Shown: positions 1 through 64,000 of the stretch, piece after piece
Layout of the letters: each line of letters begins with the position of its first letter
Numbering within the stretch: the stretch's first letter is position 1
Source of the DNA: Deltaproteobacteria bacterium
Lineage (GTDB): Bacteria > Bdellovibrionota_B > Oligoflexia > Oligoflexales > CAIYRB01
Direction: 5' to 3'
NCBI GenBank assembly: GCA_016874735.1
Contig: VGTI01000004.1
Location: forward strand, 62,001 to 126,000
DNA: 64,000 bases
Made by a program: the position numbers and the translations under genes
The notes under the pieces: model-generated
Told to the model about the DNA's origin: nothing
Database searches by the model: none
What the model saw: the letters and a program-made list of their open reading frames with translations, nothing else

Positions 1-118
1 AGCCGCCCAGGGCAATGAGGGCGGCAAATCCAGTCGCTATGGCGGCACCCGTAGCAAAGTTCCTACGGCGATTGCGACTCAAATTGCGCAGCGCTAGCTT
101 CCATTTGCCAACACTCAT
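1..118 (-). CDS. FtsX/MacB-type ABC transporter permease, N-terminal fragment
   Basis: Beginning of a minus-strand gene that runs off the left edge; about 39 codons are visible. Its ATG (116-118) shares an ATGA overlap with the stop of the LolD-like ATPase gene, so the two are translationally coupled. The visible protein starts MSVGKWKLALRNLSRNRRRN and then becomes hydrophobic. A basic stretch before a first membrane helix is typical of LolC/LolE and MacB-like permeases, which pair with LolD-type ATPases to extrude lipids, lipoproteins or other molecules from the inner membrane. The assignment rests mainly on its partner, because the diagnostic FtsX domain lies outside the window. Confidence 0.7.
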   Translation of the reverse strand, partial: MSVGKWKLALRNLSRNRRRNFATGAAIATGFAALIALGG

Positions 119-813
119 GAGCGGATCACTCCGTCTTGAATGTTGACTATTCTCGAGACGCGATTCATGAGATTTGCGTCATGAGTGGAAAACAAGAACG
201 TCACCTTACGGCGCGAGTTTAGCTCTAACATGAGGTCAATAATTTTTGCTGAGTTTTGCGAATCCAGGTTGGCCGTAGGTTCATCTGCCAATACTAAATC
301 GGGATTGCCAGCCAAGGCTCTAGCTATGGCAACTCGCTGACGCTGACCGCCAGAAAGCTGATCGGGCCGATTCTTGGTATACGCACTCAGACCTACATCT
401 GCCAAGGCCGATGCGACGCGCTCACTACGCTCTGCCACGCTGATGCTCGAGTTGATCAGGAGTGGCAACTCAACATTTTCCTCGACACTCAGGACTGGGA
501 TCAGGTTAAACGACTGAAAAATAAAACCAATCTTCTGATTCCGTAAATGACTCTTCGCATCGTCAGTGAGCTTAGTAACCTCAACACCATCGAAGCTGAT
601 ACTTCCGGAGTCGGGGTCATCAATACAGCCAATCATGTTCAGTAAGGTGCTTTTTCCCGATCCCGATGCTCCAATGACGGCAGTAAATTCGCCGCGGTGA
701 AGCTGCAGGCTAACGCCCCTGAGCGCTGACACGACAGTCTGCCCAAGTCGATAATTTTTGACGATACCTCGGAGCTCGACAAATGCTGCCCCCGGTTTTG
801 TCACAGTACTCAT
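115..813 (-). CDS. LolD/MacB-type ABC transporter ATP-binding protein
   Basis: ATPase of 232 residues with the full ABC set in order: Walker A GASGSGKST (about residue 48), Q-loop FIFQSF, signature LSGGQRQRVAIARAL, Walker B LVLADEP and H-loop STHD. The LADEPTANLD stretch and short length place it in the LolD/FtsE/MacB-N family, which powers FtsX-like permeases. There are two tandem ATGs; the AGGAGG Shine-Dalgarno sits 5 nt from the second (813), so that start is preferred over 816. It follows the outer-membrane barrel gene by about a dozen bases and overlaps the permease gene downstream. The substrate is unknown. It is named by family only, since true LolD, MacB and heterologous exporters cannot be separated from one subunit. 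Confidence 0.9.
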   Translation of the reverse strand: MSTVTKPGAAFVELRGIVKNYRLGQTVVSALRGVSLQLHRGEFTAVIGASGSGKSTLLNMIGCIDDPDSGSISFDGVEVTKLTDDAKSHLRNQKIGFIFQSFNLIPVLSVEENVELPLLINSSISVAERSERVASALADVGLSAYTKNRPDQLSGGQRQRVAIARALAGNPDLVLADEPTANLDSQNSAKIIDLMLELNSRRKVTFLFSTHDANLMNRVSRIVNIQDGVIRS

Positions 814-825
814 CATTCCCTCCTG

Positions 826-2145
826 TCACCAATCGTGACGGTATGCAAGATACTGCATGGGAGCCGTGAAACCTTTTAGCTCCGAGTTACTTTTACCAGC
901 ACCCCCACCGACGGCGAGTGAGAGCGTCCCGTTACCTCCCATCTTGTAGTCGACACTGACATAGGACAGCGAGGATTTATCAAGTAGGGAGTAGACTGTT
1001 CTGGCCATGAACAGCAAATCATTAATTTTAAACATATCTGGAACATAGAGTGATGCATACGCATATCTTTGCCCGGTTATGTCCAGACCTGGAGCAAAAT
1101 AACGCTTAAAATTGTCCAGCAGCACAGGTTGCTGCAGCGGATTGCGTGGATCTAGCGCAGCACGCGCCAGATCTCTTTGGGTCTTCGTATATCCGGCCTC
1201 GTTATAAACGTATTCGCCGCGCAAAATAGTCCCGTTAATGAAATCGTATTTCAACCCCACCACAGCGAGCGTGTAGACGTGCTTACTATCGAGTCTTGAG
1301 TGGCCAAAGGTTATCTGCTGCTGAACCCCCACTGGAGTGTTCTGACTATTGACAACTGGATACCACGCCTCTGAACCGCGCTGATGACTGGTATCACCGA
1401 AAAGCGATAAACCGTCAAAAAATGGCACTGAAACGTTAAAATACTCACCTATCCATGGAAGCCCATTCTTCTGACCGCCCATTACAAGACCAAGGTAGTC
1501 AGCGCCTGAATTCCAGCCATATTCCCCTTTGGCCAAAGCGCTCGGCACCCATTTCGTATCTGCATTAAAGATCAAGGCATCTTTGTCGTCCTCTACATCA
1601 GCCATGAGCACAGCATTGAGCTCCTTACCAGAACTCAAATTAAGGCGTGCAATACGCTTACCTCGCACCTCGTAGCGGATGTCACGGTTCGATGCAACAT
1701 CATGAAATATCCGGTTACTCGGGCTAAAGGTCTCAGCCGCTCCCCACTGATAGACCTGCTTACCGTAGGTAAAAGTTACCGTATCGGAGACAGTCCACTG
1801 GACAAAGGCGTCGTTAAGATAAGACTGCAACTGACTAGTCTCAGGCTGCTGTTTATCATTTACCTTAGTGTAATCCTGCCTGTAAATGACCCGTGGCCTC
1901 ACCACAAACTGGACATCGCTAGAGGTGATTTTGAAGTTTGGCCTCAGTAATGAGGCGTATGTTGTATTTGGAATTCTGAGTACCTGATTCTCAGGATTTA
2001 GCTCGTTTTTCGTATCTGGCGTAGTATGCTCGAGGGTATTCAGCCACTGTAGCCAGCCGCGAAATTCGAGTGGCTCCGCCTTGGCAAGCGCCCTGCTATT
2101 CATTAGCGGCACAAAAACACAAAGAAATATCGAGCGCTTTAACAT
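826..2145 (-). CDS. outer-membrane beta-barrel protein (porin-like)
   Basis: Protein of 439 residues with a short signal peptide ending near SRALAKA, then long alternating polar/aromatic stretches and a C-terminal aromatic residue (ends YRHDW), the usual signal for BAM-assembled barrels. A segment near residues 125-150 (YGKQVYQWGAAETFSPSN) resembles the strand-loop seen in DUF1302-like and other porin families, but I cannot name the family firmly. It sits 14 nt after the cytochrome c gene and about 12 nt before the LolD-like ATPase in one minus-strand operon. That makes it a candidate outer-membrane partner of one or both ABC systems there. Substrate unknown. Confidence 0.75.
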   Translation of the reverse strand: MLKRSIFLCVFVPLMNSRALAKAEPLEFRGWLQWLNTLEHTTPDTKNELNPENQVLRIPNTTYASLLRPNFKITSSDVQFVVRPRVIYRQDYTKVNDKQQPETSQLQSYLNDAFVQWTVSDTVTFTYGKQVYQWGAAETFSPSNRIFHDVASNRDIRYEVRGKRIARLNLSSGKELNAVLMADVEDDKDALIFNADTKWVPSALAKGEYGWNSGADYLGLVMGGQKNGLPWIGEYFNVSVPFFDGLSLFGDTSHQRGSEAWYPVVNSQNTPVGVQQQITFGHSRLDSKHVYTLAVVGLKYDFINGTILRGEYVYNEAGYTKTQRDLARAALDPRNPLQQPVLLDNFKRYFAPGLDITGQRYAYASLYVPDMFKINDLLFMARTVYSLLDKSSLSYVSVDYKMGGNGTLSLAVGGGAGKSNSELKGFTAPMQYLAYRHDW

Positions 2146-2159
2146 TCGGCTGACCTTCC

Positions 2160-3005
2160 CTACGGCGTGCTTTTGTGTCCTGCCATGTGCGCAAGATAAT
2201 CTATCAAATCTTCTAACTCTGAGTTAGGTAAAATGGCCTCGGGGAACGCACTCATCCGTGAACCCGGGTAGTAGCGAACCGATTGAGGATTACGCACTAA
2301 AGCTCGCAGGGTCTTCGGTTCAATGTATTCGGTTACATTTTTAGGGACGTTTAAGTCCGGTCCGACTTGCGCTGGCCCGGCCATGTTAACCGTATGGCAA
2401 GGAAAACAGTTCTTCGTGAAAGACGCGAAACCGCGAACGACAGATGGTGGTGCCTCAACTGCCGGAAAAATCCTTGGATATAGCCCCTGCAAACTTCCCT
2501 TGACTGTAAAAGCAGCAAGTTGAAACGGCCACTCCTCCTGAACCACCGCGGACAATTCAGGATGGTCCCAGACTAAATAGAAAGGACCTGCCGTTGATTT
2601 CCCACCTTTAACCTTCGGCCACGGACGCCGTGGGTCTTCAACTGCCACATAGGCGACAGACCGCCGTGTATCGGAATTCAAGATACGACTTTGACTAATG
2701 GTGGCGGCAAAGCCATCTGTACATTTAAATTCAATGACGGCATCGGGCGGTAAATTTAGCCCTGAGAATAAAGTTGCTATAGGAACAGCCTGATATTCCA
2801 TGGGTCGCCCCGGATAGCTGGGATCGACTGGCACTTTGAGGACTTTGCGCTGAGGGTGATTCAGTAGCTCCGTCCTGGAGAATACCCGCTTGCTGGTGGA
2901 CCGCACTTGAGCCGTCGCGTCTAATATCAACGTTGGCTCAGTGTCTCCTTTAGCGAAGAGGCCACTGCTCCACAGCGAAATCAATAATAATAAAAATCGG
3001 CTCAT
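2160..3005 (-). CDS. periplasmic cytochrome c protein with an N-terminal oxidoreductase-like domain
   Basis: Protein of 281 residues with a signal peptide (MSRFLLLLISLWSSGLFA). The C-terminal third is a class I cytochrome c domain: heme motif CFPCH, a GPDL segment, and a probable distal methionine ligand in YYPGSRMSAFP. The N-terminal 180 residues (EFKCTDGFAATIS, later GPFYLVWDHPEL) look like a sulfite-oxidase-type molybdopterin-binding fold without an obvious cofactor cysteine. That resemblance is tentative. The gene lies between an ABC ATPase and an outer-membrane barrel gene in the same orientation, so a redox step linked to transport is possible but is inference. Confidence 0.75.
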   Translation of the reverse strand: MSRFLLLLISLWSSGLFAKGDTEPTLILDATAQVRSTSKRVFSRTELLNHPQRKVLKVPVDPSYPGRPMEYQAVPIATLFSGLNLPPDAVIEFKCTDGFAATISQSRILNSDTRRSVAYVAVEDPRRPWPKVKGGKSTAGPFYLVWDHPELSAVVQEEWPFQLAAFTVKGSLQGLYPRIFPAVEAPPSVVRGFASFTKNCFPCHTVNMAGPAQVGPDLNVPKNVTEYIEPKTLRALVRNPQSVRYYPGSRMSAFPEAILPNSELEDLIDYLAHMAGHKSTP

Positions 3006-3050
3006 ATATTAATGTTTTATCAAAAATATTTTTAATGATAAATTAAAATT

Positions 3051-4388
3051 TTATTCAAGCGTCTTTTTTGACCACACCTCACGCACAGCATCGTAATCAA
3101 AGAGCTCCACCGTCCGCCCCCAATCGCAAACTGTGTCTGATAGTTGCTTAGCAGGCTCACGCGGCAAGTGCGCGGCTACTGCGGCCACAACTTCTTCGTC
3201 CTCGAGGCTGCCCTCAGGTGCAGAATCTAGCATTTGAAGCACCATTCTGAAAATTCCCAGACCTTTCATGCGTGATGCCAAAAGATCATTGCGTTCAGCA
3301 ACGCTGGCCTGCAGAAAGTGTTTACCCTCGGGAGTTAGTTTGACCAGATCACCTGGTGTTTCGATCAGCCCGAGAAGTTCCCCGCCCTTGACAACGGTGA
3401 GTGTTTGTCCCAGCTCATTGGACACGAACTCATTAAGGTCGAAGAGATCCATTTCATCGCCGTGATCATGAAGGATCTCCATCATACCTGTGATTTGACC
3501 CAGCGTGACTGCGGGTATGGGTGTAATGCGCTCGGCAACTGCGGCATGGGGGATCCGCGGCTCAACCGGAACATCCGGCAAATGCACAGCAGTCAGAATG
3601 TCATGAATGTGATCCACGAAGTCCTGAAACTCACGCGACCGGTATTCGCGCGGGTGACCTAAATCGTTCGACACAACCGCACGGACCCGTCCTGGATTCG
3701 CATCCATGATCACAATACGGTCACTCAGAAACACAGCCTCTTCGATCAAGTGGGTGATAAGCAAGACGCTACTCAGCCCAGATTTACCCTCACTCCACAG
3801 GCGATAAACCTCTGACCTAAGAGCCTCGGCAGTCATCACATCTAACGCCGAAAAGGGTTCGTCCAGACACAGGAGCTCGGGTTTACCCACAAGTGCACGG
3901 GCAAGCCCGACTCGTTGCTTCATGCCACCAGAAAGTTCCTTGGGAAAAGCTCTGTCAACACCACCTAGACCAACTTTTTCAAGTGTAGTTGCAATGAGAT
4001 CGGACTCCTCAGAGCGGCTTAGTCCGCGGCCGTGGAGGCCCACCCGAACATTGTCCTCAACGGTCAACCAGGGGAACAGCGCGAAGTTTTGAAACACTAA
4101 GGAAGCACCTGGGTGGATCCCGTGTAGCTGTCTTCCGTGGCTGAAGACAGTGCCAGCACTTGGTTGGATCAGACCCACCAAGATGCGCAGTAGGGTACTC
4201 TTGCCGCAGCCAGAGGGGCCAAGAATACATACGACTTCGTTCGGCGAAATGGCTAGCGAGACATCTTGCAGGGCCATCCGCGCGCCCCCTGACTCCTCTG
4301 CATAGGTTTTGCTGATATTACGAGCCTCGGCAATGAGGTCTGCACGACTACCGGTTTCGCTAAATGGCTCTATGATCTTGATGGTCAT
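3051..4388 (-). CDS. NitT/TauT-family ABC transporter ATP-binding protein with C-terminal AAA-associated domain
   Basis: Protein of 445 residues. The first 260 form an ABC ATPase of the nitrate/taurine class: Walker A GPSGCGKST, Q-loop VFQNFALFPW, signature LSGGMKQRVGLARAL, Walker B LLCLDEPFSALD and H-loop LITHLIEEA. The remaining 180 residues match the layout of the AAA-associated C-terminal domain found in a subset of these ATPases (known family feature; I recognise it from position and the VTLGQITGMMEIL region). The start is ATG 4388, three bases after the permease stop, so the two are made together. No periplasmic binding protein gene is visible in the window, which is common for this ATPase/permease pair. 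Confidence 0.9.
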   Translation of the reverse strand: MTIKIIEPFSETGSRADLIAEARNISKTYAEESGGARMALQDVSLAISPNEVVCILGPSGCGKSTLLRILVGLIQPSAGTVFSHGRQLHGIHPGASLVFQNFALFPWLTVEDNVRVGLHGRGLSRSEESDLIATTLEKVGLGGVDRAFPKELSGGMKQRVGLARALVGKPELLCLDEPFSALDVMTAEALRSEVYRLWSEGKSGLSSVLLITHLIEEAVFLSDRIVIMDANPGRVRAVVSNDLGHPREYRSREFQDFVDHIHDILTAVHLPDVPVEPRIPHAAVAERITPIPAVTLGQITGMMEILHDHGDEMDLFDLNEFVSNELGQTLTVVKGGELLGLIETPGDLVKLTPEGKHFLQASVAERNDLLASRMKGLGIFRMVLQMLDSAPEGSLEDEEVVAAVAAHLPREPAKQLSDTVCDWGRTVELFDYDAVREVWSKKTLE

Positions 4389-4391
4389 GGT

Positions 4392-6161
4392 TCAACTCTT
4401 GCCAGTTAACATGAAGCGAGATCCCGCAAGGGCATAGAGCCGCTTCCAGAGCACTCGATTTATCACCACTAAGGCCAAAGACATGGTCAGCACCCCAGCG
4501 CATAGTAAAGGAAAGTTAGCATCTTCGGTCGATTTAGTGATCAAGGACCCGAGTCCAGGAGCTATCAGGGTTTGGTCTCTATAGTGAACAAATTCCGCAA
4601 CAATGCTTGCGTTCCATGCCCCGCCAGCAGCAGTTACGAGTCCGGTTACTAGGGCGGGAAAAATGGCCGGTAGGTACAGCGTTCGCCATAAGGGCCATCC
4701 AGTAACGCCATACATTCTAGCAAGTTCCCGCAGGTCTCCGGGAATGGATTGTGCCCCAGCAATCACGTTGAACAGTATGTACCACTGGGAACCAACCAAC
4801 ATTAATACTGTGCAGCCAAACGCAAAATCTACTCCCAGCCACAACATAGCCATAGTCACCAGCGGGAACAGCATGGGAGCTGGGAAGGACGCAATCACCT
4901 GGACTACCGGAGACAGTTTGCGAGACAGGCGCCGCGATCGTCCTATGATGATTCCCGCTGGAACAGTCCACAGAGCACCCAGCAGGACGGCCGTGGTCGT
5001 ACGTAGGAAGGTCATGCAAAGCGATATGAGCACCTTCAACCAGTCGTTGAGAGTCAATTCCCAGATTAACTGTGTCAGTTTGATCCCACCCCAAATTGCT
5101 AAGCCGCCAAAAGCTGAGGTGGCGAGCCAACCCAAGAGCGGTAAGCTATGCTCCCAGGCCGGAGCGCTAGTTCTCTTTCTTACTTGAGAGGTTTGATCCG
5201 CTGGCGCCAAAGCTGAGGGCTTCTCACGCCTAGCTGATTGCCGCCGGCGACGCCACTCACCGAATTGCATGAGCAAGCGGGAGCGCATAAGGATCGACAG
5301 TACAAACGACTCCTCACGTTCACCAGCCACCTCCTCTGACTTAAATCGTTCCGACCATACGGACAGGGGGCGCCAGATGAGCCAATCAGTAGCCACAATC
5401 ATGAGCGCCATGGCCAATACTGCATAGGCCTGTGCCATGCGATCGCCCTTGTCAATGGCCTCGCTCATGTAAGAACCGATCCCGGGGAGGCGGAAGTCTC
5501 GGTCGCCTAGTCTAAAAGCCTCCGTGGTAGTGAGGAAAAACCAGCCACCAGCCATGCTCACCATGCTGTTCATCACGAGACCGATCATGCTGTACGGCGC
5601 CTCTAGGGTTTTGAAGGTTTTCAGAACGCCGAAATTGTGTAGGCGAGCAACCTCCCGAAGATCGACTGGGACAGACCGTACGGAGCCATAAAATGAGTAA
5701 GTCATGTTCCAGGCCTGGCCAGTGAAGATCATGATGATACAGGCAAGTTCCAGACCTACGTTGCTGTTGGGGAAGATCGCCACCAATCCCAGCACTAAGC
5801 CTGGCAGAAATCCCAATACCGGAATCCCTTGTAAAATATCCAGAATGGGGATCATCACGCGTTCGGCTCGTGGGCGCTTGGCTGCGACGGAACCGTAAAG
5901 GAGCGTGAAAGACAAAGACAAACCATAGGCCAGAAAACCGCGTGCCAATGATTTTAAGGAGTAAACGGGCAGGGCCCAGGGCGAAAGATCAATCTCGAGC
6001 GACTGATGCTCCAGAGGGGTTGCCGGCACGAGCCATTGACGTCCGAATTGGACCACACCAAAGACCAGCGCAGCCATGAAAAGCAGTAGCAGCACGTCAA
6101 CTAGCCAACTGGCGCGATCGCCAGTCGCTGACTGATATTGCGTGCTACTTATTACCGCCAT
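4392..6161 (-). CDS. NitT/TauT-type ABC transporter permease, two permease domains fused
   Basis: Protein of 589 residues, about twice a normal permease. Two binding-protein-dependent transport domains lie head to tail: the first half has the loop LREVARLHNFGVLKTFKTLE and the second LRELARMYGVTGWPLWRTLY, both EAA-type loops that dock the ATPase. The halves are joined by a basic linker near residues 280-330 (RRRRQSARREK). About a dozen hydrophobic segments are visible. An in-frame TTG at 6167 gives two more residues; ATG 6161 is preferred. It is first in the leftmost operon and pairs with the ATPase at 3051-4388. Substrate unknown. Confidence 0.9.
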   Translation of the reverse strand: MAVISSTQYQSATGDRASWLVDVLLLLFMAALVFGVVQFGRQWLVPATPLEHQSLEIDLSPWALPVYSLKSLARGFLAYGLSLSFTLLYGSVAAKRPRAERVMIPILDILQGIPVLGFLPGLVLGLVAIFPNSNVGLELACIIMIFTGQAWNMTYSFYGSVRSVPVDLREVARLHNFGVLKTFKTLEAPYSMIGLVMNSMVSMAGGWFFLTTTEAFRLGDRDFRLPGIGSYMSEAIDKGDRMAQAYAVLAMALMIVATDWLIWRPLSVWSERFKSEEVAGEREESFVLSILMRSRLLMQFGEWRRRRQSARREKPSALAPADQTSQVRKRTSAPAWEHSLPLLGWLATSAFGGLAIWGGIKLTQLIWELTLNDWLKVLISLCMTFLRTTTAVLLGALWTVPAGIIIGRSRRLSRKLSPVVQVIASFPAPMLFPLVTMAMLWLGVDFAFGCTVLMLVGSQWYILFNVIAGAQSIPGDLRELARMYGVTGWPLWRTLYLPAIFPALVTGLVTAAGGAWNASIVAEFVHYRDQTLIAPGLGSLITKSTEDANFPLLCAGVLTMSLALVVINRVLWKRLYALAGSRFMLTGKS

Positions 6162-6167
6162 GTCCAA

Positions 6168-6315
6168 CTCGATTGAAGTGACTGTGTGGAATACTGTAAC
6201 CTATTAAAAACACTTGGATCAAGGCTAGCTCGATATCGCTTCCTCTACTCGAGGTTAAACAATTGAACAATCAAAAAAGTCGACGGAGACGATCGGTGAC
6301 AGGAACCACCCCTTT
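6168..6315. promoter_or_regulatory. divergent intergenic region
   Basis: The 148 bases between the transport operon (minus) and the GT-C-like gene (plus) must carry both promoters. I see AT-rich stretches but no -10/-35 pair good enough to place. A purine-rich AGGAA at about 6301 lies some 10 nt before the ATG of the plus-strand gene and may be its ribosome binding site. Confidence 0.4.
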
Positions 6316-7869
6316 ATGACCCACGACCGACTGAGCAAAACACTGCAACTCTGTTGTCTACTGCTCGCTAGTTTAGCAGCTGCCACGCTCGCTGCACGGC
6401 AGATCGACCTCTCCACAGCAGATCTAGGCCGCCATTTAGCCAATGGTAGATGGGTGCTCGAAGACCGCGATGTCCTTTATTCCAATTTTTATTCGTATAC
6501 CCATCCGCAGGCGCCATTCGTGAACCACCATTGGCTAAGTGGGGTGATCTTCTATGGCGTCCATGCACTAACTGACTTTGTAGGCCTATCGCTGTTCTAT
6601 TGCCTATTGGTCGGCGGGGCTACTGCAGTCATCAGCTTCTCAGCATGGAGAGATATGCGCAGCTGGGTGGTCGTAGCGGCTACCCTCATAGCTCTGCCCA
6701 TGATTAGCTACCGCACTGAGGTTAGGCCCGAGGGTATTAGTTTACTCTTAAGTGCAATCACCTACGGCATGATTAACGGGTATTCCCGCGGTCGACTAAA
6801 GGCTATTTGGCTCCCGGCACTACTGCCTTTGATGGTGCTTTGGGTCAACTGTCATATCTATTTCTTTTTTGGCCTACTGATCATCGGCGCGTTTACCGCC
6901 CAGGCTCTGCTGCATCTTTATTTCATTGTCGAACCAGTAGAGCGATCTGCAGCACTGCTCAAATTCAAATTGCTGGCCTTGTTACTACTAACGTCATGCA
7001 TGGTAACGGTCATTAACCCCGAAGGATGGAACCTTGCTACCTATCCATTCAGAATTTTCAACAACTACGGCTATATGATCGTAGAGAACCAGGGCATTCC
7101 ATTTTTCATTCGTCGCGGCATGCATTTCCCAGTGTTCGGGCCGGTGTACGTGGCACTATTGGTAATGTTCGTTCTCACTTTACGTGTCGCTATCAAGTGT
7201 GCACGCCGACTACCCTTTGCCACTACTGCTCTATGTGCGCTACTTGCACTCATGGCTCTCAGCGCTATACGCAATATCGCTATGTTCGGTTTATTCTTTG
7301 TCCCGACTGCATGCCAGACCTTGGCTGAAATCAAGTCCAGCCGATGGCGCAACGGGTTGATGGTATTGGCCACCTTGATGGCGACCTTTTCCTTTATTTT
7401 ACCTACTGGTTCTCAATTCCTTTCCGAGATCGGTATAGGCCTCAAACCCGGCGCTCTTGACGCTGCAAACTTTTACGGGGCGCAAAGGCTAAAAGGCCCT
7501 TTATTCAACAACTACGATATCGGTGGTTATTTGATTTACTCGCTTTTTCCTGACACTAAGGTGTTCGTAGACAACCGACCTGAAGCCTACCCGGCAAGAT
7601 TCTTGACCGAGGCTTATGTACCGGCACAAGAGGACAATACTAAATGGCAAGAACTAGATGCCGCCCTGCATTTCAATGTGATTTTTTTTAACTGGCACGA
7701 CTACACGCCTGCGGGTCAAACCTTCTTAATTCATCGGATTAATGACCCCGAATGGGCGCCGATCTATGTGGATCCCTACGCACTAATCCTGGTTCGCCGC
7801 ACGACGGAGAACCAGGATGTGATTAGTCGATTTGAAATCCCCAGAGATCGGTTTTCGGTAAAAAGTTAG
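6316..7869 (+). CDS. polytopic membrane protein, GT-C glycosyltransferase-like
   Basis: Protein of 517 residues with about ten hydrophobic helices followed by a soluble C-terminal domain. After the first helix it has ADLGRHLANGRWVLED and then FVNHHWLSGVIFY, a periplasmic loop with acidic and His residues typical of GT-C-fold enzymes (ArnT/PMT-like) that use polyprenyl-linked sugars. The C-terminal part (NNYDIGGYLIYSLFPDTKVF, then VDNRPEAYP) is also usual in this loosely described group. It stands alone between divergent and convergent neighbours, ending two bases before xylA on the other strand. Acceptor and sugar cannot be told from sequence. Confidence 0.65.
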   Translation: MTHDRLSKTLQLCCLLLASLAAATLAARQIDLSTADLGRHLANGRWVLEDRDVLYSNFYSYTHPQAPFVNHHWLSGVIFYGVHALTDFVGLSLFYCLLVGGATAVISFSAWRDMRSWVVVAATLIALPMISYRTEVRPEGISLLLSAITYGMINGYSRGRLKAIWLPALLPLMVLWVNCHIYFFFGLLIIGAFTAQALLHLYFIVEPVERSAALLKFKLLALLLLTSCMVTVINPEGWNLATYPFRIFNNYGYMIVENQGIPFFIRRGMHFPVFGPVYVALLVMFVLTLRVAIKCARRLPFATTALCALLALMALSAIRNIAMFGLFFVPTACQTLAEIKSSRWRNGLMVLATLMATFSFILPTGSQFLSEIGIGLKPGALDAANFYGAQRLKGPLFNNYDIGGYLIYSLFPDTKVFVDNRPEAYPARFLTEAYVPAQEDNTKWQELDAALHFNVIFFNWHDYTPAGQTFLIHRINDPEWAPIYVDPYALILVRRTTENQDVISRFEIPRDRFSVKS

Positions 7870-7871
7870 TC

Positions 7872-9209
7872 TTACGCTAAAACACGTCCAAAGAGATATT
7901 GGTTCACAATATTCTCAACCAATTCCTGCTTAGCACTCTCTGGCGTGAACGCTGGTAGGTCTGCCGCATAATCTCTGAGCTGCGCGAGACTGACTTTGCC
8001 ACGGCTGAAGTCACGACCAATTCCTGATTGGAAAGATTCATACCGCGCACCGCGAAGCTTACTAATTGCTCCACTTTCAATGAGATTAGCTGCTACTTCT
8101 AGCCCAAATGCGAAGTTATCCATTGCACCGATATGTCCAATGAAAAGATCCTCAACATCGGTGGAATTGCGCCTCACTTTGGCATCAAAATTGATCCCAC
8201 CATGTACAAAACCGCCAGAACTCAGAATCACCATCATCGCTTCGACCGCATCATATACATTAGTCGGAAACTGATCAGTGTCCCAGCCGTTCTGAGCATC
8301 ACCACGATTTGCGTCTATACTACCGAGCAGCCCCGAATCACTAGCCACCTGCAGCTCGTGCGCGAAGGTGTGGTTGGCCAAGGTTGCATGGTTCGCCTCA
8401 ATATTTAGTTTGAAGTCCTTATCAAGACCATGATGCCGTAAGAAGCCGATAGTCGTTGCTGCATCAAAATCATATTGATGCTTGGAGGGTTCCATCGGCT
8501 TTGGTTCGATGAGAAAGTCGCCCTTAAATCCGATCTTGCGCCCATAATCCCGCGTCAAACTCAAAAATTGAGCCAAGTTATCCAGCTCGCGCTTCATGTC
8601 TGTGTTAAGCAGCGCATTATAGCCCTCACGACCGCCCCAGAAGACGTAAGATGTTCCACCTAGCTCTACCGTCGCAGCAAGAGCTGCATGGACTTGTGCG
8701 GCGGCGTGCGCGACCACTCTCATATCTGGATTGGTTGCGGCTCCGTTCATATAGCGTGGATGACTGAAAAGATTGGCAGTTCCCCACAGTAGCTTAACGC
8801 CAGTAGACTCCTGCATCTTCTTAGCGAGGCCAACCATTGTTTGTAGGTTCTTCTCACTCTCACTGATAGATTGACCCTCGGGTGCCATGTCCCGATCATG
8901 AAAACAGTAGTACGGTGTGCCCAGCTTCACAAAAAACTCAAATGCGGCATCAAGACGAGCCTTTGCCCGATCCATAGCATTAGCGCCCTGCTCCCATTTA
9001 TGGTTTAGCGTGCCACTACCAAATGGGTCCGCGCCTTCTCCACAGAAACTATGCCAGTAGCAAACGGCAAACTTCAGATGTTCTCGGAGACTTTTGCCAG
9101 CGACCTTACGGTTTGCATCATAGTATTTGAACGCAAGAGGATTATCTGACTTTGGTCCCTCGTAGGCGATTTGCTTAACTGAGGGAAAATAAGACGCAGT
9201 GGAAGCCAT
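7872..9209 (-). CDS. xylA: xylose isomerase
   Basis: Converts D-xylose to D-xylulose in the cytoplasm. The 445 residues fit the longer class II enzymes. Active-site motifs are intact: [10 protein letters not shown] (catalytic His/Asp), [13 protein letters not shown], the metal-binding [17 protein letters not shown], and [19 protein letters not shown] strong AGGAGG lies 8 nt before ATG 9209. It follows xylB by 22 nt in the same orientation, forming a two-gene xylose operon. No xylose transporter or XylR-type regulator is seen nearby. It ends two bases from the convergent membrane-protein gene. Confidence 0.97.
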
Positions 9210-9231
9210 GGGGACACCCTCCTGAAAAAAA

Positions 9232-10752
9232 TTATCTATGCGCCCAACGGGCCTGCATCATTATGACAAGATCCTGGTAACGACGAAAGATCTCAGTATA
9301 GGTCGCAACTCTTTGCCTTTGAGGCGTGAAGATTCTTTCTCCGTTAAATTCTAGGTGACTGCTGACGATATCAGCAATGCTTGTGGCGCGGCCTCGACTG
9401 TGTTCAAGACACCACAGTGCCTGAAGGGCGGCACCAAAAGCAGCCGCCTCGCCATGAGGTGACACCTTGACTTCGAGATCTAATACATCCGCAATAATCT
9501 GTAACCACTCTTTACTATGGGCACCGCCGCCTGTCACGGTTGCTACGCGGCTGACTAAACCTTGCCGTTGCATGGATTCAAATCCCCAGCGAAGACTGAA
9601 GACTGTGGCCTCAACTACCGCACGCATTAAATTGCAAGCACTGGTATTAAGCGAAGTCAATCCGAAGAAAGTACCTGTTCCAAGGGGACACTCGGGGGTT
9701 CTTTCACCTCCAAAAAAGGGCAGCGCGACAATACCACCAGCGCCCACCTCACTTGCCTGCAGATTCCGATCAAACTGATCTAAATTTATGCCCATAGTTG
9801 CACGGACTAATTCGGTTGCAGAGGTACAATTAAGGGAACAAGCTAGAGGCAGGTAGCCACCTGTTGATGAGCAAAACGATGCAAAATCACCTTGATCAGA
9901 GACTGTTGGTGTTTCGGCATACGCAAATAGGGTGCCGGATGTACCCAAACTAATCGTGAGTGCCCCGGGAAACACAGCTCCAGTGCCGATGGCGGCCATC
10001 ATATTGTCACCACCGCCGACTGCTACCATGACGTCTGCGGGGATCCCCAGCTCAGCCGCGATATTAGATTTTACGCAACCAATAGATTCGTAAGATGGAC
10101 AAATGTCGGGTAGGGCAAGAAGGAGGTCTCTGCTGTCATCGATGGCACGGAGTACTTCCTTACTCCACTGGCGGCGCCGAATATCGAAAAATCCCGTTCC
10201 CGATGCATCGCCAGCTTCAGCTGTGATACGCCCTGTAAAGTAATAATTCAAATAGTCATGCGGTAATAAAATATGCCTCATCTCGTTATACGCAGTAGGC
10301 CTATTTTTTTTAAGCCACAGCAATTTAGACGCTGTGTATCCAGGTAGAATGGGATTACCGATCAACCTAATTACTGCCTCGCGCCCACCTAGAATGGCCT
10401 CAATCTCATCACATTCCGCTAATGTTGAAGTGTCGTTCCAGAGCTTTACGGGTGCCACGACTCGACCATCTTCGCCCAACGCGACCAATCCGTGCTGTTG
10501 ACCCGATACCGCCAAAGCTAATGCTCGCTGTTTCTGGGTGCTCGGCAACGCAGCGAAACACTCCCTCAACCCGTCAAGCCACCAATCCGCGGCCTGCTCG
10601 CGGGCACCATCTTCACCGACAAATAACGCAAGTGAGCTACGAGCCGTGGCCACTTCGTGGCGCAACCGAAAGTCATAGAGCACTACTTTAATGCCCTGAG
10701 TCCCAAGATCAACACCAACGACAACTGATCGATCATCATATTTGTCAGACAA
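9232..10752 (-). CDS. xylB: xylulokinase (FGGY family)
   Basis: Phosphorylates D-xylulose to xylulose 5-phosphate, feeding the pentose phosphate pathway. The 506 residues show the N-terminal ATPase fold motif [26 protein letters not shown] and KLWNDTST substrate-side motifs, and the C-terminal phosphate-binding [19 protein letters not shown]. The start is a TTG at 10752 with GAGG 7 nt upstream; no in-frame ATG precedes the first conserved strand. Together with xylA it makes an isomerase/kinase pair, which supports xylulose rather than another FGGY substrate. Confidence 0.95.
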
Positions 10753-10802
10753 AATTCACCTCGGTGCGTCAAACCGGCTTCACCGTTCGAGCATAACACC
10801 GA

Positions 10803-11705
10803 TTAGAGGGTGGGATCCTGTTTAAAGGTGTTGGTAGGCGAACAAAACTGCGCCACTGGTGCTGTGGACTCAGCCACGCATACTAGAGCGGCTGCCGCTA
10901 TCACAGCACCCAAAGTTTCCAGACGCTTGTCTGCCATCATCAGCCCTCCACCGATAGCACCAGCTAGCGTGCAGCGGTGTTTCAAATCAAGTCCGGACGG
11001 TAATTTACATGCCTCGAAACTGATTTGGTTAGGCGACATATCCTCAGCCACGATGGGATCGGGGGTACACTTGGGCTGATTGTACTTGCCGCAGTTGCTG
11101 TTTACCGAGCGGCTTACCGTACCTATGGCAGCTTCTTGGTTTATGCGATCGATCTCGTCTTGAAGGTTCTGTTGCTCAATTTGAGGCCTCGCTTGTCGCT
11201 CCGGGATATTAAAATACTTAAATGCCCTCCCTACATTCTTTTCGATATCGTAGGGTGATACGTTCTTAGGATTTAAGCCTTGCATGCGCCAAAACGAACC
11301 CAGGGACCGCCAGCGTATCGCCAGTGCCTTAATCTTCGGTAACGTGACCATGAATTTGTCTTTGACGTTTTCTACCCTCATCACGCCATCTAACGTCAGC
11401 GCATCATTGACGACCCGACTCTCGACAGCATTGATGAACTCATGAAAATTGGCACTTGCGAGCTTTTGGATCCGATCCTCAAGCACAAGCCCAGGATCGA
11501 CTCCCTCAGCGCCCCCAACGGTAAGACCGCCGTACAGCTGCTCCGCATTGACTTTGGGCGGAAGTGGCGCTTTCTGAGCGCCGCTGTCCCCGAACGTAGC
11601 CTCAGACGGTTTGCTAGTTTTCGACACCACGGACCCACCGGAACAGGCGCTGCTTGCAAGCAGAACCGCTGAGCTTATGATGGTTACCCACCTAGGTGTC
11701 GTCAT
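10803..11705 (-). CDS. putative lipoprotein of unknown function
   Basis: Protein of 300 residues. The N-terminus MTTPRWVTIISSAVLLASSAC looks like a lipoprotein signal, though Ser at -3 makes the lipobox imperfect. The mature part has a low-complexity start, a charged helical middle (RQARPQIEQQNLQDEIDRIN), and a C-terminal region with six cysteines around a small hydrophobic stretch (LGAVIAAAALVCVAES), suggesting disulfides in the periplasm. I do not recognise a family. It lies downstream of parB in the same direction, separated by 167 bases, and 50 bases before xylB. Confidence 0.6.
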   Translation of the reverse strand: MTTPRWVTIISSAVLLASSACSGGSVVSKTSKPSEATFGDSGAQKAPLPPKVNAEQLYGGLTVGGAEGVDPGLVLEDRIQKLASANFHEFINAVESRVVNDALTLDGVMRVENVKDKFMVTLPKIKALAIRWRSLGSFWRMQGLNPKNVSPYDIEKNVGRAFKYFNIPERQARPQIEQQNLQDEIDRINQEAAIGTVSRSVNSNCGKYNQPKCTPDPIVAEDMSPNQISFEACKLPSGLDLKHRCTLAGAIGGGLMMADKRLETLGAVIAAAALVCVAESTAPVAQFCSPTNTFKQDPTL

Positions 11706-11827
11706 AGATTGCCTCTAATATACCACTGTACGTAGTTGCTTATCGGCAGAATGACGCCCATACTTTAGTCGAAACACAACTTATTCGTTTTATTTTATTT
11801 AAATCGGATAGTTAAGACATGGGAAAG

Positions 11828-11846
11828 GTGAGGGCGTAGCCCACAC
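11828..11846 (-). terminator. possible weak terminator downstream of parB
   Basis: Between parB and the lipoprotein gene the minus strand reads GTGTGGGC-TAC-GCCCTCAC, an 8-bp stem with one T-T mismatch and a 3-nt loop. It is followed by CTTTCCC rather than a proper U-run. It could slow or end the parAB transcript, but a simple hairpin is equally likely. Confidence 0.3.
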
Positions 11847-11872
11847 CTACCACCACGCAAGCAACACGCCAG

Positions 11873-13225
11873 CTACCTCATAATACCAAGAAACTTCAGG
11901 GCCTTTTCAATCAGTTGACGCTGCTCTCGCGAAACTTCGCTCAAGTTGCAGAACTCATCTAGTTTCGCCCGCATCTGAGCGCCGCGCTTCAGTTTGAGTT
12001 TTGACTCGCGGTGAGCGGAAAATCGATCGATCAGTGCGTGTAGTTCGGACGTGGTTCTCTCTCCCGCTGCCAACATGTTGAGTAGGAAGCGGGTTGTAAC
12101 CTTAGAACCCAATTCACGCAGACGTTTTTTTACTCCGCCGTCCCACGCCGAAGCTCGGAGATACTTGGCAACCGTACGCTGGTCGGCGTCGAGCAATGCG
12201 GCAATTTCATGCACCGACATACCTTGTCGGGCCAATAGACCGTAGCCGTCGGCCTTGTCGAGAAAATGTAGATCCTCTCGATTTATATTCTCAGCTAGAC
12301 CAGCCAGAGCTCGATGCCGCTCAGACTTGAACTGCTTGAGCGCACACACGACCTCGGTTTGGCCCAGATGCTCTAAAGCAAGTAGTCGACGATGACCAGA
12401 AACACAGACGTAGCGCACACTGGAGTCGTCATGATCGCGCTCGAGTCTTACCTCTACCACCGGAGGATTTTGCAGCCCGATAGTCTCTATAGAGCTGATC
12501 AAGTTCTTGAATTCAGCTCCTTCGCTATCAATGTCCTGACGCAAGTTTTCGTCGCGATTGATTGACGCCAGCGGAAGCTGCAGAAACCCATTCATGCGGG
12601 CAATTGCGAGTGGAGAAACTTCAGCATCAAGTGGTTCATTTACTTCTTGCTGGAGCAGTAGACGCTCGGCTTCGGCTTCCGAAAGACGAACCAAGGAAAC
12701 CTGAAGTTGCTCTCGTCCGAGTTCACTAGCTGCTAAGACTAGGTCGTGGAGCGACAATAGTTGGAATCGCAGATCCTCATCACTGGTGCCAATAATGTTA
12801 ACTAAAGGTCGGCCAGGCTGAGCGGTAGGCGTAGCCTTCAGTATCTTTTTATAAAGATCGATACGTCCACTTTTACGCGCAGCGACCGTTGCTTGCTCAC
12901 TAAGAAGCAGATCCTTGACTAAGATGGGACCCGGTTCCCCTTTCTCGGCGCGGATCATACATCGCTCGAACCGCGAGAGTGTCGGGGCACCTGCGTCTGG
13001 GACATCCCTATTCGGCATCACCGGGCGCACTCGTCCTGCAGCGCTCGCCCCCACACGCTTCGGCTCGGGTTGCCGTAGTAAAGCATCGACTGCCGCTAAT
13101 GCTTTTGATTTGGCGCTGGACTTGGTCGGCTTAGGTGGAGGATTTTTTTTCTGGCGCTCGTTAACTTTTGACGGACTCTTTGAGTTTGCTCTTGGGTTCT
13201 TCTTGTTGCGCTCTATTGCCCGCAT
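11873..13225 (-). CDS. parB: ParB-family partition protein with long N-terminal extension
   Basis: Protein of 450 residues. The ParB core begins only near residue 215 (LPLASINRDENLRQ), followed by VCVSGHRRLLALEHLG at about 274-287, where classical ParB has GERRxRA in the CTP-binding arginine patch; Glu is replaced by His. A helix-turn-helix follows (GMSVHEIAALLDADQRTVAK, about 335-354). The first 210 residues are an extension: a Lys/Pro-rich tail and a charged, partly helical region, not seen in housekeeping ParB. The start ATG 13225 has AGGAGG 5 nt upstream; the parA stop is 10 nt before. It likely binds the palindromes upstream of parA, which is inference. Confidence 0.85.
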   Translation of the reverse strand: MRAIERNKKNPRANSKSPSKVNERQKKNPPPKPTKSSAKSKALAAVDALLRQPEPKRVGASAAGRVRPVMPNRDVPDAGAPTLSRFERCMIRAEKGEPGPILVKDLLLSEQATVAARKSGRIDLYKKILKATPTAQPGRPLVNIIGTSDEDLRFQLLSLHDLVLAASELGREQLQVSLVRLSEAEAERLLLQQEVNEPLDAEVSPLAIARMNGFLQLPLASINRDENLRQDIDSEGAEFKNLISSIETIGLQNPPVVEVRLERDHDDSSVRYVCVSGHRRLLALEHLGQTEVVCALKQFKSERHRALAGLAENINREDLHFLDKADGYGLLARQGMSVHEIAALLDADQRTVAKYLRASAWDGGVKKRLRELGSKVTTRFLLNMLAAGERTTSELHALIDRFSAHRESKLKLKRGAQMRAKLDEFCNLSEVSREQRQLIEKALKFLGIMR

Positions 13226-13235
13226 GGCTACCTCC

Positions 13236-14126
13236 TCAAATCAGATCGTTGGCGGAAGCCTCGGCTGTCGCCTCGGCCAAAACTTGCTCTTCGATAGCTG
13301 CAAAACTTATGGCGCACTCCGATTTAGCGGTGGCGCTTTTAGGCTTGAGTTTTGGATTGATCTCTTTAGCCAAAGCGACGAAGTCCTTTGCAACCTGGGA
13401 GCTGGGCTCAAAACTCACCACAGGTCTAGCCATGAGTTTAGACGAGGATAGTCTTTTCGATGCGGGGATCACGGTTTTAAAGACGGTATAGTTACCCTTC
13501 TTAGCACCAGATCTAATCTTGGCCTCAAGCTTGCGATGGGTGGCTTCAGCTTTGTCGTACTTAGTAACCAATACGCCGAGTAGAGATAAGCTGCGATTGT
13601 AGCGCTTTTTGATTGTTTCTATTTGGAGAAACATATCGGTTAAGCCGACGATGGGGTCCAACTCTGCAAAGAGAGGCACTATGTAGTAATCACTAGCAAC
13701 CAGAGCACTTAGGGTGAGGCAATCCATGTCGGGGTGGGTGTCGAAAATAACGACATCATAATTTCCGATCGCTTTATCGTCTCGCCAGCTGTCGAAAAGG
13801 TACTCTCTTCCAAGCGCACTGTTGCGTGACTTAGCATAGTCGAGCAACGCTCGATGGCTCCCGATCAGATCGACGTTCTTCACCTCAGTGTGATTTATAG
13901 CCTCGAGCACGGTGCTTTTGTCGGTTAACACGGAGTATATATTACCCCCCGTTTCCCCTCTCGCCTGACCTAGACCAGTCGTGGCATTGCCTTGAAAATC
14001 CAAGTCAACCACGAGTACTTTTTTTCCCTGCCCCCCCAGAGCTGCAGCTAAATTGATGACAGCCGTTGTCTTGCCGACACCACCTTTAAGATTGGCAACA
14101 GTAATCATGGTGCACTTGCGTTTCAT
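13236..14126 (-). CDS. parA: ParA-family partition ATPase
   Basis: Protein of 296 residues with the deviant Walker A of ParA/MinD proteins (LKGGVGKTT right after the start), the A' motif VVDLDFQGN and the Walker B region VVIFDTHPDMD. It lacks an N-terminal DNA-binding domain, as in chromosomal and type Ib ParA. ATG 14126 with GGGAG 10 nt upstream is chosen over TTG 14147. It is followed by parB, so the pair should act as a partition or positioning system. The C-terminal 40 residues (after NPKLKPKSATAKS) extend past the core. Whether this is the main chromosomal system or a second one cannot be decided here. Confidence 0.92.
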   Translation of the reverse strand: MKRKCTMITVANLKGGVGKTTAVINLAAALGGQGKKVLVVDLDFQGNATTGLGQARGETGGNIYSVLTDKSTVLEAINHTEVKNVDLIGSHRALLDYAKSRNSALGREYLFDSWRDDKAIGNYDVVIFDTHPDMDCLTLSALVASDYYIVPLFAELDPIVGLTDMFLQIETIKKRYNRSLSLLGVLVTKYDKAEATHRKLEAKIRSGAKKGNYTVFKTVIPASKRLSSSKLMARPVVSFEPSSQVAKDFVALAKEINPKLKPKSATAKSECAISFAAIEEQVLAEATAEASANDLI

Positions 14127-14217
14127 CGCGACAAGTCTCCCAGACAAAATGGTTTAACAAATTGTATTTGTTTTGAAGATGGTATCTGGGGTGAGATGAA
14201 CTTGTAAACAGACAAAA

Positions 14218-14268
14218 GTGAAACCGTTTCACGCAAACCGCACAATGCGATCGGTGAAACGGTTTCAC
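14218..14268. repeat. pair of mirror-image 15-bp palindromes upstream of parA (candidate centromere/operator)
   Basis: GTGAAACCGTTTCAC at 14218-14232 and GTGAAACGGTTTCAC at 14254-14268. Each is a perfect 7-bp inverted repeat around one base, and each is the reverse complement of the other; centres are 36 bp apart. Between them lies a smaller palindrome, CGCACAATGCG (14239-14249). The half-sites GTGAAAC/GTTTCAC are those of the classical parS (GTTTCAC-GTGAAAC) but in swapped order. Position directly upstream of parAB suggests a ParB or autorepressor site. On the minus strand the whole unit could also fold as a 15-bp stem followed by TTTTGTCTG, so a terminator for the M13 peptidase gene is the main alternative. 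Confidence 0.65.
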
Positions 14269-14284
14269 TCGAGGGTCATTATTT

Positions 14285-16327
14285 CTACCAAACCCGACAG
14301 CGGTTACGGGGATTCATTGCGGCACCTTCCTTGCATGAGAAGGCTTTGCTGAATTCGTCGTAGTTACTCAGGGGACCATTTACACGGTACCTTGCTGGGG
14401 AATGCGGATCAGTGGTGGCCCTTAGCCGCGCCATCTCTGGTCGCATCTTTTGACACCAGGTCTGGGCATAGCCAATAAAGAATTGCTGAGCGGGGGTAAA
14501 GTCTTCGATGGATTCAGCCTCTCTTGACGCCGTCTCTTTCCATGCTTCATAAGCTAGTCGAATACCGCCCTGATCAGCAATGTTCTCCCCCAGGGTCAAT
14601 TTGCCGTTCACATGCAAATCATCGATAGCCACAAACTTCGAATATTGATCCACAATACACTCTGCACGACTGTCAAATTCTTTGCCTACCTTCGGGCTCC
14701 ACCAGTCACGCAGATTCCCCTTAGCGTCGAATTTCCGACCCTGATCATCAAAGCCATGCGTTAATTCGTGCCCCATGACCATACCTATCCCGCCAAAATT
14801 TAAAGCTGCGGGACGGCCCTCTTGGTAAAATGGTGCCTGCAGAATTCCAGCTGGAAAAACCATCTTGTTGTTATCGGCGCTGTAGTAGGCATTGACCATG
14901 GATGGAGGCATGTGCCATTCTCCGCGATCGACCGGCCGTCCAATTTTATCAAGGTAAAATCTTGCATTGAAAGTTGCCGCACTTACCGCGTTGGCATAAT
15001 AACTTTGCCTATTGATAGTTAGGCGCGAGAAATCACGCCATTTATCTGGATAACCGATCTGATTCACGATGGTATGAAGCTTTTGATCAGCTTGATCTCT
15101 AGTGGCTTGATCCATCCAGTCAAGTGCCTTAAGGCGCTCACCCATGGCGATCTCAATAGCTTTGATCATCTGTTGAGCTTCAACCTTCGCCTTTGGGCTA
15201 AATGTCTTAGCTACGAACACCTTCCCCAAGGGCTGACCCAAAGCTTCGAGTGTACTATTTACGCATCGTTTCCACCTGGGTTTGATCTGTGGCTGCCCCG
15301 TCAGAGTCTTGGCAACAAAATTAAAATCCTCCTCCACGAAGACCTTACTGAGTGCTGAAGCGCCCGCGTGCAGGCCGTGCCACCGTAGATACGTTCGCCA
15401 CTGCTCGAACGTTAGGCTCTGCAGCAGCTTCTCGACACCGGCAAAGAACTTAGGGACGTCGACGTTGATCGCAGTGAGGCCGGGATACCCCAAAGTGGCA
15501 AAATAAGTCGTCCAATCGAAGCTGGGGGCTAACTTTACTAAACCATCCCGATCAAGTCGGTTATACATCGCATTGGGATCGCGGCGTACCACTTTATCTG
15601 CCGATACTTTTGCGAGTTCTGTTTCTATTTTGATTACGGTATCTGCATCTCTCACGGCTTGTTGATCACTCTCGCCGTACAGCTTCAGCATGGTTTGCAC
15701 ATGAGACCGAAACTTGGCTCGAATCTCGGCAAATCTTTTGGAGTCCGACAGGTAATAATCGCGATCTGGAAGGGTTAAACCACCTTGATCCGCATCCGCA
15801 ATCATTTGCGACGAATCTTTATAGTCCTGCCCAGCTCCAAAACCAAAGATGGCTCCTGCGCCCTCTAGGTGATAGCGTGCTACCTGCACGGCCAAGGCTT
15901 TTTTATCTTTGATCACCTCAACAGCATCAAGACGGCGCTTTAGCGCACCAAGCGATTTCGTCTCAATGCCGTCTTCATCCATGCAGGATGCGTAATAGTC
16001 ACCAATGAGTTTGGCCTCACGATCGCCGACGGGTAAATTGCCGGCGGCATACTGCTCAAGCGCGGATCTTAATAGTTCTTCGTTCTGCTTAGTTAATGTC
16101 GCAAATCCACGCGACCATTCTGGCCGATCGTCAGGTATTTGCGCTTGGTTTATCCACCCACCGCATGCGAACTGATAAAAGTCTTCACACGCATCAGTGG
16201 ACCTGTCTAGATCGACAGGATCAATAGCTGCAGCCACAGCCATTGGTGCCTGCGAGGCGGACAATATTACACTAAGGGCTAGCGGTAGGGAGCTTAGTCC
16301 CAAGGGGCGATAACTGCTCAATTTCAT
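14285..16327 (-). CDS. M13-family zinc metallopeptidase (neprilysin/PepO-like)
   Basis: Protein of 680 residues with an N-terminal signal peptide (through about AVAAA), so it is exported. The zinc site is complete: HELTH at residues 520-524, with the third ligand E581 in GENIADQGG. The family substrate-binding stretch VNAYYSADNNKMVFPAGILQ precedes it, and the C-terminus CRVW matches the usual CxxW ending. N-terminal DRSTDACEDFYQFACGGW is also characteristic. It cleaves oligopeptides; many diderm bacteria have several copies. Its gene is transcribed away from the histidine kinase and stops about 16 bases before the palindrome block. Confidence 0.95.
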   Translation of the reverse strand: MKLSSYRPLGLSSLPLALSVILSASQAPMAVAAAIDPVDLDRSTDACEDFYQFACGGWINQAQIPDDRPEWSRGFATLTKQNEELLRSALEQYAAGNLPVGDREAKLIGDYYASCMDEDGIETKSLGALKRRLDAVEVIKDKKALAVQVARYHLEGAGAIFGFGAGQDYKDSSQMIADADQGGLTLPDRDYYLSDSKRFAEIRAKFRSHVQTMLKLYGESDQQAVRDADTVIKIETELAKVSADKVVRRDPNAMYNRLDRDGLVKLAPSFDWTTYFATLGYPGLTAINVDVPKFFAGVEKLLQSLTFEQWRTYLRWHGLHAGASALSKVFVEEDFNFVAKTLTGQPQIKPRWKRCVNSTLEALGQPLGKVFVAKTFSPKAKVEAQQMIKAIEIAMGERLKALDWMDQATRDQADQKLHTIVNQIGYPDKWRDFSRLTINRQSYYANAVSAATFNARFYLDKIGRPVDRGEWHMPPSMVNAYYSADNNKMVFPAGILQAPFYQEGRPAALNFGGIGMVMGHELTHGFDDQGRKFDAKGNLRDWWSPKVGKEFDSRAECIVDQYSKFVAIDDLHVNGKLTLGENIADQGGIRLAYEAWKETASREAESIEDFTPAQQFFIGYAQTWCQKMRPEMARLRATTDPHSPARYRVNGPLSNYDEFSKAFSCKEGAAMNPRNRCRVW

Positions 16328-16585
16328 GTACGACCAACCTACATAATGATGGAATTACATCTCGGGGTGTCACAGCACAGGACGATAGCAAAAATATCGG
16401 TGGGAATTAAACCGTCTTCATGCGCGAGAACATCCAGAGCGATCATAAAAATTATCCACTTTTTAAATTAAAATAAAAAAAACAGGTAGTTACAATACAC
16501 CCCTGCGTTTAGCCTGTGCAAATGTGGTTGCCAAAGCTGCCCCTGGGGGTGATATGCACCTTTAGAGCAGAGGCCTGAGGCTATT
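16328..16585. promoter_or_regulatory. divergent intergenic region between the peptidase and histidine kinase genes
   Basis: Longest gap in the window (258 bases). It contains a very AT-rich run at 16455-16482 that probably holds or flanks promoters for both divergent genes. Apart from the promoter candidate listed separately, I see no ORF or strong hairpin. Confidence 0.45.
16468..16496 (+). promoter_or_regulatory. candidate promoter for the hybrid histidine kinase
   Basis: TTAAAA (16468-16473), a 17-nt AT-rich spacer and TACAAT (16491-16496), the latter matching five of six bases of the sigma-70 -10 consensus. It would give a leader of roughly 80 bases before ATG 16586, which has GAGG 5 nt upstream. 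Prediction by eye only. Confidence 0.4.
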
Positions 16586-19474
16586 ATGAGCTGCAGCGAT
16601 ACCGTAATTGATTCATCGATTGCATGCCCCACTCAAGGCATTTGGGGACGCCGCATTGTCACGGCTGCCCTTGTCGCCATGGCATTACTATCCAACTACT
16701 TCCACATTCCGATCTTGTTTGGTGTCGATTTTATCTTTGGGAGCGTGATATCCCTCGTCGCCGCTGCTTGGATGGGCTGGCGCAGTGCCTTGGTCGTTGC
16801 CATCGCAGGATCTCTGATCACCTGGAATCTTTGGCACCATCCGTATTACATTTTTCTAGCTTCGTGCGAGGCTATATTTGTCGCGGTGACGTTTCGTCGT
16901 TTTTGGGACAACGTTTTAGTTGCTTCAACTATTTTTTGGCTGATTCCAGGTGCTTTAATTTTTGCCATTTTCTACGGCGTGCTCTTGCAACTTCAGCCAT
17001 CCGCCATGCTCATGCTTTATCTCAAGCAAGTTATCAATGCCACATTTAATGCCCTTATCGCCAGCGGATTATTACTTGCCATCACTCTATTTAGACGGCC
17101 GAATACGCGCATTCCGCTACAGCAGGCTTGCTTTAATACATTAGTCGCTATTGTATTTGTCCCAGCTTTAGCGATTGTAGTAGCAATCAGCAATTCGAGG
17201 GTTCGTACTAGCCAGTCCAATCTGCTCGCCGCAACATCGAGTCAAGCCGAGAATATAGTTCATTTCCTTGAAATTTGGCGTAGCGAAAACCTCAATGTTG
17301 TAAACACACTCGCTAATGTTGCGACCCATCACAAATTAATGCCCTCAGGAACTCTGCAGCGCGAGCTCGGTATCATACATGACGCCAACCAGCGTTTTGC
17401 CGATATGTATATGGCAAATGCAGAAGCAACGACTATTGCCTTCGATCCCGCAACAGACTTTGATGGCAACTCCCTTATTGGCATCAATTTCGCGGACCGG
17501 GAGTATTTTCATGATGTGCGTCAAAACCTGGCTCCAGTTGTCTCCAATGTATTCACAGCACGTGGTGGTATCGACTTTCCAATAGTATGCTTCGTGATGC
17601 CGATTCTGACCAAAAATCACGTGGGAATCGATAAGTTTCGAGGTTATGTCCTGGCATCCGTCGACGCACGGCGGCTAAATCAAACTTTACGGACGATACT
17701 TGCAGATGATTCTTTCAAGTTCTCCGTCGTAGACCGGCAGGGACAAATCGTTACGTCCAGTGTTGATGGGATTGCATCACTGGATAAAGAGGCTGAGCAT
17801 TTTGGTCCTGGAATAGACTCAATATCACAAGACTCATACCGAAAGTCACCTAAGTCGGATCACCGTGCCGCATACGCTTTATGGCAGGCTACTATATTTG
17901 GCACCGTGCGGAACGTCCCGTCACTCGGATGGCGGGTTCGTGTAGAGGCACCACTCGGCAAGTTCATGACAGACGCTGAGTCTTTTTACATGGAGGGGTT
18001 TGCCCAGCTTCTCTCCCTCACACTTGCTGGCATGTGCCTCAGCTTTTTGGCAGTTGTTTGGGTAAGTAGTCCCATACAAACCCTTGCTAAATCGACACGA
18101 GACATTTCCCAACATCCCCTTTCGGCCCGCAACCTAAAATGGCCGCGGACGCCTTTTACCGAGATCTCGGAACTGGTAGATAATTTTCAGTCCATGGCCA
18201 ATAGTCTTCATCAAAGGTTCGTCGATTTAAATAAAGAGGTTGAGGAGCGCAAGGACGCCGAGCGCCGTCTACAAATTGCAATGGAACATGCCCAAGCTGC
18301 AAGTGTTGCCAAATCAGCGTTTTTAGCCAACATGAGCCACGAGATCAGAACTCCTCTTTCGGCAATTATTGGTTATTCGGAGCTACTTGCTCGGGAAAAG
18401 CCCGCCGAACCAGAATACCTAGGGTTCATCGATGCTTTGCTGCGCAACGGCAAACAGCTATCACAATTGGTAGATGACATCCTCGACTTGTCCAAAATCG
18501 AGGCAGGTCATCTCAAGCTTTTACCGGAGTGGATCGACATCAATGACATTATTGCAGGTGGCATTGATGTCCTAAGTCAAAGAGCTCTCAGCAAGTGTTT
18601 GGATTTCCGCGTCATAGGAGAGGGGAAATTTCCTAACCGCATATTTGTTGACCCAGTAAGAGTAAAGCAAGTTCTACTCAACGTTGTTGGTAACGCTATT
18701 AAGTTTACTGATCATGGCCATGTCGAAGTGAAGATCAAAATAACTCCAAGCGCTACAGACACCGCTGATTCATTACTGTCAGTTCTGATTTCTGATACTG
18801 GACCAGGCGTCGCTATCTCGGAAAACGGAGCTATTTTCGAACCATTCGTCCAAGCTGATTCATCATATTCTCGACGTCACGGCGGCACCGGACTGGGACT
18901 GACCCTGTCAAAGACTTTAACCAAGGCTCTAGGCGGGGACATCAATCTGGTGAAAAGTCGACTCGGTGTGGGAAGTGTCTTTGCTGTCACCTTTAAAATC
19001 AAAACTCCGCCTCAAAACGAGTGGCTAGGAAGTCTTACACTCGCCTGCAGCAGGGCCCCCCAGGTAAAACCAACAACAGAGCATGAAAAACCACTTATTA
19101 ATCTGGATATCTTACTTGTTGAAGACTCGACGGATAATCGCGCCCTCATAAGTCGGATGTTAGTCCGCTACGGTGCGCTGGTCGTTTGCGCCAGTGGTGG
19201 TGAAGATGGAGTTAGGTTGGCTCGGGAAAAACCGTGGGACATCATACTCATGGACATGCAAATGCCAGGCTTAGATGGATATCATGCAACAAAAATTCTT
19301 CGCGAAGGTTCCTACAAAGGACCCATTATTGCCTTAACAGCACATGCCCTAAACGAGGAACAAGAGTTTAGCTTACAGGCTGGCTGCGATGCCCACGTTA
19401 CAAAACCGATTAACTGGGAGTACTTAGTTGCAGTGGTTACGGGACTGGCACGAACTAATGGAAGGCGCGTTTGA
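16586..19474 (+). CDS. hybrid sensor histidine kinase (membrane sensor, HisKA, HATPase, receiver)
   Basis: Protein of 962 residues. The N-terminal 200 residues hold several membrane helices resembling a MASE1-type sensor, followed by an exported Cache-like region (about 220-460) and another helix near 470. The kinase core has phospho-acceptor H585 in FLANMSHEIRTPLSAI, N-box NVVGNAIKF, G1 ISDTGPGV and G2 GGTGLGLTLS. The C-terminal receiver domain carries the phospho-acceptor D890 in ILMDMQMPGLDGYHA, and the conserved Lys in VTKPI. No output domain or partner regulator is adjacent, so signalling must pass to a phosphotransfer protein or regulator elsewhere. Signal unknown. Confidence 0.93.
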   Translation: MSCSDTVIDSSIACPTQGIWGRRIVTAALVAMALLSNYFHIPILFGVDFIFGSVISLVAAAWMGWRSALVVAIAGSLITWNLWHHPYYIFLASCEAIFVAVTFRRFWDNVLVASTIFWLIPGALIFAIFYGVLLQLQPSAMLMLYLKQVINATFNALIASGLLLAITLFRRPNTRIPLQQACFNTLVAIVFVPALAIVVAISNSRVRTSQSNLLAATSSQAENIVHFLEIWRSENLNVVNTLANVATHHKLMPSGTLQRELGIIHDANQRFADMYMANAEATTIAFDPATDFDGNSLIGINFADREYFHDVRQNLAPVVSNVFTARGGIDFPIVCFVMPILTKNHVGIDKFRGYVLASVDARRLNQTLRTILADDSFKFSVVDRQGQIVTSSVDGIASLDKEAEHFGPGIDSISQDSYRKSPKSDHRAAYALWQATIFGTVRNVPSLGWRVRVEAPLGKFMTDAESFYMEGFAQLLSLTLAGMCLSFLAVVWVSSPIQTLAKSTRDISQHPLSARNLKWPRTPFTEISELVDNFQSMANSLHQRFVDLNKEVEERKDAERRLQIAMEHAQAASVAKSAFLANMSHEIRTPLSAIIGYSELLAREKPAEPEYLGFIDALLRNGKQLSQLVDDILDLSKIEAGHLKLLPEWIDINDIIAGGIDVLSQRALSKCLDFRVIGEGKFPNRIFVDPVRVKQVLLNVVGNAIKFTDHGHVEVKIKITPSATDTADSLLSVLISDTGPGVAISENGAIFEPFVQADSSYSRRHGGTGLGLTLSKTLTKALGGDINLVKSRLGVGSVFAVTFKIKTPPQNEWLGSLTLACSRAPQVKPTTEHEKPLINLDILLVEDSTDNRALISRMLVRYGALVVCASGGEDGVRLAREKPWDIILMDMQMPGLDGYHATKILREGSYKGPIIALTAHALNEEQEFSLQAGCDAHVTKPINWEYLVAVVTGLARTNGRRV

Positions 19475-19490
19475 AGTCGTACTAGAACGA

Positions 19491-19567
19491 TGGGGTGGGT
19501 GATGGGAATTGAACCCACGAATGTCGGAATCACAATCCGATGCGTTAACCACTTCGCCACACCCACC
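19491..19567 (-). tRNA. tRNA-His (anticodon GTG)
   Basis: Minus-strand cloverleaf: acceptor GTGGGTG pairs with CACCCAC, the anticodon loop is TTGTGAT between CGGA and TCCG, and the T arm contains GGTTCAATTCC. The 3' CCA is encoded (19491-19493). The extra 5' G (-1) opposite discriminator C73, the identity element for HisRS, is present at 19567. Its 3' end lies only 16 bases from the stop of the convergent kinase gene. Confidence 0.97.
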
Positions 19568-19683
19568 ATCGTGACTGCGAGAGCGCAGTTTGCTCTAAAT
19601 ACCCACCACCTGTCAACCAAAGGTTTAATCATTAATTTCATATGGTTGCTGGGGCAATGTCTTTACGGCTAGGGCTATAGCGC

Positions 19684-22437
19684 TTATTCCACAGGCAAAA
19701 GCTTGCCATTCTTCAATATAAAATTAAAGTGCCGCTCGTCACTCCAAACCAAGCCATCCTTTGAGACCGCAATTGTGACGGCAAATTCATCGCCATCGCT
19801 AACAGACTCATTTAGACGATCGTCCGCAACAGGACTAAGTGGTCCAGTCAGATAAAATTCAAAGTTTTTTTCACGGCTATCGAATGAGTAACCCTCGACT
19901 GGAGGTAAATCGATTACCTTTTCCACCAAAGTTAATTTTCCTAACTGGAGTTTCCCCCCCTCATCTACTCTGACAAAGACTTTAAGCGGACCATCTAAAA
20001 TTAACTTTTTCACGCGCAAACTCACCATCACGTGTTTGTTCCGCTTTTCTAGACTTCGCGTTTTGTTGGGAGACTCGCCAGGTTCGGCAAGGCTTCTCAC
20101 TGATGCTGGCAATTGATGCATCGCCACTTGTATTCTCTGGATATGAGGTCTATCAGTGGCCTCTCTTGGCTGGTTTAAATAGAATTTCGCTAATGCGGCT
20201 CGCGCCGTGGCGTAACGGTCGCCTGAAGGAAAAGGAGGGCCGGCCCGGTACACTTTGCCATTTAATAATCCATAATTTGCCTTAATACCGCCGGTGGCAC
20301 CACCCTGGGGCTGAGCCGAGATAGTAACCTTGCGTGGAACCTTTGCTAATTCGGTCAAGTTCATTAGTCCACGGCCTAGCTGAACCGGATAATCAGTGTC
20401 AAAAAGGGCGCGGAATCCTGCCAATTTTTCCATCGGTGTGCTTAGGTTCCGTAGCGCCTGAAGCCGGCTGACGGCCGCAGAAATTTCCCCAATTGCGTCG
20501 AAGTCACTCCAACGCCAATTAAATAATTTGAGTGGATAGGCTGCTACGGCTCTCAACCAACGGGTGCGAAATAGCAAGGACTCGCGGACCGAGGGGTTGC
20601 TCCACTCGTCCGGATTTAAGTCAAATGCCGATGCCAGTGCTCGCCACATGCTGTTTTCATCGGCCTTGACGATGTGGTCAATCTGACTTGTTTGAATACT
20701 AACTGCGATCTCTGCGCCGAATCGACCGAGAAAGGTCGGAGGCACATGTGCATATGAGGCCTGATCCAAAGGAGCCATCAAATATCCGTTGCGCCGCCAT
20801 TCTGCTTCTCTACCACTATCATGGCGCGGAAATTTAGGCAGATCCGCCATCGGCATGGCCGTCGCATACCTAAGTAAATCAACATATTCGAAGAAATTGT
20901 CGGTATCTACGTACTTATCTTGAATACTTAGAGTCATCGTTATGCGATATGGACTGTGACCAGGATCAAAAACATAAGAGATCTTTTCGGTGTCATCAGA
21001 TGGATTTTTTTCAATGACTCGCTTTACTTTCATTTCAAGGATCTGCTGGGAGCGGATTTCATCATCGCCCACTAAAATATTCCATTTTCTATCGTTCACA
21101 TTGAGGAATGCCTCAAGAATGTGAAACTTCCCTTCCGTGTCTGTGATCTCTACCTCTCCACTATTCAGAACCCTTTCCCGCTCTGTTTTAAATACCGCCA
21201 TGTTAGGACCATTTGTACCCAAGGTTTCGTACCGATCTTGAGTTCTAGAGAAGTGAAACAAGACTCCGGTTTCTAACTTCTTTTCCTTTGCATCAAGAAA
21301 TCTTTGCCAAGATGGCAAGAAGTCACCAAGCACCGCAGCTTCATAGGCAGCCTGAGCAGCGGGGTTACGCAGGTCATATTGATAAACCTGGTCAAAAGTT
21401 TTCACCAAGCTCTGCTCAAAATCGACATTAAGTGGCAGGACATTGACTGGAACCCCCATCCACATCCACAAATGATTCCAGGCTTCTGCCGCAAAAAGGC
21501 CTCGCAACATGAAATATCGCTGTCCGACAAAAGGCTGGATGGCCTGACCCATCTTTGACAAGTCGCTCACGCCGACCCACGCCACGTGATCACTATGTCT
21601 GAGCACATTAATCCGATGCTCCCCGCGCTTAAAAAGCGCATAAGGAATGCGCTCCACGAATCCGCCCATCCGAGCAAGGGCGTCGAGGGTTGGTTTGTCC
21701 ACTAGACCGCCAAAATTAGGCGACAGTCTAATGCCACCGGTTAACGCGTAACTTCTTATAGATCCCACTGGCATGGTATAGAATTTGTCCACACTTGTGG
21801 GTAAAACAAACGGCGTTTCAACCTCTGTCAGTGGATCGTATAGTTGATTCTGATTGAAGGAGGGAGGGAGAATAGTCGCTAGAATCGGCACAAGTCCAAG
21901 CCAATTATTGATGAGACGCCGTGTAAAGCCCATATCTTGCTCTTTGGCAATTCTCATACCATCCGTTCGAATGTAAATCTGCATTGCCTCGGTAGCTGGA
22001 TTAATACCTAAGCTCACCGGTACATCGTGGTAGTTCCACAAGACTCGATTGTAAACGGGACCAGTCTGAAATCGGTCTACGACAACAAAATAGCCCGCAG
22101 GCGCGGTAAATAGGCGCCGCCGATAGTTGAAATTATACCAAATAAAATCATTATAATTTAAATTAGTGTCGTTGTTCATTATGCTATAGAACAACGAGTC
22201 CATTAAAGTGTCGACAGAGTTATTGATTGCGTCAACACCAGCATTTAAATTGGCCTGTAGCGCTGGATTACGAAAAAGGAACTCGATGGGTGGCGCAAAA
22301 AAACCCTCCGCTTCAGCACCATCTGTTTTTTGTAGTGACTCGTTGGGATCAGAGTATTCAATTTTGACCTCATCATCCTCTGACGCTATGGCAACTTGAT
22401 GCCAGCAAAAAAGAATTGTTATGCAAAGCCACCTCAT
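19684..22437 (-). CDS. large exported protein of unknown function
   Basis: Protein of 917 residues. The start is set at ATG 22437 because it forms an ATGA overlap with the upstream gene's stop and opens directly into a signal peptide (MRWLCITILFCWHQVAIAS). The mature part has no transmembrane helix pattern. It contains aromatic-rich stretches (YNDFIWYNFNYRRRLF) and a C-terminal portion that looks like beta-sandwich repeats (HVMVSLRVKKLILDG onward). I do not recognise any catalytic motif or known family. Coupling to a probable outer-membrane protein suggests a periplasmic or surface role, perhaps as one assembly. Confidence 0.8.
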   Translation of the reverse strand: MRWLCITILFCWHQVAIASEDDEVKIEYSDPNESLQKTDGAEAEGFFAPPIEFLFRNPALQANLNAGVDAINNSVDTLMDSLFYSIMNNDTNLNYNDFIWYNFNYRRRLFTAPAGYFVVVDRFQTGPVYNRVLWNYHDVPVSLGINPATEAMQIYIRTDGMRIAKEQDMGFTRRLINNWLGLVPILATILPPSFNQNQLYDPLTEVETPFVLPTSVDKFYTMPVGSIRSYALTGGIRLSPNFGGLVDKPTLDALARMGGFVERIPYALFKRGEHRINVLRHSDHVAWVGVSDLSKMGQAIQPFVGQRYFMLRGLFAAEAWNHLWMWMGVPVNVLPLNVDFEQSLVKTFDQVYQYDLRNPAAQAAYEAAVLGDFLPSWQRFLDAKEKKLETGVLFHFSRTQDRYETLGTNGPNMAVFKTERERVLNSGEVEITDTEGKFHILEAFLNVNDRKWNILVGDDEIRSQQILEMKVKRVIEKNPSDDTEKISYVFDPGHSPYRITMTLSIQDKYVDTDNFFEYVDLLRYATAMPMADLPKFPRHDSGREAEWRRNGYLMAPLDQASYAHVPPTFLGRFGAEIAVSIQTSQIDHIVKADENSMWRALASAFDLNPDEWSNPSVRESLLFRTRWLRAVAAYPLKLFNWRWSDFDAIGEISAAVSRLQALRNLSTPMEKLAGFRALFDTDYPVQLGRGLMNLTELAKVPRKVTISAQPQGGATGGIKANYGLLNGKVYRAGPPFPSGDRYATARAALAKFYLNQPREATDRPHIQRIQVAMHQLPASVRSLAEPGESPNKTRSLEKRNKHVMVSLRVKKLILDGPLKVFVRVDEGGKLQLGKLTLVEKVIDLPPVEGYSFDSREKNFEFYLTGPLSPVADDRLNESVSDGDEFAVTIAVSKDGLVWSDERHFNFILKNGKLLPVE

Positions 22438-23483
22438 AGAGCTGTCTCCATGGCAATGCTGAATGACCATAAGGACTGCTTGGTTTCATCGATTTTTCTC
22501 GTAAATCCGACGGCAAATTTGGCTAGTAGATGAGGGAAAAGAATAGGCCTATTTAAACTGAAGACTATGCGCCGAAAGCGTAGACGCTCGTCATCAAATT
22601 GGATAATCCAAGGCCCGGGTTTCTGCCATACACCCGTATAGGATACGCGAAGTAGCTGCTCAAATGGTGCAAGTTGTCCACTGGCAAACACCTGCCGCCT
22701 TACAAATTCAAAATTAGTTTGATCACCCTTACGATTTGTATTGCTCAGGGCCAATCCATAGCGTCGCTCGCCTGTATTTGCTGAATATAATGAAGCTATG
22801 ATCCGTGTACCTTCCAATGCCGATACATCGAGAATCCCTCGTAAGCTCATAGCTATATCATCTCGCTTTTGGCTCAATCTTTCGGCTCTCAACTGTGAAA
22901 GATCATTGCTTGCAATGCCTACATCAAATCGAGAGCGACGCATATCGTCGAACGTGAGATACCCACCTAACAAAGGGGATCGCCAAAACAGGCGATTCTC
23001 AAGGTCCTGGTAGTACTGCGGAGCTTGAGATAGATCTAAACCAAACGGAATCCGCATGCGACCGAATGTCGCTCGAAAACGATTTAGTACGGGATTGCCA
23101 ATTTGTATGACCGCGTAATCAACAAATCTCGCCTTTGAGCGAGTCTCGCCGTAGTTGAGTGCATAAACATCCCGCCACCGCCAAAGGCCATGGGCAGACA
23201 CATAGGGTCCGGTAAAAACGCTCGCCGCAAAGCCTCCGTAGGGTATCCAATTACCAAGGCGGCGCGTTTCGGCATAGGTAGTCGCCTCAATACCTACGCC
23301 TCCCCTTAGGCAGCTCTGAAGTCCCAAACTAGAGGGACCAGGTGATGCTAGCGGATCGCGTCCAAGATCGCATTGCCTGATCAGCCATGGGTTAGCGTAC
23401 ACAAACTCGCAGGGAGTAGTTAGCCAGAGGGCAACACCGAGAATGATAGTGCCGATAAGACTTACCGTAGGAGGCATAACCAA
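22434..23483 (-). CDS. probable outer-membrane protein of unknown family
   Basis: Protein of 349 residues with a signal peptide (VSLIGTIILGVALWL onward, cleavage near YANP). The rest is rich in alternating polar/hydrophobic strands with aromatic residues, for example RFRATFGRMRIPFGLD and LWSFSIAMETAL, typical of barrels, though the last residue is not aromatic. TTG 23483 has AAGGA 5 nt upstream; ATG 23477 is the alternative start. The stop overlaps the start of the 917-residue protein gene (ATGA), so the pair is translated in a coupled way. Function unknown. Confidence 0.65.
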   Translation of the reverse strand: MVMPPTVSLIGTIILGVALWLTTPCEFVYANPWLIRQCDLGRDPLASPGPSSLGLQSCLRGGVGIEATTYAETRRLGNWIPYGGFAASVFTGPYVSAHGLWRWRDVYALNYGETRSKARFVDYAVIQIGNPVLNRFRATFGRMRIPFGLDLSQAPQYYQDLENRLFWRSPLLGGYLTFDDMRRSRFDVGIASNDLSQLRAERLSQKRDDIAMSLRGILDVSALEGTRIIASLYSANTGERRYGLALSNTNRKGDQTNFEFVRRQVFASGQLAPFEQLLRVSYTGVWQKPGPWIIQFDDERLRFRRIVFSLNRPILFPHLLAKFAVGFTRKIDETKQSLWSFSIAMETAL

Positions 23484-23573
23484 TGCAGTCCTTGATCGCT
23501 AACGCACCCATTATAAGACAATTTTATAGGTCGTTAACTATCATCCCCAACCATGGACCGCTATGCAATGAAC

Positions 23574-24536
23574 TTATGATGACAGGCAGCCAACCAGAGC
23601 CTTAAAAGCATCGCCCCAAATGTCCGTCGCTAACAATTTACTTTTGATAAAATCGAGAGCTTCAAATCGACTTCGACGACTCTGGTAAGACCTGGCGGAG
23701 GTTAAAGCGTCAAATATGTCGGCTAGGGTCGCTATCTGCACCTCGGGTAACAGTTGATTTTTATCCAAGCCGTGTGGGTAACCTTGCCCACTGCGCTTTT
23801 CATGGTGGTGTAGGATGATCTCTTTTGCACTGATCGCAAGATTGCTTTGCTTCAAATCATCATACCCAGCTTGAGGGTGTGACCTAAGTATTGCCCACTC
23901 CGACTCAGTTAGAGCTCCGCCCTTATTAAGCAAGGTCGGAGGAACCTGTTTTTTACCAATATCATGAAAAATGCCTCCCAAAGCTAAGTCACGAAGGACC
24001 ACAGGGTCACTCACCCCCATGGTGACAGCAATCGCTACTGTGTAGGCAGACACCCGAACACTGTGGTGATAGGTGTACAGATCGTGGTGGATGAGGTCAC
24101 TCAACCCAAGCACTGATTGCGGATCCTCGAGCACACATTCGGTAAGGTCGCCTGCGATCTGATTGGCCTTGGCAACACAGGAGTCCGTCAGCTCCCCCTC
24201 GAATAAATACTGAGAGAACTTAGCTCCAACTTCCTCAATTGCTTTCATCCGCTCAACTGGAGCCAGTTCCCGACATAGCGCCGGCAACTTGCTACAAGCT
24301 TGGTACATCTTTGCCTTGCCGAGATCACTTTTACGGATGCGAAGGTGCTCGTGCCCACCATGCAGCAAACCGGTGAGTTCGTCACGTGACCAACGGTATC
24401 CCGGCCCACTGTAAAGCACGCTGTGATCGGCAACCTGAACGAAAAGATCAAAATCCGTGACTGAATTATCGATCAGGCTATCAACTGGATAAAGTTCAAA
24501 TGACACGCACTTGTCTGAAGAAGCTGGGTGGTTCAT
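23574..24536 (-). CDS. HD-GYP domain protein (putative cyclic-di-GMP phosphodiesterase)
   Basis: Protein of 320 residues. The C-terminal half is an HD-GYP domain: HHDLYTYHHSVRVS, the metal-binding FHDIGK (H191, D192), LRSHPQAG, and the signature HHHEKRSGQGYP (residues 243-254), followed by LADIFDALTSARSY. All expected catalytic positions are present, so it probably hydrolyses cyclic-di-GMP. The N-terminal 140 residues have no receiver or membrane segment and are unassigned; they match the layout of a DUF3391-type partner only loosely. ATG 24536 is chosen over 24557 because GGAGG lies 6 nt upstream of it. Confidence 0.9.
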   Translation of the reverse strand: MNHPASSDKCVSFELYPVDSLIDNSVTDFDLFVQVADHSVLYSGPGYRWSRDELTGLLHGGHEHLRIRKSDLGKAKMYQACSKLPALCRELAPVERMKAIEEVGAKFSQYLFEGELTDSCVAKANQIAGDLTECVLEDPQSVLGLSDLIHHDLYTYHHSVRVSAYTVAIAVTMGVSDPVVLRDLALGGIFHDIGKKQVPPTLLNKGGALTESEWAILRSHPQAGYDDLKQSNLAISAKEIILHHHEKRSGQGYPHGLDKNQLLPEVQIATLADIFDALTSARSYQSRRSRFEALDFIKSKLLATDIWGDAFKALVGCLSS

Positions 24537-24630
24537 GCGATTCCTCCACATTCCCAACCCAGCTTCGGTCGCAAATTAATAAACTTTACAGCTAAGGATC
24601 AAAACCCTTTCATATCAGTGACTTACAATG

Positions 24631-25050
24631 TCACTTTGCCTTCTTCAGGAATCGCTCCGAAACAAACTCACTCTCGGCGATCTTGCACCAACTCTTCTCA
24701 CAACTAAGCGCCTCGACTTTATCGCCCTGGTTCAATTTGCGGACTACCGGATCGTCAGTGCTCGGACCCTTCCTGACATTTAACTGCTTTGGCTTCACTA
24801 TGAAGGCAGCTACAGGACTCGGAACGGCATCTTTAGCAACATCAGTCGCAGGTTCGCTCTTCTCCGCACTGGCGGCAACTGCCTCAACAGTACCCACACC
24901 TGCTGGCTTTGCAACGCCTTCCCCCGAATCAGCTCCCGGCGCATCGGGGGCTTTGGCCTCAGTGGACACTGGTTCCTTTGCCGCTTGGTCATCATTTGAG
25001 CAAGACCAGGGCAGAATCAACGACATTAACAGTCCTAGCTTGATAAACAT
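24631..25050 (-). CDS. small lipoprotein-like SH3-domain protein
   Basis: Protein of 139 residues: signal peptide with a possible lipidation Cys (LMSLILPWSC, imperfect lipobox), an Ala/Pro/Glu-rich linker of about 60 residues, and a C-terminal bacterial SH3 domain (LNVRKGPSTDDPVVRKLNQG, then WCKIAESEFVSERFLK). SH3b domains commonly bind cell-wall peptides. AGGAG 7 nt before ATG 25050 supports the start. The two Cys in ALSCEKSWC could form a disulfide. Confidence 0.8.
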   Translation of the reverse strand: MFIKLGLLMSLILPWSCSNDDQAAKEPVSTEAKAPDAPGADSGEGVAKPAGVGTVEAVAASAEKSEPATDVAKDAVPSPVAAFIVKPKQLNVRKGPSTDDPVVRKLNQGDKVEALSCEKSWCKIAESEFVSERFLKKAK

Positions 25051-25132
25051 AGCGCGACTCCTAAATACAGCTGTGGGTTGGATTTTACGTTTCTAATTCA
25101 CAAGCTTATTGCCACTAGATGCTGCGGTCAAC

Positions 25133-26221
25133 TCACTGCTTGCGACTAATCCAAGCGTCTAGGGCAATGATACTCAGGATCACCAAGTTGGGTGTCCAAG
25201 CTGCAATGATTGGGCTCAGCGCACCTTGCAGTCCTAAAGCTCTAGCCGCACTCATCACAAACCAGTAGCTAATACCTACAAAGAACGCCATCAGCACCCC
25301 TCTGGCGGTCTCAGTGCTACGCTCGGAGCGATAACCAAACTTAAGTCCGATAAGGCTCACAACAAATGCTGCAAACGGATATGCCACTTTACCCTGTAAC
25401 TCGACCCGAAAAGGGACTGTATCAACACCGGACTTATCCCCGCGATCCACCAATTCTCGAAGTTCAACAAAACTCATCTCGTTCGGTTTACGTCGATCTT
25501 TTTTCAACTTACTGGGATCTATGGGTAGTGCCATCACCGCAGCCCCATCGAAATGTACTCGGTCGACCTCTCCATTGCGACGGAAGTCGATACTTTTGAT
25601 ACCCTCGATAACCCAGGAGTTTGACACCGTTTGATATTCAGCCACGTCAGCGTGAATGGAGCTTTCAGGTCGAAAGTTTTTCTGTAACTGAACCACCTGA
25701 ATCCGATTTAAGGTCTGCCGAATAGGATCGTATTCCTGAAAATTAAAAAGTCGGTTACCGCTACGCACCCACTTAACTGCCGAGGAGATTTGGTCATCTC
25801 TCCGACCTTGGATCTCCACTTCCTGGATATGATGAACCAAACGCGCCAAGCGAGGTGCCCATAACTCGCCAACTAAAATTGATAACAAACTTAGGCCCAA
25901 CCCACCGAAAACTAGTGGTCTTCCTATCTGCCATGCTCCCATTCCAGCAGCACGCATGGCTGTGACTTCGTTGGTGCGACTCATCAGTATCATCGTGATG
26001 ACCGACGCCAAAAGTGCGGCGATCGGCAGAGCTTGCACTATCTGTGATGGTATCTGATAAAGATAAAAACGAAAAATCAGTATTGCCGAAGGGTTATATT
26101 CAGCGAAATCCTTGGATGACTTATGAATGGCATCGAATAGTACAAACAGAAACACTGTCAGGATGACGGTTCCAATCACGAACTTCAAATAGTCGCGCAA
26201 TATATAGAAAAATAAAGTCAT
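25133..26221 (-). CDS. LptF/LptG-family permease (YjgP/YjgQ)
   Basis: Protein of 362 residues with the family layout: two N-terminal helices, a third and fourth near 85-125, a periplasmic beta-jellyroll-like domain and two C-terminal helices. The typical start MTLFFYILRDYLKF and the segment RTNEVTAMRAAGMGAWQI (coupling helix) are clear. LptF and LptG form the inner-membrane channel of the LPS exporter with LptB. Start ATG 26221 makes an ATGA overlap with the upstream lipoprotein gene, so the longer reading to 26263 is rejected. Only one LptF/G member is present here; the partner must be elsewhere, and F versus G cannot be told by eye. Confidence 0.88.
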   Translation of the reverse strand: MTLFFYILRDYLKFVIGTVILTVFLFVLFDAIHKSSKDFAEYNPSAILIFRFYLYQIPSQIVQALPIAALLASVITMILMSRTNEVTAMRAAGMGAWQIGRPLVFGGLGLSLLSILVGELWAPRLARLVHHIQEVEIQGRRDDQISSAVKWVRSGNRLFNFQEYDPIRQTLNRIQVVQLQKNFRPESSIHADVAEYQTVSNSWVIEGIKSIDFRRNGEVDRVHFDGAAVMALPIDPSKLKKDRRKPNEMSFVELRELVDRGDKSGVDTVPFRVELQGKVAYPFAAFVVSLIGLKFGYRSERSTETARGVLMAFFVGISYWFVMSAARALGLQGALSPIIAAWTPNLVILSIIALDAWISRKQ

Positions 26222-26658
26222 GCTCGCTGATCTGCTATTTCCTCTATGGAGTCCAAACTCCACATCGCGCGTGCGCGCACAAAGGGTAGGCCTTTTTTCC
26301 CGCTCTCGACGGTACCCAGAACCCGCAACATTTTTTTCCTAAGACCAGCCGTACTTTCGTTTTCGAGTGCTAATTGCGATAGCACAACCAAAAGACGCCC
26401 AGACTGATCAGAGATCACCACATAGGTACCATTCGGACTCGCCTCTTCCACGAGGCCCTGAATAATGACCGACGAACGACTTAGGTTATCAAGCCCTAAA
26501 TGCACACCTCTGATCAGCGCCACTTCTTCAGGCCGCTCAAACACCGTGCTTCCATATCTCTCAAAGACCCAGGCGTCCAATTCTTGCCAAATCTTACCAC
26601 CGCCCGTACATCCCCCCAACAGGCAGGATACGAAAAACAGCATCTGCTGACGCCACAT
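26218..26658 (-). CDS. small lipoprotein of unknown function
   Basis: Protein of 146 residues with a canonical lipobox LLGGC in MWRQQMLFFVSCLLGGC. The mature part is mixed alpha/beta (SSVIIQGLVEEASPNGTYVV, then SGRLLVVLSQLAL), perhaps an OB-like small fold, but I do not recognise a family. ATG 26658 has GGGG 8 nt upstream and puts the signal peptide at the N-terminus; the reading to 26700 would bury it. It is translationally coupled to the LptF/G permease downstream, which hints at a role in envelope lipid transport. Confidence 0.75.
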   Translation of the reverse strand: MWRQQMLFFVSCLLGGCTGGGKIWQELDAWVFERYGSTVFERPEEVALIRGVHLGLDNLSRSSVIIQGLVEEASPNGTYVVISDQSGRLLVVLSQLALENESTAGLRKKMLRVLGTVESGKKGLPFVRARAMWSLDSIEEIADQRA

Positions 26659-26738
26659 AGCGGGATCCCCATCTGGTAGTTCAAAACTGTAGTTTAACAC
26701 AGATTAATGCGTAAAAACCAACCGCCGCCAATGGGATG

Positions 26739-26774
26739 CAAAAAAAGGAGCCCAGGCATCAACCTCAGGCTCCT
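26739..26774 (-). terminator. Rho-independent terminator of the ribosomal supercluster
   Basis: On the minus strand, 36 bases after rplQ, AGGAGCC pairs perfectly with GGCTCCT (26746-26752 and 26768-26774) and is followed at once by a run of six T. This is a standard intrinsic terminator and marks the end of the S10-spc-alpha transcript. Confidence 0.9.
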
Positions 26775-26810
26775 TCACTTACTCTTTGTCTATGCTAAAA
26801 CCGCCCGCAA

Positions 26811-27233
26811 TCACTTACCGGGGTTTTTCGACTTAGGCTTAGCCTTCGGCTTCTCAGCAGATTCCGTACCGGCAACCGCGTAATCAACCAACTCAAGAAA
26901 TGCCATGTCGGCGCCATCGCCAAACCGAAAACCCTTCTTTAGAATCCTAGTGTAACCGCCTGGACGATTCTTGAAACGCTCAGCGAGATCGCCGAACACT
27001 TTTGACACTGCATCGTCATTAAACAGGTAACCTGCCGCTTGACGACGTGCGTGGAGATCGCCCCTCTTACCTAGGGTAATCATTCGATCCACGATACCGC
27101 GCAGTTCCTTAGCCTTAGGCACCGTAGTCTCAATACGCTCGTGAAGCACTAACGACGTAGCCATGTTTCTCAGCATAGCCCTCCTGTGGGAGGACTCCCG
27201 ACCTAATTTCCGATATCCGTTCAGGTGACGCAT
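26811..27233 (-). CDS. rplQ: 50S ribosomal protein L17
   Basis: Protein of 140 residues beginning [20 protein letters not shown], a near-perfect family signature, and containing the conserved [18 protein letters not shown]. The C-terminal tail after residue 118 is Lys/Pro/Ser-rich and likely disordered. It is last in the supercluster, 12 nt after rpoA, as in most bacteria, and is followed by the intrinsic terminator. Confidence 0.98.
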
Positions 27234-27245
27234 CTATCTTGCCTC

Positions 27246-28256
27246 TTATTGCTTGGGCTCATCATCTTGTTTACGAAGCGAACTGGGATCGAAGCCCTCG
27301 ATCTTCATGCCTAGCGACAAGCCCATTTCACTCAAAATATCCTTGATCTCGTTCAGTGACTTCCGACCGAAGTTTTTAGTCTTGAGCATCTCAGACTCAG
27401 ACTTCGTCACTAATTCACCGATATACTTGATGTTAGCATTCTCGAGGCAGTTTGCAGCCCTAACGCTTAACTCCAAGGAATCCACTGTCTTAAAGAGATT
27501 CTCATTCAGTGAAGGTCTCCCACTGGCATCAACCAGGGTTTTCACTTCCTCTTCCTCAGCTTCGTCAAAGTTTACGAAAATAGTCAGCTGTTCCTTCAGA
27601 ATCTTAGCTGCATATGCAACTGCATCATCAGGTCGAACTGCGCCATTAGTCCAAACCTCTAAAGTCAACTTATCGTAATCGGTCATCTGACCGACCCGCG
27701 CATTGGAAACATTGTAGGCCACCCGACGCACGGGAGCGAAAATAGAGTCAATTGCGATAAAACCCGTAGCAAGGTCCTCGCTCCGATTACTGTCCGCAGA
27801 AACATAACCGCGGCCATGGCGCACGATCATTTCCATCTCGAGCTTACCCTCGTTATCGAGGGTCGCGATGACTTGATCAGGGTTCAAAACCTCTACTTCG
27901 CCATCAGTCTCAATGTCTCCGGCCTTAACAATTCGGGGGCCAGAGGCACTGATCTTCAACGTCGCGTCTGCTTCGCCCAAGTATCGCAAGCTGACCTGCT
28001 TGAGATTTAAGATCATATCCGTCACATCTTCCTTCACGCCTGCGACGGTCGAGAATTCGTGATCCACCCCTTGAATGCGCACAGCGACGATTGCCGCCCC
28101 GTTGATGCTCGAAAGTAGCACCCGCCGCAAACTATTCCCAAGGGTAAGCCCGTATCCACGCTCAAGCGGCTTGGCCACAAACTTACCGTATGTCTCGTTC
28201 AACACATCAGCTTCAAGGCTTTTCGGACGAATCAGATCTTGCCAGTTACGATGCAT
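27246..28256 (-). CDS. rpoA: DNA-directed RNA polymerase alpha subunit
   Basis: Protein of 336 residues, normal length. The N-terminal assembly domain has [20 protein letters not shown], the dimer/beta-binding region. The C-terminal domain begins near 260 with [20 protein letters not shown] and contains the helix-hairpin-helix [11 protein letters not shown] that contacts UP elements and activators. An acidic linker (DEAEEEEVK) joins them. It lies in the alpha operon between rpsD and rplQ. Confidence 0.99.
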
Positions 28257-28312
28257 ACATATCCCCGTTAAGACGCGAGTAGGAAACCCAGTGCTAGCCC
28301 GGTCGCCTCAGG

Positions 28313-28939
28313 TTACTTAGAGTAAAGTTCGACGATCAAGCGCTCTTTCACCGGCAACTGGATGTCATCACGCGTTGGATTTGAAACCACCTTGCCAGTG
28401 CCTTTAGCGTGATCGACCTGAAACCACTGCAGCCCTGCTCTACGTCCGTATAGCTCTCCGGACAGCTGGAACTGAGCTTTCTTGCTACTCTTCTCAGCCA
28501 GTGAAACCACGTCGCCAATCTTAAGCCGAGCACTCGGTATGTTGCAACGCTTTCCGTTCAGCAGAACGTGATTGTGCCGAACAACCTGACGTCCCTCGTT
28601 ACGGCTGCGGGCAAAACCCATGCGGTAAACAACGTTATCCAAACGCAACTCAAGGTTACGGAAAAAGATGTCGCTGGTAACGCCGCGTTCAGCTACGGCC
28701 TTACTGAAAGTCAGGCGGAACTGCTTCTCCAGAACACCGTAAACTCGCTTCACCTTCTGTTTCTCACGAAGCTGAGAGCCGTACTCAGACACCTTAGCGC
28801 GGCGCTGGCCATGCTGACCCGGCGCGTAACCCTTCCGATCGAACGCGCACTTGTCAGTCAAACAACGCTCGCCCTTTAAGAATAACTTGGTACCTTCACG
28901 ACGGCAAAATCTGCAAACTGGACCTGTATACCTGGCCAA
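28313..28939 (-). CDS. rpsD: 30S ribosomal protein S4, zinc-binding form
   Basis: Protein of 208 residues, primary assembly protein of the 30S body. The start is taken as TTG 28939, giving MARYTGPVCRFCRREG, which matches the universal S4 N-terminus; GGAGG lies 7 nt upstream, whereas the other TTG (28945) is only 1 nt from it. Cysteines at 9, 12, 26 and 31 form the zinc ribbon of the C+ S4 type. The S4 RNA-binding motif (LELRLDNVVYRMGFARSRNE) follows. In many bacteria S4 represses its own operon. Confidence 0.97.
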   Translation of the reverse strand: MARYTGPVCRFCRREGTKLFLKGERCLTDKCAFDRKGYAPGQHGQRRAKVSEYGSQLREKQKVKRVYGVLEKQFRLTFSKAVAERGVTSDIFFRNLELRLDNVVYRMGFARSRNEGRQVVRHNHVLLNGKRCNIPSARLKIGDVVSLAEKSSKKAQFQLSGELYGRRAGLQWFQVDHAKGTGKVVSNPTRDDIQLPVKERLIVELYSK

Positions 28940-28987
28940 AGCCAATCCTCCACTAACGGACTAATACTTAAACTTAAAGTGTATCAA

Positions 28988-29371
28988 TTAAACCCTACGA
29001 CGCTTGGGGGGACGGCAACCATTATGCGGAATGGGAGTCACATCCTTCAAAAGCGTTACCTTCATGCCAACTGCAGCGATTGCTCTCACCGCACTCTCTC
29101 TACCCGCACCAGGACCGTTGACCAATACAGCCACAGATCTCATACCAGAGTCCATCGCGCGGCGAGCAGCTTCCTCTGCAGCCACCTGTGCGGCGAACGG
29201 AGTACTTTTACGCGAACCTTTGAACCCCTTCGCCCCAGCTGTCGACCAGGAGACTACTTCACCATTCACATCCGTAAAGGTTACGATGGTGTTATTAAAA
29301 GTAGCTTTGATGTGAGCAACACCGGTTGGCACGTTGCGTTTTACTTTTTTCTTTTTAACCACTGGCTTCAT
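28988..29371 (-). CDS. rpsK: 30S ribosomal protein S11
   Basis: Protein of 127 residues with the conserved core [36 protein letters not shown] and the C-terminal [13 protein letters not shown] that contacts 16S rRNA of the platform. It begins with a Lys-rich tail ([13 protein letters not shown]). Order rpsM-rpsK-rpsD-rpoA-rplQ is the standard alpha operon. Confidence 0.98.
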
Positions 29372-29416
29372 CGGCCAATTTCCTTATCGAAACCAACGCC
29401 CGGCAAGGGCGCCGTG

Positions 29417-29797
29417 TTATTTAGCTGTCGGAGCTTTCTTCTTACCAGCGACGGTCTTACGAGGACCCTTCCTAGTGCGAGCGTTCGTCTTGGACCTTTG
29501 ACCTCGCACAGGCAACCCACGCCGATGGCGAATACCGCGATAACAGCCCAAGTCTACCAACCGCTTGATGTTCAATGCTATCTCACGACGGAGATCACCT
29601 TCCACGGTATAGGCATCGAGAGCCTTACGGATTTCGTTAACTTGATTCGGATCCAGATCACCAGCTTTCATATTTGGGTCAAGACCCGCAGCTTCAACGA
29701 TCTTCTTGCTTACGTGCCGACCCACGCCATAGATGCTCTGAAGCGCAATATCAATGCGCTTTTGGTTTGGAAGGTCGACCCCTGCAATACGTGCCAT
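29417..29797 (-). CDS. rpsM: 30S ribosomal protein S13
   Basis: Protein of 126 residues starting [19 protein letters not shown], so ATG 29797 is used rather than the codon three residues earlier. The motif [19 protein letters not shown], close to the C-terminus, contacts the P-site and 30S head. S13 sits in the head and takes part in intersubunit bridges. It follows rpmJ by 28 nt. Confidence 0.98.
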
Positions 29798-29825
29798 TCT
29801 CCACACTCCTCAGTCGGTCAGAATC

Positions 29826-29939
29826 TTAGCCCTGACGTTGCTTGTGCTTTTTGACTTCACAGATGACGCGAACCACACCGGCACGGCGAATCACCTTACA
29901 CTTGTCACAAATCGCTTTTACACTCGCGCGAACTTTCAT
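29826..29939 (-). CDS. rpmJ: 50S ribosomal protein L36
   Basis: A 37-residue gene found between infA and rpsM by reading the minus strand: [20 protein letters not shown], then a tail ending KHKQRQG. Ligands C11, C14, C27 and H32 make the zinc-binding (C+) form. Position and length are exactly those expected for rpmJ. It is 18 nt downstream of infA. Confidence 0.97.
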
Positions 29940-29957
29940 TGTTCCCTCTCACTGCCT

Positions 29958-30176
29958 CTATTTGGTCCGATAGACGATCCGACCACGAGTCAGATCGTAC
30001 GGAGAAATCTCAAGCTTCACCTTGTCACCGGGTAGAATGCGAATGAAGTGCATCCGCATTTTGCCACTTATATGAGCAAGCACTTCGTGCCCGTTTTCGA
30101 GCTGCACTTTAAACATGGCGTTAGGCAACGGCTCTTTCACCGTACCTTCCACTTCGATAACGTCTTCTTTTGCCAT
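29958..30176 (-). CDS. infA: translation initiation factor IF-1
   Basis: Protein of 72 residues, the typical length, forming one OB fold: [20 protein letters not shown], then [19 protein letters not shown] and a C-terminus with [12 protein letters not shown]. It blocks the A site of the 30S subunit during initiation. It lies 136 nt after adk, the largest gap in the supercluster, which may hold an internal promoter or RNA element. Confidence 0.98.
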
Positions 30177-30241
30177 GTCTAACTAATCCAATCCGCCAAT
30201 CATTTTTGATACTTAGGGCACCACGAAGAACTGATCTCATG

Positions 30242-30262
30242 CGCGGGACTGCAAATTCCGCG
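30242..30262 (-). other. hairpin in the adk-infA gap
   Basis: CGCGGGA and TTCCGCG (30242-30248, 30256-30262) form a 7-bp stem with one G-T pair and a 7-nt loop. No T-run follows on the minus strand, so it is not a normal terminator. It may be an RNA processing or regulatory element, or chance. Confidence 0.35.
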
Positions 30263-30312
30263 GTACACTACATTAACTAAATCTTAAGAGCAAGCGTTGC
30301 CTGCTGCCTTTT

Positions 30313-30954
30313 CTATATACCTCGAATTGCTGCTTGAAGCACCTTGTACACTGACTCTGGCTCACCAGTTCCGACAACCTCGCGAAAGACACCCCTACCT
30401 CGATAAAAATCCAAAACCGGTCGCGTGGTCTTTTCGTATATATCCAACCTGACAGCAACACTGGAGGCCTTATCATCAGGACGCTGCCCAAGCTCTCCCC
30501 CGCAGCGATCACAGACACCGGCAACCTTACTCGGCTGCTCCTCAACGTGGTAACTGGCCCCACAGCTGGAACATACCCGGCGTCCACTGAGGCGGGATAT
30601 TAACTCTTCTCGTGGAACATCCAGAAGAATCGCTGAAGTCACCGGATGGAAAGCCTTCAGCGTCTCAAGTGCCTGAGCTTGCGCAATGTTACGAGGATAC
30701 CCGTCCAATAGAACCGTCTCCGTCGCAGGAATAGCGCCCAATTCCTCCTTCAGGATCCTGAACAAGAGATCGTCAGAAACAAGCTCCCCGCGCTCCATCA
30801 CTGCTGCAGCGAGTTTACCGATCTCCGTTCCCGCCCTTACATGCTTACGTAGCGCATCACCTGTCGATAACTTGCGGTAGCCTTCTCGATGGGCCAGCAA
30901 ATCTGCTTGTGTTCCCTTCCCAGCTCCAGGAGCTCCAGTTAGAACAACAATCAC
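30313..30954 (-). CDS. adk: adenylate kinase, zinc-lid type
   Basis: Protein of 213 residues catalysing ATP + AMP to 2 ADP. The P-loop is GAPGAGKGTQ (8-17), the AMP site includes STGDALR and LLDGYPRN, and the lid carries C128, C131, C148 and C151, a four-cysteine zinc site as in Gram-positive and many other non-enterobacterial enzymes. The start is GTG at 30954, overlapping the last base of the secY stop (TAGTG), so translation is coupled to secY. Placement of adk after secY is common outside gammaproteobacteria. Confidence 0.98.
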   Translation of the reverse strand: MIVVLTGAPGAGKGTQADLLAHREGYRKLSTGDALRKHVRAGTEIGKLAAAVMERGELVSDDLLFRILKEELGAIPATETVLLDGYPRNIAQAQALETLKAFHPVTSAILLDVPREELISRLSGRRVCSSCGASYHVEEQPSKVAGVCDRCGGELGQRPDDKASSVAVRLDIYEKTTRPVLDFYRGRGVFREVVGTGEPESVYKVLQAAIRGI

Positions 30955-32279
30955 TAGCGGGTCCCCCCAGTTCTGGAACGGATGGCAGTGCCCTTTAGGA
31001 ATGCATCGTAACGCAATGACTGGCGGTGTGCATCGATCTGGCGAAAGGTCTCGAGAGCGACCCCGACGACGATCAGTAGGCTAGTACCACCGAAATAAAA
31101 CTGCACATTGAATTGACTTGTCAGGATTGCGGGAAGCACACACAGTCCTGCTAGATAAATCCCACCCGTGAGAGTCAAACGGCTAACGACCCTGTCTAGG
31201 AACTCTGCGGTTCGTGCACCAGGGCGGATACCGGGGATAAAGCCGCCATGCTTTTTAAGATTCTCAGCGATGTCATCAGCCTTGAACGTGATTGACGTGT
31301 AGAAGAACGCGAAAAACACAATCATTAGTACGTAAACTAAATTGTAAAACCATCCGCCCGGATTAAACAGCAATCCAAAAAAACTGCCTACTGCCGACTC
31401 GGGCCAAAGACCCTGAATCGTCACAGGAAATTGCAAAAGAGAGCTTGCGAAGATCGGCGGAATGACCCCAGCGCTATTCACGCGCACGGGGAGATGCGAA
31501 CTCTGTCCACCGTAGACTTTTCGCCCAACTTGCCTTTTCGCATACTGAATTGGGACTTGCCTTGCGCCCTGTTCTATAAATACCACCCCGGCGGTAACAG
31601 CTAAACACACACCTAAGATGAGTAGCACCCTTGCGGCGTCCAGCTCTGCAGAAGAATACTGCTTGTAGGTGTTCGTAATGACGCTGGGAATGGTGGCGAC
31701 AATACCGGCAAAGATGACTAGAGACATACCGTTGCCAACACCACGCTCAGTGATTTGCTCACCGAGCCACATGATGAATGCTGTTCCGGCCGCGAGCGAA
31801 ATCACTGTAATGGCCTTCCACCCGAAACCTGGATTTAGCACCATGCTACGCCCGCCGAACGCCGAACCCTCCAGGGTATTGGCAATCATAACGCCCTGAA
31901 CGATTGCTAATACCACCGCTCCGTATCGCGTGTACTGCGTGATCTTCTTCCGACCGGCATCGCCCTCTTTAGAGAGCTGCTCGAGATGTGGCACAACCAC
32001 GGTAAGGAGCTGAGCGATAATCGAAGCCGAAATGTATGGCATCACACCGAGGGCGCACACGCTGAAACGCTGCAGCGCACCACCGGAAAACATATTGAAC
32101 ATGCCGAATAGGTTGGCGCCTTGCCCCTTGAAGAAATCAGCTAGGGCCGCAGTGTCAACGCCCGGAATCGGGATGTGGACACCAATTCTGTACAAAGCCA
32201 GAAAACCCAAGGTAAATAGGATTTTCTTCTGTAAGTGATTGAGCGTTCCCTCTGGCAGCTTCGCAATCCGTTGACCCAC
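30954..32279 (-). CDS. secY: protein translocase subunit SecY
   Basis: Protein of 441 residues with ten membrane helices, the channel of the Sec translocon. Recognised by LFMLGVMPYISASII-like segment ALGVMPYISASIIAQLL, the plug region after helix 1 (IPGVDTAALADFF), and the cytosolic loop QVGRKVYGGQSSHLPVRVN. The start is GTG 32279 with AGGGGGG 6 nt upstream. It is between rplO and adk, as in most spc operons. Confidence 0.98.
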   Translation of the reverse strand: MGQRIAKLPEGTLNHLQKKILFTLGFLALYRIGVHIPIPGVDTAALADFFKGQGANLFGMFNMFSGGALQRFSVCALGVMPYISASIIAQLLTVVVPHLEQLSKEGDAGRKKITQYTRYGAVVLAIVQGVMIANTLEGSAFGGRSMVLNPGFGWKAITVISLAAGTAFIMWLGEQITERGVGNGMSLVIFAGIVATIPSVITNTYKQYSSAELDAARVLLILGVCLAVTAGVVFIEQGARQVPIQYAKRQVGRKVYGGQSSHLPVRVNSAGVIPPIFASSLLQFPVTIQGLWPESAVGSFFGLLFNPGGWFYNLVYVLMIVFFAFFYTSITFKADDIAENLKKHGGFIPGIRPGARTAEFLDRVVSRLTLTGGIYLAGLCVLPAILTSQFNVQFYFGGTSLLIVVGVALETFRQIDAHRQSLRYDAFLKGTAIRSRTGGTR

Positions 32280-32308
32280 GCCAAACCCCCCTGCGCCTTA
32301 AGCTCTAG

Positions 32309-32788
32309 TTAGACAAGTTGTCCCGTTAGCTTAAGGGTTCCACCGGCTTTTTCAACTGCAGCCTGAGCCGAAGCACTTGCGCGATCAACCAAGATGTCAA
32401 GCTTTTTGCCCAACTCGCCGCGGCCCAGCAGCTTAACCGGAAGCTGAGACCAACGAAGGAGTCCGGCCTCGTTCAGTGCCTTAGCATCGACTTTTGTACC
32501 GGTAGCAAACACGTTGAGAGCCTCGAGGTTCACGATGTTGAACTCAACCCTCTTAGCATTTGTAAACCCACGCTTTGGTAAGCGCATGTAGAGCTTCATC
32601 TGGCCACCCTCGAAACCAGGGCGGACGTTACCACTCTTACGAGCTCGCTGGCCTTTGTGGCCTTTACCCGCAGTCTTACCTAACCCTGAACCGATACCAC
32701 GGCCTAGTCTCTTACGGGTCCGGTGTGAACCGGCAGCGGGACTTAAGTTACCAAGCGAAGCGACTTCGCCATTTTTCGAGGTAGCCAT
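32309..32788 (-). CDS. rplO: 50S ribosomal protein L15
   Basis: Protein of 159 residues. It shows the family core GSHRTRKRLGRGIGSGLGKT and GHKGQRARKSGNVRPGFEGG, with the conserved LPKRGFTN following. The basic N-terminal extension threads into 23S rRNA. It follows rpmD by 11 nt and precedes secY. Confidence 0.98.
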   Translation of the reverse strand: MATSKNGEVASLGNLSPAAGSHRTRKRLGRGIGSGLGKTAGKGHKGQRARKSGNVRPGFEGGQMKLYMRLPKRGFTNAKRVEFNIVNLEALNVFATGTKVDAKALNEAGLLRWSQLPVKLLGRGELGKKLDILVDRASASAQAAVEKAGGTLKLTGQLV

Positions 32789-32799
32789 CTATTTTGCCC

Positions 32800-32982
32800 T
32801 CACGCCTTCAGCTCAAAGCTGACTAAATGCTTAACTTTATTAACCATACCGCGGATACAGTTATTATCCTTGTGTGTCACCGACTTGCCCACCCGGCCGA
32901 GGCCTAGGGCCTTGACAACCTTCCGGATACTCTCAGGTTCACTGATTAAACTGCGTTTTTGACGTACGACTATCTGTCCCAC
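32800..32982 (-). CDS. rpmD: 50S ribosomal protein L30
   Basis: Protein of 60 residues (MGQIVVRQKRSLISEPESIR onward) with the short alpha/beta L30 fold and the central KALGLGRVGKSV. GTG 32982 is preferred over GTG 32991 because AAGGAG is 8 nt upstream of it and would overlap the earlier codon. Position between rpsE and rplO is standard. Confidence 0.94.
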   Translation of the reverse strand: MGQIVVRQKRSLISEPESIRKVVKALGLGRVGKSVTHKDNNCIRGMVNKVKHLVSFELKA

Positions 32983-32994
32983 GAGGACCACTCC

Positions 32995-33564
32995 TTACGC
33001 TTTTTTAGCCTTTGGGTCCCGAGCGGACTTGGCCTTTTTCTTTGTATCAAATTCAGACCGCTTCTGCTGAGCATGACTTGGGTCGACGCCCTTACGAGCC
33101 GCGTATTCCTCGATCGTCATCAGTTGTTGCAGGCCATCAATGGTTGCACGAACAACACTGCCGGCATTCTTCGTGCCATGCACCTTACAGACGATATCCC
33201 GGATACCCGCTAGCTCTGTAATAACCCGAACGGCTCCACCTGCGATAATACCCTTACCCTTTTGAGCGGGATGCATAAGGACGATACATGAGCCGTAACG
33301 CCCCTCTACTTCATAAGGGATGGTCCCGTCAAAAGTCGGGATACGAACCATATTCTTCTTAGCCTGATCCGATGCCTTGCGAATCGCGTCCGGCACTTCA
33401 CCAGCTTTGCCAAGACCGTAGCCCACGCGATCCTTGCCGTCGCCAACTACCACAAGTGCGCTGAAGCTAAAACGACGTCCACCTTTTACTACTTTCGCAA
33501 CGCGAGCAATATGGACCACGCGATCTTGTAACGCATCGGCTTCTGCTTTTTGTTCCCTTGCCAC
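32995..33564 (-). CDS. rpsE: 30S ribosomal protein S5
   Basis: Protein of 189 residues with the S5 double-stranded RNA-binding domain (VVHIARVAKVVKGGRRFSFS) and the C-terminal GGAVRVITELAGIRDIVCKV. It helps decoding fidelity at the 30S. The start is GTG 33564 with GAGGG 6 nt upstream. The C-terminal 30 residues are a Lys-rich extension beyond the usual end. Confidence 0.98.
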   Translation of the reverse strand: MAREQKAEADALQDRVVHIARVAKVVKGGRRFSFSALVVVGDGKDRVGYGLGKAGEVPDAIRKASDQAKKNMVRIPTFDGTIPYEVEGRYGSCIVLMHPAQKGKGIIAGGAVRVITELAGIRDIVCKVHGTKNAGSVVRATIDGLQQLMTIEEYAARKGVDPSHAQQKRSEFDTKKKAKSARDPKAKKA

Positions 33565-33603
33565 CTTTTACCCTCACTATTAAAGTGAAATTCCTGAACC
33601 AAA

Positions 33604-33963
33604 TTAGAACTGCAGGCCACCATCGCGCGCGCCATCGGCCAGAGCCTTGACCCTACCGTGATACGCGAAGCCGTTCTTATCGAACACAACAGCGCCGATA
33701 TTTTTTGCCTTGCAGCGCTCTGCCAGGGTTTTGCCTAGTTCCTGACACACCTCGACATTAGCCCTTCGATGGTTGCCCCTCTCGAAGGAACTTACGCTCG
33801 CCAGAGTGACCCCATTTAAATCATCGATGACCTGAGCGTACACATGCATATCGGACCTAAACACCGACAATCTGGGGCGCTCGGAAGTTCCACCGCCGAT
33901 TTTCTTGCGAATCCTCTTCTTACGCCGCTCGCGGAGCACTGACTTTTGGGCTGTCTTGGACAT
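33604..33963 (-). CDS. rplR: 50S ribosomal protein L18
   Basis: Protein of 119 residues that binds 5S rRNA. Conserved stretches are RPRLSVFRSDMHVYAQVIDD, TLASVSSFE and the C-terminus YHGRVKALADGARDGGLQF. Upstream and downstream genes (rplF, rpsE) are as in other spc operons. Confidence 0.98.
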   Translation of the reverse strand: MSKTAQKSVLRERRKKRIRKKIGGGTSERPRLSVFRSDMHVYAQVIDDLNGVTLASVSSFERGNHRRANVEVCQELGKTLAERCKAKNIGAVVFDKNGFAYHGRVKALADGARDGGLQF

Positions 33964-33992
33964 GACTATATCTCGTTATGAAAGGTATCAGT

Positions 33993-34535
33993 TTATTTTT
34001 TACCGGCAGCCTTGCCGACCTTGGTTGCAATATGCTCGTCTTCGTAGCGAACACCCTTACCGTGATAAGGCTCCGGTGGGCGAAACCCTCTGATCTTAGC
34101 AGCGACCTGACCAACCATTTCCTTGTCGGCACCGCTAACCACGATCGTCGTTTGTGCGTCAACCTTTAGCTCGATGCCTGCAGGTGGATCAAACACTACA
34201 GGATGGCTGTACCCTAGGCTCAGCGACAGGCCTTTTCCTTGGCTAGCCGCGCGATAACCAACGCCAACCAGTTTTAGGCGCCTGCTGAAACCTTCAGTTA
34301 CACCTACGACCATGTTATTGACCAGGGTGCGTGTCAAACCGTGGAATCTAGCTGCGTCCTCGGCCTCGGGACGCGGGACAAAAGTCAGGCTCTGCCCGTC
34401 AACCTTGACATCAATATCACCGTGCAGTGCCCTGCTCAGGGTGCCTTTGGGACCCTTAACGCTGATGGTCCGCCCGCTTAGCTTAACTTCAACGCCTTTT
34501 GGTAGGCTGATTGGCTTCTTTCCAATGCGTGACAT
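33993..34535 (-). CDS. rplF: 50S ribosomal protein L6
   Basis: Protein of 180 residues, starting MSRIGKKPISLPKGVEVKL. The two-domain fold is supported by GPKGTLSR near the N-terminus, GVGYRAASQGKGLSLSLGYS at mid-length, and the C-terminal signature RGFRPPEPYHGKGVRYEDE. It lies near the GTPase centre of the 50S. Confidence 0.98.
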   Translation of the reverse strand: MSRIGKKPISLPKGVEVKLSGRTISVKGPKGTLSRALHGDIDVKVDGQSLTFVPRPEAEDAARFHGLTRTLVNNMVVGVTEGFSRRLKLVGVGYRAASQGKGLSLSLGYSHPVVFDPPAGIELKVDAQTTIVVSGADKEMVGQVAAKIRGFRPPEPYHGKGVRYEDEHIATKVGKAAGKK

Positions 34536-34559
34536 ATCTCTTCCCGCCGTCTGTGTTGC

Positions 34560-34958
34560 TTAGTAAACCGAACAAATGTATTCGCCACCGACACGCTCGG
34601 TGCGCGCCTGACGATCGGTCAGGAGGCCCCTCGATGTCGATACTATGCCGAATCCGAACCCGTTCTTCACGAAGGGTATGCCGTCGGCAGCAACGTAGTA
34701 CCTACGCCCTGGACGACTCTTACGCTCAAGACCGGTAATTACACCCTTGCCGTCGTCCGAGTACTTTAGCGCAATCTTAAGTACACCCTGCTGGCCGTCG
34801 CGTACGCACTTGTAGGCGCGAACATACCCTTCCTCTTTTAGAAGATGAGTGATGCCAATTTTGATCTTGGAAGCAGGCACGGTTACTACCTCGAGCCCAG
34901 CACGCTGTGCATTGCGAATGCGGGTTAGAAGGTCTGCGATTGGATCGGTGATGTTCAT
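34560..34958 (-). CDS. rpsH: 30S ribosomal protein S8
   Basis: Protein of 132 residues: MNITDPIADLLTRIRNAQRA and the C-terminal GFGIVSTSRGLLTDRQART. ATG 34958 gives the family N-terminus; a longer open frame to 35108 is antisense noise in the rpsN region and is rejected. S8 binds 16S rRNA helix 21 and in enterobacteria represses the spc operon; whether it does so here is unknown. Confidence 0.98.
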   Translation of the reverse strand: MNITDPIADLLTRIRNAQRAGLEVVTVPASKIKIGITHLLKEEGYVRAYKCVRDGQQGVLKIALKYSDDGKGVITGLERKSRPGRRYYVAADGIPFVKNGFGFGIVSTSRGLLTDRQARTERVGGEYICSVY

Positions 34959-34999
34959 CGAACGGAAACTCCGAATTACTATGATCTTGGTGGTTATCG

Positions 35000-35269
35000 T
35001 TACCAGGAGGCCTTCGTCACGCCTGGCAGATGCCCTTTCAGGGCAAACAGCCGGAAACAAATCCGGCATATACCGAACTTGCGATAGACAGCCTTTGGAC
35101 GACCACAATTGTTACAGCGTGTATACGCACGAGTCGAAAACTTCAAGCCGCCTTTGACATCGCGCCACTTGAGCTTCTTCTCCTTCATTTCTTTGCGCAA
35201 CGCTTCCTTCCGCGCGAGCACTTTGCGGTTTACCTTGTTGCACTTCTCAATGGAGGCTAGCCTCGCCAT
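35000..35269 (-). CDS. rpsN: 30S ribosomal protein S14, zinc-binding but near full length
   Basis: Protein of 89 residues starting [20 protein letters not shown] and ending [11 protein letters not shown]. It carries C52, C55, C68 and C71 in [10 protein letters not shown] and FGICRICF, a zinc ribbon. The usual zinc type has about 61 residues, and the usual long type (about 100) lacks the cysteines; this one combines a long N-terminus with the zinc site. Located between rplE and rpsH as normal. Confidence 0.97.
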
Positions 35270-35294
35270 TCACGACACTCCTGTCAAAACCCGC

Positions 35295-35843
35295 TCAGGC
35301 TTTCCTGAAGGGAAAATTGAATTTATCAAGCAAAGCCTTCGCCTCGACGTCGTTCTTTGCGTTGGTGACTATGGTAATTCCCAGGCCGCGAATACGATCC
35401 ACCTTGTCGTAGTCGATTTCGGGGAATATGATCTGCTCTTTAATACCGACGTTGTAGTTACCCCGGCCATCGAACGCCTTTGCCGAGAAACCGCGGAAGT
35501 CGCGAATACGCGGAACGGCAATATTGATGAAGCGATCCAAGAACTCGTACATCCGGTCACCGCGGAGAGTGACAGCTGCGCCGATAGGCATACCCTGACG
35601 CAGTTTAAAAGTTGCGATGCTCTTCTTCGCCTTCGTCATCACAGGCTTCTGACCGGTTATCGCGGTCAAATCAGCCACTGCACCCTCTAGGGTCTTGATG
35701 TTCTGAGTCGCATCGCCTTGACCGATGTTTACAACGATCTTTTTGAGAACAGGTACGCGCATCGGGTTTTTGAGCCCGAGCTCCTGCTTCAAGCCGGATA
35801 CTTGCTCTTTATACTTGGTTTTTAATGTGGGCTCGTACTTCAC
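35295..35843 (-). CDS. rplE: 50S ribosomal protein L5
   Basis: Protein of 182 residues that binds 5S rRNA. Core motifs are [18 protein letters not shown]-equivalent [20 protein letters not shown], and [22 protein letters not shown] 35843 is preferred (AGAGG 6 nt upstream; aligns with the normal L5 N-terminus); GTG 35861 would add six residues. Upstream is rplN directly, so the rplX gene expected here is missing. Confidence 0.96.
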
Positions 35844-35889
35844 CTTGTACCTCTCGTACACTGTCTTATCAGAGTCGGATGCTTATTGA

Positions 35890-36261
35890 TTAGAGAACTT
35901 CAGGGGCTAGGGAGGCGATTCTGCCATAGCCCTTAACACGGACTTCCCGCGCTACCGGCCCGAAAATCCGCGTCCCAACGGGCTCATTTTCTTTGCCTTT
36001 GATAAGGACGCAGGCGTTCTCATCAAACCGAATCGTTGACCCGTCATCCCGTTGGATTTCTTTACTCGTGCGGACCACTACAGCCTTGTGCACGGTGCCT
36101 TTTTTTACCTTGCTATTGGGCAGCGCTTCTTTGATCGAAACAACGATTATGTCTCCGACCGAAGCGTAACGCTTCTTGCTTCCACCAATGACTTTGAAGC
36201 ACTTAACGCGCCTCGCGCCAGAATTGTCCGCACTCTGCAGTACTGTTTCCATCTGAATCAT
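35890..36261 (-). CDS. rplN: 50S ribosomal protein L14
   Basis: Protein of 123 residues: [20 protein letters not shown], then [20 protein letters not shown] and the C-terminal [10 protein letters not shown]-like ending [10 protein letters not shown]. It sits at the subunit interface next to L19. First gene of the classical spc section, 41 nt after rpsQ. Confidence 0.98.
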
Positions 36262-36302
36262 GACTGTCTAATCCCCATAGCCGTTGGCTACCCAAAGGCC
36301 GA

Positions 36303-36575
36303 TTATTCTTCACCTTTTTTAACGATTTGCAGGAGCGCAAACTTTTTCCGAGCGCTCAGAGGACGCGTCTGGGTGATCAGCACCACATCACCAGCACGAG
36401 ACTCGTTCTTCTCATCGTGGAACATCAACTTAGTCCTACGACGGATAAACTTTCCGTAGCTGACGTGCTTGACCAGGTGCTCAAGAGTACCAACCCTGGA
36501 CTTGTCCATCTTGTCGCTGGTGACAACGACGCGAACCGGTCTACTTTTCTTTTCTCTGTGATCTTTTTCGCTCAC
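36303..36575 (-). CDS. rpsQ: 30S ribosomal protein S17
   Basis: Protein of 90 residues with the OB-fold core RVVVTSDKMDKSRVGTLEHL, KYGKF-like YGKFIRRRTKLMFHDE and GDVVLITQTRPLSARKKF. The start is GTG 36575. A charged 12-residue lead (MSEKDHREKKSR) precedes the core. It is 13 nt after rpmC. Confidence 0.97.
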   Translation of the reverse strand: MSEKDHREKKSRPVRVVVTSDKMDKSRVGTLEHLVKHVSYGKFIRRRTKLMFHDEKNESRAGDVVLITQTRPLSARKKFALLQIVKKGEE

Positions 36576-36588
36576 GTTCGCCTACCTG

Positions 36589-36855
36589 TTACTTCTTAGT
36601 TGCGACGGATTTTTTGGACTTGCTTGCTGGACGCACGCCAACAACTGAGCCGCCGAGTTTGCTTGCATGTTGAAGAGTCAACACTCTCGCCAGATTCTTC
36701 CGCAATGCCCGAACCTTACCGGTGTGCTTCCCTGGCCCTGAGTATATGTCCATACGAATATCATGTAGCTGACTACGGATATCCTTTTCGGCTTCGCGCA
36801 GTTTGGCTGCATCGAACCCTTTTAGCTCTTCTTTTTTTAACTTATGCAATTCCAT
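36589..36855 (-). CDS. rpmC: 50S ribosomal protein L29
   Basis: Protein of 88 residues. The two-helix L29 core runs from MELHKLKKEELKGFDAAKLR to VRALRKNLARVLTL, and a 23-residue basic tail (VVGVRPASKSKKSVATKK) makes it longer than the usual 60-70. It lies near the peptide exit tunnel where trigger factor and SRP dock. Confidence 0.96.
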   Translation of the reverse strand: MELHKLKKEELKGFDAAKLREAEKDIRSQLHDIRMDIYSGPGKHTGKVRALRKNLARVLTLQHASKLGGSVVGVRPASKSKKSVATKK

Positions 36856-36891
36856 GAATCACCTAACCTCGAGTTTCGACCTAATCCCGAC

Positions 36892-37314
36892 TTACGCCCA
36901 GGGATCGAGCCCACGGATAATCAATTTCGTCCTTAAAGGCAACTTAGAAGCTGCAAGTGACAGAGCCTGTGTCGCAGTTTCTTTGTCTACACCCTTCATC
37001 TCGTAGATAATACGGCCAGCGCGAATGCGAGCTTCGTACCGCTCGACACTACCCTTACCGCCACCCATCCGTACCTCAGCCGGCTTCTTGGATACCGGGA
37101 AGTGAGGGAATACCTTGATCCAAACTTGGCCGCCGCGTTTGATGTGGCGGGTCATCGCAATACGAGCCGCCTCAATCTGACGAGCAGTAATCCGGCCATT
37201 TTCAGTAGCCATGATACCAAAGTCACCAAAGGCAAGATCCGCACCCTTTTGGGCGTGACCCTTAATACGGCCCTTCTGGGACTTCCGGTATTTCATTTTC
37301 TTAGGCGCGAGCAT
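36892..37314 (-). CDS. rplP: 50S ribosomal protein L16
   Basis: Protein of 140 residues beginning [20 protein letters not shown]. Family motifs include [40 protein letters not shown] and [19 protein letters not shown]. It is needed for 50S assembly and A-site function. Order rpsC-rplP-rpmC is conserved. Confidence 0.98.
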
Positions 37315-37333
37315 CTCTACTTATCTCCTTAGA

Positions 37334-37981
37334 TCATTGAACCGTATCGAAGACCTCGCCACGGAACACCCATACCTTGACACCGATCAAACCGTAGGTA
37401 GTTAACGCCTCAGCAGTTGAGTAATCGATATCCGCTCGTAAGGTGTGCAGTGGCACCCGACCTTCCATGTAACGTTCAGTACGCGACATGTCAGCGCCGC
37501 CCAATCGACCCGAACACTGAATCTTGATACCCTTGGCACCGGCCTTGGTGGCCGCCGAAATCGTCTTCTTCATGGCCCGCCGGAATGATACACGGCGCTC
37601 TAACTGCTGCCTGACGCTGTCTGCTAACAGACGCGCTTCGAGGTCTGGTTTCTTGATCTCGAATACGTTGAGAACAGGTTCCCCTGACGAAATCTTGCAA
37701 ATTTTCGTCAATTCAGCTTTCAACGACTCAGCCCCAGCGCCTTTCTTCCCAATAATGATACCGGGTCGGCTCGAGTGAATATTAATCGTCAGATTCTTCG
37801 CAGCTCGTTCGATCTCGATACGGGCTATGCCTGCCGAATCGAATTTCTTATTGATGAATTTGCGGATCCGGACATCTTCCATCAGGTTAGATGGGTAATC
37901 ACGTTTTGCCGCATACCAGCGAGAAGACCAGGTCCGAGTAGTACCTAGACGAAAACCGATTGGATTTACTTTCTGTCCCAA
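37334..37981 (-). CDS. rpsC: 30S ribosomal protein S3
   Basis: Protein of 215 residues: [20 protein letters not shown] at the start, KH type 2 domain with [20 protein letters not shown], and C-terminal [20 protein letters not shown]. It forms part of the mRNA entry site. The start is TTG 37981 with AAAGG 7 nt upstream; no ATG gives the universal GQKVNP N-terminus. Confidence 0.97.
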
Positions 37982-38019
37982 AGCCTCACCTTTCCGTTAC
38001 GTGAGTCATTCTAGTCCGA

Positions 38020-38358
38020 TTAAACTTCTGCCAACTTAATGGTGACATGCGATGTACGCTTCTGAATCCCCGTTGCCCGACCCTGCGCTCGAGGCAACCA
38101 ACGCTTCATCGACTCACCACCGTTGACGAAGCCTTCCGAGACGACAAGCCTATCCACATCAACCGTTGACTTATTGGTGGCGTTCGCTACGGCGGACTGA
38201 ATCATCTTGTAGACCACAGGCGCAGCGCGCTTGTTCGTCACTTTCAGAAGATCCAATGCATACTGAACCGGCTTCCCCTTGACGAGGTTGACGACCAGCC
38301 GCACTTTTCTCGGCGCGATTCTCAGATTCCGCAGTACTACTTTAGAAGCCTCTGCCAT
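38020..38358 (-). CDS. rplV: 50S ribosomal protein L22
   Basis: Protein of 112 residues: MAEASKVVLRNLRIAPRKVR, LVKGKPVQYALDLL and the C-terminal hairpin PRAQGRATGIQKRTSHVTI that reaches into the exit tunnel. ATG 38358 gives the normal N-terminus; the longer frame overlaps rpsS and is rejected. Confidence 0.98.
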   Translation of the reverse strand: MAEASKVVLRNLRIAPRKVRLVVNLVKGKPVQYALDLLKVTNKRAAPVVYKMIQSAVANATNKSTVDVDRLVVSEGFVNGGESMKRWLPRAQGRATGIQKRTSHVTIKLAEV

Positions 38359-38380
38359 GGCCCGTATTCCCTTCTTAAAC

Positions 38381-38671
38381 TTATGCCGCAGGAGAGCCGC
38401 CGGCCTTTTTGACCTTACGGTCGCCGGAGTGGCCCATGAATGTGCGAGTCGGCGCGAACTCACCGAGTTTGTGACCGACCATGTTCTCTGTAACGTAGAC
38501 GGGGACGAACTTCTTGCCATTATGCACAGCAAAGGTCAAGCCGACAAAATCCGGAAGGATCGTCGAACGACGCGACCACGTCTTGATTGGTTTCTTGTCC
38601 TGCCGAGCCTGATCAGCCTTTTTGAGCAGATACTGGTCGAAATAAGGACCTTTTTTAATTGAACGAGCCAA
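38381..38671 (-). CDS. rpsS: 30S ribosomal protein S19
   Basis: Protein of 96 residues starting [20 protein letters not shown], then [20 protein letters not shown] and [19 protein letters not shown]. The start codon is TTG 38671 with a perfect GGAGG 6 nt upstream. S19 binds S13 and 16S rRNA in the head. Confidence 0.98.
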
Positions 38672-38698
38672 GGATAACCTCCAGCAAATCCGCTATCT

Positions 38699-39535
38699 TC
38701 AGCCGCCAGTTTTCTTCTGACGACGACGAATGATGTCTTTATCGGTACGTTTATTTTTCCGTGTTTTATAACCCTTAGTTGGCACTGCCCAGGGGGACAC
38801 TGGATGGCGTCCACCGGAGGTCTTGCCTTCACCACCACCATGGGGGTGATCAATTGGGTTCATCGCCACACCGCGAATGGTTGGCCGAATACCCATATGC
38901 CGTGCCCTACCAGCTTTACCTATGCTCACATTCGCGTGGTCTAGGTTACTGACTGCACCCACCGTTGCCATACAAGTCTCTTGTACCCGTCGCATCTCAC
39001 CGCTTGGCATCTTCAGCTGCGCCCAACCATCCACACGACCGACTAACTGGCAGCTCGCGCCAGCTGAGCGCACCATCTGTGCACCGCGACCAGGCTTCAG
39101 TTCGACATTGTGAATGTCGGTACCGAAGGGAATAGATTTTAGCGGCATCGCGTTGCCAACCTTGACGTCAGCCTTGTCCGAGGCGACGATCTCCATGCCT
39201 TTTTTTAGCTTATCAGGAGCAAGAATGTAGCGACGCTCTCCGTCCTTATAGAGAACACGCGCAATGAAAGCTGTCCTATTGGGATCGTACTCAACCGTCT
39301 CAACAACGCCGACCACATCCAGTTTGTTACGCTTCCAATCGATAACCCGGTATTTTACGCGCTCGCCACCGCCTTGGTGCCGCGTCGTGATACGACCGTG
39401 GTTGTTACGACCTGCGTGCTTCTTTTTCGACTCAACCAGTGACGACAACGGCTTAACTTTGTCCAGGTCACTGTAATCAACGACCGACATACCGCGGCGG
39501 CCAGGAGATGTTGGATTATATTGTTTAATTGCCAT
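38699..39535 (-). CDS. rplB: 50S ribosomal protein L2
   Basis: Protein of 278 residues, full length. N-terminus [23 protein letters not shown] 39535 is chosen over 39598. The RNA-binding core and the C-terminal [20 protein letters not shown] with the peptidyl-transferase-proximal histidine are intact. Between rplW and rpsS as usual. Confidence 0.99.
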
Positions 39536-39575
39536 TTGACGATCAACCTCTTTAAAAATCAAGCCTTGGAGGTGC

Positions 39576-39863
39576 TTACAGCGCCTCAAATACCCCAATC
39601 TTGGCCCCAGGAGCTAAGGTAACGACAGCCTTCTTAGTGTTGTTACGCTTAGTAACTTGATTCCCGCGCTTTTTAACCTTACCGCGGTTGACCAGGGTCT
39701 GCACCGCCGTCACCTTCACGTTGAACAGACTTTCAACGGCCTTGCGCACATCTTGTTTGGTGGCCTTGGGGGCAACTTTGAATGAGTATTTATTGTTTTT
39801 TTCGCGTTCTTTGTCGCTCTTTTCAGAGAGCAAAGGCTTTACGAGTACATCATACGGATTCAC
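39576..39863 (-). CDS. rplW: 50S ribosomal protein L23
   Basis: Protein of 95 residues: [20 protein letters not shown] (first residue Met in vivo), then [20 protein letters not shown]. The start is GTG 39863 with GAGGAG about 8 nt upstream, both inside the last codons of rplD, so the two genes overlap by 14 bases. L23 is the docking site for trigger factor and SRP at the exit tunnel. Confidence 0.95.
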
Positions 39864-40488
39864 GTTTCTTCTCCTCGAACCGTTGCTGCAGGGTAGTAAG
39901 AGCTGTTTCGCTGATGATGAGATTTTCGTAGCGTAGGACGTTCGCAGCATTCAACTCAGTGGGCAGAAGAGCTGCTGCACCATGGATGTTGCGAGTGGAC
40001 TTGTAAAGGACATCGTCCTTACGTTCGTCAGCCAGAAGTGCCTTCGCCGTCTTAAGATTCGATAGCACGCCGAGCACGTGTTTCGTGCTGTACTTACCAA
40101 TCGAAAAATCATCTACGACGAACAACTTCCCGTTGCGAGCCTTATCTGACAACGCGATCTTTAGGGCTAATTGGCGTACACGCTTACTCGTATACTGTCG
40201 GTAGTCCCTTGGTTGTGGGCCATGGGCTTCACCGCCGCCTGGCATATGCGGGTTCCTCATCGAGCCTTGGCGCGCACCGCCAGTTCCCTTTTGCTTGAAA
40301 GGCTTCTTGCCACCGCCAGAGACCATGGCTTTCGTCTTAGTGGCGTGAGTGCCCTGTCGCTTATTGGCCTGATAGGCCTTCACTACAGAGTGAAGCACAG
40401 CGCCATTCATTTCAACATTGTAAATCTCGTCCGGCAGCTGGATTTTCTTTAGGGCCTTACCGGCGATATTGTAGACTTGTATTTCCAT
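39850..40488 (-). CDS. rplD: 50S ribosomal protein L4
   Basis: Protein of 212 residues. The tunnel-lining loop region is intact (QGTHATKTKAMVSGGGKKPF, KQKGTGGARQGSMRNPHMPG). In enterobacteria L4 represses the S10 operon; a leader like that is not evident here, but a hairpin lies before rplC. The C-terminus overlaps the rplW start. Confidence 0.98.
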   Translation of the reverse strand: MEIQVYNIAGKALKKIQLPDEIYNVEMNGAVLHSVVKAYQANKRQGTHATKTKAMVSGGGKKPFKQKGTGGARQGSMRNPHMPGGGEAHGPQPRDYRQYTSKRVRQLALKIALSDKARNGKLFVVDDFSIGKYSTKHVLGVLSNLKTAKALLADERKDDVLYKSTRNIHGAAALLPTELNAANVLRYENLIISETALTTLQQRFEEKKRESV

Positions 40489-40508
40489 ATCGATTTCGTC
40501 CCCTGTAC

Positions 40509-41177
40509 TTACTTCTTAGGCGCAGCTGTTTTGCTGGTTTTTGCCTTGATCGACGGTTTGACTATGAGGAAGCCGTCGCGGTGTCCAGGCACAGACCCAC
40601 GAACTGCAACTACGCTGTTGGTCTGATCAACATCCAACACCTGAAGGTTTTGGATAGTAGTCTGCGTGTTACCTTCTTGGCCCGGTTGGTGGCGATTTTT
40701 GAATACGCGACCCGGTGTGGAACGCATCCCAAGTGACCCAGGACGACGGTGGAAGCGCGACCCGTGGGTCATCCGACCGACAGCGGAATTCCAACGTTTG
40801 TGTGCGCCTGAAAAACCGCAACCCTTGCTGATACCGGTGATATCAACAGCACTCACGCCTTCAAAAAACTTCCCGAGCTCGATGGTAGCCCCGACAGCGA
40901 GATCACCGGTCGCATCGACGCGAAACTCTTTAAAGCGAGTGAAATTGTCCTGAACACCTACCTTGCGCAGGCGTGTAGTGTCCGACTTGCTTAGATGCTT
41001 CTCTTTTTTAGCAAGGTAGCCAACTTGATACGCCACGTAACCGTCGCGCTCTTCAGACAAAATCTTTGTCACCTTTTGGGTTTCCAACTGTAGCAAAGTC
41101 ACTGCAGTCATATGCCCTTCGGCGTCTACCATGCGGGTCATCCCGATTTTTTTGGCAATGAGTCCGGCTGTCGTCAT
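40509..41177 (-). CDS. rplC: 50S ribosomal protein L3
   Basis: Protein of 222 residues: GLIAKKIGMTRMVDAEGHMT at the start, then GISKGCGFSGAHKRW and GSLGMRSTPGRVFKNRHQPG, the extension near the peptidyl transferase centre. It follows rpsJ after a 91-base gap that contains a 9-bp hairpin. Confidence 0.98.
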   Translation of the reverse strand: MTTAGLIAKKIGMTRMVDAEGHMTAVTLLQLETQKVTKILSEERDGYVAYQVGYLAKKEKHLSKSDTTRLRKVGVQDNFTRFKEFRVDATGDLAVGATIELGKFFEGVSAVDITGISKGCGFSGAHKRWNSAVGRMTHGSRFHRRPGSLGMRSTPGRVFKNRHQPGQEGNTQTTIQNLQVLDVDQTNSVVAVRGSVPGHRDGFLIVKPSIKAKTSKTAAPKK

Positions 41178-41203
41178 TCCTTCAACCTGTCACTTGTGTC
41201 TAT

Positions 41204-41228
41204 CGATCACTGGTAATGGCAGTGATCG
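41204..41228 (-). other. perfect 9-bp hairpin between rpsJ and rplC
   Basis: CGATCACTG (41204-41212) and CAGTGATCG (41220-41228) are exact inverted repeats around a 7-nt loop. On the minus strand no T-run follows, so it is not a standard terminator. It sits about 26 bases upstream of the rplC start, where it could set relative expression of S10 and the rest of the operon or act as a protein target. Confidence 0.55.
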
Positions 41229-41268
41229 GGGTTAATACTTTGTCTGCCCACTAGGCACCCAAGGGGTC

Positions 41269-41580
41269 TTAGTAAAGCTTTATCTCCACGTCCACACCAG
41301 ATGCTAGATCCAGCTTCATGAGCGCGTCGATTGTTTGTTGCTTTGGCTCTAGGATGTCGATCACACGCTTGTGCGTCCTGACCTCAAACTGCTCACGAGA
41401 CTTCTTGTCTACGTGCGGGCTCCGAAGAACGGTGAAGCGGTTAATCCCAGTTGGAAGCGGGATGGGTCCTGCTACACGAGCTCCAGTCCTTTTTGCACGC
41501 TCTACAATGTCGGCTGCAGATTGATCGAGCAGGCGGTAATCATAGCCTCTTAGACGGATGCGAATCTTCTGGCTTTCCAT
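41269..41580 (-). CDS. rpsJ: 30S ribosomal protein S10
   Basis: Protein of 103 residues: [40 protein letters not shown] and the [12 protein letters not shown] loop. S10 is also the NusE antitermination partner. It is the first gene of the supercluster; str-operon genes (rpsL, rpsG, fusA, tuf) are not upstream here. Confidence 0.98.
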
Positions 41581-41614
41581 AGTTTCCGGTTTCCCACTCA
41601 GTTAGCGGAAAGGT

Positions 41615-41643
41615 ATCATATGACCTGTTATTCTTATGGGTAA
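41615..41643 (-). promoter_or_regulatory. candidate promoter of the ribosomal supercluster
   Basis: Minus strand TTACCC, 17-nt spacer, TATGAT (41615-41620). The -10 box is good, the -35 weak, which is common for strong r-protein promoters with UP elements. It would place the start of transcription about 30 bases before rpsJ. Identified by eye. Confidence 0.35.
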
Positions 41644-41672
41644 GCTTATTGAGAGGGCGTATTAGCGAAAGG

Positions 41673-41687
41673 CACTACCAGGTAGTG
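41673..41687. repeat. 15-bp palindrome in the rpsJ divergent region
   Basis: CACTACC-A-GGTAGTG is a perfect 7-bp inverted repeat around one base, an operator-like arrangement. It lies between the rpsJ promoter candidate and the divergent gene at 41761. The one-base centre makes an RNA hairpin unlikely without opening the stem. Confidence 0.4.
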
Positions 41688-41760
41688 TTTTCGGCATTGG
41701 CTTGCTCGCAGCAGGCTTACCTGAGGAGTAGGCTTGTAGATCAGATGGGCGGATGTGTCA

Positions 41761-42507
41761 ATGCTTAAGCTTGAATTTTTGAGTGTCTCACTGTTGATTT
41801 TTTTATCTTCGATTTCTCTCGTGAGATGTGTCAGTCATGAGCGAGTTGAAACTAACGAATCCAAAAGCTTTAATTTGGGTTCCGTAAAGCCTGGCCAGCG
41901 ATCAGAGTACGTGGTGTTACCTGGTGGTCGGACATACGCCGTTCTTAAGACCCAGCCCCCTACTGGGTTTTTTGTTGCTGAGATCAAACTATACGAAAAA
42001 GACACGGAAATTAGTTCGTCGCTCTGGTTGGATGCCCGCCGCAATGGGGAGCGATCTTTCACAATGATTAGCGAAAGCTTACCTGTGACGGAGCTTGATA
42101 GTTCCCGGCCGCGGTTGACCTGGTTGGGGGATATCTGGCGTGGCAATGACCGGCAATGGTTAGCACCCGAACGTAAGGATGTTCAGGCCGTTGTAGTCCA
42201 CAGGATAACTGTGAGTCACTCCGGGAGCCCCGAAGAGGCTTGTCCCGTGCTGATGTTTGGTGGCGAAAGCGAACTATATACTGTAAGCAGAGGCGGTGAT
42301 GGTCAGTCCACGATCGAACTTGTTCAAGTGTCTTCCGCTATGCGAAGTCGTGATCAGGCCGATGCTCTGATGAGGGGCAGCTGTATCACGCCCGAGATTG
42401 ACAAGCCATTCGGCCTTCCAGCTCATCAACGAGCAGGACGAGTCGGCCGGGGTAGTCGCGGATCAAAACTTGTTTGGTCAAAAATCGAGACTATTGCCAG
42501 ATTTTAG
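41761..42507 (+). CDS. exported protein of unknown function
   Basis: Protein of 248 residues with a signal-peptide-like N-terminus (MLKLEFLSVSLLIFLSSISL). The mature region has beta-rich stretches (SEYVVLPGGRTYAVLKTQPP, FFVAEIKLYEKDT) and an Arg/Gly-rich C-terminal part (HQRAGRVGRGSRGSK). I recognise no family. ATG 41761 is preferred over GTG 41755. It is transcribed away from the ribosomal operon and converges with the SurA-like gene. Confidence 0.65.
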   Translation: MLKLEFLSVSLLIFLSSISLVRCVSHERVETNESKSFNLGSVKPGQRSEYVVLPGGRTYAVLKTQPPTGFFVAEIKLYEKDTEISSSLWLDARRNGERSFTMISESLPVTELDSSRPRLTWLGDIWRGNDRQWLAPERKDVQAVVVHRITVSHSGSPEEACPVLMFGGESELYTVSRGGDGQSTIELVQVSSAMRSRDQADALMRGSCITPEIDKPFGLPAHQRAGRVGRGSRGSKLVWSKIETIARF

Positions 42508-42533
42508 CGCGACCTCGGGTCATTGACGATCGT

Positions 42534-43517
42534 TCAATCCGGAAGTACATCGACCTTAGTGCGCTGTCTCTGCTCAGACAGCCACCGGCGCGTTTGCTCG
42601 AGTAGCTCATGCGCCCTAAGCTCGTTCTCTAACTGCCTTTTTTTATTCTGAAAATCGCGACTTCCGGAGAATTTCTTTTCCTCTAGCAAAAAGATGTGAA
42701 AGCCAAGTGCCGTCTGCACTGGCTGAGTAAACTGCCCGGCATCGATAGACTCCACCGCAGACTTTATCGCTGTCATCAGATCTTTGGCACGAACTGGCGG
42801 CATTAAACCGCCAGTTTGCCGCCCAGTCACCTCGTCCGAATATAGCTTAACAGCTTCGACGAATTGCATACCATCTGTGATCTTTTGGTGCACCTCCGCC
42901 GCTAACCGCCTTTTGGCCTCTACGACTGCTGGAATGGCACCAGCCGGGACATTAATCACCACCTGACGTAGTACTAGCTCCATCAGATCGGCAGCGGCAC
43001 CGGCACGCTTTAAGTAGTAAGTTTCGACATCTTTATCCGTTATCTTGATCAAGGGTGCGATGACACGGCCCTGAAATTTACGCAAAATCATTTGATCTTT
43101 AAAGTCACGCTTGTATTCCTCGTAGGTTGAACCCGTCTGACGCAGATGGTCTTGCAACCCTTCGCGGTTCAATCCCCGCACTTCCAGGAATCCCTTGATC
43201 TCCTCGGTAACTTCGTCGTCACGGACGTCTAATTCGAGCTCCTTAGCACGGCTTAGAACCAGCTTGAAATTAATCGAGTCCTGCAAGGCACGCTCATATG
43301 CTGGTGCCGACTCTTCCAACGGGAATTCAGAAACGACCACTAATGGCCCTTTGTCTACCTTTTGTTGCACTTCACTGTAGAGAATCGGGCGGCCATCAAC
43401 TACGGCAACAACCTTGTCTAGGAGCACCTCCGTAGCGCTGGCAGTACTTGATGTGCCGGCTGCAAAGCCGGACGGCACTAAGGCGAAAAACATGACAAAA
43501 TTTAATAAGAGTCTCAT
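42534..43517 (-). CDS. SurA-like periplasmic chaperone/peptidyl-prolyl isomerase
   Basis: Protein of 327 residues with a signal peptide (MRLLLNFVMFFALVPSGFAA), a SurA N-terminal helical domain (VVAVVDGRPILYSEVQQKV, later QTGSTYEEYKRDFKDQMILR) and one parvulin domain (FVEAVKLYSDEVTGRQTGGL, FTQPVQTALGFHIFLLEEKK). It would escort outer-membrane proteins through the periplasm. ATG 43517 is used because it starts the signal peptide; the longer frame overlaps the previous gene. One parvulin domain rather than two is common outside enterobacteria. Confidence 0.9.
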   Translation of the reverse strand: MRLLLNFVMFFALVPSGFAAGTSSTASATEVLLDKVVAVVDGRPILYSEVQQKVDKGPLVVVSEFPLEESAPAYERALQDSINFKLVLSRAKELELDVRDDEVTEEIKGFLEVRGLNREGLQDHLRQTGSTYEEYKRDFKDQMILRKFQGRVIAPLIKITDKDVETYYLKRAGAAADLMELVLRQVVINVPAGAIPAVVEAKRRLAAEVHQKITDGMQFVEAVKLYSDEVTGRQTGGLMPPVRAKDLMTAIKSAVESIDAGQFTQPVQTALGFHIFLLEEKKFSGSRDFQNKKRQLENELRAHELLEQTRRWLSEQRQRTKVDVLPD

Positions 43518-43606
43518 GTAGCAGTCACTCCTAGACCCAGTTGTGCGCAACCAAATAGAGGATAGAGAGCAACGCGATAACGTGCAACTAAAGGGTGGCG
43601 TCCGAT

Positions 43607-44632
43607 TTACCAAACAGCTTTTGGAGTCGTCACATCGATTGCGGCCAGCGCTTTTTCGACCCACTTACCATAAATTTCCTCTTGCCGCACCCGTCGTACC
43701 GTACACTCAATTTGATGCCTAACTTCCTGAAAAGACTTCTGCTGTTTTGGTAAATGCTGCATCACTTGGATGATATGATAGCCATAATTGGATTTGAGTA
43801 GCTCGCTGATTTCGCCAGTTTTAAGGTGAAAAGCCACCTCAAACACCGCAGGCATGGAGCCTTTAGAGAAAGGCCCGAGTACTCCACCATTGACTCCCTC
43901 TGGAGCGATGGAGTACTGCCTGGCCAACGCTTCAAAATTTGCGGCATTTGCTTGTGATTTTAGTGTCTTGGCGGACGCCTCGTTGGCGGCAAGAATGTGA
44001 CGTATCTTCACCTGTTCCTGCAATTTGAAATCAGCCATGTGGTTTTTGTAGTACTCGAGTAGGTCCCGTTCTTCGATCTTAATCTCAGCAAAGAGACGTT
44101 CTTGTAAATACTGCGACAAAATACTGCGTTCACAAAGTCTAGCTTTCAAGCGATCGCGATCGAAGCGGGTAAGGCCAGACTCGTTAGGCCTAACAGATTC
44201 CTGCCACTCGGCTAGGCATTTACTGTATCTAGTTGGCTGCTCGTAATCGAAGCCATGATCACGCTTTAAAAAGGCAAAAAGTAGTTTTCTCTCAATAGCG
44301 GTTCCAATCAGCGCTCGCTTCAGAGGGGTGAGCTCTTGGACATAGCGGTCGCCAAGATCAGGTATCAGCGTCAGCGCATCAGTTTCCGTTACTGCGTCAA
44401 CATGCTGTTTAAATTCCCATTCTATATCTTCCTGGCTGATAGTCTCTTCACCAACCTTTATGAATGAGTAGGCTCCCAAGTGCTCAGCGCCCGGCGCAGG
44501 CTCGGCCATAGTCTCTCGTTCGAGTGGTGCGGTGACCCCACTATTCTTGACACGCCAACAATACGCACCCAATCCAAAACAAATAGAATAAGCTATTAGA
44601 TACGAAGACTTACGCATATAGCCGCAACCCAT
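43607..44632 (-). CDS. PpiC-type parvulin peptidyl-prolyl isomerase, membrane-anchored or exported
   Basis: Protein of 341 residues with an N-terminal hydrophobic segment (SSYLIAYSICFGLGAYCW), a helical region with EEDIEWEFKQHVDAV-type residues (SQEDIEWEFKQHVDAVTETD) and a parvulin domain: KIRHILAANEASAKTL, NGGVLGPFSKGSMPAVFEVA, NYGYHIIQVMQ. It lies between mfd and the SurA-like gene. The N-terminus could start at 44632 or 44617; neither has a good ribosome binding site. Confidence 0.88.
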   Translation of the reverse strand: MGCGYMRKSSYLIAYSICFGLGAYCWRVKNSGVTAPLERETMAEPAPGAEHLGAYSFIKVGEETISQEDIEWEFKQHVDAVTETDALTLIPDLGDRYVQELTPLKRALIGTAIERKLLFAFLKRDHGFDYEQPTRYSKCLAEWQESVRPNESGLTRFDRDRLKARLCERSILSQYLQERLFAEIKIEERDLLEYYKNHMADFKLQEQVKIRHILAANEASAKTLKSQANAANFEALARQYSIAPEGVNGGVLGPFSKGSMPAVFEVAFHLKTGEISELLKSNYGYHIIQVMQHLPKQQKSFQEVRHQIECTVRRVRQEEIYGKWVEKALAAIDVTTPKAVW

Positions 44633-44687
44633 TATTAAATAGCTGAAAAAATGCTGTGTGCCTCTAGTTTAGCACATGAGATTGCGA

Positions 44688-47600
44688 TTAGCCCGGCAGG
44701 CTAGCTACCAAAGGGGCGATCAATTTCGCTATTTCAGCGAGGAGTTTATCTTGTTCGTCGATAGATGGGTTTGCCGGGATTTCTAGGTAAAGTAGAAGTC
44801 GGTGATCGGGGCCTAACTTGTAACGTCCAGGCTGCCGCGAAATTGTCCCAAGTATCGTGTCGATCACTTTGTCTGCAAGTGGGGCGAATTTAATCTCACA
44901 CACCCCTTTTCCGGCTGTGACCCTAAGAGCCCCGATTGCCTTCAATTGCTGTTTTAATCTCGCCACCTTAAACAACAGGGCCGCCGGGGAAGGCAAGGCG
45001 CCATAACGATCTTGAATTTCCTGTTTCAAATCCCGCAACTCCTGTTCGGTGTCGCAGGCAAACAATTTTTTATACATTTGTAGGCGCTGAGGCTCTGACT
45101 GGATGTAGCTAACAGGTATCAATGCGGCTACAGGTAGCTTGATCTCAGTATCAATGCGATCAGATACCACCTCTCCGCGCAGCAGCTGAATTGCGTCCTC
45201 GAGCATTTCTGTGTAGAGCTCTAATCCAACCGCAGCCGCATGACCGGATTGCTCGCCGCCAAGTAAATTGCCTGCACCGCGCAACTCGAGATCGTGACTA
45301 GCAATTTGAAACCCAGCCCCTAATTCTTGATGAGCAGCTAGAACATCTAGTCGCCTTCTGCTGTCGTCCGAGAGGCTTTCCTCAGGCGGGGTTAGAAAGT
45401 AGGCATAGGCTTGTTGATTGGATCGTCCGACACGTCCTCGAAGTTGGTAAAGTTGCGCGAGTCCAAAACGCTCCGCATGGTTCACAATCAGAGTATTCAC
45501 ATTTGGCATATCTATGCCCGACTCAATGATAGTCGTGCATAAAAGCACCTGAAATCGTTGCTCAATAAAGTCGAGAATCACGCGCTCCAGTTGGTGCTCG
45601 GCCATTTGCCCATGGCCTACACGAATGTCGATTTCAGGGACAATCGCCTTGAGAAAGAGTCTTACCTGTTCAATGTCCTCCACTCTATTGTGGACAAAAA
45701 ACACTTGTCCTCCACGACGAATCTCCTGCTCCAAGGCCTCCTTGATCAAAGTTTCATCAAAGCGCGCAATATATGTTTTTACCGCCATCCGATCATGCGG
45801 CGGTGTAGCTATAATGGAAATATCCCGCATACCGATCATAGCCATATGTAAAGTTCGCGGAATCGGCGTTGCCGTTAACGTCAAAACGTGGGCACCAGCG
45901 CGGAGTTCCTTAAGCTTTTCCTTGTGACTGACGCCAAATCTTTGCTCTTCGTCGACAACGAGTAGGCCAAGCTTTTTCGGTTTCACATCTTTAGAGAGGA
46001 GTCGATGAGTCCCAATCAAAACGTCAATCGCCCCCGCTGCGAGACCTTCGGTCGCATCTCTTATCGCTGACGGTGAAACAAATCTATTTACTTGAGCTAC
46101 GCGAACACCATGGGGCTCAAGGCGCGACTTGAATAGTCGGTAGTGCTGATAGCAAAGCACGGTAGTTGGAACCAGAACCAGCACCTGCGCCCCTTCCAGC
46201 ACGGTACGCATGGCTGCACGAAGTGCTACCTCTGTCTTGCCAAATCCGACATCACCGCATACTAGGCGATCCATGGGTTTACCAGCCGACAAATCGGCTT
46301 CGATATCATGGATGGCGCGAAGTTGATCCTCCGTCTCGTCATAGGCAAACTTCGCCTCAAACCTAAGGTACTCGTCGTCTGCGAGACCAAATGGCTTGAT
46401 GCTTGCTAGGCTGCGTTGAGCATGGAGGCGCAGTAATTTATCTGCCATGTCCTGAATCGCGCCCTTAGCTTTTGCCTTGCGTCGCTCCCAACCAAGACCA
46501 CCGAGCTTATCCAAGCTGTGGATACCTGAGGTCTCACCACCACTGCTATACCGTTGCAATAAGCTGAGTCGATCAACCGGCAGGTAAACCTTGTCACCAC
46601 CGGCGTACTCTATGAGCAAAAAGTCGTTGTTAAGACCAGCTACTGAAAGCGTCGTTAATCCTGTATAACGACCTATGCCATGTTGAACGTGAACAACCAA
46701 ATCACCAATTTTCAAGTCAGCAAATGAATTTAAATAATTCTGCAGCTTCTGCGAGGCGGGCTTGGGGCGGCGCGGTGGAGCTCCGAAGAGCACTTGTTCG
46801 GGTAAGATGAGAGTCGCCTGATCTTCGAGCCAAAGGTGAGAGGAGAGTGAGCCTGGACCGACATAAATGCCGGGCAATATGTTTGAACCCTCAGCGACGA
46901 GACGCAAAATTTCAGGCTCGACAGTGGGGTCAAACCCTCTGTGTGCAAGTAAATTTAGCATACGCTCACGCTGCTCATCGTGCTGAGCAACTAGGACCAC
47001 GATTCCATGATGGTCCGTAAGCACACGAGTAATCAGCTCGAGCCACTTGTCGAAAAGCTCCGCACCCTGAGACTTATTTACGGGGGCACCGGGCAGGACA
47101 AATCTTGCCTCTAGCCGTAAAAATTCTGCCGTGTCCGATGCATAGGGATTGCCGCATTCAATCACACGACTGCGCACCGATAGTTCTTCCAACAATCCGC
47201 TAGGCGAAAGAAAATGCTTTTCTGGTGCCAGTGATCCGAGGCGCTTGGCCTTGTCTGTAGCGAAGTGCTCAGAAATACCATGAAAAAAATCATCCAATAC
47301 GTTTTTACATGCTTCAATCGACTGAGGGAAAAACAGAGTCGCCAATGGGGGAATAGTTGCAAGCGTCGATATTGATGTCGATCGAAGCAGCGGAGCAAAC
47401 ATATCAAAACCGTGAAATTTGACTCCTTGCTGAAATTGATTGGTTAAGCCGTCACGATCTACAGGAGCGACTTCGTGCTCCACAAGATGGCTAAATAAGA
47501 CTTGAGTTTGTTGTTTGCGCAATGCAGCAGGCATCAGCACTTCGTCGGACGGGGCAATCAACGCCCTATCGATAGTTCCCTTGGACTTCTGATCTGTTGG

Positions 47601-48245
47601 GTCGAAAACGCGGATCGAAGACAAAACATCCCCAACGAACTCAAGGCGAAGCGGTAGCGCCTGATTAGCAGGGTAAACGTCAACAATACCTCCCCGAATA
47701 GCGTACCCACCTTCCTCATTGACGGCCGCACCGAGTAAATAGCCAAGATCTTCTAATTGGGCGATCAATATATCCTGGTCAAGTTCCATACCAGTAACCA
47801 AGGAAAGGCTGGATTCAACTACACTAGTGACGGGTAACGTTAGTTGGGCCAAAGCCTGAAGAGTTGTCACAACTATCAGTGGACTTCGAGCGTCTCGGAG
47901 TTGCGCCAGGGCATAAACGCGTTGGCGGCGGGATAATGCATGATTGATGAAGCGATCATTGCCATACGAGGAAAAAAAAGGCAGAACTGCCGTTCGGAAA
48001 TCAACCCCGCTTGAGCTCATAACTCCAGCTAGATTCCCTGCAAAATTGAGCCACGGAGACATGTCTTTTGCACTCGGGACGACTAGAAGAAGCGGGGCAT
48101 TGTACCCTGAGCGGTCGCAGGTCAAACTAGTCGTGATAAGCTCAGTTAGTGCCTGAGAAGCTCCAGCTAACTGAATGCGCCGCCCTTTGTTGAGACAGGC
48201 TCCGACGCCTTCCAGCAGACCACGGTATCCAAAAACTGAACTCAT
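44688..48245 (-). CDS. mfd: transcription-repair coupling factor
   Basis: Protein of 1185 residues, close to the usual 1150. In order: a UvrB-like damage-recognition module, a CarD-like RNA-polymerase-interaction domain (IGDLVVHVQHGIGRYTGL), the RecG-like translocase with GDVGFGKTEVALRAAM, VVDEEQRFGVSHKEKLK and LTATPIPRTL, and the C-terminal TRCF domain. It removes stalled RNA polymerase and recruits UvrA. It starts 8 nt after the topoisomerase VI A gene, an unusual pairing, and is followed by two chaperone genes. Confidence 0.98.
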   Translation of the reverse strand: MSSVFGYRGLLEGVGACLNKGRRIQLAGASQALTELITTSLTCDRSGYNAPLLLVVPSAKDMSPWLNFAGNLAGVMSSSGVDFRTAVLPFFSSYGNDRFINHALSRRQRVYALAQLRDARSPLIVVTTLQALAQLTLPVTSVVESSLSLVTGMELDQDILIAQLEDLGYLLGAAVNEEGGYAIRGGIVDVYPANQALPLRLEFVGDVLSSIRVFDPTDQKSKGTIDRALIAPSDEVLMPAALRKQQTQVLFSHLVEHEVAPVDRDGLTNQFQQGVKFHGFDMFAPLLRSTSISTLATIPPLATLFFPQSIEACKNVLDDFFHGISEHFATDKAKRLGSLAPEKHFLSPSGLLEELSVRSRVIECGNPYASDTAEFLRLEARFVLPGAPVNKSQGAELFDKWLELITRVLTDHHGIVVLVAQHDEQRERMLNLLAHRGFDPTVEPEILRLVAEGSNILPGIYVGPGSLSSHLWLEDQATLILPEQVLFGAPPRRPKPASQKLQNYLNSFADLKIGDLVVHVQHGIGRYTGLTTLSVAGLNNDFLLIEYAGGDKVYLPVDRLSLLQRYSSGGETSGIHSLDKLGGLGWERRKAKAKGAIQDMADKLLRLHAQRSLASIKPFGLADDEYLRFEAKFAYDETEDQLRAIHDIEADLSAGKPMDRLVCGDVGFGKTEVALRAAMRTVLEGAQVLVLVPTTVLCYQHYRLFKSRLEPHGVRVAQVNRFVSPSAIRDATEGLAAGAIDVLIGTHRLLSKDVKPKKLGLLVVDEEQRFGVSHKEKLKELRAGAHVLTLTATPIPRTLHMAMIGMRDISIIATPPHDRMAVKTYIARFDETLIKEALEQEIRRGGQVFFVHNRVEDIEQVRLFLKAIVPEIDIRVGHGQMAEHQLERVILDFIEQRFQVLLCTTIIESGIDMPNVNTLIVNHAERFGLAQLYQLRGRVGRSNQQAYAYFLTPPEESLSDDSRRRLDVLAAHQELGAGFQIASHDLELRGAGNLLGGEQSGHAAAVGLELYTEMLEDAIQLLRGEVVSDRIDTEIKLPVAALIPVSYIQSEPQRLQMYKKLFACDTEQELRDLKQEIQDRYGALPSPAALLFKVARLKQQLKAIGALRVTAGKGVCEIKFAPLADKVIDTILGTISRQPGRYKLGPDHRLLLYLEIPANPSIDEQDKLLAEIAKLIAPLVASLPG

Positions 48246-48253
48246 GGACCAAC

Positions 48254-49432
48254 TTAATCGATGTAGTTACCGTTTTTTATCTTATCGATAATGATCTTTT
48301 CCATCATCTGAGGGTCTCGAGGATCGACCGAAATAAATGACTGCTGTTCACAGCGGCGTTTATTTTTGACGAGCCAATCCAGAATGCCACGCAGCTCTTT
48401 GTTTCGTTTGTCTTTAAAGAATGGATCATTGCTCAATGCGTCTCGGGCCTTTTTAAGAGCCCTCGCCTCTTGTAAGTCGCTCTCTTTTACTGGGTAGTCC
48501 ACCAGATCGTACTTGGCTATGTCCTCTGGCAAGACCCCCAAAAACTTCACCTCTGGCGCGCAAAAATCAGAGTTCCGTATTAGCGACGCTGCAGATCCAG
48601 CTCTTAACGTCCGATAAATGTTTTGCATCGTGTAAGCGTCAAGATCACCAAAAAAGAATAGCGGTACTCGCAACTGCTCTTGAATTCGTTTGACCCAAGC
48701 CCTTACTGCATTAGACGGCACTCCCTGTGCACCAATAAGAATGGAGTTGTGTCTCTTGGTAAAGCCATTAGCCACCAGAGTATTTGCCGTGCCTTGAGAC
48801 TCAATGATCAGGCAGAAATCAATTTTTTCTTTTGCCCGAAGTGTCAGATTCTGCGGGCGGTTTTTCGGTTGATAGGGCGCAGTGCCGAGGGTCGAAAGGT
48901 CTATCGTCGACTGAGTGCCGTCTAGCTCGGTTTCAACCACAACTAGCTGTTTCGAGTAGGTTTGACCACCGCGATCATCGGCAACGCAGTTTAGCTCCTC
49001 ACGATATGCCTCCATCATCTCGCAGATGAAATCGATTACGGAATCAGACTCATCTTGATCCTGGAAGTCTAGCGGCCTCAGCTTTGTCTCATGCTTTACT
49101 AGGCCTTTAGCGACGTAATAGAGCTCACGCTTAGTATTGATGTTAGCGATCTCGACGTTTCTGAGGAGAATTTCGAGCATGAAAATTGCTCGTGACATTT
49201 TTTTGACTGAGCTTACGTTAAGTTCCGAGGACACCTTTTTATTGCCTGGGGTTAAGTAGCCAACCTTCGGACTATATTGGGAATTATCTAAAGAACACTT
49301 TGTGGCAGTAAGCACGGGCCTTTTTGCCTTCTCTAAATCTGAAAGCATGCGCTCACATAGTTCTGTGCCCATCGAAATGATTTCAGATTGTTTCTTAGCT
49401 ACGCGCTTTGCTGATTGTTGAACTTTTGCCAT
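48254..49432 (-). CDS. top6A: DNA topoisomerase VI subunit A (Spo11-like)
   Basis: Protein of 392 residues, the DNA-cleaving subunit of type IIB topoisomerase. The winged-helix (5Y-CAP) domain carries the nucleophile in NTKRELYYVAKG (Y105/Y106, most likely Y106). The Toprim domain has E211 in LIIESQGTANTL, the loop GAQGVPSNAVRAW, and D263/D265 in FFFGDLDAY, then APEVKFLGVLPEDI. All catalytic positions of the family are present, so it should be active. The start ATG 49432 is one base after the subunit B stop. This family is typical of archaea and plants and rare in bacteria. Confidence 0.95.
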   Translation of the reverse strand: MAKVQQSAKRVAKKQSEIISMGTELCERMLSDLEKAKRPVLTATKCSLDNSQYSPKVGYLTPGNKKVSSELNVSSVKKMSRAIFMLEILLRNVEIANINTKRELYYVAKGLVKHETKLRPLDFQDQDESDSVIDFICEMMEAYREELNCVADDRGGQTYSKQLVVVETELDGTQSTIDLSTLGTAPYQPKNRPQNLTLRAKEKIDFCLIIESQGTANTLVANGFTKRHNSILIGAQGVPSNAVRAWVKRIQEQLRVPLFFFGDLDAYTMQNIYRTLRAGSAASLIRNSDFCAPEVKFLGVLPEDIAKYDLVDYPVKESDLQEARALKKARDALSNDPFFKDKRNKELRGILDWLVKNKRRCEQQSFISVDPRDPQMMEKIIIDKIKNGNYID

Positions 49433-49433
49433 A

Positions 49434-51263
49434 TCAAACTTTTCCCTTGCCAGACTTGGCTGCTGGCTTCACTGGCGCTGGAGCGGCAGCATCAGTTCCC
49501 GTGAACTGTTCGTCCTGATCCAAACCCTCGAAGAATCCGGCCAAACGCGATTTTTTCTCCTCAAGGTAACTGGCCAAACGGCCCTCCGCATCTGCCAGAT
49601 CTTTTTTGATTCCTTTTGTGTCTTTTTCAAGAATCCTCGCAAGACCCGCAGTAGCTGCCTGCTTCCTTTCGTCTGAGGCTCCGAGGATTCTGCCCAATGT
49701 CTCCACCAAGATCGGACCGAACTGTTCGATGTGCTGGACCCTTTGCTCCAATTCACCGGCCTTGTGTTCGCGACTGAGATAACGTGAGAGGCGCTGACCC
49801 GTCTGCATGAGTGCACGCCGCAATTCCTCAACAAGCTCGTCAGACGCATCGATTGTTTCTTTCGATGCATTCTTAAACTTGATGAAGGGAGACACGACGC
49901 TTACAGCCACAATGTAGGGGCCTAAAGGCAAACCATTTTTGGGCTGCTTAAGACCATATGACCTCCAATTTACTGAGGTAATAGCCTTAACTATGGCGCA
50001 GGAGGCTTTATCAAACTGGAGCGGCACACGGTTAGCAAATCGTAGGACCTGCACTTGCTCCTCGTTATCTTCTCCGCGTCGCTCCCGTAAACGGGCAATC
50101 GCTACCTCTACCTGCAACGGTTTGAAATCACAAATGACTGGTTTACGCGAAAGAACAGCGAAAAAGTCTATATCTCCAATGCGCCTAATACTCAGTGCCA
50201 GTCCATCCTCACCGACCGACAACACGGATGTGGTGGCTGGTGGCAGCAGGTCGACCGCTTGTATGGCAGAAAATAAAGCCTTGAACTCATCATCAGGTAA
50301 CGAGTCAACAAAACTGTCTAGCACCTTACGCTTGAGACCCTTTTGGCTCACTAGGTCCTGCAGAACCTTATCTGTGACACGTGAAAATCCCCTTTTCAGC
50401 CATACACTTGTCTTCATCCTGCCAAATAGACGGGCGTGCGACATGAACTCACCAAGCTTCATCGTGTGAGGATGGGGTTCGGTTGCTTGAGGCACAACGG
50501 GTACAGTGTTGACTACTCGATCGACGGACGCTGAGGGCACATCACTAATTTCGTAGTGTAAAGTCATGTGTGGATTTAACAGGATTGTGCTGCGTATGTA
50601 GTTCAGCAGGCCACCTTCACCGTTAAGCTGGATCCTTCCATCAAGCTTAAACTCGATACTTGTGCCGTGTGGACTTGACCATTCCACCGTTCCTTTGTCG
50701 CGCAGAATTCCTTTGTTATTCTTCAGGTCCATATCAACTACACACGTAAATGCCTTGCGTGCACTTTTTGTCTTTGTAACTACCCTGGCGCCGGTAGCCG
50801 TGGTCTGCATGGCCCAAGTAGTCGCGGCTGAAATCCCGATTCCTTGCTGACCGCGAGAACAGCGGCCACGTCCGAATTTAGATGACGCTAGGTATTCTCC
50901 GAATACTTTGGCGACATCATCCGGATCGATTCCCGGACCATTGTCTTCCACGTATATTCGAATTTGATCGGTATTTTTTAGTGTCCCAGGTCCAAGCTTT
51001 TCAACTTGCAGACGAATCTCAGGTAAGATCCCGGCATCTTCACATGCATCTAACGAGTTGTCTAAGGCCTCCTTTAGCGTTGTGAGAACCGCTTTCACCG
51101 GCGACGAAAAACCAACCTGCTGGAGGTTTTTGGCGAAGTACTCCGCTGTGCTACTCGTCGTAATCTGTTTCGCCGACTTACGAACGCGGGAGATTACTTC
51201 GGCCGAGGCATCGACCTCTGCCGCCAATTTTTTTGTAACCTTTTTGACCTGTTTTTTAGCCAT
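49434..51263 (-). CDS. top6B: DNA topoisomerase VI subunit B (GHKL ATPase)
   Basis: Protein of 609 residues. The GHKL ATPase has EALDNSLDACEDAGILPE (catalytic Glu at 65), VEDNGPGIDPDD and RGQQGIGISAATTWAM. The transducer domain has SVNWRSYGLKQPKNGLPLGP, holding the switch lysine, and SPFIKFKNASKETIDA. A helix-two-turn-helix region lies between. The archaeal protein is about 530 residues; here a C-terminal charged region and an Ala/Pro/Lys tail (AAAPAPVKPAAKSGKGKV) add length. It precedes top6A with one base between them, the usual archaeal order. Confidence 0.96.
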   Translation of the reverse strand: MAKKQVKKVTKKLAAEVDASAEVISRVRKSAKQITTSSTAEYFAKNLQQVGFSSPVKAVLTTLKEALDNSLDACEDAGILPEIRLQVEKLGPGTLKNTDQIRIYVEDNGPGIDPDDVAKVFGEYLASSKFGRGRCSRGQQGIGISAATTWAMQTTATGARVVTKTKSARKAFTCVVDMDLKNNKGILRDKGTVEWSSPHGTSIEFKLDGRIQLNGEGGLLNYIRSTILLNPHMTLHYEISDVPSASVDRVVNTVPVVPQATEPHPHTMKLGEFMSHARLFGRMKTSVWLKRGFSRVTDKVLQDLVSQKGLKRKVLDSFVDSLPDDEFKALFSAIQAVDLLPPATTSVLSVGEDGLALSIRRIGDIDFFAVLSRKPVICDFKPLQVEVAIARLRERRGEDNEEQVQVLRFANRVPLQFDKASCAIVKAITSVNWRSYGLKQPKNGLPLGPYIVAVSVVSPFIKFKNASKETIDASDELVEELRRALMQTGQRLSRYLSREHKAGELEQRVQHIEQFGPILVETLGRILGASDERKQAATAGLARILEKDTKGIKKDLADAEGRLASYLEEKKSRLAGFFEGLDQDEQFTGTDAAAPAPVKPAAKSGKGKV

Positions 51264-51308
51264 GGACTCTAAATTTCAGTATAGAGGTTAATCCAACAAT
51301 AAGCTCGC

Positions 51309-51758
51309 TTACTTCGGACCGTGGCGTAATAGGTCCTCAATCTTAGGCTCAGGCTTCCAGTATCCTGGCCCCTTCATCACCTTACCTCGGTGATCGTAAA
51401 TGGGCTGACCATCTTCTCCTAACTTGGAAAAATTCGATTGCATGATCACGTCTAGGATACGACCCAGCGGTAAGCCCCAGCGACGCGCTTCGCTAGCGCA
51501 GTACACCACCAAATCACCAAGCCAGTCGCTTAGCTCGGTAAGAACTGCTAGACGCTTATCGTCATCCAAAGGCTGGCCATCCCCGAGCAACGCCTCGTAC
51601 TTACCCGCTAGATCAAGGCCCTCATTGACTTCCTCAGAGATGATGTCGTGAAATTGGCGCAGGCGCTCAGGTCCAAGCAACGTCGGCTCGACGTTCGAAT
51701 CTAACTGGTACATGGCATTGAAACGCTCGATGTGATCAAAAAAACTGATGTCTGGCAT
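51309..51758 (-). CDS. MazG-like nucleoside triphosphate pyrophosphohydrolase
   Basis: Protein of 149 residues of the all-alpha NTP pyrophosphatase fold: metal-binding EEVNEG (in HDIISEEVNEGLDLAGKYE) and ELSDWLGDLVVY supply the EExxE and ExxD pattern. The C-terminal SNFSKLGEDGQPIYDHRGKV is characteristic of a MazG-like subgroup. It probably hydrolyses non-canonical or excess dNTPs. ATG 51758 with GAGGG about 10 nt upstream is preferred over GTG 51797. It is 45 bases upstream of top6B in the same direction. Confidence 0.85.
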   Translation of the reverse strand: MPDISFFDHIERFNAMYQLDSNVEPTLLGPERLRQFHDIISEEVNEGLDLAGKYEALLGDGQPLDDDKRLAVLTELSDWLGDLVVYCASEARRWGLPLGRILDVIMQSNFSKLGEDGQPIYDHRGKVMKGPGYWKPEPKIEDLLRHGPK

Positions 51759-51838
51759 ATCGTGAGATCCCTCTTGGCCTGAACTGTGACTACCCACTGT
51801 GCCACGGCCTGGGACTGTGATGCAAGTAAACCCACCGG

Positions 51839-52861
51839 CTAGAAACTGACCTCTGGTTTGGCCTCGCGAGTAAGAAGCCCCATGACGGCTTGGGCAATCG
51901 GCTTGTTTTCGTAAAGCACTCGATAGACCTCACTCGTGATAGGAGCATCAACGTGGAGCTTCAAGGCCAGATCATGAGCCGCTTTTGCGGTTGCAACCCC
52001 TTCGGCAACGCCAATCTCAGCAAGCACTTTGTCGATAGGTTGGCCCAGCCCCAGCCGATGGCCCACACTGAAATTACGGCTCTTTTCTGAGGTACATGTC
52101 AGGAATAAGTCTCCGACACCACTAAGCCCATTAAAGGTGATGGGATTGGCACCTAGCGCAACACCGAACCTCATAATTTCAGCCAGTCCACGCGTGATCA
52201 GCGCCGCCCTACTGTTCATCTGAAAGCCAATGCCGACGCAGGCTCCGGCGGCAATCGCCACCACATTTTTCAAGGCACCCGCTACCTCCAATCCCACGGG
52301 ATCATCGCTGGTGTAGACACGAAAGTGGGCAGAGTGAAAAAGCGACTGGACTCTCTGAGCGCTTGCTTGTGAGTAGCTTGCTGCTGTTACTGCAGTGGGC
52401 TGCCGGGACATAATTTCGCTAGCGAAGCTTGGACCGGAAAGAAATGCGGCACGCTCCCCAACACTTTCTCCGAGCACCTCCCCAATGATCTGGCTAGGTA
52501 GTTCAAGGCTGCCAACCTCAAGGCCCTTCGCCGCACAAATCAGCAGTAGGCCGGGGCGCCAGAAGGGCGCAATCTGGGTTAAGACCTCCCGCATAGTCTG
52601 CGTCGGGGTCGCATGGATGACGACATCCATCGCATCCACGGACGCCTGATCAATTATCTTGGTTGCTCGTAACCTTGATGATAAGTTAATGGTACTGAGA
52701 TACTTAGGATTTTTGTGTGCTTGGTTAATTGAGTCAACGACCTCTTGCGAGCGGCTCCATATGGTGACATGGTAGCCCTTCTCAGCTAAGTGTTGCGCGA
52801 GACAAGTGCCGAAGTTGCCGGACCCTAGCACCAGAACCTTGTCGCCGAGTCTTTCTGTCAT
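51839..52861 (-). CDS. gpsA: glycerol-3-phosphate dehydrogenase [NAD(P)+]
   Basis: Protein of 340 residues making sn-glycerol 3-phosphate from dihydroxyacetone phosphate for phospholipid synthesis. The Rossmann motif VLGSGNFGTCLAQHLAEKG is near the N-terminus, followed by VVIHATPTQTMREVL, LICAAKGLE, and the catalytic GALKNVVAIAAGACVGIGFQ. GLSGVGDLFLTCTSEKSRNF completes the signature. ATG 52861 has GGAGGAAAG just upstream; the longer frame runs antisense into the nuoA region and is rejected. Divergent from the nuo operon. Confidence 0.97.
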   Translation of the reverse strand: MTERLGDKVLVLGSGNFGTCLAQHLAEKGYHVTIWSRSQEVVDSINQAHKNPKYLSTINLSSRLRATKIIDQASVDAMDVVIHATPTQTMREVLTQIAPFWRPGLLLICAAKGLEVGSLELPSQIIGEVLGESVGERAAFLSGPSFASEIMSRQPTAVTAASYSQASAQRVQSLFHSAHFRVYTSDDPVGLEVAGALKNVVAIAAGACVGIGFQMNSRAALITRGLAEIMRFGVALGANPITFNGLSGVGDLFLTCTSEKSRNFSVGHRLGLGQPIDKVLAEIGVAEGVATAKAAHDLALKLHVDAPITSEVYRVLYENKPIAQAVMGLLTREAKPEVSF

Positions 52862-52935
52862 TATGCTTTCCTCCGTTTTTGAGTTGTAATTTGAGACGTT
52901 TGTTTTGGCTAAGATAAGATAAGGTATAAAACTCC
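52862..52935 (+). promoter_or_regulatory. short divergent promoter region gpsA/nuoA
   Basis: Only 74 bases separate the two start codons. On the plus strand TTGAGA (52891-52896), 18 bases, TAAGAT (52915-52920) is the best sigma-70-like match, though it leaves a very short leader. A small tandem repeat (AAGATAAGATAAG, 52911-52923) overlaps it. Exact promoter uncertain. Confidence 0.35.
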
Positions 52936-53286
52936 ATGAACCCGTACCTGCCAGTCCTGATTGTACTGCTGCTCGGTGTCGGCTTGGGCGGTATCCTGAG
53001 TGGTCTTGCACACTTTGCAGGCCCGAGGAAACCCAATCGCATCAAGGAAGAACCTTACGAATGCGGTGTGCCGATCGTCGGCGAGAAGGACAAGATGAGC
53101 GTGAAGTTTTACCTCACGGCCATCTTGTTCATTCTATTCGATATCGAGACCGTTTTCCTGTATCTCTGGGCCATAACCTTCAGAGACCTGGGGTGGTTCG
53201 GCATCGCTGAGATCATTGTCTTCCTGATCGTGCTCTTTGGCGGTTACATCTACGTCGTTAAACGCGGAGCACTGGAATGGGATTGA
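52936..53286 (+). CDS. nuoA: NADH-quinone oxidoreductase subunit A
   Basis: Protein of 116 residues with three membrane helices, homologous to mitochondrial ND3. The hallmark loop PYECGVPIVGE (C43) and helix 2 AILFILFDIETVFLYLW with D69 and E71 are present. It is first in the operon, overlaps nuoH by 10 bases, and is not followed by nuoB as it usually is. Confidence 0.98.
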   Translation: MNPYLPVLIVLLLGVGLGGILSGLAHFAGPRKPNRIKEEPYECGVPIVGEKDKMSVKFYLTAILFILFDIETVFLYLWAITFRDLGWFGIAEIIVFLIVLFGGYIYVVKRGALEWD

Positions 53287-54392
53287 ACGAGCTGATTGCA
53301 CTTCTGAGTAGTGACACGGCTATTCAAATAATAGCCTCGGTGGTCAAGATTCTGATTATCTTGGTCCTATGCTTGCAAGTCCCTCCGCTTATGGTGTGGG
53401 CCGAGCGCCGCGCTCCTGCGATGATGCAGCGGCGGAAGGGTCCAAACCGCGTCGGACTATTTAAATTCAGGTTATACGGGCTCCTACAGTCGGCAGCTGA
53501 TGCGATAAAACTCATTTTTAAAGAAGAAGTCGTGCCGCGCGGTGCTAATAAAGTGGTCTATCACATTGCGCCGATCTTCGGGGTATTCACAGCTCTGGTA
53601 GTCGCTTGCGCGATACCTTATGGCAACGACCTCACCGTTTTTGGACAGAAGATAAGCTTGAGCCCGATCCGGCTCGACGTTGGGTTTCTATTTATTTTCG
53701 CCATTTCTAGCCTTGCAGTTTATGCAGTTACACTCGCAGGCTGGGCCAGCAACAACAAGTATTCGCTCCTAGGCTCTCTGCGCGCATCGGCGCAGATGAT
53801 CAGCTATGAAATTCCACTAGGGATGTCTCTGATTCCATTGGTTGTGATCTTCGGCACCCTCGACCTTAACAAAATGGTGATTGCACAGTCGGCCTATCCA
53901 TGGTCCTGGGGCATAGTGAAAGCACCGATCTCCTTTCTACTCTTTCTGGTTTGCATGTTCGCTGAAACCAACCGAGCACCTTTTGACCTGGCTGAAGGTG
54001 AAAGCGAGTTAGTAGCGGGTTTCCACACAGAATTTAACTCAGCAAAATTTGCGGCTTTCTTCTTGTCCGAATATGTGGCCATGTTTGTTCTGTCAGCTCT
54101 GGCAGCTACGGTGTTCTTTGGTGGTTGGCAAACGCCCTTCATCCCCTATGACACGCTACTCGGCCTAGTGGGAGGTATGGAGTGGTTAGCCGCACTTGCT
54201 GGTTTTATCTGCCTCATCATTAAAGCAGCATTTTTCCTTTGGGTTTATATTTGGGTTCGGTGGACTCTGCCCCGATTCCGGTATGACCAGCTCATGTCCC
54301 TTGGTTGGAAATTCATGTTGCCAGTTGGTCTGGTCAATCTCTTGGTGACAACGCTTGTGGTTGCTTTCATTGAACATGCTGGACGCAACTGA
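53277..54392 (+). CDS. nuoH: NADH-quinone oxidoreductase subunit H
   Basis: Protein of 371 residues (ND1 homologue), the membrane subunit that forms the quinone chamber and meets the peripheral arm. Signatures are [20 protein letters not shown] and [20 protein letters not shown], then [18 protein letters not shown]. Acidic residues of the E-channel are in place. ATG 53277 lies within the nuoA end. Confidence 0.98.
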
Positions 54393-54413
54393 AGGTAGGA
54401 GACTCCTTTCAAT

Positions 54414-54965
54414 ATGACGCAAGAACTCGTATTTTTAGCTTTCGCTGCACTCATCGCGCTGTGCTCGATGATGGTAATCTTAAGTCGTAATGCCGTTGTC
54501 AGTGCAATTTACCTAGTTGGAGATCTCTTTTCCCTAGCTGGTCTTTACGCCTCTATGGACGCTCATTTCGTCGCAGCTATCCAGGTACTGGTTTACGCTG
54601 GCGCGATCGTCGTCCTCTTTATGTTTGTGATCATGCTTCTCAACTTGGGACCGGATCAACGGCAGCATTTGCAAGTGTCAGCCCCCGAAGTTGGAGTTTT
54701 AGCGCTGACGATTATTGGCTTTCTCGTCGTTGGAGGGATGTTGCTGCTCGGTCAGCCAACCGGTGTGACAGGACCTTTGACTGCGGAGGCAATCGAAAAC
54801 GCTGGAGGCAACACCTACACCGTAGGTATGGTTCTTTTCACTAAGTACCTATGGCCGTTTGAACTCGCATCCATGCTTATTTTGCTCGCAATTATCGCGG
54901 CGATCGTGATCGCCAAGAAAGAGCAAAATAAGGACGGTGACACACGGAGACTGGCACATGGTTAG
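54414..54965 (+). CDS. nuoJ: NADH-quinone oxidoreductase subunit J
   Basis: Protein of 183 residues (ND6 homologue) with five helices. AAIQVLVYAGAIVVLFMFVI is the conserved helix 3 with its pi-bulge, and LASMLILLAIIAAIVIAKKE ends the core. It overlaps nuoK by 8 bases. nuoI, normally upstream, is absent. Confidence 0.97.
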   Translation: MTQELVFLAFAALIALCSMMVILSRNAVVSAIYLVGDLFSLAGLYASMDAHFVAAIQVLVYAGAIVVLFMFVIMLLNLGPDQRQHLQVSAPEVGVLALTIIGFLVVGGMLLLGQPTGVTGPLTAEAIENAGGNTYTVGMVLFTKYLWPFELASMLILLAIIAAIVIAKKEQNKDGDTRRLAHG

Positions 54966-55260
54966 TATTGACCACTACTTGGTTTTAGCTACGTTTATGT
55001 TTCTTTGCGGCACTCTTGGCGTGCTTTTTAGACGCAACCTACTCATGGTCCTGATGTCAATTGAACTTATGCTGAACGCAGTTAATTTGGTTTTCGTAAG
55101 CGGCTCACGGATGCTTGGGAACCTAGACGGACAGGTCATGGTTTTCTTCATCATTACAGTCGCCGCATGTGAAGCAGGCGTTGGCCTAGCGATGGTGATT
55201 GCTTTATTCCGTCGATACGGCACTGTTGATACTAATTTCCTCAGAATTTTACGCGGTTAA
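54958..55260 (+). CDS. nuoK: NADH-quinone oxidoreductase subunit K
   Basis: Protein of 100 residues (ND4L homologue) with three helices and the two key glutamates in MSIELMLNAVNLVFV and VAACEAGVGLAMVIALFR. ATG 54958 is used; an earlier in-frame codon (54937) lies in nuoJ. Normal length. Confidence 0.98.
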   Translation: MVSIDHYLVLATFMFLCGTLGVLFRRNLLMVLMSIELMLNAVNLVFVSGSRMLGNLDGQVMVFFIITVAACEAGVGLAMVIALFRRYGTVDTNFLRILRG

Positions 55261-55300
55261 CCCCACACCACCGGTCTATGGCACGGGAGGTCTGACTCTG

Positions 55301-57244
55301 ATGTTGTTTTGGTTAATTCTCTTCTTCCCTTTACTTGGGGCCTTCCTCAATGGTCTGGTGCTGAGAAAAGTCTCACCAACCGTTTCACACATTCTTGGCG
55401 CTGCAGCGCTGATCGCGGCTTTCGTCTGTGCCCTAATAACCTACCTGCAATTCATGGGGGCGGGAGGCGAGGCGCAAGTTATTAACGGTATGGACTGGAT
55501 TGAAGCTGGGACTTTCAAAGCCCCTTTCAATTTCATCCTAGATCGCCTTTCCGGCATGATGCTGCTGATAATCACTGGAATAGGTAGCCTGATCCACATT
55601 TACGCAGGTGGATATATGCATGAAGAAGCCGCGACGTATCGCTTCTTCAGCTATCTGAACCTTTTTGTATTCATGATGTTGCTGTTAGTCCTAGGGGACA
55701 ACCTTCTCGTAATGTTTATCGGCTGGGAAGGAGTGGGATTATGCTCTTATCTGCTGATCGGATACTGGTACGAGGACGATAAAAATGCCGCAGCGGGCAT
55801 GAAGGCCTTTCTGGTTAACCGAATCGGCGATATTGGGTTTCTTTTGGGAATCTTTTTAACTTTCAAATACTTTCATACGATCTCTTTCAGCCAGCTCAAA
55901 GAAATGGTTCTAACGGCCAGTGCTAATCTAAGTGGTGAGCAGTTGGAGGCTATCGGCTGGATCACCCTGGCGCTCTTCGTAGGAGCCTGCGGCAAGTCAG
56001 CTCAGATGCCACTATATGTCTGGTTGCCAGATGCTATGGCAGGCCCAACTCCCGTGTCAGCATTGATTCACGCGGCAACCATGGTGACCGCAGGTATCTA
56101 CATGATGACCAGACTAAATTTCATGTTCTACCTTGCGCCAGATACGCAAATGGTCGTGGCTAGCGTTGGTGCCATTACGGCACTCTTTGCGGCCACTATC
56201 GCACTTGTTCAATACGACATCAAAAAAGTTCTGGCATATTCGACTGTTAGTCAACTTGGTTACATGGTCCTTGGATGCGGGGTCGGTGCCTATAGCGCTG
56301 GTGTGTTCCATTTGTTTACGCACGCGTGTTTTAAAGCCCTACTATTCCTAGGGGCAGGTAGCGTCATTGTTGCGATGCATCACAAACAAGACATGCGTGA
56401 AATGGGTGGCCTACGGAAGTACATGCCGATCACGCATTTAGTGATGTTTGTTGGTGTCCTGGCTATCATTGGTTTCCCCGGATTGTCCGGGTTCTTCTCT
56501 AAAGATGAGATCCTTTGGCGAGCATGGACTGGCGGGGATCGATACCATATCCAATGGGTCCTAGGTGCTCTAGCAGCGGTTTGCACCTCGTTCTACATGG
56601 TCCGACTTCTGATGCTCACCTTCTATGGCAAGAATCGCAGCGATCATCACACCCAAGAGCACCTGCATGAGACTAGTGTAACTATGTGGGGTCCACTTGT
56701 TGTCTTGGCGGTCCTCAGTGCGGGAGTCGGTTATTTAAACGTGCCGCATATTCTTCCATTCCCAGCACCTCTGTTGTTCGAACACTACTTGGATCCCGTC
56801 ATCAGCATACCGCCATCCGTTGCTGATTACTGGCATCACTTGCATGCGGAATACCCTCACTCTCTTGAGTGGGGGATTATGGGAGTCTCTGTAGTCGGGA
56901 TGGCTTTGTCCTCGATTTTAGCCATCGGTATGTACAGTGACGGATTTAGTAAACTTGCCCACTCCCTGGGATCAACTCTCAAGGGTGCACATAGAGTCCT
57001 CACTCACAAATATTATGTCGATGAGTTTTACGACGCCTACTTCGTTTCTCCACTGCGCGACATAGCCCAATTTCTCTGGAAAATAGTCGATGTCGTTATC
57101 ATTGACGGTATCGTCAATGGAGTTGGCCAAGCCTGCATGCTGATCGGCGGCCTAAGCAGCTTTCGCATGTCTGGAAGCCTACATCGTCATGGCATGGTAA
57201 TGATCGTTGGCATTGTCTGTATGCTGTCCGTGTTGTTTTTCTGA
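55301..57244 (+). CDS. nuoL: NADH-quinone oxidoreductase subunit L
   Basis: Protein of 647 residues (ND5 homologue), distal antiporter-like proton pump with the C-terminal lateral helix. Conserved: FIGWEGVGLCSYLLIGYWYE, MPLYVWLPDAMAGPTPVSAL, IHAATMVTAGIYMMTRL and FFSKDEILW. ATG 55301 with GGGAGG 10 nt upstream is preferred; the longer frame to 55199 is overlap with nuoK. Confidence 0.98.
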   Translation: MLFWLILFFPLLGAFLNGLVLRKVSPTVSHILGAAALIAAFVCALITYLQFMGAGGEAQVINGMDWIEAGTFKAPFNFILDRLSGMMLLIITGIGSLIHIYAGGYMHEEAATYRFFSYLNLFVFMMLLLVLGDNLLVMFIGWEGVGLCSYLLIGYWYEDDKNAAAGMKAFLVNRIGDIGFLLGIFLTFKYFHTISFSQLKEMVLTASANLSGEQLEAIGWITLALFVGACGKSAQMPLYVWLPDAMAGPTPVSALIHAATMVTAGIYMMTRLNFMFYLAPDTQMVVASVGAITALFAATIALVQYDIKKVLAYSTVSQLGYMVLGCGVGAYSAGVFHLFTHACFKALLFLGAGSVIVAMHHKQDMREMGGLRKYMPITHLVMFVGVLAIIGFPGLSGFFSKDEILWRAWTGGDRYHIQWVLGALAAVCTSFYMVRLLMLTFYGKNRSDHHTQEHLHETSVTMWGPLVVLAVLSAGVGYLNVPHILPFPAPLLFEHYLDPVISIPPSVADYWHHLHAEYPHSLEWGIMGVSVVGMALSSILAIGMYSDGFSKLAHSLGSTLKGAHRVLTHKYYVDEFYDAYFVSPLRDIAQFLWKIVDVVIIDGIVNGVGQACMLIGGLSSFRMSGSLHRHGMVMIVGIVCMLSVLFF

Positions 57245-57272
57245 GTACTTCTAGCAAATAGGCTATCAACAG

Positions 57273-58850
57273 ATGGACTTTCTCAATTCTCACATTTTGT
57301 CGATCACGACGTTCGTTCCCTTGCTGACTGCGATTACTGTGCTCTTGAGTCCCAAGCTTGCGATCGCAAGATGGGTTTCAATGGGTGGCTCGATTTTAGC
57401 TTTCCTTGCCAGTCTGCATGTTTGGTTTTATTTCGACCCTCAAACAGCGGGACTTCAATTTACCGAAATGCATGATTGGATGCCCAGTTTTGGCATCCGC
57501 TACATTATGGGGGTAGATGGGCTTAATCTTCTTCTGATTATGCTGACCACCTTCCTGACACCATTGATCTTACTGAGTGTTTGGCACGTAGATGATAAAA
57601 AGCAAAAAGCGTTCTTATCGTTGTTTATGACTCTCGAGTGCGGCATGCTCGGGTCTCTGGTCGCCTTTGATTTGGTCTTCTTCTACGTCTTTTGGGAAGC
57701 GATGCTAATCCCGATGTACTTCATCATCGGTCTTTGGGGCGGAAAGAATCGCATTTACGCAACGACGAAATTCATCATTTATACCTTCGTAGGCTCGCTA
57801 CTCATGCTAGCAGCTATGATTGTGCTTTATGTGCTGCACTTTCAGCAGACTGGCATTTATACCACCAACCTGCTTGACCTTTATGGCACTAGCGCTGAGT
57901 ACAGCACGCAAATGTGGCTTTTTGCTGCCTTTGCGCTCGCCTTTGCCATCAAGGTGCCTATGTTTCCCTTCCACACTTGGTTGCCCGATGCGCATACCGA
58001 GGCCCCTACCAGCGGATCTGTGATCCTGGCCGGCGTTCTGTTAAAACTCGGTACTTACGGATTAGTACGATTTGCAATCCCTCTTTTCCCCCAGGCAACT
58101 GCCACCTTTGCTCCCGTCATGGTCGCACTTGGGGTGATCGGCATCATTTACGGGGCACTTACAGCGTGGATGCAGAAAGACGCGAAGAAGATGGTCGCAT
58201 ACTCTTCAGTCTCGCACCTTGGCTTTGTCGTGATTGGTTCGGTTGCTGTCGTCAGCGGCGGAGCTGCCTTATCTGCTGAGGCGCTGACCGGAGCCGTTTA
58301 TCAGCAGATCAACCACGGGATCAGCACCGGAGCCCTGTTCTTCCTAGTTGGATGTATCTACGATCGCCGCCACACCAGGATGCTGGCCGATTTTGGCGGT
58401 ATTGCCAAAGTGATGCCATGGTTTGCTGTCATGCTCATCGTTGCTACCCTCAGCTCGGTTGGTCTTCCTGGCACCGGTGGCTTTGTTGGTGAGTTTCTCA
58501 TCCTGTTGGGTACTTTCTTATCGTCACCGCTCGCTGGCGCTACGGCGGCACTTGGAGTGCTGCTCGGCGCTGTATATATGCTGACACTTTGCCGAAAGAT
58601 CCTCTTCGGACCGCTTGATAATGAAGAGAACAAAACCCTTGAGGACCTCAGTCCCCGAGAGTTTGCTTATCTTACTCCACTTGCTGTCTTGGCCGTGGTG
58701 ATGGGCGTATTCCCTAACCTGTTCCTGGATAAAGTCCGCCCTTCTATTGAAAATTTGGCAAACAACTTTCGGAATTACAAAATTGTCGCTGAAGCACCGC
58801 TTGGATCTGAATATCTACTCGGAGCAGATCAAAAGGAGACGGGACGTTGA
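57273..58850 (+). CDS. nuoM: NADH-quinone oxidoreductase subunit M
   Basis: Protein of 525 residues (ND4 homologue), second antiporter-like subunit. Key segments are FFYVFWEAMLIPMYFIIGLW, PMFPFHTWLPDAHTEAPTSG and MVAYSSVSHLGFVVIG. Its stop overlaps the nuoN start (TTGA). Confidence 0.98.
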   Translation: MDFLNSHILSITTFVPLLTAITVLLSPKLAIARWVSMGGSILAFLASLHVWFYFDPQTAGLQFTEMHDWMPSFGIRYIMGVDGLNLLLIMLTTFLTPLILLSVWHVDDKKQKAFLSLFMTLECGMLGSLVAFDLVFFYVFWEAMLIPMYFIIGLWGGKNRIYATTKFIIYTFVGSLLMLAAMIVLYVLHFQQTGIYTTNLLDLYGTSAEYSTQMWLFAAFALAFAIKVPMFPFHTWLPDAHTEAPTSGSVILAGVLLKLGTYGLVRFAIPLFPQATATFAPVMVALGVIGIIYGALTAWMQKDAKKMVAYSSVSHLGFVVIGSVAVVSGGAALSAEALTGAVYQQINHGISTGALFFLVGCIYDRRHTRMLADFGGIAKVMPWFAVMLIVATLSSVGLPGTGGFVGEFLILLGTFLSSPLAGATAALGVLLGAVYMLTLCRKILFGPLDNEENKTLEDLSPREFAYLTPLAVLAVVMGVFPNLFLDKVRPSIENLANNFRNYKIVAEAPLGSEYLLGADQKETGR

Positions 58851-60367
58851 ACTTCAATATTCCTTCACTAACCTCTGAATTTTACCTAACTACCTCCCCC
58901 GTTCTGATCTTGTGCATAGGCGCCCTGATCTCCATGTTACAGGGGGTATCGCGTCACTTAGGCAGCGAGAAGGCCGTATATACAGTTCTTGTCCTTAGCT
59001 TAGTAGCAGCCTTAGCCGCTACTTTGGCCACTACTCCTGGTGTTGAGACCTTTTATCTGGGCGGTAGCTATCTAGCTGGGGTGCTTTCTCGCTTCGGCCA
59101 GGGCCTAATCCTAACCGTAGCCTTGATTGTTGCGCTGCTTTTCAAGTCTACGTTTCTCAGTGACAAATTCTTCCGTGGGGAAATTACGTCACTCTATCTC
59201 ATGGTCATCACAGGCATGCTCATCACGGTAGCTAGCGAAGACCTGGTAACACTTTTTGTTGGATTAGAGCTGTCTTCAATAGGGCTTTATGCTCTCGTTG
59301 GCTACTTAAATCCATCCAGAAGAAGTCAAGAGGGAGCAATTAAGTACTTCGTACTCGGATCATTTGCCGCTGCCTTGCTTCTATTTGGATTCGCCCTACT
59401 TTACGTGTCAACGGGTTCACTTCGATTGAGCGAGGTGAGTCAGGCAGTTCCAAAATTGATCGGACATAATTGGGTCAAAGTTGGTGTAGTGTTTTCGCTG
59501 GCTGGCCTCTCCTTCAAACTTGCCCTTGCTCCGTTTCACCTTTGGGCACCCGATGCTTATGAATCAGCGCCTACAGGGCTCACGGCCCTTATGGCTACCA
59601 CAGTGAAAGCAATGGTCATTGTACTTGCCGCAAGATTCTTTGCCGGTAGCCTCGCCTCGGTCTATGAAGTTTGGCTGCCAGCTTTGATGTTTACGGCTGC
59701 GATCTCGATGATTCTTGGCAATATTATGGCATTGGTCCAATCGAGTCTGAAGCGCATGCTCGCGTATTCATCGATAGCCCACAGTGGTTACATGGCAATC
59801 GCAATTTGCGCTAGCAGTGGGAGCACAGGTAACTTGCCTGTTGCTGCGGTTCTCTACTACCTCGTTGGTTATACGATTATTTCACTCGGTGCCTTTAGTA
59901 TTATCATGTGGTTAGAGAACAAAGATAACGACAACCTGCTACTCGATGACATCTCCGGCTTAGCCAAGACTCATCCGTGGGCAGCATTCGGTCTGGCTGT
60001 GTGTATGTTTAGTTTTGCTGGTATGCCACCGACGGTTGGTTTCATCGGTAAATTCTTTGTCTTCAATGCAGCGATGATTAATCATCTAACCGGCCTGGTT
60101 ATTATCGGCGTGGTAGGGAGCTCGATCTCACTCTTTTACTACCTTAGGGTTATAGTCAGACTCTACATGTCTGAGCCTCTGCATCTACCCACCCCCCTTA
60201 CCCCAACGCGGTCTTGGGTAGTCGCCACTGTAGTGGGAGTTACGGTTGCTGCGAACTTCGCTCTCGGTACCGTTTTGCCGGAAGCGGCGATGAGATTGAT
60301 GGTAGATACCTCAAAAGAGGTCGCTTCTGCTCCCGTGTCCGAGAAGTCGGGAACAGTTGCCCACTAG
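58847..60367 (+). CDS. nuoN: NADH-quinone oxidoreductase subunit N
   Basis: Protein of 506 residues (ND2 homologue), third antiporter-like subunit. Conserved: LFVGLELSSIGLYALVGYLN, LAPFHLWAPDAYESAPTGLT, MLAYSSIAHSGYMAIAI and GFIGKFFVF. The start is TTG 58847 with AAGGAG 8 nt upstream, inside nuoM. It is last in the operon and ends three bases from murJ on the other strand. Confidence 0.97.
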   Translation: MNFNIPSLTSEFYLTTSPVLILCIGALISMLQGVSRHLGSEKAVYTVLVLSLVAALAATLATTPGVETFYLGGSYLAGVLSRFGQGLILTVALIVALLFKSTFLSDKFFRGEITSLYLMVITGMLITVASEDLVTLFVGLELSSIGLYALVGYLNPSRRSQEGAIKYFVLGSFAAALLLFGFALLYVSTGSLRLSEVSQAVPKLIGHNWVKVGVVFSLAGLSFKLALAPFHLWAPDAYESAPTGLTALMATTVKAMVIVLAARFFAGSLASVYEVWLPALMFTAAISMILGNIMALVQSSLKRMLAYSSIAHSGYMAIAICASSGSTGNLPVAAVLYYLVGYTIISLGAFSIIMWLENKDNDNLLLDDISGLAKTHPWAAFGLAVCMFSFAGMPPTVGFIGKFFVFNAAMINHLTGLVIIGVVGSSISLFYYLRVIVRLYMSEPLHLPTPLTPTRSWVVATVVGVTVAANFALGTVLPEAAMRLMVDTSKEVASAPVSEKSGTVAH

Positions 60368-60370
60368 CTC

Positions 60371-61957
60371 TTATTGGAAACGCTTGGCGATGGCGGCACG
60401 GAGTGCTTTGCCTTCGCCCACTCCGAGACCTACAGTGATCCCTAGGTAGCAGCCACCGAATGCCCCCAGTATCACGACACCAGCTGCAACAGGGTTTTGG
60501 CCGGTCGTAATCATTTTGGCACAAAAACCTACCGATGCGCTAAGTACGGTTGTAATGCTTAACTTCAGCAATAACTTTGGACTGAGTGACACATCTCCAA
60601 CTACTTTCACAACAGCGAACCTTAATAGCACGAACTCGACCCAGCTTGAGAGTCCAGCTGCGCTTGTTAGCATGGCGGCCCCGGCGATCAGTGATAAGCC
60701 CAGGGCACGAGATAGAACTAAGGCAGCAGCTGCACCGAGTGACGCAGTTAAGCCGACCCTAAGACAGGCAAACTTTAGAGGAGTGCGAGAATCGCCAATA
60801 GCATAGAATGCCGTTGAGCAAAGTCGTCCCAGAGTTGATGGCAATAATCCGATGGCATATCCGCCTAAAATTAGCCAACCATCGGTGGCATCTTTGGTCG
60901 TAAAGGCACCAGTTTGATAGACAGCAGCTATGATGACATCACCTAAAACCACCATAGCGCCGACCGACGGGATCACAAAAAAAGCTACGCGAGCCAATCC
61001 TCGCTCTAATTTTTGCCTAATTTGCTGATGGATCAACTTTTGATTGCCAATTACGGATGACATGGCGGGAAGTTCCGCTGCAGAGACAGACATGCCAAAC
61101 AAGGATATCGGTAGCAAATAAAGTGTTTGGGCATAGGCCATAGCGGAATAAATTGCCGGACCAAGAAAACTTGCAATGATGCCGTCGATATAGGCACTGA
61201 CCTGGACAACGCCACGACTTGCAAGAACTGGTAGAAAATTTCTGATAACCCTCTGCACTGAAGGGTCCTTGATGGTGAACTGAATTTTCACACCCTTCAG
61301 CAATTTCCAAACTTTGGGTAGCTGCACGACAAGCTGCAGTAGACAGCCCACCACTGTCCCCCAAGCTACATCTTCAACCATGGCATATTTGGCGGCTAAT
61401 CCGGAGTCCTGGGCAGCACCGGACCAAACCAGGGCCACGATAATCGACAGATTCCAAAGCACAGGCGCCAAGTAACTTAAAAGAAAGTAGCCATGACTGT
61501 TTAAGACCCCCAAGCACCACGCCGACATGACCAGTAAAGCGATACCTGGAAACATGATCCGGACAAGGTTTATGGTAAGCTGTCGTACCTCTGGAGCCTC
61601 AAAACCTGGCGCCAAAATATCAATCATAACTGGCGCAAACATAACTCCTAGCGCGGAAAGTATAGTAATAATGAGCAACAAAATGGTCGCCACAGATCCG
61701 GCAAGGCGCCGAGCTTCCTCTGTCTGGCCCTCAGCGTGGAGCCTCGCATACACAGGGATAAATGAAGCTGAAAGGACTCCTTCTCCGAATAAGTTTTGTA
61801 AGAAATTTGGGATGCGGAGTGCCGCCTTAAAAGCTCCAGCTGCAAGAGAATTGCCGAGGTAATGGGCAAATACCCGGTCTCTGACAAGGCCGGCTATGCG
61901 AGAAAGGAAAATCCCGACCGCGACGGCTATGGCTGCTGGGGTTTTAGGACGACCCAC
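60371..61957 (-). CDS. murJ: lipid II flippase MurJ
   Basis: Protein of 528 residues, MviN/MurJ family, about 14 membrane helices; moves lipid II across the inner membrane. The N-terminal signature is clear: FLSRIAGLVRDRVFAHYLG, FRIPN-like ALRIPNFLQNLFGEGVLSAS and FIPVYARL. LYLLPISLFGMSVSAAELP is also conserved. The start is GTG 61957 with GAGGAG 6 nt upstream. Divergent from the Lgt-family gene. Confidence 0.97.
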   Translation of the reverse strand: MGRPKTPAAIAVAVGIFLSRIAGLVRDRVFAHYLGNSLAAGAFKAALRIPNFLQNLFGEGVLSASFIPVYARLHAEGQTEEARRLAGSVATILLLIITILSALGVMFAPVMIDILAPGFEAPEVRQLTINLVRIMFPGIALLVMSAWCLGVLNSHGYFLLSYLAPVLWNLSIIVALVWSGAAQDSGLAAKYAMVEDVAWGTVVGCLLQLVVQLPKVWKLLKGVKIQFTIKDPSVQRVIRNFLPVLASRGVVQVSAYIDGIIASFLGPAIYSAMAYAQTLYLLPISLFGMSVSAAELPAMSSVIGNQKLIHQQIRQKLERGLARVAFFVIPSVGAMVVLGDVIIAAVYQTGAFTTKDATDGWLILGGYAIGLLPSTLGRLCSTAFYAIGDSRTPLKFACLRVGLTASLGAAAALVLSRALGLSLIAGAAMLTSAAGLSSWVEFVLLRFAVVKVVGDVSLSPKLLLKLSITTVLSASVGFCAKMITTGQNPVAAGVVILGAFGGCYLGITVGLGVGEGKALRAAIAKRFQ

Positions 61958-62035
61958 AAATTACTCCTCAATCTTCGGTTATTTGAGATTCTAACACTCT
62001 TGCGCCGCGGCAAGTTACTGATTACCGTAATCCTT

Positions 62036-62812
62036 ATGTATCCAATTCTTTTAAGATACGGCTCATTCTTATTGCCATCTTGGCACGCGATGTATGCTAT
62101 CGGGGCCCTGGCGTCACTTTGGCTGTTTTTGCGCCTTGCTCGCAAAAATGTTCCAAGTGTGACTTGGCCACAGCTGTCACGAGTCTTCGCAATTTGCTAC
62201 GTTGCCGGTTACTTCGGTGCACGGCTGTTATCCATTTTGATTGAGGAACCAGAAGTTACGGGGATTCATGCAACACTCTTGGCCCTTTTCAGATTCGGTC
62301 CTATGACATTCTATGGCGGAGCCTTAGCAGCGGCACTTTGCGGTAGCATCTACGCCGCAAAAAACCGCTTGCCGCTCGTCGCCCTTTTTGACTGCGCAAT
62401 TCCCGCTGGCCTTTTAGCTCTTGGGATAGGGCGTGTAGGATGCTTTTTAAACGGGGACGATTTCGGCAAGGCTGTACCAATGTCTACGGGAGAAGCCCCA
62501 CCCTTTTGGGCGGTCGTATTGCCAAATTTAGGTGACCATATTCCGCGCTACCCCGTTCAACTCATGGAATCATCGTTAGCGCTGCTACTCTGCCTGGTAT
62601 GTGTAGTTCGCGGCGATCGCCATGCGCCGCGCGGCCTTAGTGCTGTCCTGGGCATTGGTGGGTACGCAGCGATAAGATTCTTACTCGAATACCTGCGGGA
62701 TGATTTTAGAGGCACGATACCCTGGACTCAACTCTCCACCTCCCAGGGTATCAGCCTTGCCTTGGTGACCGTCGTGGTTTTTGCGCTGTTAAGAATGCGC
62801 AAAATTACTTAA
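62036..62812 (+). CDS. lgt: Lgt-family prolipoprotein diacylglyceryl transferase (divergent)
   Basis: Membrane protein of 258 residues with the Lgt layout: WHAMYAIGALASLWLFLRLA, FGPMTFYGGALAAAL (residues 88-100), GRVGCFLNGDDFGK (132-145), PRYPVQLMESS and RFLLEYLRDDFRG (214-226). Compared with E. coli Lgt, the FHGG motif reads FYGG, and N146 and E151 are replaced by Cys and Asp, while R143, R239 and E243 equivalents are kept. So activity is likely but not assured. ATG 62036 is chosen to avoid overlap with murJ; its ribosome binding site is weak. It overlaps the next, convergent gene by 4 bases. Confidence 0.8.
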   Translation: MYPILLRYGSFLLPSWHAMYAIGALASLWLFLRLARKNVPSVTWPQLSRVFAICYVAGYFGARLLSILIEEPEVTGIHATLLALFRFGPMTFYGGALAAALCGSIYAAKNRLPLVALFDCAIPAGLLALGIGRVGCFLNGDDFGKAVPMSTGEAPPFWAVVLPNLGDHIPRYPVQLMESSLALLLCLVCVVRGDRHAPRGLSAVLGIGGYAAIRFLLEYLRDDFRGTIPWTQLSTSQGISLALVTVVVFALLRMRKIT

Positions 62813-64000
62813 CTAGGTGACGCAATAGCGCCCAAAGAGCCGGCCTCTCCACCTAGATCGGCGCCGTTATCGTCATCTATCGGCATTTCGGAGGCTGGCG
62901 CAGTATTTGCTCCTGCCACGGGCGGAGTCATACTTGCGAAAACGCTCACCGGCACGTGATAAATGACATCTGTACCCGCGCGGCGCACGAGGTAGTTTGC
63001 ATTATCACTTTCAATCTTGAATACGTCGATTGATAGGGGTTTTTTCTTAGGATCGTCATATCCTAGGACGATATGATGCAGCGGAGCTGACCCTAGATTC
63101 TTGGCCTCAGGAGCTGACGGGGGAATAAACTTGTCAGTTTTGGCAAACTCTAAATCTACTACAAACGCGCGAATATGAGGCAAGTCAGAAGGCTTGTCTT
63201 TCACGTCTAACTTGAGAATCCCCTTTTCATCGAACTTTTCAGAATCACTCGAAGCGTACCAACTTCCCGCAATATTTTTATAGAGCTGTCCATCGATTGA
63301 AATAGACTTGGCACTTACCATGTCCGATTCTAATATCCGCCTGTTGCGAAAATCCATAATGTCACGCTTGTATTTGTCCCTTAGACCGTCACCTAATTCG
63401 TAAAGTGTGGGCTTTTGGTCAACAGAGGCGAATACTTTACCACCAAATTCTAGAAATTTAATTTCAGTTGGCACTCCGTTATCCGCATTGAGAACAACTG
63501 AGACTTCAGGCATGGTCAGAGCTGCTTTTAGAGTATCGTCCGGCGTGTCCACAAAGTTAGAGGCTCTTAGGTTGCCAAGATCTTCGACAAATTCCCGAAC
63601 TGCGACACTGTCCGCCTGTAATTGTTCTGGAGCAACGATAGAATACTTGCCATCCACTCGGGGGAGCACGATTTCGGGCTCGCCGCGACGCTGATACCGT
63701 AGCGACTTCAACCTAGACTCATCAATTTTAACGATAGTCTTATCTCGGAATTCTGCTGCTGTTTTAGTGGTGGATACGAGAATGTGCTGACTCCCGATAT
63801 ATACTTTGTCGCTGTCACTGGTACGAAAGTATACCTCATAGCCTATTGGAGCTTTTTCCCCAATAAAGAGGGTCCAATCTGAGGGGTTTTGCCCTGAAGT
63901 CCTCATCCTTATAAAACGTTTCGGATGCGCAAGCCCGTAATCGGCCCAGCGACTTTTGTCATCACTTACCACCTTGGCAAAAGAGTAGCCCGTAACAGTC
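62809..64000 (-). CDS. DUF4340-like protein, N-terminus cut by window edge
   Basis: At least 397 residues; the frame stays open through 64000, so the listed start is the window edge and not a start codon. It contains repeated beta-rich units with short motifs such as YGLAHPKRFIRM, WTLFIGEKAPIGYEVYF and DKVYIGSQHIL, the pattern of DUF4340 proteins (often beside gliding or ABC export genes). The C-terminus is acidic and Ala/Pro/Gly-rich. Function unknown; probably anchored in the inner membrane by the missing N-terminus. Confidence 0.7.
   Translation of the reverse strand, partial: TVTGYSFAKVVSDDKSRWADYGLAHPKRFIRMRTSGQNPSDWTLFIGEKAPIGYEVYFRTSDSDKVYIGSQHILVSTTKTAAEFRDKTIVKIDESRLKSLRYQRRGEPEIVLPRVDGKYSIVAPEQLQADSVAVREFVEDLGNLRASNFVDTPDDTLKAALTMPEVSVVLNADNGVPTEIKFLEFGGKVFASVDQKPTLYELGDGLRDKYKRDIMDFRNRRILESDMVSAKSISIDGQLYKNIAGSWYASSDSEKFDEKGILKLDVKDKPSDLPHIRAFVVDLEFAKTDKFIPPSAPEAKNLGSAPLHHIVLGYDDPKKKPLSIDVFKIESDNANYLVRRAGTDVIYHVPVSVFASMTPPVAGANTAPASEMPIDDDNGADLGGEAGSLGAIASPS

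Follow-up and report, generated by a model that had tools for sequence, protein, structure and literature searches.

The closest described relatives of the locus reported here pair a ParB-family protein with a palindrome that has a single central base. KorB of the IncP plasmid RK2 recognizes the operator OB, TTTTAGC-G-GCTAAAA, and its proximal sites are found 4-10 bp upstream of the target promoters (PMC11790492). On chromosome II of Vibrio cholerae, parS2 is NTTTACANTGTAAAN, a 15-bp palindrome with a one-base centre (PMC7022226). The locus examined here, parAB2, shares with KorB/OB a ParB-family protein of the CTP-clamp type, a perfect one-base-centred palindrome and promoter-proximal sites, whereas KorB/OB is plasmid-borne, with numerous OB sites and KorA as co-repressor, and uses another site sequence. 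ParB2 in turn differs from KorB in its extra N-terminal domain and its location on the main chromosome. As with parS2 and its ParB2 in V. cholerae, we are dealing with a second system that is apparently orthogonal to the canonical parS of the same cell; there, however, the ten sites lie mostly near the origin of the second replicon, whereas parAB2 has two or three sites clustered at parA2 on the chromosome with the ribosomal-protein genes. In the canonical ParABS system (TGTTTCACGTGAAACA), too, sites cluster upstream of the parA gene of a parAB operon, but canonical parS lacks a central base and its half-sites stand in the opposite order.

The locus lies in a stretch of 64,000 nucleotides (the window) from a 4.65-Mb draft genome that is 97% complete in 166 contigs. 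Two copies of the motif GTGAAAC-N-GTTTCAC, 36 bp apart, have an M13 peptidase gene on one side (stop at 14285) and parA on the other (ATG at 14126), and peptidase, parA and parB are all on the minus strand. The first-pass annotation had described two perfect palindromes, reverse complements of each other, upstream of parAB and downstream of the peptidase, and the coordinates and strands bore this out: GTGAAACCGTTTCAC and GTGAAACGGTTTCAC are mutual reverse complements with the centre bases C and G. The smaller palindrome that it had placed almost centrally between them is found at 14240-14248, its centre at 14244 against a midpoint of about 14243 for the two 15-mers. The features are as follows.

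14254 to 14268, no strand: distal site (farther from the parA2 promoter), candidate ParB2 site, GTGAAACGGTTTCAC on the plus strand
14233 to 14253, no strand: spacer of 21 bp that contains the small palindrome GCA-CAA-TGC; unconserved, relatives agreeing with it at 5-7 of 21 positions
14218 to 14232, no strand: proximal site (nearer the parA2 promoter), candidate ParB2 site, GTGAAACCGTTTCAC on the plus strand
14203 to 14208, minus strand: predicted parA2 -35, TTTACA, its position kept in the alignment of relatives
14179 to 14184, minus strand: predicted parA2 -10, TACCAT, at 18-bp spacing from the -35, its position likewise kept
13236 to 14126, minus strand: parA2, ParA-family ATPase (AAA_31, Walker KGGVGKTT, no N-terminal HTH)
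11873 to 13225, minus strand: parB2, ParB-family protein of 450 aa
12635 to 12973, minus strand: N-terminal domain of ParB2 (residues 85-197), a probable second ParB/Srx fold on moderate evidence, without GxRR or ENxxR
12146 to 12613, minus strand: ParB/Srx domain (GHRR and ENINRED) plus HTH of ParB2 (residues 205-360)
10803 to 11705, minus strand: putative lipoprotein gene downstream of parB2, confined to genomes with parAB2 and, among the congeners, to those carrying it

We placed parAB2 on the main chromosome because rpoA, rpsD, secY, the genes for ribosomal proteins L16 and L3, mfd, NADH dehydrogenase subunits and tRNA-His share its 64 kb. The gene order flanking parAB2 is kept on both sides in two congeners; two other genomes (G003 and G006) retain the neighbour genes and have no parAB2 segment. 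An ordinary ParABS system was found elsewhere in the genome, on contig C3, with parB at 185356-186300 and parA at 186311-187144, followed by a parS cluster, dnaA and dnaN (the last two named from their translations). The cluster, beside dnaA, comprises five canonical parS at 187256-188077, two perfect and three with one mismatch, and in the congeners canonical parS also occurs on the same contigs as their own short ParB. Within the window, no match to the TGTTTCACGTGAAACA-like 16-mer was found at up to three mismatches. Since a canonical ParABS sits at oriC elsewhere in the genome, the parAB of the window is a second, chromosomal ParABS. KorB proper, which would call for the operator TTTAGCSGCTAAA and an IncP plasmid context with KorA, was considered and rejected, since the site differs and the rpoA, secY and ribosomal-protein neighbourhood is chromosomal. 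It was also noted that genes for the A and B subunits of topoisomerase VI adjoin mfd at 48254-51263, on a bacterial chromosome.

We assessed how specific the 15-mer is to this place. It is expected zero times in dinucleotide shuffles of the window, and about 0.017 exact copies per genome are expected by chance. A genome-wide count, proposed beforehand in the first-pass annotation, returned exactly two copies, the same number at up to one mismatch; both lie 5' of parA2, with no random scatter. Orthologous parAB2 was found in three congeners, with ParA2 86-92% and ParB2 69-76% identical, and perfect 15-mers stand at the equivalent position in each (two in G004, three each in G002 and G005). This gives 10 perfect sites over four species, the window's included, with a centre that is always C or G; G002 and G005 are a closely related pair, so that few of these conservation events are independent. 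The 15-mer is absent from G001 and G003, the congeners without parB2. Exact copies elsewhere among 56 genomes were limited to three in G006 and G017, all with A or T at the centre, where about one was expected by chance, and the two inspected fall inside ORFs. In a viral collection, the 15-mer occurred among the matches listed as isolated single copies only, and six weak ParB2 relatives on viral contigs have no site in common. Plasmid records searched for similar DNA gave no meaningful match, and the relatives of ParB2 on plasmids reach only about 30% identity.

In the alignment of the four species, the sites are identical at every specified position, while the inter-site spacer matches at chance level and the 16 bp upstream of the sites match at 5-6 positions. 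Synonymous sites of parA2 and parB2 are saturated between the divergent species and amino-acid change is small. With the site letters fixed, the spacer at chance identity and the synonymous sites saturated, it is the base sequence of the palindromes, and not that of the spacer, which selection maintains. This bears on whether the two sites work as RNA, as the long stem of an intrinsic terminator for the M13 peptidase gene, which the first-pass annotation had offered as one option. The window does hold a very stable hairpin here (-37.3 kcal/mol, z -5.8), also found in the relatives, and TTTTGTCTG comes after the stem in the window and in G004; any palindrome in two copies, however, folds in this way. 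A terminator would have no need of 15-mers that are each self-palindromic, and what is conserved is primary sequence, not pairing. G002 and G005 lack the U-tract and have a third copy, no such stem could form at related loci where the palindrome is single, and a terminator scan, an intrinsic terminator being marked by a conserved G+C-rich stem with a U-tract, found none. The terminator thus accounts for the strong hairpin but leaves unexplained the conservation of the letters, the third copy and absent U-tract of G002 and G005, and the single palindromes of the related loci, and we consider it very unlikely; since a U-rich tail is confined to the window and G004, termination would be a side effect at most.

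The sites stand in a consistent relation to the promoter. The predicted sigma70-like parA promoter starts 9 bp past the proximal site, and in each of the four species 8-9 bp separate that site from the parA2 -35. The genes parA2 and parB2 lie on the same strand, 10 bp apart. It was noted separately that the parA2 leader (14126-14178) is conserved and has an imperfect inverted repeat, AACAAAT-aca-ATTTGTT, directly downstream of the -10. Sites of LacI-type repressors also resemble GAAACnGTTTC. An operator of such a regulator, perhaps linked to the xylose isomerase-like and xylulokinase-like genes 3-6 kb away (named from translations, not from a family search), would fit the general resemblance of the 15-mer to sugar-repressor operators. 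We hold this to be highly improbable, as the 15-mer occurs at no sugar gene and at no other promoter, and its presence tracks parAB2. Its 13-bp core, TGAAACNGTTTCA, was not found in the bacterial literature searched, either as a LacI-type operator or otherwise.

The proteins encoded beside the sites are those of a ParABS system. ParA2 matches AAA_31 (E 7.8e-44) and has the deviant Walker A motif KGGVGKTT of ParABS ATPases, and the palindromes would supply the system-specific inverted repeats expected near parAB. Sequence matches of ParB2 are to ParB/Spo0J/Noc chains, and it has the CTPase-type ParB/Srx domain of ParABS proteins (GxxRR and ENxxR, here in GHRR and ENINRED) followed by the HTH. 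Against the NCBIfam ParB/RepB/Spo0J domain model it scored 54.7, slightly under the curated cut-off of 58.45. In an AlphaFold2 model of ParB2 (mean pLDDT 69), the top structural match was KorB of RK2 (8qa9; Z 14.0 over 180 residues, rmsd 4.2), followed by Noc and ParB. The N-terminal domain inside this full model aligns with Srx-fold proteins at Z 8.0-8.4. When residues 85-197 were modelled in isolation (pLDDT 65), the top 26 rows of the VIA-align comparison were all ParB/Srx-fold proteins (Z 4.7-7.0), with unrelated proteins at or below 3.2; Foldseek with the isolated domain gave no E below 0.001, and a profile comparison for an N-terminal ParB/Srx duplication was not significant (hhalign P 0.52). 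With moderate confidence, these residues are probably a second ParB/Srx-fold domain that lacks the CTP motifs.

The half-sites of the 15-mer had been described as canonical parS half-sites that have changed places around a one-base centre, and letter for letter this is true. Read outward from the centre, however, the order is GTTTCAC here and GTGAAAC in canonical parS. In canonical ParB, the residues that contact parS are G170, K171, S172, R173 and N178 (PMC7383237). The parS-reading segment GKERSTVTN of ParB1, the chromosomal protein, aligns with DADQRTVAK in ParB2, which differs at the positions aligned to G170, K171, R173 and N178. One would therefore not expect ParB2 to recognize the canonical half-site; with a different base order outward from the centre, the swapped half-sites probably resemble canonical parS in their letters alone. 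The recognition helix QRTVAKYLRAS is common to the four species bar single A/S or S/G changes. That ParB1 reads the palindromes as rearranged canonical parS, for which the equal half-site letters would speak, is extremely unlikely: intact canonical sites adjoin ParB1 at oriC, and congeners without parB2 retain ParB1 yet have no 15-mers.

On genomic grounds, then, the 15-mers are very probably the cognate site of ParB2. This assignment follows from their position, their genome-wide exclusivity, their conservation alongside parAB2 and, in ParB2, a ParB fold that carries CTP-type motifs, the specificity being deduced from genomic association. We strongly favour a reading in which the palindromes are clamp-loading sites of ParB2, which would autoregulate parAB2 through them, and in which the same sites would double as a centromere. 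A ParB2 dimer would dock on each palindrome through its HTH. CTP would then close the ParB/Srx domains so that ParB2 slides off as a clamp, as in other members of the family (PMC11790492, PMC10770331). Bound or sliding ParB2 would lower the transcription of its own operon in the manner of KorB; negative autoregulation is predicted from the distance of only 8-9 bp between the proximal site and the downstream -35, with KorB as precedent. ParA2 would move the same ParB2-DNA complex as its cargo, which would make the site also the parS of the second system.

The first-pass annotation's proposal of a ParB-type site or autorepressor operator is thus favoured by the promoter position, the exclusivity, the conservation in four species and the absence of the 15-mer where parB2 is missing, while the derivation from a rearranged canonical parS fell away. 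Its wording of a new type of ParB centromere was too strong, since one-base-centred ParB sites are known in KorB OB and Vibrio parS2. What is new is the sequence of the site, the presence of a second system on the primary chromosome and possibly the N-terminal domain of ParB2. The parAB2 of the main chromosome is probably a descendant of a plasmid partition module. A broader and more speculative reading, which we think doubtful, sees parAB2 as a vertically kept second ParABS next to the ribosomal-protein and rpoA genes of the primary chromosome, equipped with a one-base-centred centromere of its own and with a ParB in which only one of two tandem ParB/Srx folds bears the CTP motifs. Its task would be to position or segregate another region of the chromosome, or else KorB-like silencing on the chromosome, and the extra domain would gate the clamp. 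ParB2 and GTGAAACNGTTTCAC form a candidate protein-site pair, apparently orthogonal to canonical parS within one cell, that should help in studying changes in the spacing and order of ParB half-sites. With a canonical ParABS at oriC, the presence of a second one on the chromosome also raises the question of what parAB2 moves or silences.

We searched related loci blindly for palindromes, with the recovery of canonical parS beside chromosomal ParBs as positive control. TGTACAT-N-ATGTACA (TGTACATNATGTACA) was found upstream of parA in five genomes of one genus, each of which holds exactly one copy; a sixth genome (G011) also has a single copy, but not near its parB matches. In G022 and G023, TGGTACAC-S-GTGTACCA (TGGTACACSGTGTACCA) flanks or ends parAB. 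Accessory or plasmid ParABS systems of Oligoflexia-like relatives (G022, G023, G027, G033 and G036) resemble parAB2 in their ParB (23-28% identical) and in having one-base-centred palindromes, whereas the palindromes themselves are others and the N-terminal extension of 200 aa is missing. In a tree, the accessory ParBs stand apart from the canonical chromosomal ParBs, with long branches that leave the details unsure. Accessory ParBs of this bacterial group are thus repeatedly paired with one-base-centred sites, an independent replication of the parAB2 design.

These loci also bear on the role of the sites. By sequence, an operator alone and an operator that is also a centromere look alike. ParB2, or ParA2 with ParB2, may autoregulate parAB2 through sites that are an operator and nothing else, with partition or another ParA2 task served elsewhere or without a centromere. 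The sites are confined to the parA2 promoter, and oriC already has a canonical ParABS, so that a second centromere is not obviously needed. In the accessory loci of G022 and G023, however, palindromes are found not just upstream of parA but also where parB ends or downstream of it, which suits a centromere, and ParB sites close to parAB often act as both operator and centromere, as in RK2 and P1, which also counts against an operator only. We regard the operator-only role as possible but rather unlikely.

Further palindromes were noted at accessory loci. In the accessory parAB of another family in the order, 29-bp perfect one-base-centred palindromes surround TGTACATNATGTACA (L018 1630-1658 and L019 2858-2886). 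The centre-less even palindrome GGGGAACGCGTTCCCC is common to two accessory ParABS systems, that of G044 and one on a Pigmentibacter ruber plasmid, and occurs upstream of parA and inside the parB end (L012 439-454 and 2095-2110; L168 1930-1945 and 3591-3608).

Follow-up and report, generated by a model that had tools for sequence, protein, structure and literature searches.

Topoisomerase VI in a Bdellovibrionota/Oligoflexia genome whose only type IIA enzyme is gyrase: a likely replacement for topoisomerase IV

The role of topoisomerase VI in bacteria has been stated as an open question (PMC11302465). The window analysed here, a stretch of 64,000 nucleotides from a genome of the Bdellovibrionota/Oligoflexia assemblage, carries genes for both subunits of this enzyme. 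Two key questions raised by the locus are: (i) whether the genes specify a working type IIB topoisomerase; and (ii) what such an enzyme would do in a cell that also encodes gyrase. The answer that we consider probable is that they encode a functional A2B2 topoisomerase VI of old acquisition, which is likely a non-orthologous replacement of topoisomerase IV as decatenase. Topoisomerase VI in a Bdellovibrio without topoisomerase IV was described in 2024; its more general occurrence in bacteria that lack topoisomerase IV, and an archaeal source for the bacterial enzymes, are likewise published (PMC11302465, PMC11318664). As far as our literature searches show, the phylum-scale distribution, the second version of the enzyme and the triple-enzyme genomes described below go beyond those two reports.

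The topoisomerase VI genes and their locus

The features of the locus are as follows.

44688–48245, minus strand: mfd, transcription-repair coupling factor; its start codon lies 8 bases after the top6A stop
48254–49432, minus strand: top6A, DNA topoisomerase VI subunit A, 392 aa, with a 5Y-CAP/winged-helix domain and a Toprim domain
48320–48817, minus strand: Toprim domain of top6A (PF21180), with E211 (48802–48800), D263 (48646–48644) and D265 (48640–48638)
48989–49204, minus strand: winged-helix domain of top6A (PF04406), with Tyr105-Tyr106 (Tyr106 codon, 49117–49115)
49434–51263, minus strand: top6B, DNA topoisomerase VI subunit B, 609 aa, with GHKL ATPase, H2TH-like region, transducer and long C-terminal helices
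49743–50240, minus strand: transducer domain of top6B (PF09239), residues 342–507
50244–50474, minus strand: helical region of top6B at the H2TH position, residues ~264–340, five helices predicted
50835–51071, minus strand: GHKL ATP-binding motifs of top6B (N-box E65-N69, G1 D107-G111, G2 G138-G143)
51309–51797, minus strand: 162-aa open reading frame, family unassigned; conserved within the genus and seen at this place before top6B nowhere else

The initial annotation had recognised a complete topoisomerase VI, with an intact GHKL ATPase and transducer in subunit B and the two genes one base apart, and our analysis bears this out. The top6A frame is uninterrupted, and a single base (49433) separates it from top6B. 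Top6A matches PF04406 (TP6A_N, 3.7e-11) and PF21180 (TOP6A/Spo11 Toprim, 9.2e-38), and Top6B matches HATPase_c and Topo-VIb_trans (PF09239, 1.5e-43), all above the curated cut-offs. The NCBIfam model for topoisomerase VI subunit B, NF003218, is passed with 487 bits against a cut-off of 274. With the corresponding equivalog model for subunit A, NF003335, the score of 381 bits falls below the cut-off of 424, and Top6A is therefore a somewhat divergent member. The 162-aa frame upstream has no Pfam match even at an E-value of 10.

As expected of a type IIB enzyme of the topoisomerase VI family, subunit A combines the winged-helix tyrosine with the Toprim acidic residues, and subunit B combines intact GHKL boxes, an H2TH-like region and a transducer with a long helix. 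By homology with Y106 of M. mazei, Tyr106 would be the catalytic residue. The residues singled out in the initial annotation (Y105, Y106, E211, D263 and D265) do not vary among the 36 sampled sequences of the window type, and the archaeal references (M. jannaschii, M. mazei, S. shibatae) share every one of them; neither the active-site tyrosine nor a Toprim acid is lost in the alignment. In Top6B the N-box (EALDN at 65), G1 box (DNGPG at 107) and G2 box (GQQGIG at 138) were scored in the alignment, and these positions are intact and identical to the archaeal references. The earlier expectation that the enzyme is probably functional is supported: this is a complete and very probably functional topoisomerase VI.

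The sequence matches of both subunits in the PDB are to archaeal topoisomerase VI subunits only, and Top6B aligns with 2Q2E_B through the H2TH region. AlphaFold models were built from 12-row alignments and reach a mean pLDDT of 65–67, which is moderate confidence; they therefore support the identity of the fold but no finer detail. The best fold matches of both models are topoisomerase VI chains (topoisomerase VI-B in the case of subunit B), and the predicted Top6B has helices at residues 270–336 in the H2TH region and a long helix at 475–527 in the transducer. The domain set, catalytic residues and fold are thus those of the archaeal enzymes (M. mazei 2Q2E, S. shibatae 2ZBK, M. jannaschii 1D3Y), whereas sequence identity to them is only 24–34% in A and 28–32% in B. 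The B-A gene order is also that of the two haloarchaeal plasmid loci that were read. A further difference is the Ig-like C-terminal domain reported for the M. mazei B subunit, of which Pfam gives no sign in the window's protein; here the C-terminus is predicted to be helical and then disordered.

The top6BA pair lies among mfd, peptidyl-prolyl isomerase genes, gpsA, nuo genes and ribosomal genes, without SMC or Mks genes. The pair is in the order B-A in all 130 loci that have both genes. From the short distance to mfd, top6A and mfd are probably co-transcribed. The adjacency B-A-mfd recurs in the window's family and in some neighbouring families, but is absent from the Oligoflexaceae-like and Bdellovibrio-like genomes examined. 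The proposed integration into a housekeeping operon is thus supported for this family and some of its neighbours, and does not extend to those other groups.

Several other identities for the genes can be weighed against this evidence. In topoisomerase VIII the A and B parts are fused in one polypeptide, and in Spo11 complexes the topoisomerase VIB-like partner is degenerate, without an H2TH domain and full GHKL boxes. Both were rejected, because the window has two separate chromosomal genes whose ATPase motifs are intact, along with an H2TH-like region in B. Topoisomerase VIII has been described on free or integrated plasmids (PMC11302465). A related scenario is that subunit A serves as a nuclease of the Spo11 or MksG/Wadjet kind, breaking DNA in recombination or defence with no strand passage. 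Topoisomerase VI A and Spo11 do share a fold, and Spo11 core complexes appear among the weaker fold matches; however, the best structural and sequence matches are topoisomerase VI chains, a full B subunit with its N-, G1- and G2-boxes, H2TH-like region and transducer is encoded next door, and the neighbouring genes are not of the SMC/Mks kind. We regard the nuclease scenario as very improbable. Finally, the assembly resembles a metagenomic one and is in 166 contigs, such that a foreign fragment might be suspected. The pair, however, sits between gpsA/nuo and mfd/ribosomal genes within one contig, and the close relatives found for it belong to other members of the assemblage. Independent assemblies of congeners share the gene order, and contamination is therefore effectively excluded.

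Topoisomerase VI and gyrase in one genome

The genome containing the window (4.65 Mb, 96.8% complete) has as its nearest named records Pseudobacteriovorax- and Oligoflexales-like MAGs. It encodes one topoisomerase VI A subunit, one gyrA and one gyrB. A second type IIA gene (parC or parE) was not found in this 97% complete genome, PF00521 and PF00204 having a single match each, and it is unlikely that a parC/parE pair was missed in the remaining 3%. Because the A subunit has a GyrA box (QRRGGKG in the alignment), the sole type IIA enzyme is gyrase and topoisomerase IV is absent. The suggestion in the initial annotation that decatenation might be shared with topoisomerase IV accordingly falls away, and topoisomerase VI is the only candidate for a dedicated decatenase in this genome. 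Topoisomerase IV (ParC/ParE) belongs to type IIA, and its A subunit is a different one; the likeness between the two enzymes would lie in the presumed role of dedicated decatenase.

Topoisomerase VI enzymes are A2B2 holoenzymes in which strand passage depends on ATP and cleavage leaves overhangs of two nucleotides. By homology, ATP binding would close the clamp of subunit B on a T-segment, and the A dimer would then cut the G-segment, with Tyr106 making the double-strand break and E211, D263 and D265 holding Mg2+. The T-segment would pass through the break, which would be resealed. In the cell, the enzyme would most likely decatenate sister chromosomes and relax positive supercoils, work done elsewhere by topoisomerase IV, and its presence may have permitted the loss of topoisomerase IV. 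Our data show that both genes and their catalytic residues are intact, that selection on the genes is purifying, that gyrase is the sole type IIA enzyme and that the B-A pair is widely conserved; the activity, the A2B2 assembly, the decatenase role and the permissive effect are inferred. Since gyrase is present and topoisomerase IV absent, chromosome decatenation is the best reading. The archaeal enzyme offers some precedent: topoisomerase VI of M. mazei prefers decatenation over relaxation (PMC8837201), and complementation of a parE-ts mutant of E. coli by the same enzyme is mentioned by Allen and Maxwell as unpublished data (PMC11302465). In the literature searched, we found no biochemical data on a bacterial topoisomerase VI.

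A different possibility is that topoisomerase VI is accessory and specialised, for example in removing knots or precatenanes during filamentous or multi-copy replication, while gyrase alone does the bulk of decatenation, as it would have to in relatives that have only gyrase. The same class does include lineages (families f12 and f4) that show gyrase only, and a second type II enzyme is therefore not strictly needed. Against an accessory role are the strong purifying selection on top6AB and the wide retention of topoisomerase VI, with topoisomerase IV absent, across the relatives of Bdellovibrio, which suggests a core role. We consider the accessory scenario unlikely, and continue with replacement of topoisomerase IV as the preferred reading.

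Among the closest known systems is the topoisomerase VI of Bdellovibrio bacteriovorus and its relatives (Bd2864; PMC11318664, PMC11302465), which belongs to the same family and assemblage as that of the window. Subunit A of the window is 68–70% identical to Bdellovibrio-type sequences; mfd adjoins the window's copy but not the Bdellovibrio-type copies examined. According to Allen and Maxwell, Bdellovibrio has gyrase and lacks topoisomerase IV (PMC11302465); one Bdellovibrio gene is labelled Top IV in PMC11318664.

Distribution of topoisomerases VI and IV in two phyla

Topoisomerase VI is present in 30 of 58 genomes of the window's own phylum (grouping as in the genome collection) and in 149 of 241 genomes of Bdellovibrio's phylum (that of Bdellovibrio sp. 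qaytius). The description of topoisomerase VI as only scattered in bacteria thus holds across phyla, but not here: in these two phyla roughly half of the genomes, or more, have it. Two genomes in which it was not found, G038 and G041, were not scored as losses because mfd, next to which the pair usually lies, is itself missing there or borders the end of a contig.

In Bdellovibrio's phylum, three genomes without any type IIA match were excluded from the comparison of the two traits. Genomes with topoisomerase VI have one type IIA A subunit in 141 cases and extra matches in 6; those without it have one in 22 cases and two or more in 69 (Fisher p 6e-33, a value that is overstated because relatives were counted as independent). 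The six exceptions are split gyrA genes or fragments, with G097 having an additional divergent type IIA pair. When mapped on a tree of RpoB from 67 genomes, each trait changes six or seven times, and phylogenetically independent pairs give about two changes in opposite directions and almost none in the same direction, which is not significant and too few to test. The anticorrelation in this phylum is clade-driven.

Among the 58 genomes of the window's own phylum the two traits are not associated: a second type IIA pair occurs in 7 of the 30 with topoisomerase VI and in 7 of the 28 others (Fisher p = 1). The seven genomes with both parE-parC and topoisomerase VI comprise six of one family together with G023, and a GyrA box was not found in the second A subunits checked among them. 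Bacteria having gyrase, topoisomerase IV and topoisomerase VI together were known to Allen and Maxwell only from Pseudomonadota and Terrabacteria (PMC11302465); the Oligoflexaceae-like genomes seem to be one more such group. In trees of ParC and of ParE from the window's order, the grouping roughly follows that of RpoB, which is consistent with a topoisomerase IV that was ancestral to the order and lost repeatedly, including in some topoisomerase VI lineages. In three genomes (G011, G022 and G036; loci L172–L174), a single contig holds both pairs, with ~10–15 kb between parE-parC and top6BA.

In the Bdellovibrionota/Oligoflexia assemblage, topoisomerase VI is common and comes in two versions, and within one phylum it almost never accompanies topoisomerase IV. 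The assemblage offers culturable test organisms (Bdellovibrio) and close genomes with topoisomerase VI, topoisomerase IV, both or neither. An implication is that the bacteria without topoisomerase IV would lack the topoisomerase IV target of fluoroquinolones.

In a group of Bdellovibrionota without topoisomerase VI (G083, G098, G113, G123, G132, G199, G285 and G190), the open frames of ParC are only ~470–485 residues long, and their length suggests that the C-terminal domain is missing.

Age of the genes and a second version of the enzyme

In comparisons of the window with four relatives, the proportion of nonsynonymous sites changed is 0.04–0.12 for A and 0.05–0.20 for B, synonymous sites being saturated for both. 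Top6A and Top6B both evolve at a slower pace than the product of the adjacent mfd, and selection on the two genes is strongly purifying. The GC content of top6BA is close to that of the neighbouring genes. Because related genes occur throughout the assemblage, GC is near that of the neighbours and selection is purifying, the proposal of an old transfer is supported: topoisomerase VI here is an old acquisition of the Bdellovibrionota/Oligoflexia lineage and now a chromosomal resident.

Six Bdellovibrionota genomes (G099, G107, G080, G092, G114 and G084; loci L189–L194) carry a second version, also a B-A pair with its aligned active-site residues intact, and no second type IIA enzyme was found in these genomes. 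Its subunit A is 54–58% identical to that of M. jannaschii and 26–33% (~29%) identical to the window type, which itself shares 28–35% with M. jannaschii. In a topoisomerase VI tree, for which only a few archaeal outgroups were available, branch lengths are extreme and the donor is left unsettled; identities were used instead. The gap between 54–58% and ~29% implies separate acquisitions, the second version being probably Methanococcales-like; the alternative would be a single acquisition from which the window type descended with extreme acceleration. Two bacterial clusters of topoisomerase VI, one of them near Methanococcales, were distinguished by Allen and Maxwell (PMC11302465), and the second version would fit the latter. 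If acquisitions were separate, topoisomerase VI may have entered Bdellovibrionota at least twice from different archaeal sources, with topoisomerase IV absent each time, a natural experiment in convergent replacement of the decatenase. We put this forward tentatively, as a possibility somewhat short of an even chance.

A scan of genome contigs for topoisomerase VI matched close relatives only. The phage search found none and the plasmid search three haloarchaea only, while the search of viral contigs gave one Bdellovibrionota-like piece. The latter (L188, IMGVR_UViG_3300028558_000016, 482 kb) is listed as viral, carries a topoisomerase VI pair of the Bdellovibrionota type and may be a misassigned piece of chromosome. 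Another record, a MAG titled Lysobacteraceae (L064, JAGTJX010000002.1), was sampled as a member of Bdellovibrionota and groups with that phylum by both topoisomerase VI and RpoB, and its title looks wrong.
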